Assembly (NCBI GenBank): GCA_022652815.1
Contig: JALCRR010000004.1
Location: forward strand, 27,926-91,925
Reading direction: 5' to 3'
Source: Oscillibacter sp.
Lineage (GTDB): Bacteria > Bacillota > Clostridia > Oscillospirales > Oscillospiraceae
Length of the DNA stretch: 64,000 nucleotides
Position numbers and translations under genes: made by a program. This document shows, piece after piece, positions 1 to 64,000 of this stretch (the first letter of the stretch is position 1; each line of letters opens with the position of its first letter). The notes under the pieces are model-generated. The model saw only the letters and a list, made by a program, of their open reading frames with translations, did no database searches and was not told the DNA's origin.

Positions 1-12
1 TGCGGGCGCACT

Positions 13-29
13 CCGGCGAAATTCGCCGG
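13..29. repeat. Strong intergenic hairpin (CCGGCGAA-A-TTCGCCGG)
   Basis: Near-perfect inverted repeat, extendable by CAC/GTG flanks; no clear T-run. Confidence 0.4.
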
Positions 30-155
30 GGTGTGTCTAAAAATTCTTACGGATACAAAATATGATATGCACATTAGCAAATATTTAGCAGCAGGATCAG
101 CATTCGTAAAATCCGGCTGAAAAAATACATTTCACCGTGCGACGAGTTCAGCGCG

Positions 156-752
156 TCAGTTGAACTGGTTCATGGCTTTCTGGCAGTCGCCGTCGTTTTC
201 CACAATGCACTCTGCGGCGGAAATCGCCTGGTTAAAGGCGTCCACCAGCAGCTTCTTCTCGGATTGAGAAGGCTCTCCGATCACCCAGGAGATCATATCG
301 TGTTCCGGATCTGCGGGAGAGCCGGTGCCGATTTTCACCCGGGGAAAGACGTCGGTGCCCAGCTGGGCGATGATGCTCTTGATGCCGTTATGTCCGCCGG
401 CGCTGCCGGAAGGGCGCACGCGAATCTTACCCACGGGCAGGGAGACGTCGTCATAGATCACCAGGACGTGGCTGGCTGGAATCTTGTAAAACTGTGCGGC
501 ATCCCGAATGGCGTCGCCGGACAGATTCATAAAGGTCTGGGGCTTCATTAGAATGCAGCGGGTGCCCCCGAAATCAATTAGGTTAAAAGCGGACTTGAAG
601 CTGAGCTTGCTGAGCTTGACCTCTTTTTGCTCAGCCAACAGATCGGCTGTAATGAAGCCCATGTTGTGGCGAGTTTTGGCGTATTTGTCGCCGGGATTGC
701 CCAGCCCTGCAATGATCCACGTGGGTGCTAAAGACTTCTTGGAAAAAAACAT
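156..752 (-). CDS. pth: Peptidyl-tRNA hydrolase
   Basis: AGLGNPGDKYAKTRHNMGF motif; follows prs as in other Firmicutes. Confidence 0.95.
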   Translation of the reverse strand: MFFSKKSLAPTWIIAGLGNPGDKYAKTRHNMGFITADLLAEQKEVKLSKLSFKSAFNLIDFGGTRCILMKPQTFMNLSGDAIRDAAQFYKIPASHVLVIYDDVSLPVGKIRVRPSGSAGGHNGIKSIIAQLGTDVFPRVKIGTGSPADPEHDMISWVIGEPSQSEKKLLVDAFNQAISAAECIVENDGDCQKAMNQFN

Positions 753-850
753 AATTTCCCTCCGAAACTTGATTGCTGTGCGGCCAAACCAGGCGGGAAA
801 GTGAAACTTCCCCGCCTGGTTTGATACTTTTCATTTGTAAGGAAACATCC

Positions 851-886
851 GCCCTGCACGGAAGCGAAGGATGCGGAATTTGCTCC
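851..886. repeat. 36-bp direct repeat, copy 1
   Basis: gccctgcAcggaagcgaaggatgcggaatttgctcc; 35/36 identical to 975-1010. Confidence 0.85.
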
Positions 887-974
887 CGTGACCCCGGTTC
901 TCAGCTCGGGCAAAAGCCCAGCGAAAGCGGGTTTTGACCGAAGAGGAGGAGCAATGGAGCGAGAGAGCTTTCGC

Positions 975-1010
975 GCCCTGCGCGGAAGCGAAGGATGCGG
1001 AATTTGCTCC
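975..1010. repeat. 36-bp direct repeat, copy 2
   Basis: gccctgcGcggaagcgaaggatgcggaatttgctcc; ends 6 bp from the prs stop. Confidence 0.85.
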
Positions 1011-1016
1011 GACGAC

Positions 1017-1979
1017 TTAGCGGAACAGCTTGGAAATGGAAACTTCTTGATAAATGCGCTCGATGGCCTCGGCGAACATGGGAGCGACGGTCAGATACTT
1101 AATCTTATCGCACTGTGCAACGGCTTCAGAGGCGGGCACGGTGTCCAGCAGAGCAAGCTCGGTGATGCAGCTGTTGGAAATGCGCTCGATGGCGGGGCCG
1201 GAGAGCACACCGTGAGATGCGCAGGCGTGGACGGACTTGGCATGTCCAATATCGATCAGAGCCTGGGCCGCGTTGCACAGAGATCCGCCGGTGTCCACCA
1301 TGTCATCAAACAGGATGCAGTCCATGCCGGAAACATCACCGATGACGTTCATGACTTCGCAGGAGTTGGCCTTCTGACGGCGCTTGTCCACGATGGCCAG
1401 ATTCATATGCAGCTTCTGAGCGAAAGCACGGGCACGGGACACAGAGCCCACGTCCGGGGAGACGACCATCATGTTCTCGCACTCGGCGCCGAACTTCTTG
1501 GCGTAGTAATCCACAAAAATGGGGTTGCCGGCCAGATTGTCCACAGGAATGTCAAAGAAGCCCTGAATCTGGGAGGCGTGCAGGTCCATGGTCAGCACGC
1601 GGTCAGCGCCGGCGGTGGTCAGCATATTGGCAACCAGCTTGGCGGTGATGGGATCGCGGGCCTTGGCCTTGCGGTCCTGACGGGCATAGCCGTAATAGGG
1701 CATGACGGCGGTGATGCGGCCTGCGGAAGCGCGCTTCAGTGCATCGATCATAATCATCAGTTCCATCAAGTTGTTGTTAACGGGGCTGCAGGTGGACTGA
1801 ACCACGAAAACGTCGCTGCCGCGGACGGTCTCATACAGGGAGACAAAAATCTCGCCGTCAGAGAAAGTTCCGACCTCCGCCTCGCCCAGTTTGGTACCCA
1901 TCAGCTTGCAAATGTCCGCTGCAAGCTTCGGATTGGCATTGCCTGTGAAAATCTTGATGTCTTTTCCGTGAGAAATCAT
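1017..1979 (-). CDS. prs: Ribose-phosphate pyrophosphokinase
   Basis: PYYGYARQDRK and VVSPDVGSVSRARAFA motifs. Confidence 0.96.
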   Translation of the reverse strand: MISHGKDIKIFTGNANPKLAADICKLMGTKLGEAEVGTFSDGEIFVSLYETVRGSDVFVVQSTCSPVNNNLMELMIMIDALKRASAGRITAVMPYYGYARQDRKAKARDPITAKLVANMLTTAGADRVLTMDLHASQIQGFFDIPVDNLAGNPIFVDYYAKKFGAECENMMVVSPDVGSVSRARAFAQKLHMNLAIVDKRRQKANSCEVMNVIGDVSGMDCILFDDMVDTGGSLCNAAQALIDIGHAKSVHACASHGVLSGPAIERISNSCITELALLDTVPASEAVAQCDKIKYLTVAPMFAEAIERIYQEVSISKLFR

Positions 1980-2042
1980 TTCAAGTGCCCTCTTTCTTCT
2001 CCATTTTTATATTGTATTTGATTCTTTCTATATGAGCATGTG

Positions 2043-3170
2043 TTATTTTTTTCCGTTGAGCTGACGCTGAAAAGCGGCCCAGCCCTCCTTGATGGTTTCC
2101 CGTTCCCGGGCAATGGCCAGCGCATCATCCGGCACATCCTTTGTGATGGTGCTGCCGGCGGCGGTATAGGCGCCGGTGCCGATTTTCACCGGCGCGATCA
2201 AATTGGTGTTGCAGCCCAGGAACGCATGGTCCCCGATGGTGCAGCGGTGCTTTTTGAACCCGTCGTAGTTCGTGGTGACGGTTCCGCAGCCAAAGTTGAC
2301 GTGTTCGCCCACGTCGCTGTCGCCCACATAAGTGAGATGGGAAATCTTCGTACCGTTCCCGATGGTGGAATTCTTGACCTCCACAAAGTCACCGACCTTG
2401 ATCTCGTCCCCGATATGGGAGTTTGGCCGAACGTAGGCAAACGGCCCCACATTGGTGCGCTCACCCACCGTGCTCTCGTTGAGCTGGGAGGCGTTGACGC
2501 TTGTGCCGCTTCCGATGGTGCAGTCCCGAATCATGGTGTTGGGACCAATTTCGCAGTTTTCTCCGATCACCGTGTTTCCGCGCAAAATGGTTCCGGGCAG
2601 AACGTAGGTGCCCCGCCCAATGCACACCCGCGGGTCAATATACACGGCGTAGCGATCCAAAAAGGTGACGCCGCCCTCTGCCAGCCGGTCAGTAACATCC
2701 TCCCGACACAGCGGGCTTAAGTCCTGAATATCGCTGACGCTCTCCACACTGGCGTAGCCGGAAAGCGGCGCAGCGCCCCGGACGGAATGCACGTCCGCAT
2801 CTGCAAGACTGTCCTGCAGCGCGGCAGCGTCTGCAGTAAAGGCACAGTTTTCCTCCGCCTCCAAATCATCGCTGATCGGAACGACTGGACCGGGGATGAC
2901 GGCAACCGGGCCGTCCTCTTTCAAAAATGCCGCGAGATCCTGCTCGTCGGCAGAAACCGTCACATCATCATCCGGTGTGAAGCAGGCCCTGGCCGCAGCG
3001 GCGTCCTGCTCATCACAGACAACAAAAAACCGCCTCACGCCGTGGGCCTTCAGTTTTTCGCTCACCCAGGTCAGGATGGGACAAAAAAGAATGGTCTCCA
3101 GCATCAGCGGCTTGTCTGACTCCCCGGAGGAGTGTCCGGTCAAACACAAAATAACTCGCATCTGATCCAT
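2043..3170 (-). CDS. glmU: GlmU-like protein: left-handed beta-helix acetyltransferase domain with a divergent N-terminal domain
   Basis: LbH repeats, NFGCGTVTTNYDG and CNTNLIAPV motifs; canonical glmU-prs-pth locus; no LAAGxGTRM motif at N-terminus. Confidence 0.85.
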   Translation of the reverse strand: MDQMRVILCLTGHSSGESDKPLMLETILFCPILTWVSEKLKAHGVRRFFVVCDEQDAAAARACFTPDDDVTVSADEQDLAAFLKEDGPVAVIPGPVVPISDDLEAEENCAFTADAAALQDSLADADVHSVRGAAPLSGYASVESVSDIQDLSPLCREDVTDRLAEGGVTFLDRYAVYIDPRVCIGRGTYVLPGTILRGNTVIGENCEIGPNTMIRDCTIGSGTSVNASQLNESTVGERTNVGPFAYVRPNSHIGDEIKVGDFVEVKNSTIGNGTKISHLTYVGDSDVGEHVNFGCGTVTTNYDGFKKHRCTIGDHAFLGCNTNLIAPVKIGTGAYTAAGSTITKDVPDDALAIARERETIKEGWAAFQRQLNGKK

Positions 3171-3481
3171 CGGTATCCCCTCCTTTACGAATTGATAAAA
3201 TTATTATAGCAAAGTTCTACGAAAAATCCAGTGGCCCCGGGGAAATCATTCGGAGAAATTTGCACAGTCTTTTTGGCAATTTGACCGTTTTTTGTGGTCC
3301 CTTTGCAGATTTTACAGCGTTCCTCCCGATTTTTTTGGTAAAAATTCGTCGTTTTGCAGAATTTGCGTTCCTTTAGCGGGAATTTCTCCCCAAAATCAAG
3401 ATTTCTTTACATTTTACAGTTGAATTTGTGAGCGTAAAGGATTACAATAAAGGCCGTTCGCAAAAAAGGAGCGGGTTATTG

Positions 3482-3973
3482 ATGTTAAATGTTGTCCTGG
3501 TTGAACCGGAAATTCCACAAAACTGCGGCAACATTGCCAGAACCTGTGCGGCAACAGGCACGGCGCTGCATCTGATTCGCCCCCTGGGCTTCGACATTTC
3601 CGACCGGGCGGTGAAGCGTGCGGGACTGGACTACTGGCATTTGGTCAAGGTATTCGATTATGAGAACCTCTCGGACTTTTTTGCCCGGCATCCGGAGGCC
3701 AAGAGCAATCTCTGGCTGACCACTGCCAAGGCGCCCCATTCCTATGAAGAGGCGGCGTTCACAACGGACAGCTGGCTCTTTTTCGGAAAGGAGACCACGG
3801 GCCTTCCCAAAGCGTTCCGGGAGGAGTACCGGGACAGATGCATCCGCCTGCCCATGATCCCCGGTGCCCGGTGCTTGAACCTTTCCAACACAGTGGCCGT
3901 GTGTGTATACGAGGCTCTGCGTCAGACCGGATTTTCCGGCTTGAAGGATACCGGAACCATGGCGGAAAACTAA
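3482..3973 (+). CDS. trmL: tRNA (cytidine(34)-2'-O)-methyltransferase (SPOUT)
   Basis: LVEPEIPQNCGNIARTCAATG and MIPGARCLNLSNTVAVCVYE motifs; start chosen at RBS-preceded ATG. Confidence 0.92.
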   Translation: MLNVVLVEPEIPQNCGNIARTCAATGTALHLIRPLGFDISDRAVKRAGLDYWHLVKVFDYENLSDFFARHPEAKSNLWLTTAKAPHSYEEAAFTTDSWLFFGKETTGLPKAFREEYRDRCIRLPMIPGARCLNLSNTVAVCVYEALRQTGFSGLKDTGTMAEN

Positions 3974-4010
3974 AAAACTCAGGCTGAATTTATCCTGAAG
4001 GAGGCTTTTT

Positions 4011-5204
4011 ATGAATTACAACAAGAAAACGATTCTGGACGTGGATGTTCACGGCAAAAAGGTTCTGCTGCGCTGCGATTTCAACGTGCCGCAGGACAAG
4101 GAGACTGGAGAAATCACTTCGGACAAGCGTATTGTTGCCGCTCTGCCCACCATTAAATACCTGCTGGAAAACGGTGCAGCCGTCATCGCCTGCTCCCATC
4201 TAGGCAAGCCCAAGGGTGAGTGGAAGACCAAACTGAGCCTTGCACCCGTTGCAAAGCGCCTTTCCGAGCTTCTGGGCAAGGACGTGATCTTTGCAAAAGA
4301 CGTCATCGGCGAAGACGCTCAAGCCAAGGCCGCAGCCCTAAAGCCCGGTCAGATCCTGCTGCTGGAAAACACCCGCTTCCACATCGAGGAAGAAAAGAAC
4401 GACCCGGCTTTCGCAAAGAAGCTGGCCTCTCTGGGCGAGCTCTTTGTGTCCGACGCATTCGGCACGGTTCACCGTGCCCATGCCTCCACGGTTGGTGTGG
4501 TCGACTATTTGCCTGCCGTGTCCGGCTTCCTGGTTGCCAAGGAGCTGGAGATCATGGGCAAGGCCCTGGACGATCCCAAGCGCCCGTTTGTGGCGGTGCT
4601 GGGCGGCGCCAAGGTTTCCGACAAGATCAACGTCATCAACAACCTGCTCGAAAAGGCCGACACCGTCATTATCGGCGGCGGCATGGCCTATACGTTTGCA
4701 GCCGCACAGGGCGGCAAAATCGGTCAGTCCCTGCTGGAGGCGGACAAGGAGTCCTATGCGCTGGAGATGATCCAAAAGGCAAAGGACAAGGGCGTAACGC
4801 TCCTCCTGCCCACCGATACGCTGGCGGCAAAGGAATTTTCTGCCGATGCAACGCCCGTCACAGTGGATACGATGGCCATTCCCGACGATATGCAGGGCTT
4901 GGACATCGGACCCAAGACCACGGAGGCGTTTTGTGCCGCCGTCAAGGGCGCCGGCACCGTCGTGTGGAACGGCCCCATGGGCGTTTTCGAGTTTGATGCC
5001 TTCGCCGGCGGCACTCGTGCCATGGCCAAGGCTCTAGCCGAATCCGGCGCCATCACCATCGTGGGCGGCGGCGACAGCGCGGCGGCTGTGGAGCAGCTGG
5101 GCTTTGCCGACAAGATCACCCACATTTCCACCGGCGGCGGCGCAAGCCTTGAATTTCTGGAGGGCAAAGAATTGCCCGGTGTTGCCTGCCTGCAAGACAA
5201 GTAA
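4011..5204 (+). CDS. pgk: Phosphoglycerate kinase
   Basis: [32 protein letters not shown]. Confidence 0.98.
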
Positions 5205-5245
5205 AAGACTCACCCTAACAATTTCCCGTTTCCCCATCGTGATTT

Positions 5246-5319
5246 TCGGGTCTCACCGAGTTTCACCGCGGCAAAAGCGGCGAAATCAAATAAAATTATT
5301 TTTGACCGCGGCGTGTACG
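5246..5319 (-). ncRNA. Core of a structured intergenic element, copy B (pgk-tpiA spacer)
   Basis: Minus strand CGTACACGCC...ATTTCGCCGCTT...GTGAAACTCGGTGAGACCCGA aligns to 21133-21203 with two conserved, compensatorily changed stems. Confidence 0.5.
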
Positions 5320-5398
5320 TGGGCAAAAATACCGCTCGGCCAGCAAACGTGCGAGCCGTTTTAACGGCGAGTGCGATGCAGCAGGCCGCATCCTTTTT

Positions 5399-5420
5399 CA
5401 AAAAGTGCGGGCACTTTTTG
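5399..5420. terminator. Perfect palindromic hairpin, possible bidirectional terminator
   Basis: CAAAAAGTGC-GG-GCACTTTTTG. Confidence 0.55.
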
Positions 5421-5480
5421 AACGTTTCGACAATTTTTGATTGAAATTATAGATAGAATAAGAAGAGGAGAATCACTGTC

Positions 5481-6254
5481 ATGAACCGCAGATATCGTAA
5501 AACTGTTATTGCCGGCAACTGGAAGATGAATATGACTGCTTCCGAAACCAAGAAATTCGCCGAGGAAATGAAGAAGATCATGCCCCGCGCCAAGTGGTGC
5601 GACACACTGATCTGCGTTCCCTCCTGCAACATCGCAACGGCTGCAAAGGCCTTCAAGGATCTGCGCATTGCCGTGGGTGCCGAGAACGTGTACTACGAGG
5701 AGAAGGGCGCCTACACCGGCGAAGTCTCCGCCAATATGCTCAAGGATCTGGCTGTGAAGTATGTCATCTGCGGCCATAGTGAGCGCCGTCAGTATTTTGG
5801 CGAAACCGATCAGATCGTCAACAAGAAGGTCCACGCTGTGCTGGATGCCGGCATGAACCCCATCATCTGCGTGGGCGAGACGCTGGATCAGCGCGAGACC
5901 GGCATCACCGGTGACTGGATTGCGCTGCAGGTCAAGGGCGCTTTGTACGGCGTGAGCGCCGACAAGCTGCGCCGCTGCATCATCGCCTATGAGCCCATCT
6001 GGGCCATCGGCACCGGCAAGACCGCCACGGCGGAGCAGGCCGGCGAGGTCTGCGGCAATATCCGCGCCACCATCCGCTCTTTGTATGGTGCCCGGGTTGC
6101 CCGCTCTGTTACCATTCAGTACGGTGGCTCCATGAATCCGAAGAACGCTGCGGAATTGCTTGCCCAGCCCGATATTGACGGCGGCCTCATCGGCGGCGCC
6201 GCCTTGAAGCCCGAGCAGTTTGTTGACATCATCAATGCTGCCAATCAGGACTGA
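5481..6254 (+). CDS. tpiA: Triose-phosphate isomerase
   Basis: [41 protein letters not shown]. Confidence 0.98.
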
Positions 6255-6289
6255 AATGTCCTTGCGCGCGAAATGAGGAACATTCAATT

Positions 6290-7807
6290 ATGAATAAAAC
6301 GCCTACGATCCTGATCATTATGGACGGCTTCGGCCTCACCAATGAGAGAAAGGGCAACGCCATTGCCGCGGCCAATACGCCGCGGCTGGATAAGCTCTTT
6401 GCCGAATACGCCCATACCGAGCTGCAGGCCTCCGGCCTGGATGTCGGTCTGCCCGAAGGGCAGATGGGCAACAGCGAGGTCGGCCACACCAATATCGGCG
6501 GCGGCCGCGTCGTGTTTCAGGACCTGCCCCGCATCACCAATGCCGTTTCGGACGGGAGCTTTTTTGAAAATCCCGCCTATCTGCGCGCCATGCAATCCTG
6601 CAAGGAAAAGGGCACGGCCCTTCACTTGATGGGTCTGTTGTCTGACGGCGGCGTGCACTCCCACATCAATCATCTGTGGGCACTGCTGGAAATGGCAAAG
6701 AAACAGGGGCTTGAAAAAGTTTATATCCATGCCTTCCTGGATGGCCGGGACGTCTCCCCCACCTCCGGCGCGGACTATGTTGCCGCCGCCGTGGAAAAGT
6801 GCCGGGAGCTTGGCATCGGAAAAATTGCAACCGTCATGGGCCGCTATTACGCCATGGACCGCGACAAGCGCTGGGACCGGGTGGAGCAGGCGTACGACGC
6901 CATGGTTTACGGCGAGGGTGCGACCTTCAATCCCGTGCCCGTGGGCGCTGTCAAGGATTCCTATGACAAGGGAATCACCGATGAATTTGTGGAGCCGGTT
7001 GTCTGCGACACCGACGGCACGATTTCCGACAACGACAGTGTGATCTTTTTCAACTACCGTCCTGACCGGGCGCGGGAAATTACCCGCTCTCTGGTGGACC
7101 CCGATTTTGACGGGTTTACCCACCAGTTTTTCCCCCTCACCTTCGTGTGCAACACGGAATATGACGCCACCATGCCCAATGTGGAAGTGGCGTTCCCCCG
7201 TGTGCTGGTGAAAAACGGTCTGGGCGAGTACCTTTCCAAGATGGGTCTGACCCAGCTGCGGATTGCCGAGACGGAGAAATACGCCCATGTGACGTTCTTC
7301 TTCAACGGCGGCAGTGAGACGGTGTTTCCCGGCGAGGATCGGGTTCTGGTTCCTTCCCCCAAGGTTGCAACGTATGATCTGCAGCCGGAGATGAGCGCGG
7401 AGGAGGTCTGCACCAAGTGCGTGGAGCGGATTGAGTCCGGCGCCTACGACGTCATCATTCTCAACTTTGCCAACTGCGACATGGTGGGCCACACCGGCGT
7501 TTTTGACGCGGCGGTAAAGGCCGTGGAGACGGTGGACACCTGCGTGGGCAAGGTCATTGACGCCACGCTGAAAATGGGCGGCATCGCCATGGTGACTGCC
7601 GATCACGGCAACGCGGACACCATGCTCCAGCCCGACGGCAGCCCTATGACTGCCCACACCACCAATCCGGTTCCCTTTATTCTGGTGGGTGCCGGAACGG
7701 TTTTGCGCGACGGCGGCAGACTTGCCGACATTGCGCCGACCATTCTGGATGTGCTGGGTCTGGAAACGCCGGAGGAAATGACCGGCAAGACCCTAATCGT
7801 GAAGTAA
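6290..7807 (+). CDS. gpmI: 2,3-bisphosphoglycerate-independent phosphoglycerate mutase
   Basis: [41 protein letters not shown]. Confidence 0.98.
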
Positions 7808-7818
7808 GAAAAGCACCA

Positions 7819-7853
7819 AAAAGATCCGTTTCCGAAAGGAAACGGATCTTTTC
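7819..7853 (+). terminator. Rho-independent terminator after gpmI
   Basis: aaaagatccgtttccgaaaggaaacggatctttt. Confidence 0.85.
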
Positions 7854-7914
7854 TCATTATTCGGTATAACTTCCTGCCTTTTTGCCCATACTGCTGGGAA
7901 AAGGAGGGATTTTT

Positions 7915-8610
7915 ATGACCCAAAAACCAAAAAGACTGCTGCGCGGCACGGGACGCTACGTGCTTGCAGCTGTGGGATGTCTCGCGGTGGTGGTGGCGGG
8001 AACGTGGTTCCTGCTCAATCGCAGCGATACCGGTGCGCAGACGGAAGCCACCCAGAGCGTGGAGGCGTCCGCCCCAGTCTCGGTGCCTGAAAAGGCGCCG
8101 GAGGAAAAGACCGTCCCCACTGCCAAGAAGGTGGAGATGCCGGAAATCCCGGTGGAGACCGTGGAGACGGTTGACCCCACGCCGGTGGAGGCCGAGGCAC
8201 CCAGCCTAACGGTTTCCCCACTGAGCGGAGATGTGGTGGCGGCCTTCAGCGTGGATCAGCTTCAGTACAGCGCCACGCTGGATGACTGGCGCACCCATGA
8301 CGGCATTGACATCGCCGCCGCACAGGGGACAAAGGTACTGGCCGCCAGCGCAGGCACGGTGCTCTCCGTCACGGACGATGAACTGATGGGCACTACCGTG
8401 GTGCTTTCCCACAATGACGGCTATCAGACCACGTACGCCAATTTGCAGGCGCAGCCCGGGGTGAAGAAGGGCGACAAGGTCTCTGCCGGGCAGACCATCG
8501 GCACCGTAGGCACCACTTCACTGGCCGAGAGCGCCGAGGGTCCCCACCTGCACTTCTCCGTCACCAAGGACGGCGACGCGGTGGACCCCCAGAAATATCT
8601 GAAGAGCTGA
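7915..8610 (+). CDS. Membrane-anchored M23/LytM peptidase, SpoIIQ-like
   Basis: N-terminal TM segment; HDGIDIAAAQGT and HLHF motifs. Confidence 0.85.
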   Translation: MTQKPKRLLRGTGRYVLAAVGCLAVVVAGTWFLLNRSDTGAQTEATQSVEASAPVSVPEKAPEEKTVPTAKKVEMPEIPVETVETVDPTPVEAEAPSLTVSPLSGDVVAAFSVDQLQYSATLDDWRTHDGIDIAAAQGTKVLAASAGTVLSVTDDELMGTTVVLSHNDGYQTTYANLQAQPGVKKGDKVSAGQTIGTVGTTSLAESAEGPHLHFSVTKDGDAVDPQKYLKS

Positions 8611-8660
8611 CATCTTACAGTAAAAACAAACTCCTCTCATCATATGATTTCCCTGCAATG

Positions 8661-8701
8661 CAAAAGGACACAGCCGGCGGTATGCCGGCTGTGTCCTTTT
8701 G
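8661..8701 (+). terminator. Rho-independent terminator
   Basis: caaaaggacacagccggc-ggtat-gccggctgtgtccttttg. Confidence 0.85.
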
Positions 8702-8719
8702 TTCAATATTTGTAAACTT

Positions 8720-10117
8720 TTAATTCTTCTCCAGCGGAGAAATTCTCTGGCGGTAAATCCGCCGGAAAAACAGCGTGCTGACGCAGACCGAGGCAACTTC
8801 CGCAATGGGGAAAGCCAGCCACACCAGCTCCAGCTGCTCGGTTAGGCTCAGCAGGTATGCCGCCGGTAGCAGCACGATCAGCTGACGAGTGACGGAGACG
8901 AACATGCTGTATACTCCATTGCCCAGTGCTTGGAACATGGAGCCGCACACGATGCAGAACGCGGCGGGAATAAAGCTGATGGAAATAATCCGCAGAGCAG
9001 GTCTGCCGATTTCCAGCATGGCGGCAGAAGCATCAAAGAATCGAAGCAGCGTTCCGGGAACGAGCTGGAAGGCAAGAACGCCCACTCCCATGATGCACAT
9101 GGCCAGAAGCACGCCGAACTTCATGGCTTTCATAATGCGCTCTTTGTTTCGGGCGCCGTAGTTGTAGGCCATGACGGGAACCAGACCGTTGTTCAGTCCG
9201 AACACCGGCATAAAGATGAAGCTCTGCAGCTTGAAGTACACGCCAAACACGGCGGTTGCCGTGGTGGAAAATGTGATGAGAATGCGGTTGACGCCGTATA
9301 CCATCACGGAGCCGATGGACTGCATGATGATGGTGGGCAGACCCACCGCATAGATTGCCTTGATGATCTCTCCCTGGGGGCGGAAACCGCGGAAGTGCAG
9401 GGGCACCTCCGGGTTCTTTTTCCGGCAGAAGTAAAACGCCAGAAGGGTGCCGCAGATTTGTCCTGCCACCGTGGCAATGGCCGCACCGGCCACGCCCAGC
9501 TTGGGAAAACCCAAAAGACCAAAAATCAGCAGCGGATCAAAAATCAGATTGATGATGGCGCCCAGCGACTGGGTAATCATGGTGTAAATGGTTCGGCCTG
9601 TGGACTGAAGCAGCCGCTCGAATGTGATGCCCAAAAACAGTCCCGGCGAGATGCAGCAGCAAATGGTCAGATACTGCACGCCGTAATCCACAATCTCGGC
9701 TACGTCGGTCTGGGAGCGGTAAAAGGTTCCCACCACGGTAAACCCAATGATGATGAAGACAAGACAGCTCAGCACGGCCAGAAACACGCCGTTGACGGCG
9801 GTATCCCGTGCCCGCTTGAAGTTTTTCTCTCCAAGAGAGCGGGATAAAAGCGCGTTGATGCCCACACCTGTTCCGGCTGCCACGGCGATCATCAGGTTTT
9901 GCATGGGGAAGGCCAGAGACACGGCAGTCAGCGCATTCTCCGAAATGCGGGAGACGAAAACGCTGTCCACCACGTTGTAAAGCGCCTGCACCATCATGGA
10001 AATCATCATAGGCAAGGCCATGTTTATAATCAGCTTGTTGACGGGCATATAGCCCATTTTATTTTCCTGCGGCACATCGGCCGTCTGGGGAGTATTCTTC
10101 TGTGGATGTTTCTTCAT
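8720..10117 (-). CDS. MATE family efflux transporter
   Basis: 12-TM MATE sequence; start MKKHPQ preferred because the longer ORF overlaps the prfB terminator. Confidence 0.92.
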   Translation of the reverse strand: MKKHPQKNTPQTADVPQENKMGYMPVNKLIINMALPMMISMMVQALYNVVDSVFVSRISENALTAVSLAFPMQNLMIAVAAGTGVGINALLSRSLGEKNFKRARDTAVNGVFLAVLSCLVFIIIGFTVVGTFYRSQTDVAEIVDYGVQYLTICCCISPGLFLGITFERLLQSTGRTIYTMITQSLGAIINLIFDPLLIFGLLGFPKLGVAGAAIATVAGQICGTLLAFYFCRKKNPEVPLHFRGFRPQGEIIKAIYAVGLPTIIMQSIGSVMVYGVNRILITFSTTATAVFGVYFKLQSFIFMPVFGLNNGLVPVMAYNYGARNKERIMKAMKFGVLLAMCIMGVGVLAFQLVPGTLLRFFDASAAMLEIGRPALRIISISFIPAAFCIVCGSMFQALGNGVYSMFVSVTRQLIVLLPAAYLLSLTEQLELVWLAFPIAEVASVCVSTLFFRRIYRQRISPLEKN

Positions 10118-10164
10118 TAACGCGCAATTCCTCCAAAATCGAATAATCGTTTTCTCCGCATGAT

Positions 10165-10195
10165 AAAGGACGTGCCCGTGCGGCACGTCCTTTTC
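10165..10195 (-). terminator. Terminator of prfB
   Basis: Hairpin ggacgtgcc/ggcacgtcc with T-rich flank on minus strand. Confidence 0.7.
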
Positions 10196-10213
10196 AAGAC
10201 ATTTGGTCGTCAG

Positions 10214-11338
10214 TTACTTCTTCAGCTCACCGGTGGCCTGCTGGGTCAGGTATGCGTTGATAAAGCCGTCCAGATCGCCGTCCATCACGGCGTCAATTCC
10301 GCCGGTTTCAAAACTCGTGCGGGTGTCCTTCACCAGCTGATAGGGCATAAACACGTAGGAGCGGATCTGGCTGCCCCATTCGATCTTCATCTGCACGCCC
10401 TTGATGTCCGAAACTTTTTCCGCGTGCTGCTGCAGCTTCAACTCTACCAGCTTGGCGCGCAGCATCTTCATACAGTTGTCGCGGTTTTGGAACTGGCTGC
10501 GTTCCGTCTGGCAAAAGACCACAATGCCGGTGGGCAGATGCTTGATTCGCACGGCGGAAGAGGTTTTGTTGATGTGCTGGCCGCCGGCACCGGAGGAGCG
10601 GCATGCCTGCATTTCAATCTCTTCGGGACGAATCTCAATCTCCATGTCGTCCGGCAGCTCCGGCATGACCTCGACGGCTGCAAAGGAGGTCTGGCGGCGG
10701 GCGTTGGCATCAAAGGGAGACACACGCACCAGGCGATGCACGCCGTTTTCACTTCTCAAAAGGCCGTAGGCATTTTCGCCTTCGATGGAGATCGTAGCCG
10801 CCTTGATGCCGGCTTCGTCTCCGTCTTCGTAGTTCAAAATGGTGTACTTGAAATCGTGACGCTCCGCCCAGCGGGTGTACATCCGGTAAAGCATAGACGC
10901 CCAGTCCTGGGCCTCGGTGCCGCCGGCGCCGGGGTGGAAGGACAAAATGGCGTTGCTGGAGTCATATTCTCCGGTGAGCAGGGTGGTCATCCGGGTTTCC
11001 TCCACCTTTTCCACCAGAATGTCATACTCACTCTTCAGCTCCGGCAGCAGGGAATCATCGTCCTCTTCCTGCCCCATCTCACACATCGTTTTCAAATCGT
11101 CCCAGGTTTTCAGCAGCTTTTCCTGCCGGTTGACTTTATTCTGCAGCTGCTTCAGGCGCTGCGTCACCTGCTGGGAGCGCTCCAGATCGTTCCAGAAGCC
11201 GTCCTGCGCCGTCTCATCCTCCAGCCTTGCCGCTTCCGACTTCGCGCTTTCCAGATCCAGCGCGGCGGACAGCTTTTCAAGCTCGGGCCCGAGGGCGGTC
11301 AGCTTCTGCTTGTATTCGTCATATTCAATCATTGCCAT
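10214..11338 (-). CDS. prfB: Peptide chain release factor 2, single ORF
   Basis: SGAGGQHINKTSSAVRI GGQ motif; RF2-type SPFD; ORF begins after the usual frameshift site. Confidence 0.95.
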   Translation of the reverse strand: MAMIEYDEYKQKLTALGPELEKLSAALDLESAKSEAARLEDETAQDGFWNDLERSQQVTQRLKQLQNKVNRQEKLLKTWDDLKTMCEMGQEEDDDSLLPELKSEYDILVEKVEETRMTTLLTGEYDSSNAILSFHPGAGGTEAQDWASMLYRMYTRWAERHDFKYTILNYEDGDEAGIKAATISIEGENAYGLLRSENGVHRLVRVSPFDANARRQTSFAAVEVMPELPDDMEIEIRPEEIEMQACRSSGAGGQHINKTSSAVRIKHLPTGIVVFCQTERSQFQNRDNCMKMLRAKLVELKLQQHAEKVSDIKGVQMKIEWGSQIRSYVFMPYQLVKDTRTSFETGGIDAVMDGDLDGFINAYLTQQATGELKK

Positions 11339-11485
11339 CGCAATTCTCCGTTTCGTGTAAAGATTTCATCAGCAATCTATCATTATACCGAATTAAATAT
11401 GGATTGTAAAGCAAAACTTCGTGTTTTGCGAACTTTTTCCCCGCAAATCAATGAATAATCAGACGACCTCCCACGAAAGCGGCGA

Positions 11486-11523
11486 AAAAAGAAAGACAAC
11501 ACATTGGTGTTGTCTTTCTTTTT
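11486..11523 (-). terminator. Terminator of the tRNA-Gly gene
   Basis: gaaagacaacac-attg-gtgttgtctttc with A/T tracts, abutting tRNA 3' end. Confidence 0.8.
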
Positions 11524-11597
11524 TGGAGCAGCCGATGGGAATCGAACCCACCTGTGCGGCTTGGGAAGCCGCCGTTCTACCGATGAACTACGGCTGC
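11524..11597 (-). tRNA. tRNA-Gly(UCC), CCA encoded
   Basis: Minus strand GCAGCCGTAGTTCATCGGTAGAACGGCGGCTTCCCAAGCCGCACAGGTGGGTTCGATTCCCATCGGCTGCTCCA; 7-bp acceptor, TCC anticodon, GTTCGATTC T-loop. Confidence 0.95.
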
Positions 11598-11717
11598 GAA
11601 CGATGCTATTATAACAGACGATTCTCCGTTTTGCAACTCGAAAAATGGCGGGGCGGGCATGAGAATCTGCGCCGTTTCATAGAATACAGGGAAGATCGGA
11701 AAAAGGGGGAGACTGCG

Positions 11718-12845
11718 ATGAAAAAACTTGTGGCGGCCCTGTGCGCGGTGGTGGTGCTGACTACCGGCGCGCATGCGCTGGATGTTACGGCACCGTCGGC
11801 ACTGCTGATGGAAAAGGAGACGGGCACGGTGCTCTTTTCAAAAAACGAGCACGAGCAGCTGGAGCCTGCCAGCGTCACCAAAGTCATGACGCTGTTGCTG
11901 ACCATGGAAGCCATTGATTCCGGGCAGCTCGGCTATGATGACATGATTACCGGATCGGCCCACGCCTGTTCTATGGGCGGGTCGCAGATCTGGCTCAAGG
12001 AGGGCGAACAGCTGAGCGTGTCCGATATGCTCAAGGCGGTCTGCGTGGTCAGCGCCAACGACTGCGCCGTGGCGCTTGGGGAGCATTTGGCAGGCAGCGA
12101 GGACGCGTTTGTGGAATGCATGAACCAGCGTGCAAAGGAGCTGGGCATGAACGATACGTGCTTTAAAAATGCCACGGGGCTTCCCGCAGCGGGACATGTC
12201 ACCTCGGCGTACGACATTGCCCTCATGTCCCGGGAGCTGATTTTGAAGCACCCGGCTATCCGGCAGTACACCACCATCTGGATGGACACCTTGCGGGACG
12301 GCACCTCGTCTCTGGTCAACACCAACAAGCTGGTGCGCTTCTATCCCGGGACCACGGGGCTGAAAACCGGCTCCACGGATTCGGCGGGGTTCTGCATTTC
12401 CGCCACTGCGGAAAAAGACGGCATGGAGCTGATCGCGGTCATCATGAAAGACCCCACCTCGCCCCAGCGGCAGGAGGACGCCAAAACGCTTTTGTCCTAC
12501 GGCTTTTCCACCTATGCCCTAACGAATCTGACGGCAGATCTGGCTCTGGCGCCTGTGCCTGTTCATTTGGGAATGCAGGAAACGGTGCAGCCGGTGCTGG
12601 CGGAAAGCTCCGTACTGCTGGAAAAGGCCAAGGCCACCGCCCTGGAAAAGACGCTGAATCTCCCGCAGAGCATCAATGCCCCGGTCCAAAAAGGCGACGT
12701 GCTGGGTACATTGACCGTGACCTCCGACGGCGAGGCCATCGGGGAGGTGCCGATTCTGGCAGGGGAGGATGTCCCGCGGCTGACCTGGGGACAGATGACC
12801 ATGCGCCTTTTGCGCACCGCCTTCCTGTGCGGGAAAGTTTCGTGA
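11718..12845 (+). CDS. dacF: D-alanyl-D-alanine carboxypeptidase (DacF/PBP5 type)
   Basis: Signal peptide; EPASVTKVMT (SxxK), SANDCAVALGE (SxN), LKTGSTDSAG (KTG). Confidence 0.93.
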   Translation: MKKLVAALCAVVVLTTGAHALDVTAPSALLMEKETGTVLFSKNEHEQLEPASVTKVMTLLLTMEAIDSGQLGYDDMITGSAHACSMGGSQIWLKEGEQLSVSDMLKAVCVVSANDCAVALGEHLAGSEDAFVECMNQRAKELGMNDTCFKNATGLPAAGHVTSAYDIALMSRELILKHPAIRQYTTIWMDTLRDGTSSLVNTNKLVRFYPGTTGLKTGSTDSAGFCISATAEKDGMELIAVIMKDPTSPQRQEDAKTLLSYGFSTYALTNLTADLALAPVPVHLGMQETVQPVLAESSVLLEKAKATALEKTLNLPQSINAPVQKGDVLGTLTVTSDGEAIGEVPILAGEDVPRLTWGQMTMRLLRTAFLCGKVS

Positions 12846-12864
12846 GTTTCGACGCGGTTTACTC

Positions 12865-12893
12865 TTGTCTCACTTCATGCAAAATGATATACT
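12865..12893 (+). promoter_or_regulatory. Sigma-A promoter for pgi
   Basis: TTGTCT-N17-TATACT. Confidence 0.65.
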
Positions 12894-12940
12894 GCAAGTG
12901 TTGTCAATCTTCCACATAAGAGAAAGGATCTGCCAGAAAA

Positions 12941-14278
12941 ATGCTGAATGTTAAACTGTTTCATATGGATACCTTCATTCCCACGCATTACGAGGAAGCG
13001 ATCCAGCCGCGGATGAAAATTTCCCAGGATAAGCTGCAAAACGGAACCGGAGCCGGCAGCGATTTTACGGGCTGGGTGCATCTTCCGCGCAGCTATGACC
13101 GGGAGGAATATGGCCGCATCAAGGCCGCGGCGGCAAAAATCCAGAGCAACTCCAAGGCGCTGGTTGTCATCGGCATCGGCGGCAGCTATCTGGGTGCCCG
13201 CGGCGTGGTGGAGTGTCTCTGCTCCCCCAACTATAATCTTAAGAAAAAGAACACCCCCAACATCTATTTCGTCGGCAACGGTCTTTCCTCCGAAGCCATG
13301 GGCGAGGTGCTGGATCTTCTGGGTGACGACGATTTTTCCGTCAACGTGATCTCCAAGTCCGGCACCACCACGGAGCCCGCTGTGGCGTTCCGCTTCTTCC
13401 GTGCTAAGCTGGAGGAAAAGTACGGCAAGGCCGGCGCAGGTGAGCGCATTTTTGCCACCACCGACAAAGCCCGCGGCGCACTGAAGTCCCTGGCAGATGC
13501 CGAGGGCTGGGAGACCTTTGTGGTGCCCGACGACGTGGGTGGGCGCTATTCTGTGCTGACCGCCGTGGGTCTGTTGCCCATCGCTGTGGCCGGCGTGGAT
13601 ATTGACGCACTGATGCGCGGCGCAGCGCAGATGATGGACGTGTGCGTGCAGGAAGGCTATGAGGAAAACCCCGCATGGCGCTATGCCGCCATTCGCCACG
13701 AGCTTTACCGCACCGGCAAGAGTGTGGAGATTCTGGCCTGCTATGACCCTGCGTTCCGCTTCATGTCCGAATGGTGGAAGCAGCTTTACGGCGAGAGCGA
13801 GGGCAAGGACGGCTGCGGCCTGTTCCCTGCCAGCGTGGAATTCACGGCGGATCTGCACTCCATGGGCCAGTACATTCAGCAGGGCAAGCGGCTAATGTTT
13901 GAAACCGTGGTGCGCTTCGGCGATTCCGCGCGCCAGCTGGAAGTCCCGCGGGACGATCTGGACGGCGACGGCCTGAACTTCCTGGCCGGCAAATCCATGG
14001 ACTTTGTCCGGGACCGCGCCACCGAGGGAACGCTTCTTGCTCATACGGAGGGCGGCGTACCCAACGTGATTGTGGAAGCCGGGGAAAAGAACGCCGAAAA
14101 TCTCGGCGCCTTGATTTATTTCTTCGAGTATTCCTGCGGCCTGTCCGGATATCTGCTGGGCGTGAACCCCTTTGACCAGCCCGGTGTGGAGGCCTATAAG
14201 AAGAACATGTTTGCCCTGCTGGGCAAGCCCGGCTACGAGGATCGCAAGGCCGAGCTGGAAGCAAAGCTCGGAAAGTAA
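12941..14278 (+). CDS. pgi: Glucose-6-phosphate isomerase
   Basis: [36 protein letters not shown]. Confidence 0.97.
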
Positions 14279-14289
14279 AGAGCGCAAAT

Positions 14290-14322
14290 ACGGGCATCGC
14301 ACAGTTCTTGTGCGATGCCCGT
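14290..14322 (+). terminator. Terminator after pgi
   Basis: acgggcatcgcac-agttctt-gtgcgatgcccgt. Confidence 0.7.
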
Positions 14323-14484
14323 TACTTCAAACTTTAACGGGTGAAGCCCCCGCTGTCAATCCATATTATGACCAAAGATTAAATTTCCTTTTTTACGTTG
14401 TTTTTTCCTGCGCTTTATGATATGCTGAATCCAGTAAAAGACATCCAATCCCTTGCTATTCTAAAAGAAACAGGAGTGATTACT

Positions 14485-14895
14485 ATGGTCAGACTGATTA
14501 TGGGCGTAAAGGGCTCCGGCAAGACCAAGCAACTCATCGAACTGATCAACAATGCCGCGAAGGACGAGCCCGGCAACGTGGTTTGCATCGAGGCAAACTC
14601 CACGATGACATACGATATTCACTATCACATTCGTCTGATTGACGCGCAGGAATATAAACTGACGACGTTCGACGCATTCCGCGGTTTTATCAGCGGTCTG
14701 TATGCCGGCAACTATGACATCTCCCATGTGTTCATCGACAACCTCTGCAAGACCGTGGGCGTGGAAATCGGCCGCGAGACCGAGGACTTCCTGGGCTGGC
14801 TGGATCAGTTCGGCGAGAAGAACAATATCAAGTTCACCGTCACCGTCTCCGGCGATCTTTCCGTTGCCACCGAGGGCATGAAGAAGTTCCTGTAA
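14485..14895 (+). CDS. Small P-loop protein of unknown function
   Basis: N-terminal Walker A GVKGSGKT, Walker-B-like ISHVFIDN. Confidence 0.75.
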   Translation: MVRLIMGVKGSGKTKQLIELINNAAKDEPGNVVCIEANSTMTYDIHYHIRLIDAQEYKLTTFDAFRGFISGLYAGNYDISHVFIDNLCKTVGVEIGRETEDFLGWLDQFGEKNNIKFTVTVSGDLSVATEGMKKFL

Positions 14896-14906
14896 AACAG
14901 CAGATT

Positions 14907-14939
14907 AAAAATCCCCGCCGAAAAGGCGGGGATTTTTTT
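14907..14939 (+). terminator. Rho-independent terminator
   Basis: aaatccccgcc-gaaaa-ggcggggatttttt. Confidence 0.85.
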
Positions 14940-14943
14940 AGTC

Positions 14944-16458
14944 TCATGCGGACAATCCCTGCACAACGGAGTAGTCTGCATAGTTTGCTACGGAGGAAAG
15001 ATCACTCAAACACACGCTGGTGACGCCCAGAAAGGCTCCCAGCTGCACCCGGGCTGCGGCGGATTGCCCGTCGTTGTACCAGATCACCGTCCGGGTGCCG
15101 TTTACCGACCGGGACAAATACGCCGCCGCATAGCGGGAGGAGTACCGCCCGGAGACGGAAGCTGCCCCCAGCAAAGCCTCTATTTCGGATGCCTGCACAC
15201 TGCCGATGGCAGAAGAGCCCGTCCACACGGAGCCGGTGGTCGTCAGCCACAGCGAGAGCTTCCCGCCGCTGACACCGGCGCGCTTCAATGCCACCAGCGC
15301 GTAATAGACCTCCTCCAGCGGCTCCAGCGGAGCCGTGGGGAACCCGTTCACCGCCTTTTGGTAGGCGGGGGTGCGCAAAATGAGTTTGTCCGCCTGCCCT
15401 GCAAGGGCGGCGTAGTCAAAGCCGTAGGCCGTGCCGTCGCTGGTCGGCGTATCGGACACCACATACAAAAGCTTGCTGCCGAGGGCGCCGTTCAGCGCCG
15501 TGACCAGGAAGGTGAGACTTTCCTTCTGCGCGGCGGGAACGGCGGCAATGTCCAGCATCAGTCCGTCATAGCCCCCGTCATTGACGGCGGCCACAAGCTC
15601 GGCTGCCTTCACATTCCGCAAAGCTGCGGCGCTGCCGGAGATATGTACCAGCCGCTTTGCCCCTGCTGCCGTTACTGCCGCGGTGACGGCGGTAACGTCC
15701 TTGTCCGTCATGGCAGTGCTCAGCGTGCCGGAGACCGTCAGCTTTTTGGCGGAGATTCCCACGGCGGTATAGCCCTTCAAGGCCGTCAGATTGTCTGCGG
15801 AGGCGGCAATGCCCAGCTTCTGCGGCGTCTTTTTAAGATACTGGTCGTAAACCCGCATCAGCATGACCACGGCCTGTTCCCGCGTGGCGGTTTTCTCCGG
15901 AGAAAATGCGGCGGCACCTGTGCCGGAGGAGATTCCCAGATAATAGGCCATGGTCAGATAGCCTGTGTTGGACTCCACATCCGTAAAGGGGCACGCAATG
16001 CCTTGATCCAGTCCGGCCAGCGTGGTGTAGCCCAGTGCCCGCACCAGCATCACGGCCATCTCCTCCCGGGTAATGGCGTCGTTGGGGCGAAACGTCCCGG
16101 ACTGCTTCGTGACTGCTCCGTTTGCGCAGGCGGTTTCCACGGCGCTGTAATACCAGGCGTTTTTGCTGCGGTTATCGGTAAAGGAGCCCACGGAGGGCGA
16201 TACCATGTCCCACGCGAAAAAGCGGCACAGAATCACCGTAAACGCCGCCCGGGTCATGGTGCGGCCAAGGCCAAAGGTCGTTTTTGTAACTCCCTGCACC
16301 AGCCCGGCGCGGGCAGCGCGGGTGATAGAGGCGGCGGCCCAGTTTGTGGACGGCACATCGGTAAAACCGGTGGAGGCGGCGGAAGCGCTGACCGACAGCG
16401 CGGCACTCAGCAGTGCTGCGGCCAGAAACGCACTGGTAATTCGGCGAAAAAGACGCAA
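14944..16458 (-). CDS. Secreted SLH-domain protein with C-terminal GH18-like/TIM-barrel region
   Basis: Signal peptide, three SLH-like repeats, DGLMLDIAAVP-type region. Confidence 0.75.
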   Translation of the reverse strand: MRLFRRITSAFLAAALLSAALSVSASAASTGFTDVPSTNWAAASITRAARAGLVQGVTKTTFGLGRTMTRAAFTVILCRFFAWDMVSPSVGSFTDNRSKNAWYYSAVETACANGAVTKQSGTFRPNDAITREEMAVMLVRALGYTTLAGLDQGIACPFTDVESNTGYLTMAYYLGISSGTGAAAFSPEKTATREQAVVMLMRVYDQYLKKTPQKLGIAASADNLTALKGYTAVGISAKKLTVSGTLSTAMTDKDVTAVTAAVTAAGAKRLVHISGSAAALRNVKAAELVAAVNDGGYDGLMLDIAAVPAAQKESLTFLVTALNGALGSKLLYVVSDTPTSDGTAYGFDYAALAGQADKLILRTPAYQKAVNGFPTAPLEPLEEVYYALVALKRAGVSGGKLSLWLTTTGSVWTGSSAIGSVQASEIEALLGAASVSGRYSSRYAAAYLSRSVNGTRTVIWYNDGQSAAARVQLGAFLGVTSVCLSDLSSVANYADYSVVQGLSA

Positions 16459-16643
16459 AAGGGGTCCCTCCTTTGAAAAAACAATGGATTCTTTTCGTTA
16501 TTGTATCAGACAAGCCCTTTCCCGTCAAAGGGAACCCTGTCGCATCGACATAGAAATTTCTTTACGTTTTCCGGGAAGTTTGCTATAATAGTACAGTTAT
16601 TATGGAGTGGTATTACTCTGCTTCGGAAGGGAGACCCATCCTC

Positions 16644-18722
16644 GTGAAATTTGAAAAGTGGAACATCGGCGAGCCGAAACAGCAGGATGTGGAGCTCCTG
16701 CGCTCTGCCGGATATTCGTACCTTCTCTCCGCGGTACTGGCTGCCCGCGGCATTACCACGGCGGAAGCTGCCGCCGATTTTCTGGATCGGGAGCGCTACC
16801 TAACCATTTCTCCCATGCTGATGGCTGATATGGACAAGGCGGTGGAGCGCATCCAGCGCGCCATTGCGGATGGCGAGACCATCGCCGTATTCGGCGATTA
16901 CGACGTGGACGGCATCACCTCCACCGTTGTGGTCATGGATTATCTCAAGCGCTGCGGAGTCAACTGTATGCAGTATATTCCCCGCCGGATTGAAGACGGC
17001 TACGGACTTTCCTGCGAGGCGATCAAAAACCTCCGCGATGCCGGCGCCACGCTGATGATTACGGTGGACTGCGGCATCACCGGCAATGACGAGGTGGCCT
17101 ACGCCAAAAGCATCGGCATGGACACCGTGGTGACCGATCATCACGAGTGCAAGGACGATCTGCCGGACGCGGCGGCGGTGGTGGACCCCCACCGGCCCGA
17201 CTGCCCGTATCCCTTTAAACATCTGGCGGGCGTGGGTGTTGCGCTGAAGCTGGTGCTGGCTCTTGGCGGCGAGAGCCGGGAGGACGCCCTTTTTGCCCGC
17301 TACTGCACGCTGGCCGCCATCGGCACCATTGCCGACGTCATGCGGATGGAGGGGGAAAACCGCACCATTGTTCACTGCGGACTGGAGGCTCTGCCCCACA
17401 CGGACTTTGTGGGGGTCCACGCCCTTTTGAAAGAGGCCGGACTTTTGGGCAAGCCCATTACCTCCATTCAGATCGGCTTCGTCCTCTCCCCGCGCATCAA
17501 CGCGGCGGGGCGCATGGGCAAGGCGGACCTTGCGGCGGAGCTTCTGGAAACCGAGGACCCCGCCAAGGCGGAGGAGCTTGCCAGAGCGCTTTGCGACCTG
17601 AACCGGGAACGTCAGAGCGTGGAGCAGACCATCTGCGTCGATGCCGTGGCGCAAATCGAATCCCTGCGGCCGGATGAGCGCAGTGCGCTGGTCCTCGCCT
17701 CCGAAAACTGGCATCAAGGCGTGGTGGGTATTGTGGCTTCCCGCCTTTCTGAAAAGTATTCCTGCCCCAGCTTTATGATCCACCTGAAAGACGGCTGCGG
17801 CAAGGGCTCCTGCCGCTCTTACGGCGGATTCAATCTCTTCTCCGCGCTGGAATCCTGCGGGGACTTGCTGGACGGCTTCGGCGGCCACGAGTTGGCCGCA
17901 GGCTTTACCATTAAATAAGAAAACATCGACGCGTTTCGCGTTCGTATGAATAAATTTGTCCGTTCCTCCATGGACGGCGAGCTGCCGATTTCCTCGCTGG
18001 AGGTGGATGCCCCGGTGACTTGCCCCGGCGACGTGACCCTTTCCGAGGTGGAGGAGCTTTCCATGCTGGAGCCTTACGGCGCCGGCAATCCCCGGCCTGT
18101 GTTCGCCCTGCTGGGCGCCACGGTGGACGCCGTGCAGTCCGTGGGGCAGGGACGGCATTTGAAGCTGCGCCTTTCCAAAGGCACCTGCCGCTTTGATGCC
18201 ATTTTCTTCTCCGTTACCGCGCAGGAGTGCGGCGTGGAGGCCGGTATGCGGGTGGACGCTGCGTTCTATCTGCAAGTCAATACCTTCCGGGGGAATACGG
18301 CTCTGCAATTACAGTTGATCGACCTGCGCCCATCCCTCATCCCCAGCCGCCACGAGGCCGAGGCCATTGCCCTGTGCCGCCGCTGCCGCGAGGGCGAGGA
18401 TCTGACGGCGCAGGAGGTTGCCCGTCTGCGGACGACGCGGGAGCAGTTTGCCCTTTACTGGACCGTGCTGGAGCATTGGCTTCGTCACGGCAAGGTGGAG
18501 GGGGCGGAGCTTCCGCTGCTGCGGTCGCTGGCTGCCGCCGGCGGCGGAAACGAGAGCTTTTTGCGGGCAATTTTGTCTGTGCAAGTCTTTTCGGAGCGGG
18601 GACTTCTGTCCGTCCGTCAAGGCGGAGATACCTTGACGCTGCGCCTTGTACCGGTGCAGGGCAAGGTGGATCTGTTCGCCTGCCCGTATCTCGTCCGGTT
18701 GCAGGGCCCGTCCGCAACATAA
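16644..18722 (+). pseudogene. recJ: Single-stranded-DNA exonuclease RecJ, interrupted by one in-frame TAA at 17916-17918
   Basis: Both halves read in one frame (GGHELAAGFTIK * ENIDAFRVRM); DHH motifs AVFGDYDVDGITS and TDHHE; probable GTG start at 16644. Confidence 0.85.
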
Positions 18723-18738
18723 GAAGGAGGTGATCGCC

Positions 18739-20955
18739 ATGACAATCCAGGAACAATATGACCTTCTGGAAAAAACCATTCTTTCCTACAATCCCCAGGC
18801 TGATATTCCTCAGATTCAGGCCGCGTTCGAGTTTGCCACCAAGTGCCATGATGGGCAAAAGCGCAAAAGCGGAGAGCCGTATATCATCCATCCTCTGGCG
18901 GTCGCCCAGATCGTGGCGGAGGAGCTGAAGCTGGACAGCGAGTCCATTGAAGCTGCTCTGCTGCACGACTGCATTGAGGATACGCAAGCCACCCACGATC
19001 AGATTTCCAAGCTGTTTTCCCCCACGGTTGCCGACCTGGTGGAAGGCGTCAGCAAGCTGACCCGCATCCAGTACGCCACCAAGGAAGATGAGCAGATGGA
19101 AAACCTGCGCAAAATGCTCATCGCCATGTCCAAGGACATCCGGGTGATTCTGATTAAAATTTCTGACCGTCTACACAACATGCGCACCATGGAGTATCAG
19201 ACGCCGGAAAAGCAGAAGCAAAAGTCACTGGAGACCATGGAGATTTACGCCCCCATTGCCCATCGTCTGGGCATGCAGCGCATCAAGTGGGAGCTGGAGG
19301 ATCTATCATTAAAGTATCTGGACCCCATCGGCTTTGAGGAGATCGTCTCCAAGCTGGATGCCAAGCGCCAGGAATACGATGCCTTTATGAACAAGACGCA
19401 GGAGCAGATCGAGCAGCGCTTGACAGAGCTTTCTATCGACCATCGGGTTTACGGACGCATGAAGCATCCCTATTCCATTTACCGCAAGATGTTCAACCAG
19501 AACAAGCAGCTGGATGAAATTTTCGACCTCTTTGCCTTCCGGGTCATCGTGGACTCCGTGGGCGACTGTTATAACGTTCTGGGCGTGATTCACGATATTT
19601 ACAAGCCCATTCTGGGCCGATTCAAAGACTATATCGGTACCCCCAAGCCCAACGGCTATCAGTCCCTCCACACCACCGTCATGGGCACCGACGGCATCCC
19701 CTTCGAAGTGCAGATCCGCACCCGGGAGATGCACGAGATCGCCGAATACGGCGTTGCCGCCCACTGGAAATATAAGCAGGGCGGCGTTGGCGGCGGAACC
19801 GAGGGACGCTACGAGTGGGTGCGTCGGCTTCTTGAAAATCAAGAGGGCACAGACGCCGAGGAGTATATCCATTCCCTCAAGGTGGATATGTTTTCCGACG
19901 AGGTGTTCGTGTTCACACCCAACGGTGACGTGACCAACCTCCCGGCGGGCGCCACGCCCATCGATTTTGCCTATTCCGTCCACTCTGCCGTGGGCAACCA
20001 CATGATCGGCGCCAAGGTCAACAGCCGCATTGTCACGCTGGATTCCACCCTAAAAAACGGCGACATTGTGGAGATCATTACCTCCAAGGCTGCCAAGGGC
20101 CCCAGCCGTGACTGGATGAAGATTGCCCGGTCCAGCGAGGCACGCAGCAAGATCCGCCAGTGGTTTAAAAAGGAAAAACGGGAAGAGAATATTGCCAATG
20201 GCCGCTCCGCTTTTGAAGCGGAGCTGAAGCACTGCGGCATTCCCATGAAGGACGTGTTGGACCCGGAAGTTTTGCCCGGCCTTTTAAAGCGGGTAGCCTA
20301 CGGTTCCATCGACGAGCTGTATGCCGCCATCGGCTACGGCGGCTTTACCGCTCAGAAGGCGGTCAGCCGGATGCAGGGCGAGCTGAACCGGGTGGCCAAG
20401 CTCCATCAGGCGGAAAAAGCCGCCCAGGATCTGGCTGCCGCTGAGGAAAAAACCGAGGAAAAGTCCACCGCACCCGCGCCAAAGGCCGTCAAGAGCGAAC
20501 AGGGCATCATTGTGGAGGGGCTGGACAACTGCCTCGTCAAATTCTCCAAGTGCTGCACGCCCGTTCCCGGTGACGAAATCGTCGGCTTCATTACCCGGGG
20601 CTATGGCGTGTCCGTCCATCGCTGCGATTGCCCCAATGCCTCCCTCGAACGGCGGAGCCTTCCGGGACAGGAAGGCCGCTGGATCAAGGTTTCCTGGGGT
20701 ACCGACGTCAACGAAAAATATCAGACCTCGGTGGAGCTGGTGTGCAAGGATCGGCAGAATCTGCTGCTGGATATCTCCGCGGCGCTCTCCACCACCAATG
20801 CCTTTGTGATGGGCATTCAGTCCCGCTCCACAGAAGATAAGTTCGCCATCTTCCACATCGACATCAGCGTACACGACGGCAAGCATCTGCGGGACATTAT
20901 GAACAAGCTCAACCAGGTTTCCGGCGTGCTGAAGGTCACGAGACCCGCAGGATAG
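18739..20955 (+). CDS. relA: Bifunctional (p)ppGpp synthetase/hydrolase
   Basis: HD motif LLHDCIEDT, synthetase YQSLHT, TGS and ACT domains; aggaggtgatcgcc RBS. Confidence 0.96.
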   Translation: MTIQEQYDLLEKTILSYNPQADIPQIQAAFEFATKCHDGQKRKSGEPYIIHPLAVAQIVAEELKLDSESIEAALLHDCIEDTQATHDQISKLFSPTVADLVEGVSKLTRIQYATKEDEQMENLRKMLIAMSKDIRVILIKISDRLHNMRTMEYQTPEKQKQKSLETMEIYAPIAHRLGMQRIKWELEDLSLKYLDPIGFEEIVSKLDAKRQEYDAFMNKTQEQIEQRLTELSIDHRVYGRMKHPYSIYRKMFNQNKQLDEIFDLFAFRVIVDSVGDCYNVLGVIHDIYKPILGRFKDYIGTPKPNGYQSLHTTVMGTDGIPFEVQIRTREMHEIAEYGVAAHWKYKQGGVGGGTEGRYEWVRRLLENQEGTDAEEYIHSLKVDMFSDEVFVFTPNGDVTNLPAGATPIDFAYSVHSAVGNHMIGAKVNSRIVTLDSTLKNGDIVEIITSKAAKGPSRDWMKIARSSEARSKIRQWFKKEKREENIANGRSAFEAELKHCGIPMKDVLDPEVLPGLLKRVAYGSIDELYAAIGYGGFTAQKAVSRMQGELNRVAKLHQAEKAAQDLAAAEEKTEEKSTAPAPKAVKSEQGIIVEGLDNCLVKFSKCCTPVPGDEIVGFITRGYGVSVHRCDCPNASLERRSLPGQEGRWIKVSWGTDVNEKYQTSVELVCKDRQNLLLDISAALSTTNAFVMGIQSRSTEDKFAIFHIDISVHDGKHLRDIMNKLNQVSGVLKVTRPAG

Positions 20956-21250
20956 CGGCGAAGCGCCGCCGGTGGCGGAGCAAGCGAGCCGCTATCGAGG
21001 AAGCGGCGCGGTTGGCAGGCGTGTAACGCCGGCAAACCGCCCTGCCGCGACGGTGGAAACCCTTTTCCGTGTCGCTGCGGCGGGCTGAGGAGTTGTGGCC
21101 GAAGTAAATTCGGCCAGAACAGAGTACGGAAGCGTACACGCCCTGCCGAAAATGATTAGAATTAATTTCGCCGCTTGCGGCAGTGAAACCCCGTGAGACG
21201 GGTTGCCCAGTGGCAAGAGCGGAAGTCCGAAAGATTTTGAATGAATCATC
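20951..21250 (+). ncRNA. Structured intergenic element, copy A (relA-dtd spacer), multiple hairpins
   Basis: Stems GATAGCGGC/GCCGCTATC, GGCCGAA/TTCGGCC, GTACG-GAAG-CGTAC, CTGCCG/CGGCAG, CCCG-TGAGA-CGGG, TTGCC-CAGT-GGCAA; core 21133-21203 matches copy B. Confidence 0.55.
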
Positions 21251-21278
21251 ATAAACTTACCAGAAGGAGAACTTTGCC

Positions 21279-21722
21279 ATGCGCGCAGTTGTTACCAGAG
21301 TCAAGCACGCCTCCGTCACCATCGACGGGGCCGTGAACGGCCAAATCGGCCAGGGATTTCTTGTTTTGCTGGGCGTCGGTCCGAATGATACCCACGATAC
21401 TGCCGTGCGCCTTGCGGAGAAAATCTGCAATCTGCGGGTGTTTGAAGATGAAAACGGGAAAATGAACAAAAGCCTGGAGCAGGTGGGCGGCAGCCTTCTG
21501 GTGGTATCCCAGTTCACCCTGTATGCCGATACCTCCTCCCGCCGCCCCGGTTTTACCGGCGCGGCAAAGCCGGACGTGGCTATTCCGCTCTATGAGGATT
21601 TTATGGCCCACTGCCACGAGCGCGGCTTTGCTGTGGAGCATGGCGAGTTTGGCGCAGATATGCAGGTCGATTCCCTAAATGACGGGCCTGTCACCATCCT
21701 GTTCGACACGGAACAGCCCTAA
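21279..21722 (+). CDS. dtd: D-aminoacyl-tRNA deacylase
   Basis: MRAVVTRVKHASVTIDG, LVVSQFTLYADT. Confidence 0.96.
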   Translation: MRAVVTRVKHASVTIDGAVNGQIGQGFLVLLGVGPNDTHDTAVRLAEKICNLRVFEDENGKMNKSLEQVGGSLLVVSQFTLYADTSSRRPGFTGAAKPDVAIPLYEDFMAHCHERGFAVEHGEFGADMQVDSLNDGPVTILFDTEQP

Positions 21723-21731
21723 GGAGAACGT

Positions 21732-22358
21732 ATGAAGATTGAATCTTTGCAGGTCAGCCCCATCGGGACCAACTGCTATCTTGTCTGCGATGAGGCGGCA
21801 AAGCTTTGCGCCGTGGTGGATCCCGGCGGAGACGCCGACCGCATTCTCTCCGCAACCGAAAAGACCGGCTGCACGCCGGCGTGCATTCTGCTGACCCACG
21901 GACATTTTGACCATGTGGGCGGCGTAGCCGGAATTTTGGCGGCGCACCCCGACCTCCCCGTCTATCTCAGCCCGCTGGACATCTATCCTGCGGACGATGC
22001 CCACGCCCGGGAACTCTTTCCGGTGCCGGAGGGCACCATTCCCGTTTCTGACGGAGATTCTATCTCCATGGGCACTCTGACATTTACCGCCATGGCAACC
22101 CCCGGCCATTCCGAGGGCAGCGTCACCTACCGGGTGGACGGCACACTTTTGTGCGGCGACACGCTGTTTGCCGGCTCCTGCGGACGCACGGATTTTCTGG
22201 GTGGCAGCATGGAAAAAATGATGGCCTCTCTTGCCCGTCTGGGCGGGATTGCGGAGAATCTGATCGTTCTTCCCGGGCACATGGATTCCACCACGCTGGA
22301 TCGGGAGCGGCAGGAAAATCCCTATATGCTGCAAGCCTTGCGGGGCGGCGCACGATGA
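21732..22358 (+). CDS. MBL-fold hydrolase (glyoxalase II-like)
   Basis: LTHGHFDHVGG. Confidence 0.93.
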   Translation: MKIESLQVSPIGTNCYLVCDEAAKLCAVVDPGGDADRILSATEKTGCTPACILLTHGHFDHVGGVAGILAAHPDLPVYLSPLDIYPADDAHARELFPVPEGTIPVSDGDSISMGTLTFTAMATPGHSEGSVTYRVDGTLLCGDTLFAGSCGRTDFLGGSMEKMMASLARLGGIAENLIVLPGHMDSTTLDRERQENPYMLQALRGGAR

Positions 22359-23839
22359 AATTAAAACTGGTCGGACACGACGAAAAATATGTGGTGGAGC
22401 AGACGCTCCTAACCCTCCTGCCGGAGGAAAAGCTGACTTACGGTGACCCTGCCCCGGACGATGACCGCTGGGCGGTGATCACGCTCAAAGAAAACGGCGA
22501 TCAGTGCATGGCGACGACGCAGATGGGCTGGGACGGCGCCTCTTCCTCCCATACGCAGGAGGACCCGCTCTCCGGCACGGACTATGAAAAAGAGGGTCAG
22601 CGCCGCCGATGCATCAGCATGTGCATTTTCTGCGCGGCACGAAAGGCCACGGGCATTGCCCCTGCCTGGGGTAGCTTGACCGGGGTGCGCCCCGGCAAGG
22701 TGGCGTCTGAGGGTTTTGCCGATGGCGGCAGCGCTGAGGATGCCCGAAAACTTCTGGAAGATACCTATTTTGTGACACCGGACCGCGCAAAGCTGGCGGT
22801 GGAGGCGGCACTTTACGGCCTGCGGGCAAAGCAGGGGCTTGCACCCCGGGACATTGCGGTGTATATCGGAATTCCCTTCTGCCCCACCCGCTGCGCGTAT
22901 TGCTCGTTCGTCTCCTCCTCGGTGGAAAAATCCTTCGACATGGTGGAGCCATATCTCAACGCTCTGCTGGACGAGGTGCGCGCCGCCGGCGCTCTCACGC
23001 AAAGACTGGGTCTGCGGGTCCGCGCCTTTTACATGGGCGGCGGTACGCCCACCACGCTGGATGCTGACCAGCTTGCCCGGCTTCTGGGCATTTTTGAAGA
23101 ATCCTTCGATCTCTCCGCGTGCGCGGAGCGGACGGTGGAGGCCGGACGGCCGGATACCGTGACGCAGGAGAAGCTGGCTGCCATGCGCCGCCACGGCATT
23201 ACCCGCGTTTCCGTCAACCCCCAGACCATGGACGATCATGTGCTGGCCGCTATTGGCCGCCGCCATTCGTCGCAGGATATCCGCCGCTGCATGGACGAGG
23301 TTTTAAGCGCCGGGTTTGAGCACGTCAACATGGATCTGATTGCGGGATTGCCCGAGGACACGGCGGAGGGCTTCCGAAAATCTCTGGACGAATGCATGAC
23401 CTTTGGCGCGGACAATCTGACGGTTCACACCCTGAGCCTGAAAAAGGGCAGCGCCATTTTGACCCGGGGACTGAAAATCCCGTCGGCGGAGACTGTGGGA
23501 GAAATGCTGGATTACGCCAGCCCCACTCTGCGCAGCGGCGGCTATGCACCCTATTACCTCTATCGGCAAAAGTATATGTCCGGCAGCTTTGAAAACGTGG
23601 GCTGGTGCCGTCCGGGAGCGGAAAACCTCTATAACATCTACATCATGGAGGAGCTGTGCTCCATTCTCTCCATGGGTGCGGGAGGCTCCACCAAGCTGGT
23701 GGATCAAGCCACAAACCGCATCTCCCGGGTGTTTAACTTTAAATATCCCCATGAGTATATCCACCGCCCGGAAAAATGGCAGTCCAATCAAGCGGCCTTT
23801 GCGGAGTTTTATGAGCATTTGAAAGGAGCAGGTGACTGA
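22355..23839 (+). CDS. hemZ: Radical-SAM coproporphyrinogen dehydrogenase HemZ
   Basis: GIPFCPTRCAYCSF; ATGA overlap with the upstream gene. Confidence 0.9.
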   Translation: MKLKLVGHDEKYVVEQTLLTLLPEEKLTYGDPAPDDDRWAVITLKENGDQCMATTQMGWDGASSSHTQEDPLSGTDYEKEGQRRRCISMCIFCAARKATGIAPAWGSLTGVRPGKVASEGFADGGSAEDARKLLEDTYFVTPDRAKLAVEAALYGLRAKQGLAPRDIAVYIGIPFCPTRCAYCSFVSSSVEKSFDMVEPYLNALLDEVRAAGALTQRLGLRVRAFYMGGGTPTTLDADQLARLLGIFEESFDLSACAERTVEAGRPDTVTQEKLAAMRRHGITRVSVNPQTMDDHVLAAIGRRHSSQDIRRCMDEVLSAGFEHVNMDLIAGLPEDTAEGFRKSLDECMTFGADNLTVHTLSLKKGSAILTRGLKIPSAETVGEMLDYASPTLRSGGYAPYYLYRQKYMSGSFENVGWCRPGAENLYNIYIMEELCSILSMGAGGSTKLVDQATNRISRVFNFKYPHEYIHRPEKWQSNQAAFAEFYEHLKGAGD

Positions 23840-24771
23840 TGGCATATTCTCTGAAGCAGATCAATGAATCCATCCGTTCCGATCCCGCGGCGTTTGTCGC
23901 CCAATGCGAAGAGGACCACGAAAAGAAGATTCAAGATGCGGCCAGACGCATTGCCGAGCACCGCGGCGAGTCGCGCATCATTCTCCTGTCCGGACCCTCC
24001 GGCTCCGGCAAGACCACCACGGCCTTGAAAATCGAGGCGGTGCTGGAGCAAAGCGGCATTGAAACCCATACCATCACCATGGACAATTACTTCAATACCA
24101 TCGACCCGGAGACGGCGCCCCGCAACCGGGACGGTGCGATTGACTACGAGTCTCCCTTCTGCCTGGATATTGACCTTTTGAACCGGCATTTTGCCATGCT
24201 GGACCGTGGCGAGACCATTCATGTTCCCAAGTACGAGTTTGCCCGCCAGATGCGCTCCGACATTTTTTCCCAGCCGCTGAAGCTGGGACGCGACGAACTC
24301 GCCATTTTCGAGGGCATCCATGCCTTGAATGACGTCATCGTGGGCAAGAATCCCAAGGCCTTCAAGCTGTATATTGCCGCCCGCTCCAATGTGACGGACG
24401 AGCGCGGCGATGTGGTCTTTGAGCATGCCTGGCTGCGGCTGTGCCGCCGCATCGTCCGGGACTACAAGTTCCGGGGCAGTGACGCGGCGTTTACCGTCAA
24501 GCTCTGGGCAAACGTGCGCCGGGGCGAAAAGCTGTATATTTCCCCCTACAAGGAGAATGCAGACCTCATGTTTGATACCTCCATGGCCTGCGAGCTGTGC
24601 GTGCTCAAGCCGTACGTACTGCCCCTGCTGGAGGCGTTGCCCCGGGGTCAGTACCCGGAAGCGGACAGCGTTCTCACCGCTTTTGACCGGTTCGAGACAC
24701 TGGAAGAGAAGTACATCCCCGCCACATCCCTTATCCGCGAATTTATCGGCGGCAGTTCCCTAAGCTATTGA
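23839..24771 (+). CDS. Uridine kinase-like nucleoside kinase
   Basis: LLSGPSGSGKTTTALKI Walker A. Confidence 0.88.
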   Translation: MAYSLKQINESIRSDPAAFVAQCEEDHEKKIQDAARRIAEHRGESRIILLSGPSGSGKTTTALKIEAVLEQSGIETHTITMDNYFNTIDPETAPRNRDGAIDYESPFCLDIDLLNRHFAMLDRGETIHVPKYEFARQMRSDIFSQPLKLGRDELAIFEGIHALNDVIVGKNPKAFKLYIAARSNVTDERGDVVFEHAWLRLCRRIVRDYKFRGSDAAFTVKLWANVRRGEKLYISPYKENADLMFDTSMACELCVLKPYVLPLLEALPRGQYPEADSVLTAFDRFETLEEKYIPATSLIREFIGGSSLSY

Positions 24772-24800
24772 TTTTTTATCATCGAGAGGAGCGTTTTTCT

Positions 24801-25196
24801 ATGGACGAAAGATTGCAGAATATTCTGGACAGTGCGGCGCGGACGGCAAACACCGCCGCATCCTCCGCCACCGGCGCGGCACGTACCGTGAGCGAAAAGG
24901 CGAACCTGCTGCTTTCCGTGGGAAAGATGAATATGAAGCTGGTGGATCTCAAGACGGAGATTACCGCCCAGCTCCGGGAGGTGGGCGAGATGGTCTACGC
25001 CACCCACACCGGTGACCCCACCGACTCCGAGGTGCTGCTTTCCAAGCTTCAAGTCATTGATGCCATAAAGGCGCAGGCCGATGCCTTGAGCGCGGAAATC
25101 GCCAAGGCCAAGGGTGCCGCCGTGTGCCCGAACTGCGGCCATGTGGGCGAAAAAGGCGATACCTTCTGCCGCCAGTGCGGAGCCTCTCTGAAATAA
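24801..25196 (+). CDS. Zinc-ribbon protein of unknown function
   Basis: C-terminal CPNCGHVGEKGDTFCRQCG. Confidence 0.82.
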   Translation: MDERLQNILDSAARTANTAASSATGAARTVSEKANLLLSVGKMNMKLVDLKTEITAQLREVGEMVYATHTGDPTDSEVLLSKLQVIDAIKAQADALSAEIAKAKGAAVCPNCGHVGEKGDTFCRQCGASLK

Positions 25197-25203
25197 GCGC
25201 GTT

Positions 25204-25383
25204 TTAAGGCAACACCGCACAAAGACCGCTTGATGGCTTTGTACACGGCTTGCTTGCAACTTTTCCGCCATCTTGCACAGAAAATTTTTGCCATACGCCA
25301 GTATGACGGCAAAGTTTCTATGCAATCTGACAAAAAATCTGACTGTGCAATCCGCGCACAATCTCTGTGCGGTATTGCCTTAA
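25204..25383. mobile_element. MITE-like fold-back element, 180 bp
   Basis: 22-bp terminal inverted repeats (20/22 identical) at 25204-25225 and 25362-25383; internal long imperfect hairpin; no ORF. Confidence 0.75.
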
Positions 25384-25429
25384 ATTTCCGGCGCATTGCG
25401 CCGACTTTTCAACCATTCGAGGTAAATCC

Positions 25430-27049
25430 ATGTCAAAAAACGAATCCAAACAGTCCTTTTTAGGCGGAGCTGCCGTTCTGGCTGCCGCCGTGGTTCTGGT
25501 GAAGCTGATCGGCGCAGTGTATAAAATTCCGCTGACCAACATCATCGGCTCTGCCGGCAAGGCCCATTTTCAGGTGGCCTATAATATTTATAATGTCCTT
25601 CTCACCATTTCCACCGCCGGGTTGCCGTTGGCCATCTCCAAGCTCACCAGCGAGGCACATACCCAGGGACGGGAGAATGAGAAGCGTAAGCTTTTCCGCA
25701 CGGCGATCTGGCTGTTCTTCGGCCTGGGGCTGGTGTTCTCCGTCTTTATGTTCTTCGGCGCGGAAAATCTGGCCGCCTTTATGCACGACGATCTTGCCTA
25801 TTGGCCCATCCGGGCGCTGGCTCCCGCCGTGTTTTGCGTGTGCCTGCTAGCCTGTATGCGCGGCTATACCCAGGGTCAAGGCAACATGAAGCCCACCGCC
25901 GTGTCCCAGGTTCTGGAGGCACTGTGCAAGCTGGGCGTCGGACTGCCGCTGGCGTACTATCTCTATAAAATTCTGGGCAAGGGCGTGGAGTTTGGCGCCG
26001 CCGGCGCCATTTTGGGTGTCACCGTGGGAACCATCGCCTCCATGTTCTTCTTGATCGTGTACCTGCTGACCCATCGGGAACGCTCTCAGTCGCTGGATGT
26101 CCCGGAGAGCAGCAGTACCCTAATGAAAAAGGTGCTGGCCATCGGCATTCCCATTACCCTCAGCAACTCCGCCATGAGCATTATCACCCTGGTGGATAAC
26201 AAAATCGTGCTGGGCCGGCTGGACACCATCGCCTCTGCGTTGACGGCTGCGCCGGACTCTCTGTACGGCCAGTATTCCATGGGCATGGATCTCATCAATC
26301 TGCCCGCCTCGTTTGTCTATCCCGTCACCATGAGTCTGATTCCCTTTGCGGCCGCGGCGCTTGCCCGGCATGACAGCGCAGCGGCCAACCGCACCGTGTC
26401 CTCCGCGTTTCGGCTGATTGCCCTGCTGGCGCTGCCCTGCGGTGTGGGACTGAGCGTTCTGGCAACGCCGATTATGATTCTGCTCTACCCTGCCCAGTAC
26501 AACGACGCCATCGCGGCAGGTCCCCATCTGCAGGTTCTCGGCATTGCGTGCATCTTTATCTGCATTATGATCTTGACCAATGCCGTGTTGCAGTCTTACG
26601 GCCATGAGAAAATCCCCATCGCAACGGTGGTTATCGGCGGCTGCGTCAAAATCGGCATGAACTACGTACTGGTGGGCAACCCCAAGCTGAACATTGCCGG
26701 CGCGCCGATTTCCACGCTGTGCTGCTATCTGGTGATCGCGGGACTGAACCTGTTTTTCGTATGGAAGTACTCCCCGGAAAAGCCCAAGTATGTGGCGATT
26801 TTTGCAAAGCCGGTGCTGGCTTCCGTGCTGATGGGCGCCGCCGCTGGCGGTGTGTATCTGGTGGGCAACAACCTGCTCTCCGGACGGCTTTCTGACTATC
26901 TGGCGAACGCCGTCTCCGTCCTGCTGAGCATTGGCGCAGGCGTGATTGTCTACTTTGCGATGGTGCTGATTCTGCGAATTTTACGGGCAGACGACGTGAA
27001 AAATATGAAAAAGGGTGACATAATCATCCGTGTACTCCATTTAAAGTGA
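25430..27049 (+). CDS. spoVB: Polysaccharide flippase family protein (SpoVB/MurJ-like, MATE/MOP)
   Basis: Multi-TM; upstream of mazG-hup-yab block as in sporeformers. Confidence 0.85.
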   Translation: MSKNESKQSFLGGAAVLAAAVVLVKLIGAVYKIPLTNIIGSAGKAHFQVAYNIYNVLLTISTAGLPLAISKLTSEAHTQGRENEKRKLFRTAIWLFFGLGLVFSVFMFFGAENLAAFMHDDLAYWPIRALAPAVFCVCLLACMRGYTQGQGNMKPTAVSQVLEALCKLGVGLPLAYYLYKILGKGVEFGAAGAILGVTVGTIASMFFLIVYLLTHRERSQSLDVPESSSTLMKKVLAIGIPITLSNSAMSIITLVDNKIVLGRLDTIASALTAAPDSLYGQYSMGMDLINLPASFVYPVTMSLIPFAAAALARHDSAAANRTVSSAFRLIALLALPCGVGLSVLATPIMILLYPAQYNDAIAAGPHLQVLGIACIFICIMILTNAVLQSYGHEKIPIATVVIGGCVKIGMNYVLVGNPKLNIAGAPISTLCCYLVIAGLNLFFVWKYSPEKPKYVAIFAKPVLASVLMGAAAGGVYLVGNNLLSGRLSDYLANAVSVLLSIGAGVIVYFAMVLILRILRADDVKNMKKGDIIIRVLHLK

Positions 27050-27107
27050 CTTTTCCTTGAAATTTCAAGGTTTTTGTATCGAATTTTCTTGCAAAGGCGG
27101 GCAGTTT

Positions 27108-27917
27108 ATGGTAGATTTTCAGTGTAAGGATTTTTACAGCTACGAGGATTTCCTCCAGATTATGAAGCTTTTGCGTTCCCCGGGAGGCTGCCCGTGGGAT
27201 CGGGAACAGACCCATGAATCCATTCGGCGCAATTTTCTGGAAGAGACAGACGAAGCTGTGGAAGCCATCGACCGAAAAGATTCCGCTGCCCTTTGCGAGG
27301 AACTGGGCGACGTGATGATGCAGGTTGTGTTTCACGCGCAGATCGAGCAGGAAGCCGGCGGCTTCGCCATGGCGGATGTCATCAACGGCGTTTGTCAGAA
27401 GCTGGTTTATCGTCATCCCCATGTGTTCGGTGAGGTTAAGGTCAGCTCCAGCGGTGAGGTCCTCTCCAACTGGGAGGTTCTCAAGCGCAAGGAAAAGGGA
27501 CAGGAGACCATAGCTGATGCGGTGGATGCCGTGGCAAAGACCCTGCCGGGTCTTTGGCGGGCAGAGAAAATGGTCTCCAAGGCTTCCAAGGCCGGATTTG
27601 ACTGGCCGGGCATTGATGGGGAACTCGACAAGCTGGAAGAAGAAACGGCAGAGCTTCGTGCGGCTGTGGAAGCGGGAAAGAGCGCGGATGCGCCTCACGG
27701 CGTACAGGAAGAGTTGGGCGATGTGCTGTTTATCGCAGCGAAAATTGCCCAGTCCCGGGGCATTGACCCGGAGGCGGCGCTGCATGCCTCATGCGACAAG
27801 TTTGCCAGCCGCTTTCGTCTGGTAGAAACCGGCGCAGCGGGAACGCCCCTAAACACGTTTTCTGCGTCCCAGCTTCAGCAGCTTTGGGACAATGCAAAAA
27901 AAGAAGAAAAGACTTAA
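27108..27917 (+). CDS. mazG: Nucleoside triphosphate pyrophosphohydrolase MazG
   Basis: LRSPGGCPWDREQTHESIRRNFLEETDE, EELGDV. Confidence 0.95.
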   Translation: MVDFQCKDFYSYEDFLQIMKLLRSPGGCPWDREQTHESIRRNFLEETDEAVEAIDRKDSAALCEELGDVMMQVVFHAQIEQEAGGFAMADVINGVCQKLVYRHPHVFGEVKVSSSGEVLSNWEVLKRKEKGQETIADAVDAVAKTLPGLWRAEKMVSKASKAGFDWPGIDGELDKLEEETAELRAAVEAGKSADAPHGVQEELGDVLFIAAKIAQSRGIDPEAALHASCDKFASRFRLVETGAAGTPLNTFSASQLQQLWDNAKKEEKT

Positions 27918-27982
27918 TTGCGGGTGAAAACCCAGCGTTAAGAATAGAGAGAAACCCAAATTTTTAATAGGAGGAAATACAA

Positions 27983-28258
27983 ATGAACAAGGCTGAACTT
28001 ATCAATGCCGTCGCAGCTTCTGCTGACGTCTCCAAGAAGGATGCAGAGGCAGTTGTCTCCGCAACTCTCGATGCTATCACCGCCGCTCTGGTGAAGGGCG
28101 ACAAGGTGCAGCTGGTTGGCTTTGGCTCTTTTGAAGTCAAGAAGCGCGCTGCTCGCATGGGCCGCAACCCCAAGACCAAGGAAGCCATCAAGATTCCCGC
28201 TTCCAAGGTTCCCACTTTCAAGGCCGGCAAGGCTCTGAAGGACGAAGTTGCGAAGTAA
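27983..28258 (+). CDS. hup: HU family DNA-binding protein
   Basis: MNKAELINAVA...GRNPKTKEAIKIPASKVPTFKAGKALKD. Confidence 0.98.
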   Translation: MNKAELINAVAASADVSKKDAEAVVSATLDAITAALVKGDKVQLVGFGSFEVKKRAARMGRNPKTKEAIKIPASKVPTFKAGKALKDEVAK

Positions 28259-28273
28259 TGAACTGACCCTTAA

Positions 28274-28304
28274 CTACCGGTGTGAGAGTTCCTCACACCG
28301 GTAG
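28274..28304 (+). terminator. Terminator after hup
   Basis: ctaccggtgtgag/ctcacaccggtag. Confidence 0.65.
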
Positions 28305-28334
28305 TTTCCTATCTGCGGAAGGAGTATCAAAGAT

Positions 28335-28574
28335 ATGAGACTGGACAAATACCTGAAAACCGCACGGCTCATCAAGCGCCGCACCGTGGCCAACGATGCG
28401 TGCGACAACGGTCTTGTCACGGTGAACGGTAAACCCGCCCGCGCCTCCTATGACGTCAAGGTGGGGGACACCATCTCGCTGCGCTTCGGTGTGCGCACCA
28501 TCACGGTAGAGGTGCTGGGCGTAGAGGAAAATGTCCGCCAGGCGGACGCATCCGCCCTGTATCGCGAGGTCTAA
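28335..28574 (+). CDS. rqcP: S4-domain RNA-binding protein (RqcP/YabO)
   Basis: MRLDKYLKTARLIKRRTVANDACDNGLVTVNGK. Confidence 0.9.
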   Translation: MRLDKYLKTARLIKRRTVANDACDNGLVTVNGKPARASYDVKVGDTISLRFGVRTITVEVLGVEENVRQADASALYREV

Positions 28575-28618
28575 CCACCCGTCCCCCTGCATAAAGTAGC
28601 GGCAGGGAGGGACGCGGA

Positions 28619-28906
28619 ATGAACAACGATTATGAGGGAAGTTATGCCGCCGGCGCGCATCGGATTGAACTGGACGGCCGGGAGGCTCTGCGGGTTTCCG
28701 GTGTGGAGGATGTGGAGCGGTTTGACGAGACGGAAATCGTCATGGCCACTGCCGCAGGTGTCCTAACGGTCACCGGGGAAAATCTGCACATCGGCCAGCT
28801 TTCGCTGGAAGGCGGGGAGCTCCGCGTGGACGGACGCATTGACGCCTTGACCTATGAGGAGCAGACCCAGCCCAAAGGCAGTCTGCTGCACAGGCTGTTC
28901 GGATGA
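28619..28906 (+). CDS. yabP: Sporulation protein YabP
   Basis: YabP-type sequence and yabO-yabP-yabQ-divIC synteny. Confidence 0.85.
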   Translation: MNNDYEGSYAAGAHRIELDGREALRVSGVEDVERFDETEIVMATAAGVLTVTGENLHIGQLSLEGGELRVDGRIDALTYEEQTQPKGSLLHRLFG

Positions 28907-28907
28907 G

Positions 28908-29636
28908 ATGGAAAATCACATTTCCGGGCAGCTGCTGATCCTAAGCCAGTCCTTTCTGCTGGGGACGGGGCTTGCCCTGTTTTACGATTTGCTGCGCCCC
29001 CTGCGGGAGCGGCAACGAAAGCTTTTGTGGCTGTGGGATGGCGGATGGTGCCTAATTGTGCTGTGCAGCATATTCGTGTTTCTGGTGCACCGGGCAGGTG
29101 GTGCCCTGCGGCTTTATATTCTGGCGGGACTTTTATGCGGCGGCGCGCTCTTTTTTGCGGCCTTTTCCGCATTGTTGCGTCCGGTGTGGGAATTCTGGGC
29201 GGACACTGTGGTGTGGATTTTGCACGTTTTATCACTCCCTGTATGTGCATTGGCTCGGTTTTGTAAAAAAATGGCGGTTTGCAGCAAAAATCTCTTTTAT
29301 TTTATGAGAAAATGTTATACAATAAAGAAAATCGATACATATGACCATTTGAATTTGCACAGGGGAGGCGGAAGACGTGGCAAAAACGGAAAAAACAGCG
29401 AAGAAGAAGCGCGCAAAAACCAAGGCCGGATTTTTCACAAAGCTTCTGCTCCTGGTGCTTCTGGTGGCGCTGGGGTGGCAGCTGTACCGCCTGCACGGGC
29501 AGGTTCAGGAGGCGGAGGAGCAGCGTCAGCAGCTTTCCGCCCAGGTCACACAGCAACAGCAGGACAACGACACGCTCCAGGAGGGCATCGACAACGGCGG
29601 CAGTTCCGAGCAGATGGAGCAAATCGCCCGGGATGA
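28908..29636 (+). CDS. yabQ: Spore cortex protein YabQ with an out-of-frame tail over divIC
   Basis: N-terminal membrane region in canonical position; ORF has no stop before 29634. Confidence 0.7.
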   Translation: MENHISGQLLILSQSFLLGTGLALFYDLLRPLRERQRKLLWLWDGGWCLIVLCSIFVFLVHRAGGALRLYILAGLLCGGALFFAAFSALLRPVWEFWADTVVWILHVLSLPVCALARFCKKMAVCSKNLFYFMRKCYTIKKIDTYDHLNLHRGGGRRGKNGKNSEEEARKNQGRIFHKASAPGASGGAGVAAVPPARAGSGGGGAASAAFRPGHTATAGQRHAPGGHRQRRQFRADGANRPG

Positions 29637-29688
29637 GCTGGGCCTTGTCAAACCCGGTGAGCGGGTCTTTTACGATGTGAGCAACTGA
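29377..29688 (+). CDS. divIC: Septum formation initiator (DivIC/FtsB family)
   Basis: Single TM then coiled coil; [22 protein letters not shown]. Confidence 0.9.
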
Positions 29689-29753
29689 GGCGCGATACCG
29701 CGCCCCGGAAAAGATACCAAAAGAAAACCGTGGAAGGAGAAAAATTTCACAGT

Positions 29754-30242
29754 ATGGAACCAGAGGTTGGGAGCGTCCTGGAAGGAAAAGTCACATCCAT
29801 TATGAAATTCGGCGCGTTTGTATCGCTGGGCAATGGGAAGTCCGGTCTGGTACATATATCCGAGGTCGCAAATACGTTTGTCAACGATGTGCATGATTAT
29901 CTGCAGGAGGGGCAGGAGGTCAAGGTTCAAGTCCTGTCCACTGACAACGGAAAGATCAATCTGTCCATTAAGCGTCTGCTTTCCCGGGAAGTACGGCCTG
30001 CACAGCCCCGGGAAAGCCGGCCTATGCAGCAGCCCCGCTTCGCAGGGAACGCTGCACCCCGTGCCCCGCAGCAAAACCGCGGGAATTTTCGTCCCCGGGG
30101 CGTTCAGCCCAGTGCGCCGGCCAGCGGCGATTTGACGTTTGAGGATAAACTCAAGCTGTTCATGACGGCTTCCGAGGGAAAAATGGCCGATCTGAACCGC
30201 AACATTGACGGCAAGCGTAGCGGCGGACGCCGGAGAAAATAA
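29754..30242 (+). CDS. yabR: S1 RNA-binding domain protein (YabR-like)
   Basis: [35 protein letters not shown]. Confidence 0.9.
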
Positions 30243-30247
30243 GGCAC

Positions 30248-30281
30248 ATTCCCGCCGGAAACATTCCGGCGGGAATTTTTT
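30248..30281 (+). terminator. Rho-independent terminator
   Basis: attcccgccgg-aaaca-ttccggcgggaatttttt. Confidence 0.85.
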
Positions 30282-30590
30282 GCACAGCAAGACAGTTTAG
30301 GGGGCGGAAAAACCTGCCGCCGCATTTTGACAAAAGTAGTGTTATTTCCCCAAAAGCTTCCGTTGCCTTTTACTGCGGTGCGCGTTATCATAATAAAGGA
30401 AGCTTTCCAATATCCCACCCGCTTGAGCCGCCTGCTGATTTTTGCAGACGGCCCTTTTTTGCGTCCCGTTTGTCGAATTTTGAACTTTTTGGGAATTGCG
30501 CGCCAAGCCTCTTTTCAAACAAACCTTCCCGTGCTATACTCAAGCCATAGGAAGGATACGCCTTCCCCTCACACGAAAGGAGAGATCCCT

Positions 30591-31136
30591 ATGAAGTGTA
30601 CGTTTACCTGCAAGAAAGTTACCCTAAATGACGCCATTAAGAACTATGCCGAAGAGAAGATCTCCAGACTGGATCGCTATTTTCGGGAAGAACCCGCGGC
30701 ATCCGTAACCTTTTCCGTGGAAAAGACCCACCTGTGCTCGGTGGAAATTATGATCCGAGGCGGCGGCACCCTGCTGCGTGCCCAGACGGAGGCACCGGAC
30801 GGCGATATGCGCGGCGCAGTGGATGAGGCTTGCGGCTACATCGAGCGCCAGATTCTGAAGAATAAAACTCGCCTTTCCAAGCGCCTGCGCGCGGAGGCGT
30901 TTCCTGCTCCCGATCCCTCTGATGACTTTGAAGTCACAGAGGAAAAGGAGTTCAACATCGTCCGCACCAAGCGCTTTTCTGTGAAGCCCATGAGCCCGGA
31001 GGAGGCCATTTTGCAGATGAATCTGCTGGATCACACCTTCTTTGTGTTCCGAAACGAGGACGACGGGGACCTCTCCATTGTCTATCGCCGCAAGAAGGGC
31101 GGCTACGGCCTAATCGAGACCGGCGAGAACGACTAA
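30591..31136 (+). CDS. hpf: Ribosome hibernation-promoting factor, long form
   Basis: MKCTFTCKKVTLNDAIKNYAEEKISRLDRYF and C-terminal RTKRFSVKPMSPEEAILQMNLLDHTFFVFRN. Confidence 0.95.
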   Translation: MKCTFTCKKVTLNDAIKNYAEEKISRLDRYFREEPAASVTFSVEKTHLCSVEIMIRGGGTLLRAQTEAPDGDMRGAVDEACGYIERQILKNKTRLSKRLRAEAFPAPDPSDDFEVTEEKEFNIVRTKRFSVKPMSPEEAILQMNLLDHTFFVFRNEDDGDLSIVYRRKKGGYGLIETGEND

Positions 31137-31145
31137 AAGAATACG

Positions 31146-31180
31146 AAAGGGCAGCCCGGCAAAGCCGGGCTGCCCTTTTA
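31146..31180 (+). terminator. Rho-independent terminator
   Basis: aaagggcagcccggc-aaa-gccgggctgccctttta. Confidence 0.85.
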
Positions 31181-31191
31181 TCACAGCTTCT

Positions 31192-34100
31192 TTACAAAGC
31201 GTCCATCACGGTCTGAAGCAGAGTCTCCGGCTGCGCCGACTCCGGCAGGCAGGAAAAATCTCCGTCTGGATTTCCGCCAAGAACAAAAATAGGAATGGAT
31301 GCCGCATCCTGCTTGTCCCAGCCGCGAATGGCTGCGGCGGTGTGGGCGCCGTCCATGGCGGGCGCCTTTGCATCCAGAATGACAGCGGAAAACCAGCCGT
31401 CCTCTCGGGCAACAAAAGTCTGCAATGCCTGCAATCCGTCCGGCAGGACGTCTACCTCGGCACCCGCCGCCTTCAGCGCTTCCAGGAAAGCGGCGTTGCC
31501 GGTGACCGCCAGCAGTTGTTTTCCTGCAAGACCTTTCGGCGTATCGTCGGATGCAAGGGGCAGCGTCAGCGTAAAGCGAGAACCCACACCGGGAATGCTG
31601 CTGACGTTCAGCGTACCGCCCATGGCCTCGGCAAGCCCCCGACTGATGGCAAGCCCCAGACCGGTGCTGCTTTGATCGGCGCTGCCGGTATGCGCAAACG
31701 GCTCAAATAGCCCCGGCAGTTTTTCCGGCGTAATCCCGCGGCCGGTGTCGCACACTTGAAACTCGATGGCGCTTTGCCCGTCTGCCGTCGCTGCCCGTTG
31801 GACGCCCAGCGTCACCCGTCCTCCGGCCGACGTAAAGCGAACGGCATTTGCCAACAGGTTTTGCAGAATTTTCAAGAGATTTTCGCTGTCTCCCATTAGG
31901 CGGTCACCCACATCCGGGGAGACGGAAACGCTGTAAGCAATGCGTTTTTGGGACAGAAGCGGCAGCGCACCTGCCTGCTCCAGCACGGCCTGCAGAGAAA
32001 ACGGCTCCTCTTGAAGTCGGAAAAGCTGCCGTTCCATCCGGGTAATGTCCATCAGATCATCTGTCAAAAGCTGCAGGTACTGTACGTTCTGCAAAATCGA
32101 CTCCAGCGAATCCTCAGGAATCTTTCCGCCTGCCTCGCTGACGGCTGTGCGGATGGTTTCCAGCGGCACGCGAACCTCGTCCGCCAGTCTGGAAAGAAAG
32201 CGCAGCTTGTTTTCCTCCGCACCCTCGGCGGCGCTCAGCGCGGCGGAAAGCGCGTCCTGCCGCTTCTGATGGCTCTGGGCAAACGCTGTTACATCCAAGC
32301 CGGTGAGCAGCAGCGTGTCCGCGTCCAGCCGGGAAAACCGCATCAGCAGGTGCATCGCCTGACCGTCCCCGCTCGTGGCGGTGGCAGAAAAGGCGTAAAA
32401 CGGCTTTTGCTTCAAGTGCCGCAGAACATTCGGCAGCAAAATGGTGCTGCGCAGGGCTTTGCGATCTTCGGGCGCTATGCGGGATTCAATTTGATCCAGT
32501 GCCGCCCTGTAAAAGTCCGGGCCTGCGGTTTGGGAAAGCGCCCCGTTATGGCCATACACCCGGTAGTACCTTGTCTGGGTGTCGATTGTCACGACGAACG
32601 CAAATCCTTGCTTGCCAAGTGCCTGAAGCACGTCGTCCTGTCGCTTTTCCTCGTCAATATCCACGAGTCGGCAGCCGCACTCCAAATGCAGATTGTCGGG
32701 GTTCTCGGCGCACTCCCATTCAAAACGCACCCAGCGGGTGTCGGATGTGTCTGTCCGCAGCCGGAACACGGGGGCGGGAACGACCTGCCCCCGCTGAAAA
32801 GCGTCCAGCAGAAGTTCCCGGGAAAGGACCGACGAAAAAGCGGGGCCGTCCGCTTCCTCCGCCAGGGATTGGCGAATGCTGTCCATACACTCCGACGCCG
32901 TGTTGCCGAACAGAACCCGCATGAGATATGGAGTGTCCGCTTTCACGTTCAGCAGCCGATCGTCGGTCAGATCCATTCTTACGGCAGCCAGCACATTGCC
33001 GTCCAGCTGTTCCCAACGGGCGGACTTTTGTGCAAAGGATGCCTGCGCGGCCTTTTGGGCGCTGATGTCCTCGCATTTGATGGCGATGCGAAAGACGTTA
33101 CCGTCTGCATCGGCCAGACTGACAAATACGGCTTGATACCAGCGGAAGCTCTCCCCGAGATAATTGCCGCGATAGGAGACGCCACCCTTTCCCGGTCTGG
33201 AACAGGCCCGTCGCAGCTCTGCGGCAATCGCCTTGCGGTCATCAGGATGAATGGTGATGGAGGCGGGAATGCCCTTTCGATACTCCGGCACAATGTGGGA
33301 AGCCCGGCGGCCTTCGGCGTCAAACAGCTCAAAACGGGCCGAGTCTGTCAGCGGATCGTAGTCGATGCTGACGGAGTTGGGTCGGGAGAGCAGCAGCTCG
33401 CTGAGCTCCGAGCGAAAGCGTAGCTCCTTTTCCGACTCCCGCTCCTCGGTGACGTCGGTAAACACAGCGTAGCAGTCCCAACCGCCGTCGCTGCATTCCT
33501 GCGGTACCGCGATCATCGACAGCCACCGCGCTTCACCGCCTTTTTTCTGCACCCGGAAAGAATGCCGCAGGGGCTGATGCGATTGCAGAGCTTTTTCGTA
33601 TGCATCCTTCAGCCCTGCCCGATCCTCCGGATAAACGCGCCAGAGCAGATCGACGCGCAGCCGCTTGAGGATTTCCGCAGGGGGATAACCAAGCAGCTCT
33701 TCAAATCCTTGATTGACCCGTTGAAGCTGAAATCCTGCCCCGTCGGCAGACTGATGAAAGAGGCAGCACCCGCCGGAGGGCGCGTCAAAGAGACGCTCAA
33801 ACCGGGTACGCATCTCCTGCAGGTCAGCTTTTGCTTGAAGAAGCTCCTGCTGGTCGCATTTGCTCTGCTGAATGTCCAGCAGCACCACATATAAAATGGT
33901 GCCGCCGCTTTGGTTGGAAATGTATTTTGTCCGCAGAGAAAACCAGTGCGGCTCGCCGCCGGACTCTAGCAGCCGAATTTCCCCGCTTAAATCGTTTCCC
34001 TCATGTGCGGCATCCAGCAGAAGCTGTAAAGCATCCTTGCGCTCCTCCAAAGGCAGCAGCGCGGCGGGATCGCCGAAAAAGCGGTTCATAAAATCCCGTT

Positions 34101-34596
34101 CGGAATAGCCCAGAAGCGTATAGAGCTGCGCACTGCAAGAGAGCAGCCGCAAGCCTTGACGACCCAGCTCCAGCACAGCCGTACCGCCCGGCAGACTCTG
34201 CGCGGTCAGCTCTGCGGCGGAAAGCGCGGCAAAATGGGTATGCCCCTTCCGTTCATTTAAGATGCAGGCGCACAGGCCGTACTGCAGTTGATAGCAGCTG
34301 ATGGTAAGCTCCGCCCCCAGCACCGTCGTATAGTCCAAGGAGGCGGCAGAGCCGGAAAAGGCAACGCTAGCCAACGGGCGAAAGAACGCCAGCCGGTCAG
34401 CGGGCAGCTTTTTCGTAAAGCGCTGGCCGGAAAGCTCCCCCGGCGTGACACCCAAAAGAGCCGCAGCGGCTTCATTTGCATAGCGGCAGGCCAGCTCCAC
34501 CATCTCGCCGCTGCCGTTGGTAATGACCTCCGCCAGCAGGAAGGGAATGGGAGAGCCCTCGTATGCCGCTGTGAACTTTGCAAAGCGTTTTGCCAT
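31192..34596 (-). CDS. Multi-PAS hybrid histidine kinase-like protein with C-terminal receiver
   Basis: PAS repeats; NLLANAVRFT N-box, VCDTGRGI, STGLGLAIS G2, AVILDAKAPAMDG receiver Asp; H-box reads FLSRLADEVRVPL. Confidence 0.85.
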   Translation of the reverse strand: MAKRFAKFTAAYEGSPIPFLLAEVITNGSGEMVELACRYANEAAAALLGVTPGELSGQRFTKKLPADRLAFFRPLASVAFSGSAASLDYTTVLGAELTISCYQLQYGLCACILNERKGHTHFAALSAAELTAQSLPGGTAVLELGRQGLRLLSCSAQLYTLLGYSERDFMNRFFGDPAALLPLEERKDALQLLLDAAHEGNDLSGEIRLLESGGEPHWFSLRTKYISNQSGGTILYVVLLDIQQSKCDQQELLQAKADLQEMRTRFERLFDAPSGGCCLFHQSADGAGFQLQRVNQGFEELLGYPPAEILKRLRVDLLWRVYPEDRAGLKDAYEKALQSHQPLRHSFRVQKKGGEARWLSMIAVPQECSDGGWDCYAVFTDVTEERESEKELRFRSELSELLLSRPNSVSIDYDPLTDSARFELFDAEGRRASHIVPEYRKGIPASITIHPDDRKAIAAELRRACSRPGKGGVSYRGNYLGESFRWYQAVFVSLADADGNVFRIAIKCEDISAQKAAQASFAQKSARWEQLDGNVLAAVRMDLTDDRLLNVKADTPYLMRVLFGNTASECMDSIRQSLAEEADGPAFSSVLSRELLLDAFQRGQVVPAPVFRLRTDTSDTRWVRFEWECAENPDNLHLECGCRLVDIDEEKRQDDVLQALGKQGFAFVVTIDTQTRYYRVYGHNGALSQTAGPDFYRAALDQIESRIAPEDRKALRSTILLPNVLRHLKQKPFYAFSATATSGDGQAMHLLMRFSRLDADTLLLTGLDVTAFAQSHQKRQDALSAALSAAEGAEENKLRFLSRLADEVRVPLETIRTAVSEAGGKIPEDSLESILQNVQYLQLLTDDLMDITRMERQLFRLQEEPFSLQAVLEQAGALPLLSQKRIAYSVSVSPDVGDRLMGDSENLLKILQNLLANAVRFTSAGGRVTLGVQRAATADGQSAIEFQVCDTGRGITPEKLPGLFEPFAHTGSADQSSTGLGLAISRGLAEAMGGTLNVSSIPGVGSRFTLTLPLASDDTPKGLAGKQLLAVTGNAAFLEALKAAGAEVDVLPDGLQALQTFVAREDGWFSAVILDAKAPAMDGAHTAAAIRGWDKQDAASIPIFVLGGNPDGDFSCLPESAQPETLLQTVMDAL

Positions 34597-34746
34597 GGGT
34601 GCACCTCCCTTTTCCGAAAAATCAGCAACTTCATTATAACCAGACGGCATCAGCGTTGCAACCGCTTTTAAAAAAATGCACAAAAAGTACTACCTTTTTT
34701 CAGAAAACTCTATATACAAATGCTCTGAATAAATTGACGGAAAATA

Positions 34747-34775
34747 TTGACTGAAATGGGAAGAAGCTGCATAAT
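34747..34775 (+). promoter_or_regulatory. Candidate sigma-A promoter of carAB
   Basis: TTGACT-N17-CATAAT. Confidence 0.5.
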
Positions 34776-34828
34776 TATATCAATTAGTGCATATTGAAAA
34801 GAGCGCGGGCAAACAGGGGGTATGATGG

Positions 34829-35905
34829 ATGAAAAAGGCATATCTGGTTCTGGCAGACGGTCAGACTTTTGAAGGGTTCCGCTTTGGCGCGGCGTGTGAT
34901 TCCGTGGGAGAACTGGTTTTTACCACCGGCATGTGCGGATATATTGAGACGCTGACCGATCCCAGCTATTACGGACAAATTATTATGCAGACGTATCCGT
35001 TGATTGGAAATTATGGGATCATGGAAGAGGATTTCGAGGGCAGGTGCACTCCCCGCGGCTATGTGGTGCGGGAATTGTGTGCCGGGCCCTCTAATTTTAG
35101 ATTGCAGTACGATCTGGATGCATTTCTAAAGGCGCAGGGCGTCCCGGGACTGTGTGGCGTGGATACCCGGCACCTCACCCGGATCATCCGGGAACACGGC
35201 GTCATGAACGCGGTGATCTGCGATGAAATCCCGGCAGACCTAACACCGGTGAAAACCTACGGGGTGACGGAGGCCGTGGCAAGCGTCACCTGCACCGCGC
35301 CCGCCGTTTACCCGGCGGAGGGCGGGGAGAAGTTCAAGGTCTCCCTGCTGGATTACGGCGCAAAGCGGAACATTGTCCGCTCCCTGCAAAGCCGGGGCTG
35401 CACGGTGACGGTTCTGCCCGCGGAAACTCCGGCGGAGGAGATTTTGGCCGCCCATCCCGATGGAATTATGCTCTCCAACGGTCCCGGCGACCCGGCGGAA
35501 AACACCGTAGCCATTGCCCAGATTGCAAAAATCCTGGGCAAGGTTCCCTTGTTTGGCATCTGCCTTGGCCACCAGCTGACGGCGCTGGCCGTGGGCGGCA
35601 AGACCTACAAGCTCAAATACGGCCATCGGGGTGTCAACCAGCCCGTGCGGGACACCCAGGGTCCGCGCACCTTCATCACCAGCCAAAACCACGGCTACGC
35701 CGTGGACGCCGCCACGGTGCAGTGCGGCGTTCAGCGTTATGTAAACGCCAACGACCAGACCTGCGAGGGCATCGACTATCCCGAATGCGACGCCTTCACG
35801 GTACAGTTTCACCCGGAGGCCTGCTCCGGCCCGAAGGATACATCCTTCCTCTTTGACCGCTTTATCACGCTGATGGAAACCAAGCAGAAAGGGGGCGCAC
35901 GCTGA
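34829..35905 (+). CDS. carA: Carbamoyl-phosphate synthase small subunit
   Basis: GMCGYIETLTDPSYYGQI, FGICLGHQLTALA. Confidence 0.97.
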   Translation: MKKAYLVLADGQTFEGFRFGAACDSVGELVFTTGMCGYIETLTDPSYYGQIIMQTYPLIGNYGIMEEDFEGRCTPRGYVVRELCAGPSNFRLQYDLDAFLKAQGVPGLCGVDTRHLTRIIREHGVMNAVICDEIPADLTPVKTYGVTEAVASVTCTAPAVYPAEGGEKFKVSLLDYGAKRNIVRSLQSRGCTVTVLPAETPAEEILAAHPDGIMLSNGPGDPAENTVAIAQIAKILGKVPLFGICLGHQLTALAVGGKTYKLKYGHRGVNQPVRDTQGPRTFITSQNHGYAVDAATVQCGVQRYVNANDQTCEGIDYPECDAFTVQFHPEACSGPKDTSFLFDRFITLMETKQKGGAR

Positions 35906-38900
35906 TGCCGCTGAATACTTCCATTAAAAAAGTCCTGGTCATCGGCTCCGGCCCCATCGTCATCGGTCAGGCCGCCGAATTTGACTACGCCGGCGCACAG
36001 GCCTGCCATGTGCTCAAGGAGGCCGGCGTCAACGTGGTGCTGTGCAACTCCAACCCCGCCACCATTATGACCGATCAGGCCATGGCGGACGAGATCTATC
36101 TGGAGCCGCTGACTACCGAAACCATCAAGCGCATTATCAAAAAGGAGCGCCCCGACTCTGTTCTGGCGGGACTGGGCGGCCAGACAGGATTGACCCTTGC
36201 CATGCAGCTGGACAAGGAGGGCTTTTTCAAGGAACAGGGCGTCCGCCTGCTCGGCACTGACGCCGCAGTCATCTCCCGCGCGGAGGATCGCGAGCTTTTC
36301 AAGGAGGCCATGGCCGAGATCAATCAGCCCGTTATCGCCTCCGACATTGCAGAGACGGTGGAGGGCGCACTGGCCGTTGCCGATAAGATCGGCTACCCGG
36401 TCATCGTTCGTCCCGCTTTCACACTGGGCGGTGCCGGCGGCGGTGCCGCAGCCGATCCGGAAGAGCTGAAGGTTATCGCCCAGACGGGACTGGATGCCTC
36501 CCCCATTACCCAGATTCTGGTGGAAAAAGCCATCTTCGGCTGGAAGGAAATCGAGTTTGAGACCATGCGCGACGCCGCCGGCAACGTGATTGCCGTCTGC
36601 TCCATGGAAAACCTGGACCCCGTGGGCGTCCATACCGGCGACTCCATCGTGGTCGCGCCTACCCAGACCCTCTCCGATAAGGAATTCCAGATGCTGCGCA
36701 CGGCCTCTCTGGATATCATCACCCATCTGGGCATTGTCGGCGGGTGCAACTGCCAGCTGGCGCTGAACCCAGACAGCTTTGAGTATGCCGTCATCGAGGT
36801 CAACCCCCGCGTGTCCCGCTCCTCGGCACTGGCTTCCAAGGCCACGGGCTACCCCATCGCCAAAATTACTACCAAAATCGCCCTGGGCTATACCCTCGAC
36901 GAGATCAAAAACGATATCACCGGCAAAACCTGCGCCTGCTTCGAGCCGGCGCTGGACTACATCGTGGTCAAGATGCCCAAGTGGCCCTTTGACAAGTTTG
37001 CCGATGCCTCTCGGACACTGGGCACCCAGATGAAGGCCACGGGCGAGGTCATGTCCATCGCCCCGAACTTTGAGATGGCGCTGATGAAGGCCGTCCGGGG
37101 CGCGGAAATCCACCAAAGCTCATTGAACCGCAAACCCGACGCAGATGATACCGCCCCCATTGAGCAGCGTCTTGCCCGGGTGGACGATCACCGCCTGTTC
37201 ACCGTGTTCGAGGCGCTGAAAACCGGCGTCAGTGTGGAGACCGTTCATGCCATTACGAAGATCGACAACTGGTTCCTGTTCCACATTAAGCGCCTTGCCG
37301 ACTTTGAGCTGATGCTGGAGAAAACCGGCCTCACTGCTGAGACTTACGAAACCGGCAAGCAGTTCGGCTACCCGGACGATGTGCTGCTCGCCCTCTCCGG
37401 CGCGGCGGCTCTGCCCTGCGGGAGCAAGCAGGCCGTCTATAAAATGGTGGATACCTGCGCGGCGGAGTTCGACGCCGAAACCCCGTATTTTTACTCCTGC
37501 TTCGATCAGTTCTGCGAATCCAGAACCTTCCCCCGCAGCGGAAAGCCCGTTATCATGGTTCTCGGCTCCGGCCCCATCCGCATCGGGCAGGGCATTGAGT
37601 TCGACTACTCCTCCGTCCACTGCGTCTGGACACTCAAGGAACTGGGGTACGAGGTGGTCATCGTCAACAACAACCCCGAGACAGTCTCCACGGACTACGA
37701 CACCGCCGACCGGCTGTACTTTGAACCCCTGAGCCCGGAGGATGTGCAGCACATCATCGACGTGGAAAAGCCTGTGGGCGTGGTGGTGGCCTTTGGCGGT
37801 CAGACTGCCATTGCTCTGACCAAGTACCTCGACAGCCACGGCGTCCGCATTCTGGGCACGTCGGCGGAGTCCATCGACATGGCCGAGGACCGGGAGCGGT
37901 TCGACGAGCTGTTGGAGCGCTTTCACATCAAACGCGCCGCAGGCCGCGGCGTGCTGGGCCTTGACGACGCACTGAAAACCGCGAATGAGCTGGGCTATCC
38001 CGTGCTGCTGCGTCCCAGCTATGTCATCGGCGGACAGAACATGGTCATCGCCCACAACGATGAGGAAGTCCGCCGCTACATGGACATCATTCTCTCCGGC
38101 AAGATCGAAAATCCGGTGCTGGTGGACCAGTACCTCATGGGTACCGAGCTGGAAGTGGACGTGATCTCCGACGGCGTGGACGTCCTAATCCCCGGCGTCA
38201 TGCAGCATATCGAGCGCACCGGCGTCCACTCCGGCGATTCCATCGCGGTTTACCCGCCGTTTTCCATCGGCGATAAAATGCTCAAGACCATTATCGACTG
38301 CTCCACGAAGCTGGCGCTGAGCCTCAAAACCCGGGGCCTCATCAACATCCAGTACCTCATTTATCAAGGTGAGCTGTACGTGATCGAGGTCAATCCCCGC
38401 GCCTCCCGCACGGTTCCTTACATTTCCAAGGTCACCGGCGTTCCCATGGTGGACCTTGCCACCCGGGTCATGGTGGGCGCACCGCTGAAATCACTGGGCT
38501 ACGGCACAGGCCTATATAAAACGCCGCCCTATGTCGCCGTCAAGGTGCCTGTGTTCTCCTTTGCCAAAATCACGGACGCCAATGCGTCCCTCTCCCCCGA
38601 GATGAAGTCCACCGGCGAGGTGCTGGGTCTGGGCAAAAATTTGCAGGAGGCGCTGTTCAAGGGCCTTGTCTCCGCCGGATATCAAGTGGAAAAGCCGGAA
38701 CGCGGCGGCGTGCTGATCTCCGTCAACCGCCGGGATCAGCCGGAGGTTGTCCACATCGCCAAAAAGCTGGCCGATATGGGCTATAAGCTCTACGGCACGG
38801 AGCGCACGGCGCAGGAGATCATGCGCCTTGGCACGGATGTGGAGATCGTGGGCAAGCTGGGCCGGGACAACCGGGTTTTCGAGCTGCTGGAAAGCGGTAA

Positions 38901-39942
38901 GATCGACACCATCATCCTCACCGGTTCCACAGAGCCGGAATACATCCGGGACTTCATTCACCTCAACCACCGGGCGGTGCAGCTGGGCATTCCCTGCTTG
39001 ACCAGTCTGGATACCGCCGGGGCTCTGACAAACATTCTGGCCTCTCGCTATAACCAGACCAACACGGAGTTGGTGGATATCTGCCATCTGCGCGCTGCGC
39101 GTCAGGAGTTGCCCTTTGCCAAACTGCAAACCTGCGGCAACGACTATCTCTTCCTGGAAAACTTCGACGGCGAGATCACCTGCCCGGAATCCCTGTGCAT
39201 CACCCTTTGTGACCGGCATACCGGCGTTGGCGCGGACGGCCTTGTGCTGATGGAGCGCTCCGACGTGGCAGACGCCAAGATGCGGATGTTCAACGCGGAC
39301 GGCTCGGAGGGTGCAACAGCCGGCAACGCCCTGCGGTGCATGGGCAAGTACCTCCATGACAACGGCATCGCCGCCGGCGATACCGTCTCCATTGAAATGG
39401 GCGGCAAGGTTTATGCCGTCAGTCTCTATACCATGGACGGAAAAGTGACCTCTGCCACCGTCTCCATGGGCAAGGTGTCCATGAATGCGGCGGATCTGCC
39501 CACCACGCTGCCGGAGACCCATCTGGTGGATTACCCCGTCACGCTGGGCGGTCAAAACTACCGCATCACCTGCGTCAGCCTGGGCAACCCCCATTGCGTG
39601 GTGCCCTGTGAGCGGGTGGACGGCATGGACGTGCCCAAGGTTGGCCCGCTTTTTGAGCACGCCGATTTTTTCCCGGAGCGCATCAACACGGAGTTTATCC
39701 GTATCGTGAATCCCAGCACCATCAAAATGCGTGTCTGGGAGCGAGGCAGCGGCGAGACAAAAGCCTGCGGCTCCGGCGCCTGCGCGGCGGTTGCCGCCGC
39801 CATCGCCATGGGACAGTGCGCCATGGGCACCGATGTGACGGTCAAGGCCGCCGGAGGCGATCTGATCGTCAACTGCACCCGGGACGACGTGACTCTCACC
39901 GGCGAAACACGCCTTGTCTACGAAGGTGTCGTAGAAGTCTGA
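35905..39942 (+). CDS. carB: Fusion: carbamoyl-phosphate synthase large subunit (about aa 1-1068) plus diaminopimelate epimerase-like domain (39109-39942)
   Basis: VLVIGSGPIVIGQAAEFDYAGAQACH and second ATP-grasp half, then in frame LPFAKLQTCGNDYLF...GETKACGSGACAAVAA. Confidence 0.93.
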   Translation: MPLNTSIKKVLVIGSGPIVIGQAAEFDYAGAQACHVLKEAGVNVVLCNSNPATIMTDQAMADEIYLEPLTTETIKRIIKKERPDSVLAGLGGQTGLTLAMQLDKEGFFKEQGVRLLGTDAAVISRAEDRELFKEAMAEINQPVIASDIAETVEGALAVADKIGYPVIVRPAFTLGGAGGGAAADPEELKVIAQTGLDASPITQILVEKAIFGWKEIEFETMRDAAGNVIAVCSMENLDPVGVHTGDSIVVAPTQTLSDKEFQMLRTASLDIITHLGIVGGCNCQLALNPDSFEYAVIEVNPRVSRSSALASKATGYPIAKITTKIALGYTLDEIKNDITGKTCACFEPALDYIVVKMPKWPFDKFADASRTLGTQMKATGEVMSIAPNFEMALMKAVRGAEIHQSSLNRKPDADDTAPIEQRLARVDDHRLFTVFEALKTGVSVETVHAITKIDNWFLFHIKRLADFELMLEKTGLTAETYETGKQFGYPDDVLLALSGAAALPCGSKQAVYKMVDTCAAEFDAETPYFYSCFDQFCESRTFPRSGKPVIMVLGSGPIRIGQGIEFDYSSVHCVWTLKELGYEVVIVNNNPETVSTDYDTADRLYFEPLSPEDVQHIIDVEKPVGVVVAFGGQTAIALTKYLDSHGVRILGTSAESIDMAEDRERFDELLERFHIKRAAGRGVLGLDDALKTANELGYPVLLRPSYVIGGQNMVIAHNDEEVRRYMDIILSGKIENPVLVDQYLMGTELEVDVISDGVDVLIPGVMQHIERTGVHSGDSIAVYPPFSIGDKMLKTIIDCSTKLALSLKTRGLINIQYLIYQGELYVIEVNPRASRTVPYISKVTGVPMVDLATRVMVGAPLKSLGYGTGLYKTPPYVAVKVPVFSFAKITDANASLSPEMKSTGEVLGLGKNLQEALFKGLVSAGYQVEKPERGGVLISVNRRDQPEVVHIAKKLADMGYKLYGTERTAQEIMRLGTDVEIVGKLGRDNRVFELLESGKIDTIILTGSTEPEYIRDFIHLNHRAVQLGIPCLTSLDTAGALTNILASRYNQTNTELVDICHLRAARQELPFAKLQTCGNDYLFLENFDGEITCPESLCITLCDRHTGVGADGLVLMERSDVADAKMRMFNADGSEGATAGNALRCMGKYLHDNGIAAGDTVSIEMGGKVYAVSLYTMDGKVTSATVSMGKVSMNAADLPTTLPETHLVDYPVTLGGQNYRITCVSLGNPHCVVPCERVDGMDVPKVGPLFEHADFFPERINTEFIRIVNPSTIKMRVWERGSGETKACGSGACAAVAAAIAMGQCAMGTDVTVKAAGGDLIVNCTRDDVTLTGETRLVYEGVVEV

Positions 39943-39961
39943 TTTCCCCCGTTTTAAGCGG

Positions 39962-39993
39962 ATGGCCGACACTCCAAAAGGAGTGTCGGCCAT
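39962..39993 (+). terminator. Long perfect hairpin after carB-dapF
   Basis: atggccgacactcc-aaaa-ggagtgtcggccat; weak T-tract. Confidence 0.5.
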
Positions 39994-40004
39994 TCTGAGC
40001 GTTT

Positions 40005-40718
40005 ATGATTCATAGGAAAAAGGGAGTTTTTTACTTGAATAACCAGCAACGATCAGCCTTTCAGCGTTCAGAAAGCTTTGCCGTGGGAGCCTTTCTGGCC
40101 GTAGCCGGCGGCTTTCTGGACGCCTACACCTATCTCTGCCGCGGCGGCGTCTTTGCCAACGCGCAAACCGGAAACATGGTGCTTCTGGCCATTCATACAG
40201 CCCAGGGTCAGTGGCAGCGGGCGGGCTACGACCTCATTCCGATTCTGGCGTTTTTCTTCGGGGTACTGGCGGTGGAGTTTATCAAAGCCCATAATCAAGG
40301 TCAGCCGGGAAAAGTCCTTCACTGGCGGCACACGGTGCTGCTTGTGGAAATGGGAACGTTGGTGGCGGTTTCCTTTGTCCCGCAGGGGGACTGGAACCCG
40401 GTGGTCAACATCCTGGTCTCCTTCGTCTGCGCCATGCAGGTAGAGACGTTCCGCAAGGTGCGGGGCAATCCCTTTGCCTCCACCATGTGTACCGGCAACC
40501 TCCGCAGCGGAACCGAGGCGCTGTTTCTTGCGCTGCGGAGACATGACCGGGCGTTTTTGAAAAAAAGCGGCTGCTATTTCGGCATCATCGCCTGCTTCAT
40601 TGCCGGCGCCGCTCTGGGAACGGCAGTGTCTGGCCTGTTTCCCCGGCGGGCGCTGCTGATTGGCGCGGCGTTCCAGCTGGTCGCGTTCTTGTGGATGGTG
40701 GAGCGTCCGAAGCCGTAA
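40005..40718 (+). CDS. YoaK/DUF1275 family membrane protein
   Basis: GGFLDAYTYLCRGGVFANAQTGNMVLL. Confidence 0.88.
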   Translation: MIHRKKGVFYLNNQQRSAFQRSESFAVGAFLAVAGGFLDAYTYLCRGGVFANAQTGNMVLLAIHTAQGQWQRAGYDLIPILAFFFGVLAVEFIKAHNQGQPGKVLHWRHTVLLVEMGTLVAVSFVPQGDWNPVVNILVSFVCAMQVETFRKVRGNPFASTMCTGNLRSGTEALFLALRRHDRAFLKKSGCYFGIIACFIAGAALGTAVSGLFPRRALLIGAAFQLVAFLWMVERPKP

Positions 40719-40888
40719 GTTACGTCTGCCCTACAAAATATGACAGATTTTACGCAAAACCCCACTTTTTTCACAAAAAACGTGGATTTATAAAGAAGAG
40801 TATGATATTTTAAAAATAGAAAAAGGAGCAGCTTTTGCTAAAAATACGGGAGAAAACGGCTTAATGCGGAAAAAAGGGGGAGAGACGC

Positions 40889-41566
40889 ATGAAAAAATGG
40901 TGGATTGTCCCAGCACTGCTTCTGGCACTGACCCTGCCCGGCTGCGGAGAACGTTCTGCTGATTCCCCTGCGTCGGTACCTGCGCCGGAGCCCGCCTCTG
41001 CATCACGAACCCAGGATTCGCAGTCGTTTCAAAGCGCAGCACAGACTTCCGCTCAAGTCATGGAGGCCGTCAGCACCCAGTCCTCCGAAGGCCCCCTTGC
41101 CGACGAAGAAGTCCTTTCCGCCTATGACCGCGCCGTGGATGCGTACAGCTGGTTTGATCTTTGCACGATGCCCAGCAACGGTTCTATGAGGGACTGGAAC
41201 GGCGGAGCCTATCAAAAGGTGGACTATCCGGGCATCGAAACGCTAGAGGATCTGAAGACGTACCTCTGCGGCATTTTTTCTTCGGACGTTGTGGCGGACC
41301 TGCTGCCCGAAGAAATCATCGGTCAGCAGTACTGCGATATTGACGGCACACTGTATGTCAAGCCCGGTGCCCGGGGCGCCGATCCCTATAAGGGAGAAAT
41401 CACGGAAACCGTGGAAAAAGTCAGCGCCACCGCATACACAGTCAACGTGACAGTGGAGATTTTGGCTGAGGACCGGCAGACAGTGACGGGTTTGGAATGC
41501 TATTCCTTCCCCTATGAGTTGGTGGGTGAGCGCTGGGTGTTCACAGATTTTCAGCTGGTGGATTAA
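40889..41566 (+). CDS. Putative lipoprotein of unknown function
   Basis: Signal peptide with lipobox LTLPGC. Confidence 0.75.
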   Translation: MKKWWIVPALLLALTLPGCGERSADSPASVPAPEPASASRTQDSQSFQSAAQTSAQVMEAVSTQSSEGPLADEEVLSAYDRAVDAYSWFDLCTMPSNGSMRDWNGGAYQKVDYPGIETLEDLKTYLCGIFSSDVVADLLPEEIIGQQYCDIDGTLYVKPGARGADPYKGEITETVEKVSATAYTVNVTVEILAEDRQTVTGLECYSFPYELVGERWVFTDFQLVD

Positions 41567-41576
41567 AGATAAAAGA

Positions 41577-41612
41577 GAAGAGCCGTCTGCATGGCTGTGC
41601 AGGCGGCTCTTC
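41577..41612 (+). terminator. Rho-independent terminator
   Basis: gaagagccgtctgc/gcaggcggctcttc. Confidence 0.7.
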
Positions 41613-41732
41613 TTGTGCAAATTCCCCAATTTAACTGTCGAAAAATGTAACATTGCTCAGAACAAACTAAAATTTGCGCGAAAACACACGTAAATTTATG
41701 TAATGTTACGTGCAAAAAACACAAAACTTTTC

Positions 41733-41760
41733 TTGAAAAACAAGTGGGGTATGGTAAAAT
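41733..41760 (+). promoter_or_regulatory. Candidate sigma-A promoter of hppA
   Basis: TTGAAA-N16-TAAAAT. Confidence 0.45.
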
Positions 41761-41803
41761 GTTACTAGACTGTTAAATCCTACTGTTAAAGGAGAGGAAT
41801 ATT

Positions 41804-43924
41804 ATGGAAAACCTGTTTTTGCTCGGCTTTGCCGGCGCACTGGTGGCACTCGTTTTTGCCTTTATGCAGCGCGGCAAGGTTATGAGCTATTCCGAAGGCA
41901 CCGAAAAAATGCAGAAAATTGCAGCTTCTATTCGGGAGGGCGCAAACGCCTATTTGAAGCAACAGTATACCACTGTATTTAAGGTGTTCGCAGTTGTGTT
42001 TGTTGTTCTGCTGATTATGTCTTTTGCCACCGGCGGAAGGATGCTCTCCAAGTTCACACCGTTTGCCTTCCTAACCGGCGGCATCTGGTCCATGCTGGCA
42101 GGCTTCATCGGCATGAAGATCGCAACCAACGCCAACGCCCGGACGGCACAGGCTGCCTCTGAAGGTCTGAACAAGGGCCTGCGCGTGGCATTTTCCTCCG
42201 GTTCGGTCATGGGCTTCACTGTGGTTGGCCTGGGCATGCTGGATATCTCTATCTGGTTTTTCCTGCTGCACACCGCTTTCGGGATCAACGATCCTGTGGC
42301 GCTGGGCAACATCATGGTTATGAACGGCATGGGCGCTTCCTTCATGGCACTGTTTGCCCGTGTGGGCGGCGGCATTTATACCAAGGCTGCCGACGTAGGC
42401 GCGGACCTTGTGGGCAAGGTGGAAGCCGGCATTCCCGAGGATGACCCCCGCAACCCCGCCACCATCGCGGACAACGTGGGCGACAACGTGGGCGACGTAG
42501 CCGGCATGGGCGCTGACCTGTACGAGTCCTACGTTGGTTCCATCCTGGCTACCTTCGCGTTGGGCGCTGTGGGCGGCTATGGCTTCAACGGCATGCTGCT
42601 GCCTGTTTTGCTGGCAGTTGCCGGCATCGTCTGCTCCATCATCGGTTCTTTCCTAATCAAGACGAAAGAGGACGCCACCCAGCAGTCCCTGCTCAAGTCC
42701 CTGCGTACCGGCACCTATACGGCGGCAGTTCTTTCCGCGATTGTGGCCGCTCCCTTGACCTATTTCATTCTGGGCACCTGGGGCGTGTACATTGCGATCC
42801 TCTGCGGTCTGATCGGCGGCTGCGCCATCGGCTATTTCACGGAGTACTATACCTCCGATACATACAAGCCCACGCAGGAATTGGCCGCGTCCTCCGAAAC
42901 CGGCTCCGCAACCGTCATCATCGGCGGATTGAGCCTTGGCATGAAGTCCACGCTGACCTCCATCTTAATTGTGGCGGCGGCTGTCCTAATCAGCTATTTC
43001 GCAGCCGGCGGCTCCACCGTCATTGTTGATGAAGCCGGCGCATTTACCGAAGCTTTTAACCGCGGTCTGTACGGCATCGGCATCGCCGGCGTCGGCATGC
43101 TGTCCACGCTGGGCATCACCCTGGCAACGGATGCTTACGGCCCCGTGGCTGACAACGCCGGCGGCATCGCCGAGATGGCAGGCCTGCCCGAAGAAGTCCG
43201 CGATCGCACCGATGCGTTGGACTCGCTGGGCAACACCACTGCCGCAACCGGCAAGGGCTTCGCTATCGGCTCTGCTTCCTTGACAGCACTTGCTCTGCTG
43301 GTCTCCTACGTCAACATCGTGCAGACCGGAACAACCCAGACGCTGAACTTCACCCTGACCAGCCCCACCGTTCTGGTTGGTATGTTCATTGGCGCGATGC
43401 TGACCTTCGTGTTCGCCGCATTCACCATGAGCGCTGTGCAGAAGGCCGCCCAGTCCATCGTGGTGGAGGTTCGCCGCCAGTTCAAGGAAATCAAGGGTAT
43501 CATGACCGGCGAGACAGACCCGGATTACGCCACTTGCGTGGGTCTGTGCACCAGAGGTGCTCTGCATGAGATGGTTGCTCCCGCTCTGCTTGCCATCATC
43601 GTCCCCATTGCCACCGGCTTGATTCTCGGGCCCACCGGCGTTGTGGGATTGCTTGGCGGCGTGTCCGTCACGGGCTTTGCCATGGCCGTGTTCATGTCCA
43701 ACGCCGGCGGTGCATGGGATAACGCCAAGAAGTATATCGAGTCCGGCCACCACGGCGGCAAGGGCTCCGAGTGCCACAAGGCCGCCGTTGTCGGCGACAC
43801 TGTGGGCGATCCCTTTAAGGATACCTCCGGCCCGTCTCTGAACATCTTGATCAAGCTGTGCTCCACGGTTTCCATCGTGTTCTCCGGCCTAATCATCGCG
43901 TTCAATCTGATGAATCTGCTGTAA
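41804..43924 (+). CDS. hppA: Membrane-bound ion-translocating pyrophosphatase
   Basis: EGIPEDDPRNPATIADNVGDNVGD and GNTTAATGKGFAIGSA (K+-dependent type). Confidence 0.96.
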   Translation: MENLFLLGFAGALVALVFAFMQRGKVMSYSEGTEKMQKIAASIREGANAYLKQQYTTVFKVFAVVFVVLLIMSFATGGRMLSKFTPFAFLTGGIWSMLAGFIGMKIATNANARTAQAASEGLNKGLRVAFSSGSVMGFTVVGLGMLDISIWFFLLHTAFGINDPVALGNIMVMNGMGASFMALFARVGGGIYTKAADVGADLVGKVEAGIPEDDPRNPATIADNVGDNVGDVAGMGADLYESYVGSILATFALGAVGGYGFNGMLLPVLLAVAGIVCSIIGSFLIKTKEDATQQSLLKSLRTGTYTAAVLSAIVAAPLTYFILGTWGVYIAILCGLIGGCAIGYFTEYYTSDTYKPTQELAASSETGSATVIIGGLSLGMKSTLTSILIVAAAVLISYFAAGGSTVIVDEAGAFTEAFNRGLYGIGIAGVGMLSTLGITLATDAYGPVADNAGGIAEMAGLPEEVRDRTDALDSLGNTTAATGKGFAIGSASLTALALLVSYVNIVQTGTTQTLNFTLTSPTVLVGMFIGAMLTFVFAAFTMSAVQKAAQSIVVEVRRQFKEIKGIMTGETDPDYATCVGLCTRGALHEMVAPALLAIIVPIATGLILGPTGVVGLLGGVSVTGFAMAVFMSNAGGAWDNAKKYIESGHHGGKGSECHKAAVVGDTVGDPFKDTSGPSLNILIKLCSTVSIVFSGLIIAFNLMNLL

Positions 43925-43931
43925 GCCAACT

Positions 43932-43970
43932 AAAAAAGGACCGCACCGATTCGGTGCGGTCCTTTTTATG
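43932..43970 (+). terminator. Rho-independent terminator
   Basis: aaaaaggaccgcaccga-ttcggtgcggtcctttttat. Confidence 0.85.
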
Positions 43971-43975
43971 ATTTG

Positions 43976-45565
43976 TTATCGTTTCAGATATGAGCCGTTT
44001 GCAAGCCCGGTAAATGCTCCGTCCCTAATGGCCGGAGCGCCGCCGACAAACACGGCATCCATGCCCTCGGCGTACTGCCGAGGGTCTGCGTAGGTGCCTG
44101 CTTCATGGATGGCTGCCGGGTCAAAAAGGCACAGATCCGCGTCGGCTCCAACTTCAATGCGTCCCTTTTTTGCGAGGCCGAACAGTTCCGCCGGGCGGCG
44201 GGTCAGACGATTGACCGCCTCCGGCAGCGACAGCACGCCGCTTTCCCGGACAAAGCGCTCCAACAGGTGGGAAGTCATGCCATATACGCGGGGGTGAAGC
44301 TGCCCATCGGTGGGGTAGGTGGCGTCGGAAATGACGCTGGAAAATGGCGCACGAAGAATCTGAGCAATGTCCTCCTCTGCCGCAATGAAGTCGATCATGG
44401 AGACGGTGCAGCCCTCGGATGCCAGCAGATCAAAAAGTGCGTCATAGGGGTCCTTCCCCTGCAAATGCGCAATTTCTGCAATGGATTTCCCCTCATATTC
44501 CCGGTTTTCCATCTGGTGCAAACTGCCTGCCAGCACATTTTCAAAGCCAGAGAGCAGGGTGATATTTTCAAAATCGGTGCCACTTTCCATCCGCCTGCGC
44601 ATCCTTGCCCGATCTGCGGGATTTTGCAGCCGCGCAGTCAAGGCGGCCAGACCGCCTGCCTGCATCTCCGGCGGCAAAACGTGAATCAGCTGGGTGGAGC
44701 CTGCGGTATAGGGGTACACGTCGCACCGCACGTCTACGCCATCGGCGCGCGCCTCGTCAATGAGGCGCAGCATCTCGGGGACGGCGGCGCGCCAGTTGCG
44801 TTTGCCGATGGCCTTTAGGTGGCTGATTTCCACCGGCGTTTGCAGCGCCCGGGCAACGGTAATCATCTCCCGCAGGGCGTCCACCACCCCGTCGCCCTCC
44901 TGGCGCATGTGGACGGTGACGACGGTTCCGGAGTTTTTCAGCGGGGACAGCGCCGCCAGCAGCTGTTTTGCTGTGTAAAAGCCCTCCGGCGCATAGCCCA
45001 GACCCAGCGAAACGCCCATGGCGCCGTCGCTAAGCGCCTGCTCCAGCAGGTGATGCAGAGCGTGGAGCTGCGCGCTGTCCAGCGGCGCATCCGCATACCC
45101 GGCCACATCTGCGCGCAGTACGCCGGCGCCTACCAGCATGCCTACGTTCAGAAGAAGCGGAACCTCTGATGCCTGCCGAACATAGTCGGCCAGCGAGAAA
45201 AATTCCCGCCCGTCCGGCATGGCTCCGGTAATGGGGGAGAGGTAGCGCAGAATCTCCGGCGCATGGGAGCCACAGACCGGCGCTGCGGAAAGTCCGCAGT
45301 TGCCGTTCAGCACCGTGGTCAAACCTTGTTTCAACTCGGCTTTTCCGTAATTCGGACGGAACAGCGCGGCATCGCCGTGGCGGTGAATGTCGATGAAACC
45401 CGGCGTCAGCGTTTTGCCGTGGGCGTCCAGAACATGGCAAGCTTCCCTGTCGGTAAGCTTGCCGACTGCGGCGATGGAACCGCCTGCAAGCGCCACATCG
45501 CCGGAAAAAGCCGGCGCACCGCTGCCGTCTAAAATCATTGCATTTGAAATAAGCCAGTCAAACAA
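43976..45565 (-). CDS. N-acyl-D-amino-acid deacylase family amidohydrolase
   Basis: TLTPGFIDIHRHGD, HMRQEGDG, EISHLKAIG; probable TTG start at 45565 after GGGAGG. Confidence 0.85.
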   Translation of the reverse strand: MFDWLISNAMILDGSGAPAFSGDVALAGGSIAAVGKLTDREACHVLDAHGKTLTPGFIDIHRHGDAALFRPNYGKAELKQGLTTVLNGNCGLSAAPVCGSHAPEILRYLSPITGAMPDGREFFSLADYVRQASEVPLLLNVGMLVGAGVLRADVAGYADAPLDSAQLHALHHLLEQALSDGAMGVSLGLGYAPEGFYTAKQLLAALSPLKNSGTVVTVHMRQEGDGVVDALREMITVARALQTPVEISHLKAIGKRNWRAAVPEMLRLIDEARADGVDVRCDVYPYTAGSTQLIHVLPPEMQAGGLAALTARLQNPADRARMRRRMESGTDFENITLLSGFENVLAGSLHQMENREYEGKSIAEIAHLQGKDPYDALFDLLASEGCTVSMIDFIAAEEDIAQILRAPFSSVISDATYPTDGQLHPRVYGMTSHLLERFVRESGVLSLPEAVNRLTRRPAELFGLAKKGRIEVGADADLCLFDPAAIHEAGTYADPRQYAEGMDAVFVGGAPAIRDGAFTGLANGSYLKR

Positions 45566-45654
45566 AATGAAACGCCTCCCGGAGCTGCTTTTTTTCAAGC
45601 ATACCACCCCGAAAGGGCATTTGCAAATTTACCGCCCCTTCCAAAAGCCCGTGC

Positions 45655-45683
45655 TTGACAGGGTAATCGTTTAACAGTATAAT
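45655..45683 (+). promoter_or_regulatory. Exact consensus sigma-A promoter
   Basis: TTGACA-N17-TATAAT. Confidence 0.9.
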
Positions 45684-45756
45684 CAACTCTGAAAGCACGA
45701 AATCTTCAATTCATGCAATTTCTTGCAAAATTAATATAGGAAAGGAAGTTCACACC

Positions 45757-46449
45757 ATGATTTATTCCGCTGAAGTTGAGAATATGTGCCCGGTTGCCAA
45801 GGGCGCATATCATGGTCCCGCTCCCATCCCCGAAGAGGGAAAATGGGTGCAGGCCAAAGAGATTAAGGACATTTCCGGCCTGACCCACGGCATCGGCTGG
45901 TGCGCACCCCAGCAGGGCGCCTGCAAGCTGACTCTGAACATTAAGGACGGCGTCATCGAGGAGGCTCTGGTGGAGACCATCGGCTGCTCCGGCATGACCC
46001 ATTCCGCCGCTATGGCCTCCGAGATTCTCATCGGCAAGACCATTCTGGAGGCGCTGAACACTGACCTTGTGTGCGACGCCATCAATACCGCCATGCGCGA
46101 GCTGTTTTTGCAGATCGTCTATGGCCGCAGCCAGACGGCATTTTCTGAGGGCGGTCTGCCCATCGGCGCCTCTCTGGACGATCTGGGCAAGGGCAACCGC
46201 TCCCAGGTGGGCACCATGTTTGCCACCAAGTCCAAGGGTCCCCGCTATCTGGAAATGGCCGAGGGCTATGTCACCCGCATCGCGCTGAACAAGGAGCGTG
46301 AAATCGTCGGCTATGAGTTCGTCAATCTGGGCAAGATGATGGACTTCATCAAAAAGGGCGACGACGCCAACGAGGCACTGAAAAAATCCCAGGGTCACTA
46401 CGGCCAGTTTGATAACGCGGCCGAGTACGTTGACCCCCGTGTGAAATAA
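45757..46449 (+). CDS. NifU/IscU-like iron-sulfur scaffold family protein
   Basis: ETIGCSGMTHSAAMASEILIGKTILEAL resembles the IscU GCGxA...GKTLDEA region; Cys-rich N-terminus. Confidence 0.8.
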   Translation: MIYSAEVENMCPVAKGAYHGPAPIPEEGKWVQAKEIKDISGLTHGIGWCAPQQGACKLTLNIKDGVIEEALVETIGCSGMTHSAAMASEILIGKTILEALNTDLVCDAINTAMRELFLQIVYGRSQTAFSEGGLPIGASLDDLGKGNRSQVGTMFATKSKGPRYLEMAEGYVTRIALNKEREIVGYEFVNLGKMMDFIKKGDDANEALKKSQGHYGQFDNAAEYVDPRVK

Positions 46450-46466
46450 GGAAGGAGGACACAGAC

Positions 46467-47465
46467 ATGGCTTTATTTGAAAGTTACGAGAGAAGAATCG
46501 AAAAGATCAATGGTGTCCTCGCGCAGTATGGCATCAAGAGCGTGGAGGAGTGCCGCGACATCTGCAAGGCCGCCGGCTTCGATCCCTACGACATCGTCAA
46601 GGGCATTCAGCCCATCTGCTTTGAAAACGCCTGCTGGGCCTACTGCGTGGGCGCGGCAATCGCACTGAAGAAGGGTGTTAAGACCGCCGCCGAGGCTGCC
46701 GAAGCAATCGGCATCGGCCTGCAGGCCTTCTGCATTCCCGGCTCTGTCGCCGAGGACCGCAAGGTCGGCCTGGGCCACGGCAATCTGGGCGCCATGCTGC
46801 TGCGTGACGAGACGAAGTGCTTTGCCTTCCTGGCAGGCCACGAGTCCTTCGCCGCGGCCGAGGGTGCCATCGGCATCGTCCGCAACGCCAACAAGGCCCG
46901 CAAAGAGCCCCTGCGCGTGATTTTGAACGGCCTTGGCAAGGACGCTGCCCAGATTATCTCCCGCATCAACGGCTTCACCTATGTCCAGACCCAGTTCGAT
47001 TATTACACCAGTGAGCTGAAGATCGTCCGCGAGGTCCGCTATTCCGAGGGCGAGCGCGCTGAGGTCCGCTGCTTCGGTGCGGACGACGTCCGCGAGGGCG
47101 TGGCCATCATGCACCACGAGGGTGTGGACGTGTCCATCACCGGCAACTCCACCAACCCCACCCGCTTCCAGCACCCCGTCGCTGGCACCTACAAAAAAGA
47201 GTGCATCGAGCAGGGCAAGAAGTATTTCTCCGTCGCCTCCGGCGGCGGCACGGGCCGTACGCTGCACCCGGACAACATGGCCGCCGGCCCCGCTTCCTAC
47301 GGCATGACCGACACCATGGGTCGTATGCACTCCGACGCCCAGTTTGCAGGCTCCTCCTCTGTGCCGGCCCATGTGGAAATGATGGGCTTCCTCGGCATGG
47401 GCAATAACCCCATGGTCGGCGCCACCGTCGCTGTCGCTGTGGCTGTTGAAGAAAGCCAGAAGTAA
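46467..47465 (+). CDS. GGGtGRT family protein of unknown function
   Basis: Family-naming motif ASGGGTGRTLHPDNMAAGPASYGMTDTMGRMHSDAQFAGSSSVPAHVEMMG. Confidence 0.88.
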   Translation: MALFESYERRIEKINGVLAQYGIKSVEECRDICKAAGFDPYDIVKGIQPICFENACWAYCVGAAIALKKGVKTAAEAAEAIGIGLQAFCIPGSVAEDRKVGLGHGNLGAMLLRDETKCFAFLAGHESFAAAEGAIGIVRNANKARKEPLRVILNGLGKDAAQIISRINGFTYVQTQFDYYTSELKIVREVRYSEGERAEVRCFGADDVREGVAIMHHEGVDVSITGNSTNPTRFQHPVAGTYKKECIEQGKKYFSVASGGGTGRTLHPDNMAAGPASYGMTDTMGRMHSDAQFAGSSSVPAHVEMMGFLGMGNNPMVGATVAVAVAVEESQK

Positions 47466-47507
47466 GGGAAACCGCGGCTTTTCAGAACTTTTTAGTCAAA
47501 ATGAAAG

Positions 47508-47540
47508 CACCCGATTCCAGATGGAATCGGGTGTTTTTTT
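47508..47540 (+). terminator. Rho-independent terminator
   Basis: cacccgattcc-agat-ggaatcgggtgttttttt. Confidence 0.9.
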
Positions 47541-48150
47541 GGCGTTTGCCCACGTCTTGCCCACGCTCTTTTAAAATGTGGGTAAAATTCATTAGGAATA
47601 CAGGGCTTTGCCGTATGGGTATGCCATATAGAGGAGCTTCCAATCCAAAGAAATGACAGGTTACTCGTTTTATATGCACCGTGAATGACTCCGACAACAT
47701 GCTGCATAATCTCGGCTAAATATATGCGCTGTTTTCCCGTGTCAACACCATGTGTCCCGGAGTTCTATCGGTAGTTTGCTGATTGAGTTCTGCGCCTTGC
47801 ATGGTGGTATAGTATTCAGCTGAGTGCGTTCTGGCTTCTCAAATTTATGTCGGAGTAGCCATCGTATTGTCATCAACACCAATCGTGCGATACGAGTCAT
47901 ATTTTCGGCGCAGTAAAAATCCATTCCGTTCCTGCCGCATTCATCTGAACCTAACGATTGACCGTAAAGGTAGACTTTTCAAAATCGACTTCAGACAACA
48001 TTAAGCCAAAACTTCACTGTAACGTCCCCAAATAAAAAGAGGACTGTTTGTCACAAATACCGTGTGGAGGATACGCCTTACGGTACGGCTCGGGTTTAAA
48101 CAGATTCCTTTTGCGGAGCCTGCAATCAACTGCTTCATATTGTCAGAAAT

Positions 48151-48184
48151 AAAAGGGGAGCTGCTTGCCAGCTCCCCTTTTATT
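48151..48184 (-). terminator. Terminator downstream of nifJ
   Basis: aaaaggggagctg-cttgc-cagctcccctttt; T-rich on minus strand. Confidence 0.75.
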
Positions 48185-48230
48185 TTGCAAAACAAGCGAA
48201 AGAAAATCAACTTCTCAGCGAAAGACCTCC

Positions 48231-51755
<3,525 letters not shown>

Positions 51756-51845
51756 AGTTGCTTCCTTTCTGATTCCGCGCATCCCTTTCAGAGCAGGCCG
51801 CGGAAGGCATTTTTTATGTACGGACAGAGGAAACTGTTCCGTCAG

Positions 51846-53009
51846 TTAAACGTAGTTGCACACGCGGGCAATCGCCATTTCAGTGAAGCCCAGCGTCTCA
51901 GCCTTGGTCTGCTTGCCGCAGGCAACCTCCTGGACCATCTGGTACAGTTCGCCGCCCAGCTCTTCCACGGTCTTGGTGCCGTAAATGACCGGGGAGGCAT
52001 CCAGATCGATGTTGTCCTCCATTTTGGCGAAGGTCAGCTTGTTGCCGGTAATTTTGATGACCGGCACAATGGGATTGCCGGTGGGAGTACCCCGTCCGCT
52101 GGAGAAAACCACGACCTGTGCGCCGCCGGCCACCATGGCTGCCACGGAGGACGGGTCGTTGCCCGGGGTATCCATGACAACAAGGCCACTTTTTGCGGTG
52201 ATCTGCTTGGCGTAATCATAAACGGCATTCACCGGTGCGTGACCGCCCTTGTGGATGCAGCCCAGAGACTTTTCCTCCAGCGTGGTGATGCCGCCGGCCT
52301 TGTTGCCGGGAGAGGGATTGCCGTTGCGGACCTCCTCACCCACCAGAGCCAGCGCCTTTTCGTAGCGGTGCACAATGCCCAGGATCTGGTCATGCACCTC
52401 CGGCGTGGCAGCGCGTTTGGCAAGAATGTGCTCCGCACCGATAAACTCCGTGGTCTCCGAGAGAATGGAGGTGCCGCCGTCAGCCACCAGAAGATCGCTG
52501 AGCTGGCCGATCACCGGATTGGCCGCCAGTCCGCTGGTGGGATCGGAGCCGCCGCACTCTGTGCCCAGAATCAGCTCGGACATAGGGAACTCCTGCTTTT
52601 GCAACATGGAGGCCTCCGCCACCAGCTCCTTGGCGTAGCGAACAGCCATGTCCACAGCCTTAATGGTGCCGCCGGCCTCCTGAATAATGACCTGGCGGAT
52701 GGGCTTGTTGGTGCGGGCCTTGATGGCGTCCACCACCAGATCCATCTGGCAGTTTTCGCAGCCCAGCGACACGACAACTGTGGCGTAGACGTTGGGGTTG
52801 GCTGCGTAGCCGGCCATCACATCCATCGTCAGCTGCTGATCCGGGGCAACCTGGGAGCAGCCGTTCTGGTTGTTGAACGTCACCGCACCGTTGACCTGCT
52901 GGGCAACGATGCGGGTGGTGTCTGATGCGCAGACGCTGGCGGGAAGAATGAGCACGTAGTTGCGAATGCCCACGCGGCCATCAGGCCGCTTGTAACCGTA
53001 AAATGTCAT
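51846..53009 (-). CDS. UxaA-family hydro-lyase large subunit (altronate dehydratase / SuyB-like)
   Basis: MTFYGYKRPDGRVGIRNYVLILP, LGTECGGSDPTSGLAANPVIG. Confidence 0.88.
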   Translation of the reverse strand: MTFYGYKRPDGRVGIRNYVLILPASVCASDTTRIVAQQVNGAVTFNNQNGCSQVAPDQQLTMDVMAGYAANPNVYATVVVSLGCENCQMDLVVDAIKARTNKPIRQVIIQEAGGTIKAVDMAVRYAKELVAEASMLQKQEFPMSELILGTECGGSDPTSGLAANPVIGQLSDLLVADGGTSILSETTEFIGAEHILAKRAATPEVHDQILGIVHRYEKALALVGEEVRNGNPSPGNKAGGITTLEEKSLGCIHKGGHAPVNAVYDYAKQITAKSGLVVMDTPGNDPSSVAAMVAGGAQVVVFSSGRGTPTGNPIVPVIKITGNKLTFAKMEDNIDLDASPVIYGTKTVEELGGELYQMVQEVACGKQTKAETLGFTEMAIARVCNYV

Positions 53010-53023
53010 ATTACCCGCCCTCC

Positions 53024-53308
53024 TCAGTTGTCCAGATTTTCCCGGTGACTGGTCACGTTGTGTACGTGTACGTGTTCGCCGGCTTTGATGTCGCAGGCCG
53101 CCACACCGATGTGCTGGCCGTATTTCACCACGGGGCTTCCAGCGGGAATATCCCGTCGGGCTGCCTTGTGGTAGATTGTAATGTCCTCCAATGCGGTGAA
53201 GCGGGCGGCTTTTCCGTCAACAACATATTCGACGTCGCTGCCTTTGGCAATGGGCTCGATGGCAATTACCACGTTGTCGCTGCCGTCAATGATCATTGCA
53301 TTGCGCAT
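53024..53308 (-). CDS. UxaA-family small subunit, SAF domain
   Basis: 94 aa SAF-type sequence ending IKAGEHVHVHNVTSHRENLDN next to large subunit. Confidence 0.85.
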   Translation of the reverse strand: MRNAMIIDGSDNVVIAIEPIAKGSDVEYVVDGKAARFTALEDITIYHKAARRDIPAGSPVVKYGQHIGVAACDIKAGEHVHVHNVTSHRENLDN

Positions 53309-53414
53309 AAACAGTTATCTCCTTTTGCTTGTCGATTTTTTTACCGAAAATCGCGGATGCAGCATCGCTGCCGGACAGCTGTCCTCCCAAATGGTACCGC
53401 GCAGTTAGATCGGA

Positions 53415-54698
53415 TTAAAACAGATTGCCTTCTGCGTCGAAGGCCAGCTCATAGGGATCGGAGAGAATCTCCAGATTCGGATTTGCCTTTGCCTGCTCCA
53501 GCAGAGCTTCTGAAATTTCAATATATTCAATGTGTGCCGTGTTGTGGATGCGGATCATCTTCATGTGCTCCTGATCCTCCGCCTCGGGGCAGCAGCAAAG
53601 CGCCAGCTGCAGGGCTTCACGGTCATTGTCCATAATCATGGGAATTTTCATCAGGTGCAAAAAGGTGTTGGTCACGCCGGTGGGATAGGTCATCTCCAGC
53701 TTCATCTTGTTGAAAAGACGGCGGGTGGTGACCTCTGCCAGGCCGACGCCCTGGGCGTTGCCGTGGGTTTCGTCCGTCAGATCGAGGATGACCACCTTTT
53801 CCGCATCAATGCCGCCGGAGCAGTATTTCGGCTGGACAAAGCGGCCGGACACGTTGGGGTCCATGCCGTCGCCGGAGATGTTCTTGCCGATCTGATCCAC
53901 CACCAGCACATCGCACTTGTCAAACAGCAGGTGCGCGATGGTCTGGTAGGAGATCTCCTTGAGCTTGGGCTCGTCGTCGATAATCTCCTGGGGCGTCAAG
54001 CCCTTGATGAGATACGTCTCGTCGTAGGCGTTTTCGATCACGGCGATACCGCCGAGAACCGATGCGTTCTTGAGAATCGTCTTGCCGTACTCCTCCACTA
54101 GCTCATGCATGATGGCGGGGCTCTGGCTGTGCAGATCGTTGGCACCCGCCTGCTTGCCAAGGCCAATGGCCATCATCTTCATCAGGCCGCTTTCATACGG
54201 GCCGCGGAAGGAGGTGTGGGGCTTGATCCGGTTGTAGAGAATGATTCCGTCGGCGCCGGCAGCGTTTTTATCCATCCGCACATGCTGATGGCGCACTTCG
54301 GAAATGCCGATTTCCACGGTTTCCATGCTGTCCATGATGGGGCAGCCCATCGACGCTTCGGTGATGCCGTAGTCGGCAAGGATCTGGCGCTGACCCTCGG
54401 AGGTGGCGCCACCGTGGCTGCCCATGGCCGCCACGATAAAGGGCTCGGCGCCTCTGGACTTCACAAAGTCCACGATGGCCTTTGCCATCAGGGCGTTGTG
54501 GTTGATGCCCCGGCTGCCACAGGTGATGGCGATGCGCATTCCGGGCTGGATCTTTCCGCCCAGCTCCTCACGCCCCAGCTCACGACGAACCACATCTGCA
54601 ATTTCGCTTTCAGGGATACACGTCTTGTCATAACTTTCCCGGACCTTTACCATCCGGGGAATCGGAACGCCCTTGATCATGTTTGTAATTGTTTTCAT
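53415..54698 (-). CDS. LarA-like (DUF2088) lactate-racemase-domain protein
   Basis: IAITCGSRGINHN, IVAAMGSHGGATSEGQRQIL, RIKPHTSFRGPYESGLMKM. Confidence 0.85.
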   Translation of the reverse strand: MKTITNMIKGVPIPRMVKVRESYDKTCIPESEIADVVRRELGREELGGKIQPGMRIAITCGSRGINHNALMAKAIVDFVKSRGAEPFIVAAMGSHGGATSEGQRQILADYGITEASMGCPIMDSMETVEIGISEVRHQHVRMDKNAAGADGIILYNRIKPHTSFRGPYESGLMKMMAIGLGKQAGANDLHSQSPAIMHELVEEYGKTILKNASVLGGIAVIENAYDETYLIKGLTPQEIIDDEPKLKEISYQTIAHLLFDKCDVLVVDQIGKNISGDGMDPNVSGRFVQPKYCSGGIDAEKVVILDLTDETHGNAQGVGLAEVTTRRLFNKMKLEMTYPTGVTNTFLHLMKIPMIMDNDREALQLALCCCPEAEDQEHMKMIRIHNTAHIEYIEISEALLEQAKANPNLEILSDPYELAFDAEGNLF

Positions 54699-54776
54699 TT
54701 TAATAATCTCCCTAAATCATCGCAGTGTTTTTCCCTTGGAGCGTGGCGCTCCGTTGGAACAGCCCGAAAGAGCTGC

Positions 54777-56678
54777 TTACTTTTGTCCTTTGGAATCGGA
54801 CGAGCCCTGCTGCCGGGTTCTCCGCCACAGCGTTGTGCGGCTGACGCCAAGCTCCCGGGCAATATCTTTCTTCTTTTTGGCCGCAGCGGGCATTGCCGGC
54901 GGGGCAATCGGCCTTGCCGGCTCCGCAACAGCGGGAGCTGCGATGGGTGAGTCGCTGAAAAACACATGCAGCTCCTGCAGCGATTCCGGCCCGATGTCGG
55001 CGGCATCGTTCAAAACCACCAAACGCTCACAGACATTCCGCAGCTCGCGGACGTTGCCGGGCCATGCATAGCGACACACGATCTCCTGTGCCTCCGGGGT
55101 CAGCTGCGGCGCTTTCTTGCCCATCTCTGCGGCAAAAATGCGAAGCTGGTTTTCCATGAGGGGAATCACGTCGTCCGGACGTTCTCGCAGAGGCGGAATA
55201 TAGATTTCCAAAGCGTTGAGCCGATAGAGCAGATCACTGCGGAAGTGTCCGGCGGCAATCTGCTGGGCGATATTCACATTGGTCGCGGCGATGACCCGTA
55301 CATCGATAGGGATGACCGCGTTGCTGCCGATGCGCCGGATTTCCTTCTCCTGCAAAACGCGCAACAGCTTTGCCTGCACCGCAACAGGGATTTCACCAAT
55401 TTCATCGAGGAAAATGGTTCCGTGGTGGGCAAGCTCGAAAAGGCCCGCTTTTCCCTCCCGGGAAGCACCGGAAAAGGAGCCCGGCTCATAGCCGAACAGC
55501 TCGCTCTCCAGCAGATTTTCGGGGAGTGTCGCGCAGTTGATGGCGACAAACGGCTGGGCCATGCGCCCGCTGGCTGCGTGGATACTATGGGCAAAAAGCT
55601 CTTTTCCAGTGCCTGTTTCGCCGGTAATCAGCACGTTGGAGTTGGCCTGACTGAACCGCTTAGCAATTTCCACCTTCTTGAGCATTTCGTCGCTTACGGC
55701 GATGATGTCACGGAAGGTGTATTTTGCCGTCAAGCCTTTGCGCACAAGACTTCTGCGAATCTGACGCTCCTCCTGGAGAATTTTGGTGGCGGAACTGGTG
55801 GTGATCAGCGTGCCGATGCCGGACGCCTCACCGGAGATGAGCTTGTATTTGACGTAGTATTTCTGACCGTTCAGATTGATGATGCTCTCCTCGCCGTCCC
55901 GACAGGGGGATTCCCGGCTGCCGATGAAGGAGAGCTGCGTATTGATTTCGCGGACCGGACGGCCTTGCCAGTCGCGCAGAAACGCCAGCCGGTAGAGCTG
56001 ATAGGCCTGTCCATTGGCCTCCAGCACGCTGCCGGTTTCGTCCACGGCCATGACGGCGTCCTCACTGCTATCGAGAATCATGCGAATGATATTTGTCTTT
56101 GTTCGTTCGGTGTTGATGCTGCGTGCGGTCTTGAGGACCTCGGACATGGTCCGGCGCAGTGTGGCGGGGCGGATGCGGATATAGGTGCAGGGAATATTTC
56201 TCTCCCGGCAGATATTGCAGACGGTACCGCCGCTGATGACAGCATCCATTTTGTCTTGCTGACAGGCATCCACAGCTGCATAGGCGCTTTGCTCATCCAC
56301 CACCTCGTAGAGATGGATTTCTGCATTGCACAGCTGGTCGAGCCCGGGCAGAATCGTCTTGAGTTCATCGCGCTTGACGCACAGACCAATTTTTGACGGA
56401 TGAAAGCTTTCTCGGCAGGCCAGCAGTGCCTCCAGAATGTCCAGACCGTCAAAATCCAGATGGGTGATGTGCTTGTCGGGGTACAGGGAACAGAGCATTT
56501 GATAGGTGATGCCGCGGGCCGTAATCACGTCATAGCTGTCCAGATGGTTGATGATCTCAGGGTTGCCGAAACGATGCACAATGTCGATGTGCACATCGTC
56601 TGTCTGCACGTCCTGCACCAGTTTTTCCATAAATTTGATCTGGTCTGGAGACGGTACGAATACAATGACATTCACCAT
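54777..56678 (-). CDS. Sigma54-dependent activator with PrpR-type N-terminal domain, PAS, AAA+ and Fis HTH
   Basis: LITGETGTGKELFAHSIHAAS, ESELFGYEPGSFSGA (GAFTGA region reads GSFSGA), C-terminal IARELGVSRTTLWRR. Confidence 0.93.
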   Translation of the reverse strand: MVNVIVFVPSPDQIKFMEKLVQDVQTDDVHIDIVHRFGNPEIINHLDSYDVITARGITYQMLCSLYPDKHITHLDFDGLDILEALLACRESFHPSKIGLCVKRDELKTILPGLDQLCNAEIHLYEVVDEQSAYAAVDACQQDKMDAVISGGTVCNICRERNIPCTYIRIRPATLRRTMSEVLKTARSINTERTKTNIIRMILDSSEDAVMAVDETGSVLEANGQAYQLYRLAFLRDWQGRPVREINTQLSFIGSRESPCRDGEESIINLNGQKYYVKYKLISGEASGIGTLITTSSATKILQEERQIRRSLVRKGLTAKYTFRDIIAVSDEMLKKVEIAKRFSQANSNVLITGETGTGKELFAHSIHAASGRMAQPFVAINCATLPENLLESELFGYEPGSFSGASREGKAGLFELAHHGTIFLDEIGEIPVAVQAKLLRVLQEKEIRRIGSNAVIPIDVRVIAATNVNIAQQIAAGHFRSDLLYRLNALEIYIPPLRERPDDVIPLMENQLRIFAAEMGKKAPQLTPEAQEIVCRYAWPGNVRELRNVCERLVVLNDAADIGPESLQELHVFFSDSPIAAPAVAEPARPIAPPAMPAAAKKKKDIARELGVSRTTLWRRTRQQGSSDSKGQK

Positions 56679-56776
56679 GGCAAATCCCTCCATGCCGGAA
56701 CAGGCGTCCCGGGCAAATCCGTAATTTGGGCGGGCTGCGATTGCAGGCCCGCCCAAATCATACTACGGATTTGATT

Positions 56777-57820
56777 TTAGCTCAAGCCATTCTCAGCCAT
56801 GTAGCTGGCTTCATAATCAGTGACGTAAGCGGTGGCATCGGTCGTGTTCATGTACTGATCGATCAGCTGATAGGTCTGCAGATAGTCGGTTTTCCAGGTA
56901 TCGGTCTGCGCAACCTTGCCCAGCACGTCGGACCAGTAGGCAACCGCTGCATCGCTCATTGCTGCGGGAGCAGCAACACCGCGCCACACGGGAACTTCCA
57001 CGTTCTCGTAATCACCGACTTCGGACAGGGTGGGAGCGTCGGCCAGGTTGCCGGAGAAGCGCTCGTTGGCCAGAGCCAAAACGGCGGCCAGATCGCCGGA
57101 TTCCACATACTGAGATGCGGCGGCGGGCTTGGAGATCACGAAGTCCACGTTGCCGCCCAGAGCTGCGGTGATGGCGTCGGAGGTGGAGTCATAGGTGATG
57201 TAGCCCATCTGCTGTTCGGTCAGGCCCAGCTCTACGAGCAGCTTGTTGTAGGTGGTGATATCGTCGCCCTTGGAGCCGCCGAGCACGACGAATGTGCCGT
57301 TCTTTGCAGCCTCAATAGCGGCGGCAAAATCATTCTGATCGCCGCCGGCCTTGGCATAGTCGGTCTTGGAGTCAGAGGACGGGCAGGAGAACAGCAGCTG
57401 CTTGTCCACGGCCATGATTGCCAGGATGCGGAAGTTGGCGGAGCGGTTCTTGGTGTTGGTGACCATGGGCATCAAATCGCCGGAGTTGAAGGTCAGCAGG
57501 GTGTAGTCCGCGTCGTTGGTCATGGTAGCGACCTTGTTGCGGCCAACCTCGCCGGAGCCGTCGGTCTCGTTGGAGACAACAATGGTCTGGCCGTTGACCA
57601 GAGATTCGCTGGTCATGATATCGCTGATCTGGCGGGTGAAGATATCGGAGCCGCCGCCGGCGGAAGAGGTGCAGATCCAGGTAACGGTTTTGTCGGGGAC
57701 AAAGCCAGCGTCAGCACTGCCGGAGGCAGCGGCGGAAGCGGCGGGTGCCTTGGTGGAGCCGCAAGCGGCCAGGGAGAGCACCATTAGGGAAGCAAGAGCG
57801 GTTGCAAGAAACTTTTTCAT
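56777..57820 (-). CDS. tctC: Tripartite tricarboxylate transporter substrate-binding protein (TctC/Bug)
   Basis: Lipoprotein signal LAACGS; TctA and TctB upstream. Confidence 0.88.
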   Translation of the reverse strand: MKKFLATALASLMVLSLAACGSTKAPAASAAASGSADAGFVPDKTVTWICTSSAGGGSDIFTRQISDIMTSESLVNGQTIVVSNETDGSGEVGRNKVATMTNDADYTLLTFNSGDLMPMVTNTKNRSANFRILAIMAVDKQLLFSCPSSDSKTDYAKAGGDQNDFAAAIEAAKNGTFVVLGGSKGDDITTYNKLLVELGLTEQQMGYITYDSTSDAITAALGGNVDFVISKPAAASQYVESGDLAAVLALANERFSGNLADAPTLSEVGDYENVEVPVWRGVAAPAAMSDAAVAYWSDVLGKVAQTDTWKTDYLQTYQLIDQYMNTTDATAYVTDYEASYMAENGLS

Positions 57821-57875
57821 GTTTTTTTCTCCTTATATAAATTTTTCATTAGGGGAACAAAGTTGGGGCAGATTC

Positions 57876-59405
57876 TCAAGCGGTGGGTTGGGCTTTCTTT
57901 GCCTTGGCCTTGCGCACAATGCTTTTGACGACCGGGGTGAGAATCAAAACCAAGAACACTGCCAGCAGAACAATCTTTAGGGGAGAGTCGTAGAACACCT
58001 TCAGACCGCCTTGAGAGGCGATGAATGCCTTGCGCATATTTTTCTCCAGCATGGGGGCCAGAACGAATGCCAGCAGCATGGGTGCGGTGGCAAAGCCGTT
58101 CTTTTCCAGCAGGTATCCGACAATGCCGGAAATGAACATCACGATGACGCCGTACATGGAGTTTGAGGTGGAGTAGGCGCCCACAATGCACACGCAGGTG
58201 ATAATGGGAATCATGTACTTCACTGGAACGCTGAGAATTTTAATCAAGAACGGGATCACCAGAATGGCGACCAGCAGCGTAAAGACGTTGGCCAGATACA
58301 AAGAGGAGATCAGACCCCAGCAGAACTCGGGGTTCGAATCAAACAGAAGCGGGCCGGGGTTCAACCCCCACATCATCAATCCGCCCAGCAGCACCGCGCC
58401 AGTGCCGGAGCCGGGAATGCCCAGTGCCAGTAACGGAGCAAACGCGCCGGCTGCGGCAGCGTTGTTGGCGGCCTCGGAGGCAGCGATGCCCTCGATTGCG
58501 CCGGTGCCCATAGGCTCCTCACTCTTGAACTTCTTCTGCATGGCGTAGCCCACCATAGAACCGGTGGTTGCACCGGAACCGGGCAGTACGCCGACGAAGG
58601 TGCCCAAAATGCCGGAACGCAGGACGGGGGGCAGAATGCGCTTGAAATCGTGGCGGGTCAGCATGGAATGCCGAATGGACAGCTTGACCTTCCGTTCTTC
58701 ACTGTTGCGCTGCTTTTCATCGGAAGAGCGCTCGTTGATGAGCTTGATGACCTGGGCAAAGCCCACGCAGCCGATAATAAACGGGGTGAAAGGAATACCG
58801 CCCAGCAGATAGATGTTTCCAAAATCATACCGCGGTGCGCCGGAGAGCGTGTCCATGCCGATGCTGGCAACCAGAATACCCAGCATGGTAATGACAATTC
58901 CCTTGATGGGGTTTTCTCCGATCAGCCAGCTGATGGAGGTCATGGCAATCAGAAGCACCAGCGTCATTTCGGCGTAGCCGAATTTTAGGCCCAGATTGGC
59001 GAGGCCGGATGCCGTGATGGTCAAAATCAGAATACCGATCGTTCCACCGATAAAGCTCGAGACATTGGCGGCCACCAGCGCGGGGCCGGGACGGCCCTTC
59101 TTTGCCATGGGATAGCCGTCCAGTGCGGTGGTGATGGCGGGAGAATCGCCGGGGATGTTCAGCAGAATCGCGCTGAAAGAACCGCCGTACATATTGGAAT
59201 AGTATAGCGCACCCAGCATGATGATAGCGGTGGTGGGGTTAAACTTGTAGGTCAAGGGCAGCAGCAGGGCTACGCCAGCCAGAGAGCCGATACCGGGCAT
59301 TGCGCCCACGATCAAGCCCAAAATGGCGCCCAGCATACACACACCGATGTTTTCCGGCGTCAGCACAACTTGAAAGCCGGATAGAAGAGCTGTAAGATTT
59401 CCCAT
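57876..59405 (-). CDS. tctA: Tripartite tricarboxylate transporter, TctA large membrane subunit
   Basis: LIVGAMPGIGSLAGVALLLPLTYKFNPTTAIIMLGALYYSNMYGGS. Confidence 0.95.
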   Translation of the reverse strand: MGNLTALLSGFQVVLTPENIGVCMLGAILGLIVGAMPGIGSLAGVALLLPLTYKFNPTTAIIMLGALYYSNMYGGSFSAILLNIPGDSPAITTALDGYPMAKKGRPGPALVAANVSSFIGGTIGILILTITASGLANLGLKFGYAEMTLVLLIAMTSISWLIGENPIKGIVITMLGILVASIGMDTLSGAPRYDFGNIYLLGGIPFTPFIIGCVGFAQVIKLINERSSDEKQRNSEERKVKLSIRHSMLTRHDFKRILPPVLRSGILGTFVGVLPGSGATTGSMVGYAMQKKFKSEEPMGTGAIEGIAASEAANNAAAAGAFAPLLALGIPGSGTGAVLLGGLMMWGLNPGPLLFDSNPEFCWGLISSLYLANVFTLLVAILVIPFLIKILSVPVKYMIPIITCVCIVGAYSTSNSMYGVIVMFISGIVGYLLEKNGFATAPMLLAFVLAPMLEKNMRKAFIASQGGLKVFYDSPLKIVLLAVFLVLILTPVVKSIVRKAKAKKAQPTA

Positions 59406-59417
59406 ACGTTTCCCTCC

Positions 59418-59876
59418 TTATAAGAGCATGCCCAGCAGACCCATCGGGAACCGAACCTGCAGCCAGACAACGAATACGCCGATGATGATTGCCGCCATGA
59501 CAACCTCAATAATGATGATGTTCTTCCAGTGCGCATGCTCCACAAATTTCAGCCAGAGGAAGATGTAGATGAGGCAACTGGGAACCAGTCCGATCAAGAA
59601 TGTGCACAAAATGATGCCGGCGGCACCCAGAATGACCATCAGCTCTTGAAGGTTGTACTTGATCTCCTTGCCATCCTTGCTGCGCAGGGTCTGAACCAGA
59701 CACACAACGCTGGTTGCCAACAGAACCGCCGCAATGATGATCGGGAAAAATCCGGGAGTGGGCTGGTTTGTCCAAAAACCATAGTCCTTAAAGCCGACGG
59801 CAATAAAAACCAGCGCCACGACAGCCGTAAAAAGAGGAATGACGGCTTGAGAGGGGAATTTCTTTTTTTGTTCCAT
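59418..59876 (-). CDS. tctB: Tripartite tricarboxylate transporter, TctB small membrane subunit
   Basis: Four predicted TM segments, adjacent to tctA. Confidence 0.88.
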   Translation of the reverse strand: MEQKKKFPSQAVIPLFTAVVALVFIAVGFKDYGFWTNQPTPGFFPIIIAAVLLATSVVCLVQTLRSKDGKEIKYNLQELMVILGAAGIILCTFLIGLVPSCLIYIFLWLKFVEHAHWKNIIIIEVVMAAIIIGVFVVWLQVRFPMGLLGMLL

Positions 59877-59911
59877 AAAAGACGCTCCTTTGTAATTTTC
59901 GGCGCTGCTGA

Positions 59912-60955
59912 TTAGGCGTTGCGCTGGCGCTTGGCGACAGCCATGCGGGAAACTGCCTTGACGGCGCGCTCAAAAGAGGTGGTCGTGGCGGTTGCGGTGC
60001 CGACCTTGTCAAAGGCCGTGCCGTGTGCGCAGGTGGCGATGGGATAGGGCTGGCCGCCGGCCACGGTGATGCAGCGCTCAAATCCGACCAGCTTTAGGGC
60101 GATCTGACCCTGATCGTGATACAGTGTTACCACCACGTCGAATTCCTTGTGGTTGAGCGCGCGGATGAACAGGGTGTCTGCGGAATAGGGGCCGGAGACG
60201 TTCCAGCCGGTCTCCATAACGACTTTTTCCACGGTGGGAGCGATGATGTCCACCTCTTCCCGACCGGTCAGACCGAACTCACCGCAGTGGGGGTTGAGGG
60301 CGGCGACAGCCATCCGGGGCTTTGAGCCGAAGCTCTCACCGGTGATCTCGCCCAGCGTAATGGCCTCGCGCAGCGTCTCCTCCGTCAAGTTTGCACTTAC
60401 ATCTTTAAGAGGAATGTGGCTGGTGGTGCGAACCGTCATCAGATCGTCCATCATGTTGATCTCGCCGTAGGGCGTAGTCACATGGAACTTTTCGGCAAGA
60501 TAGGTATGCTCGCTTTCCACATGCATGCCGGCCATCTTCATGGCGCCCTTGTGGAAGGGACCAAATACAAAGCCCTCGATCTTGCCGGACTTGCACAGCT
60601 CAATGGCCAGATCCATCTGCTCAAGATCGCTCTTGCCGCAATACTCCACGGCCTTGCCGTAGGGAACCAGAGCGGGATCCTGGTTTTTCAGGTCTATGAT
60701 CGGAAAACCACGGTCCCAGTCGCACTCGCTAGGATCACTGACGACGTAGTGAGGAACGTCAGTCCCGATTACCTTCAATGCGTGCTCAAACATGCGCAGA
60801 TCACCGATGATCACGGGATGGCAGTAGTCTTTGTAGTAGTTCTGTACGGCCAGCGCAGCTACCAACTCGGGGCCGACTCCGGCGGAGTTTCCCAGCAGAA
60901 CACCAAGAACAGGCTTTTCACTCATGAAATCATGTACCTCCGTATTATAAGTCAA
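59912..60955 (-). CDS. PdxA-family 4-phosphate dehydrogenase (PdxA/PdxA2-like)
   Basis: GNSAGVGPELVA, GPYSADTLF, VTLYHDQGQIALKLVGFERCITVAGGQPYPIATCAHGTAFD. Confidence 0.93.
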   Translation of the reverse strand: MTYNTEVHDFMSEKPVLGVLLGNSAGVGPELVAALAVQNYYKDYCHPVIIGDLRMFEHALKVIGTDVPHYVVSDPSECDWDRGFPIIDLKNQDPALVPYGKAVEYCGKSDLEQMDLAIELCKSGKIEGFVFGPFHKGAMKMAGMHVESEHTYLAEKFHVTTPYGEINMMDDLMTVRTTSHIPLKDVSANLTEETLREAITLGEITGESFGSKPRMAVAALNPHCGEFGLTGREEVDIIAPTVEKVVMETGWNVSGPYSADTLFIRALNHKEFDVVVTLYHDQGQIALKLVGFERCITVAGGQPYPIATCAHGTAFDKVGTATATTTSFERAVKAVSRMAVAKRQRNA

Positions 60956-61009
60956 TGCGTTTCATAAATCCCAAAACAGAATTTTAAACGTTGCTTTGCC
61001 TTTATAGAA

Positions 61010-61024
61010 GCAAGCCCTGTGCCA
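61010..61024 (-). promoter_or_regulatory. Sigma54 -24/-12 promoter of the pdxA-tct cluster
   Basis: Minus strand TGGCAC-AGGGC-TTGC, about 55 bp upstream of pdxA-like start. Confidence 0.9.
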
Positions 61025-61142
61025 AAATCACAAAATGTCGAAAAAAAATATATTTCAAGAAAAGATAGTTAAACATTTGTCATTTTAGCTAAATACAATT
61101 TTCAATTTTAAGCACAGTCACAACGCACCGGTCAAGAGCCTA

Positions 61143-61219
61143 AAAATATATGTTTCATTATTGAAACATATATTTTAAAATGTTTCAATACGTTTCCTAA
61201 ATGTTTCATAAACGTTTCA
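61143..61219. promoter_or_regulatory. Putative activator (enhancer) array
   Basis: Perfect 15-bp inverted repeat AAAATATATGTTTCA-TTAT-TGAAACATATATTTT, then (T/C)GTTTC at 61181, 61191, 61202, 61213 (10-11 bp spacing). Confidence 0.75.
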
Positions 61220-61380
61220 CCGAAAAAGGACGGTCACAAGGCATTCCAAAATACGTCGCCGATTTGCGCTTTCCAGCAAAAAGTGCGTCTGGATGGCTTC
61301 CTCTTTTGTGGAATTTATGTTATTGTAAAAGAACATTCAAAATTTTTCATTAATAGGTATAGAAGGGAGCGCGCAACGGC

Positions 61381-62760
61381 ATGCAGATGAAGCAAAATCT
61401 GGAACAGACGCAGAAACTGGTTCTCACGCAAATGATGAGACAGTCCCTGCAATGCCTGCAAATGTCGGCTCCTGAGCTGCAGTCCTACCTGGAGGAGGCC
61501 TCCCTTTCCAACCCGTTCTTGGAAATCCGGGATTTTCAGCCGGAAACCTCCCAGGCCGTGCCGCTGGAGAATTCTCCGCTTGCAAAGGAAAACTTCCCGG
61601 TTGACAGGGGCGAGCAGAACCTGTGGACAGGCACGGCAGGCGGCCGGGCGGAATCTACCGCCGATTTCACTTCCTATCTCTCCCGTCCCCAGACGTTTAC
61701 GGAGTATCTGAACAGTCAGCTCGGCCAGATGCCCTCCTTGTATGAGCCGATGCTCTCAGAGTGCCTGTACCTTGTGGGCTGCCTAAATTCCTCGGGATAT
61801 CTGGATTTCCCGCTGGAGGAAATTGCGCAGGATTTGCAGATCTCCCTCTTTGACGCGGAGCAGGCGCTCTATGTGGTGCAGTCGCTGGACCCGCCGGGCG
61901 TTGGCGCTCGCAGCTTGTCGGAATGTCTGCTGCTTCAGCTGGCGCAAAGCCGGCACTTCTCCGAGGTGAATATTCACTTGATTCAGAGCGGCCTACCGCT
62001 GCTGGCGGAGGGAGATTATGCAGGTCTTGCAAAGTTGCTGCATGTCCGCCAGACGGAGGCGCAGTGCGCTGCGGAGGTGATTCGCTCCCTAAACCCGATT
62101 CCGTCTCGTGGCTTCTATACGGAGACGAAAATCGCGTATGTGCTCCCTGAGGCCGCGATTGTGCGCACCCATGATCAAATTGAAATTGAGATGAATGAGC
62201 GGGCCTATCCCCACACCACGCTGAACAAGGACTACTGCGCTCTGGTCGGAAGCCGGGAGTATCAAGAGGAACAGGCTTATCTGAAAGAGAAACTGGCAGA
62301 GGCAAAAAGTCTTTTGACCAACGTGCAGGACCGGTACGACACGCTCTATCGCCTGCTGTGTACCGTGGTGGAAAATCAGAAGGAGTATTTTCTGCACGAC
62401 GGGAATCTCCAGCCGATGACGATGAAACAACTGGCCGAACAGCTTCAGGTCAATATTTCCACGGTCAGCAGGACGGTGAAGGACAAATATATTCAGTTTA
62501 ACGGCAAGGTTTTCCCACTGCGCAAGCTGTTCACCGTTCCGGTGATGGCCGCCGGAGGGCAAACCGTCTCTGCCGGAGCGGCACGCCAGAAAATCCGTTG
62601 CTGCATTGCGGCGGAAGATCCGCACAAGCCGCTGTCCGACGAGGCGCTGGTCGAGGCCTTAACCGTCAGCGGCATATTGATCTCCAGACGGACGGTCGCA
62701 AAATACCGCAGTGAGCTCGGCATTCCCTCGGCCTGCGAGCGAAAGCGCTCCGCCCGGTAA
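61381..62760 (+). CDS. rpoN: RNA polymerase sigma-54 factor
   Basis: Q-rich N-terminus with QMSAPELQSYL; RpoN box SRRTVAKYRSELGIPSA. Confidence 0.96.
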   Translation: MQMKQNLEQTQKLVLTQMMRQSLQCLQMSAPELQSYLEEASLSNPFLEIRDFQPETSQAVPLENSPLAKENFPVDRGEQNLWTGTAGGRAESTADFTSYLSRPQTFTEYLNSQLGQMPSLYEPMLSECLYLVGCLNSSGYLDFPLEEIAQDLQISLFDAEQALYVVQSLDPPGVGARSLSECLLLQLAQSRHFSEVNIHLIQSGLPLLAEGDYAGLAKLLHVRQTEAQCAAEVIRSLNPIPSRGFYTETKIAYVLPEAAIVRTHDQIEIEMNERAYPHTTLNKDYCALVGSREYQEEQAYLKEKLAEAKSLLTNVQDRYDTLYRLLCTVVENQKEYFLHDGNLQPMTMKQLAEQLQVNISTVSRTVKDKYIQFNGKVFPLRKLFTVPVMAAGGQTVSAGAARQKIRCCIAAEDPHKPLSDEALVEALTVSGILISRRTVAKYRSELGIPSACERKRSAR

Positions 62761-62774
62761 AAGTAAATGACAAA

Positions 62775-62817
62775 AGCATGGGCACATCGCAAAGCGATGG
62801 TTGCCCATGCTTTTTTT
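62775..62817 (+). terminator. Terminator after rpoN
   Basis: agcatgggcacatcgcaaagcgatggttgcccatgcttttttt. Confidence 0.88.
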
Positions 62818-62831
62818 GGCCGGAAAAAAGT

Positions 62832-62846
62832 TGGCACAGGAATTGC
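62832..62846 (+). promoter_or_regulatory. Sigma54 -24/-12 promoter of crotonase operon
   Basis: TGGCAC-AGGAA-TTGC, about 76 bp upstream of the ATG. Confidence 0.9.
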
Positions 62847-62923
62847 TTGTGATAAAAGCAGAAAACTATGCGAATAAAACGGCATGCCTAAAAGCTATGC
62901 CGACTCATTTGGAGGATGATTGA

Positions 62924-63700
62924 ATGTATACGACGATTCGCTATGAAAAACGAGACGCAATCGGCTTTGTGACCATCAGCCGTCCGGAGGCGCTGAATGC
63001 GCTGAACTCCACCGTGATTTCGGAGCTGGAGCAGGTGATGGGCGAGGTGGAGTCCGATGAGGCTTTAGGCGCACTCATCATGACCGGCGAGGGCCGCTCC
63101 TTTGTGGCCGGAGCCGATATCGGTGAGCAGTGCCCGCTGGATCTGACCAGCGGCCGAGCCTGGGGTCAGCGCGGCAGCGCCCTAATGCGCCGCATTGAAA
63201 AGCTTGCGATCCCCACCATTGCTGCGGTCAACGGCTTTGCCCTGGGCGGTGGCTGCGAGCTGGCCATGTCCTGCGATATCATTCTGGCCTCTGAAAAAGC
63301 CAAGTTCGGCCAGCCGGAAGTAACGCTTGGCATCACTCCAGGTTTTTCCGGCACCCAGCGTCTGCCCCGCAGAGTCGGGACTGCCAAGGCAAAGGAGCTG
63401 ATTTTCTCCGGCAAAATGATCCGGGCCGATGAAGCCAAGGAAATTGGCCTTGTGAACGCCGTCTACGCGCCCGAGGAACTGATGGGCGCTGCCGAGGAGA
63501 TGGCAAAATCCTTCACGAAAAACGCACCCATCGCCGTGCGATACGCCAAAGCCTGCATCGACCGCGGAATGCAGATGGATATTGACGACGGCATCGCCGT
63601 GGAAAACGAGCTTTTCGCCATGTGCTTCGGCACGGCAGACCAAAAAGAGGGAATGACAGCATTCCTGGAGAAACGTCCGGCCCGGTTTTGCAACAAGTAA
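62924..63700 (+). CDS. Enoyl-CoA hydratase/isomerase (crotonase) family protein
   Basis: SRPEALNALNS, FVAGADI, AAVNGFALGGGCELAMSCD. Confidence 0.95.
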   Translation: MYTTIRYEKRDAIGFVTISRPEALNALNSTVISELEQVMGEVESDEALGALIMTGEGRSFVAGADIGEQCPLDLTSGRAWGQRGSALMRRIEKLAIPTIAAVNGFALGGGCELAMSCDIILASEKAKFGQPEVTLGITPGFSGTQRLPRRVGTAKAKELIFSGKMIRADEAKEIGLVNAVYAPEELMGAAEEMAKSFTKNAPIAVRYAKACIDRGMQMDIDDGIAVENELFAMCFGTADQKEGMTAFLEKRPARFCNK

Positions 63701-63823
63701 AAACCGTTGCGGCTGCATGAGAAAAAATTCTCGCAGCCTTGTGGTCAGAGAAATTCTCCGGGATGACTGACATGATAGATACTGTTACATTCCAAAACCA
63801 ACTTATTACAGGAGGAAACAAGA

Positions 63824-64000
63824 ATGGCACTTAAGACAGCGAAGGAGTATATTGACTCCCTGCGCGCGCTGAACACAAGAGTTTATATGTTCGGCAAGAA
63901 GATCGACAACTGGGTGGACGATCCCATGATCCGGCCCAGCATCAACTGCGTGGCCATGACCTACGCTCTGGCGCAGGATCCGGAGTACGCGGACTTGATG
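63824..64000 (+). CDS. abfD: 4-hydroxybutyryl-CoA dehydratase-like protein, truncated by window end
   Basis: MALKTAKEYIDSLRALNTRVYMFGKKIDNWVDDPMIRPSINCVAMTYALAQ; family 4-hydroxyphenylacetate 3-hydroxylase/AbfD N-terminus. Confidence 0.8.
   Translation, partial: MALKTAKEYIDSLRALNTRVYMFGKKIDNWVDDPMIRPSINCVAMTYALAQDPEYADLM

Follow-up and report, generated by a model that had tools for sequence, protein, structure and literature searches.

The DNA between pgk and tpiA in this Oscillibacter genome raises the question of what a short run of hairpins there represents: a selected RNA fold or a structured mobile repeat, the two options offered by an earlier sequence-only reading. That reading had matched the minus strand at 5246-5319 to the plus strand at 21133-21203, between relA and dtd, and both sequences are present as quoted in the window (the whole 64,000-nucleotide stretch analysed here). 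The two patches are homologous, with a local alignment score of 62; 2000 dinucleotide shuffles never exceeded 27, the score also reached at the best unrelated place in the window. Blocks CGTACACGCC, ATTTCGCCGC, GTGAAAC and GTGAGAC are conserved in both copies, and the stem letters proposed to pair are complementary. The element was correctly located, but the unit is about twice as long as described and extends upstream on the minus strand.

Pairwise alignments between copies and a covariance model (CM) hit at 5246-5331 place the whole pgk/tpiA copy at approximately 5246-5422 on the minus strand, antisense to both flanking genes: pgk at 4011-5204 (plus strand; NCBIfam PRK13962, a fused pgk/tpi model, E 1.5e-188, below the curated cut-off) and tpiA at 5481-6254 (plus strand; TIGR00419, above cut-off). 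Its 5′ end is formed by the P1 hairpin, TTCAAAAAGTGC/GCACTTTTTGAA (5397-5422), whose stems in other copies are different and still complementary. In the P2 region (5335-5389), a by-eye comparison of copies suggests that arms CGGCCTGC..GCTGGCCG close around an inner hairpin flanked by CGCAC. The P3 hairpin TATTTTTG..CAAAAATA (5297-5331), with its conserved loop TACACGC and usually one mismatched A.C pair, and the P4 hairpin TTTCGCCGC/GCGGTGAAA (5261-5285) are defined by the pairing and covariation of helices 1 and 2, respectively. The 3′ end is P5, CTCGGTGAGACCCGA (5246-5260), a variable terminal hairpin whose stem is not kept in all copies. Of the stems emphasized by the sequence-only reading, CTGCCG/CGGCAG does not hold as a conserved helix, with only 41% of cells pairing family-wide, and the one enclosing TGAGA belongs to the variable hairpin at the end of the unit and is broken in several copies.

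The second copy lies in sense orientation on the plus strand between relA and dtd (21047-21202) and has a degenerate 5′ arm of P3. It was matched by two covariance models, R1, built on a wrong P3 structure (21121-21202, 75.5 bits), and R2, with the corrected P3 (43.4 bits); P1 (21047-21075), P4 (21166-21188) and P5 (21190-21202) were read from the sequence. Next to it, at 20949-21045, the same intergene seems to hold, on the reverse strand, a relative of a second palindromic repeat family, the CGAAACAGCCTCGCTTC..GGCGGCGCTTCGGCTGTTTC type. Repeats of this type also adjoin or nest in element copies at loci L127, L170, L114, L227 and L233.

Comparison of oriented copies defines a family unit of ~175 bases, a chain of up to five hairpins (P1-P5) in fixed order, and pairwise alignments among the copies of this genome put its ends at about -88 and +83 relative to the start of P3. 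P1 has a highly variable stem. P2 is branched and encloses one inner hairpin or two, and P3 follows, its ATTTT-stem closing the loop TACACGC. The linker AATGATT then leads to P4, which reads TTTYGCCGC/GCGGYRAAA in many copies, and the variable tail hairpin P5 comes last. Sequence homology in loops and linkers spans ~75 nt downstream of P1-P2. In L227, L229, L235, L238, L239 and L240 the P3 loop is swapped for a long conserved insert (ACAGAAGGTGAATTGC-hairpin-GCAAGA or near variants), and such inserts carry their own hairpins in some same-genus copies. After tpiA in L247, L249 and L254, P4 is shortened to CTCC..GGAG and contains a likely Shine-Dalgarno sequence of the next gene.

BLAST of the window copy against its own genome found more copies on contigs C34 (three), C1 and C46, and a covariance model of the 3′ half raised the count to at least 13 at E<0.01 in the 2.25 Mb searched (69 contigs), so that the two copies first noted are both real and belong to a far larger family. 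The proposed covariance-model search of relatives likewise found many more copies. R1 matched 25 of 60 relatives, one of which, G042, has 74 copies, and R2, counting up to 12 matches per genome, matched 34 genomes among 396 from the order (27 in family f1, four in f7 and three in f13). A pattern scan returned named relatives almost exclusively from Oscillospiraceae, with Oscillibacter, Dysosmobacter and Evtepia among them; pattern matches in Rhodobacteraceae, Patescibacteria and Sphingobacterium (L116, L119, L150) were not confirmed by a CM and were taken as chance. One IMG/VR contig classed as viral (L224, 9531-11351) holds three copies in 14.6 kb and could be a piece of a bacterial genome or the edge of a prophage. 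Among sampled pairs in G042, no near-identical copies were found except one overlapping pair. Searches with Rfam 15 returned only tRNA in the window and, at seven copy loci, best weak matches below gathering scores. The family is also undescribed in the open-access literature searched, where an unnamed motif in a supplementary table is possible. It is apparently a new member of the short interspersed structured repeats.

The copies are strongly oriented relative to the gene that precedes them. With codon-scored gene calls, 104 of 116 copies point the same way as the preceding gene; once near-duplicates are removed the figure is 65 of 74 (65 vs. 9, p=1.4e-11), while the following gene has no orientation bias (42 vs. 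31); these counts depend on a simple codon-score gene caller. Longest-ORF calls, which gave a weak bias (63 vs. 37), were dropped because antisense ORFs are long in these GC-rich genomes. Divergent intergenes are rare among element sites and many copies lie between convergent genes. Moreover, 51 of 87 element intergenes have their first hairpin starting no more than 7 nt past the stop codon, compared to 25 of 147 others (p=8e-11). Family models identify purA, purB, asnB, ornithine carbamoyltransferase, tpiA and relA/spoT among the neighbouring genes, together with dtd, groES, groEL and a DUF1846 protein; a YfcC-like transporter and pgk (fused model) scored below the model cut-off. The gene at L016 9272-11365 looks by eye like glnA and had no NCBIfam match at 1e-20.

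Sites anchored by homology agree with the sense-placement bias and show that occupancy is patchy: the orthologous relA-dtd, pgk-tpiA, tpiA-gpmI and groES-groEL sites are sometimes empty and sometimes occupied. Among 30 same-genus species searched with R2, sense copies follow tpiA in ~14 and pgk in seven, and at the pgk-tpiA site the window copy alone runs antisense. It is exceptional in this respect and probably an independent insertion. The groES-groEL site has approximately nine sense and two to three antisense copies, and most species have a short relA-dtd intergene free of the element. On a tpiA tree of 30 species, in which many branches are weakly supported, the after-tpiA state requires five changes and the pgk-tpiA states six. 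A search for terminal inverted repeats and target-site duplications found no empty site near enough to fix the element ends. In L230, L233, L234, L237 and L242, from same-genus species, the pgk-tpiA intergene holds a different repeat insert, beside which the final ~25-60 nt of pgk, stop codon included, occur a second time, as if gain of the insert had copied the 3′ end of the gene.

We evaluated covariation in 88 non-redundant copies, where P3 and P4 account for all of the six top-ranked APC-corrected column pairs. A separate MAFFT alignment of 67 copies has 93.9% of P3 and P4 cells paired (92.9% in P3, with both-sided changes at 8 of 11 pairs, and 95.3% in P4, with such changes at 7 of 8). 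Both-sided changes thus occur at 15 of 19 pairs vs. 9.9 in shuffles, and 182 cells are changed on both sides vs. 60, in shuffles that ignore relatedness; sliding of the pairing partners abolishes the signal. Among 959 cells flanked by good pairs there are 14 G.U and 20 A.C, short of the wobble tolerance expected of RNA selection, compared to 28 G.U in 381 pairs of 18 tRNAs called by ARAGORN in sequences of the same genomes (a comparison of G.U share only; ARAGORN bracket lines may omit A.C). This lack of preference for G.U speaks against selection acting strictly at the RNA level. An A.C mismatch is kept in P3 of 61 of 87 copies and is a G.T wobble on the opposite strand. At a site shared by G042 and sister species (neighbouring protein 95% identical), the P3 and P2 stems differ, are still complementary, and enclose matching loops. 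Because stems are swapped and loops kept, exchange of whole palindromic modules would fit better than stepwise compensation, and as judged from sequence the element looks less like an ordinary structural RNA than like a DNA palindrome built of modules. Returning to the opening question, the family stands as a structured repeat in many copies, its stems changing in compensatory fashion and its loops conserved, but a selected RNA fold is unsupported, with G.U as rare as A.C and whole stems exchanged.

We favour, at a probability of roughly 55%, a dispersed REP/BOX-like repeat that is old and modular, is shared by Oscillospiraceae with two neighbouring families, and persists as a cluster of hairpins between cistrons or at the 3′ ends of transcripts. 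Its copies would have spread within genomes through some copying process, with whole hairpin modules exchanged between copies, patching them and keeping stems palindromic. Retention would occur mainly where the cluster can act on the transcript before it, at its 3′ end, by halting RNA polymerase or blocking 3′-5′ exonucleases and so affecting termination or decay of that transcript, and the conserved loops would serve as a putative binding site. Exonuclease protection has been discussed for pneumococcal repeats (PMC3049150). A bolder version, in which the element is a lineage-specific transmissible 3′-end module placed in one orientation at housekeeping stop codons, with stems swapped as cassettes, fixed recognition loops and a dedicated putative binding protein or copying enzyme, strikes us as doubtful.

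The many copies and patchy orthologous occupancy would also suit a parasitic, non-autonomous MITE-like element that prefers one orientation beside a post-stop hairpin and brings the host no benefit, as would the occurrence of both orientations in groES-groEL, the other palindromic repeats nested inside copies and the P1-like hairpins found apart from the rest of the element. Croucher et al. argued for such a parasitic view of pneumococcal repeats (PMC3049150). We regard it as possible but on the unlikely side here, given that the copies are old and diverged, that the after-tpiA copy spans several clades with few changes, and that no transposase was identified, Y1_Tnp being absent in G042. A functional RNA of the conventional sort, either a cis-regulator or an sRNA family under selection for its fold, would account for the sense orientation and for strong covariation around conserved loops, but is improbable: G.U does not outnumber A.C and is far scarcer than in tRNAs of the same genomes, the downstream gene is inconsistent, many copies lie between convergent genes, and there is no Rfam match. 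Ordinary intrinsic terminators that became alike by convergence would explain placement directly after stop codons and the terminator-like P1 of some copies, including the window copy. P1 tails, however, mostly have one to three T in 10 nt, without the U-tract of an intrinsic terminator, so P1 is not a classical terminator, and the shared hairpin order and the conserved loops and linkers over ~75 nt downstream of P1-P2 also speak against convergence. The sequence homology of P3-P4 contradicts it, leaving it very improbable.

If the favoured reading of a retained 3′-end repeat is correct and the element shapes transcript 3′ ends, central genes (groES, purA, purB, pgk, tpiA, relA) would be affected in many species of gut Oscillospiraceae, which are abundant and poorly annotated. 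Furthermore, strong covariation in bacterial intergenic repeats can come from palindromic module exchange instead of RNA-level selection, and the wobble-pair test is a cheap way of separating the two.

Among known systems, REP/BIME sequences are similar as short, dispersed palindromic repeats, extragenic, modular, nested, placed after genes and present in many copies, whereas the ordered unit described here is much longer and has conserved loops and a strong sense bias at stop codons. Mobilisation by a Y1 (RAYT) transposase was rejected since the enzyme is missing from the genome with most copies: PF01797 has no matches in G042 (74 copies) and two in G000 (13 copies). The orientation bias at stop codons and the cassette-like exchange of stems are the unusual traits of the family. 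ERIC/IRU sequences of enterobacteria are intergenic repeats of ~100-170 bp with mobile-element features. RU-1 to RU-3, also enterobacterial, are intergenic repeats of the same ~100-170 bp with mobile-element features, as described in PMC2759123; both groups have an unrelated host range and are compared here by description. BOX elements of Streptococcus pneumoniae (PMC3049150) share an architecture of modular, structured interspersed repeats that are old, slow-moving and enriched between convergent genes, but in this comparison of architecture they differ in module order, host and the stop-codon sense bias, and apparently in sequence. Hairpin clusters near stop codons have been proposed to terminate transcription with no need for U-trails (PMC8355165). 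Such terminators resemble the copies described here in having clustered hairpins close to the stop codon (within ~80 nt) and in often lacking U-trails, and form a functional class, whereas the new family consists of homologous repeats with conserved loops.
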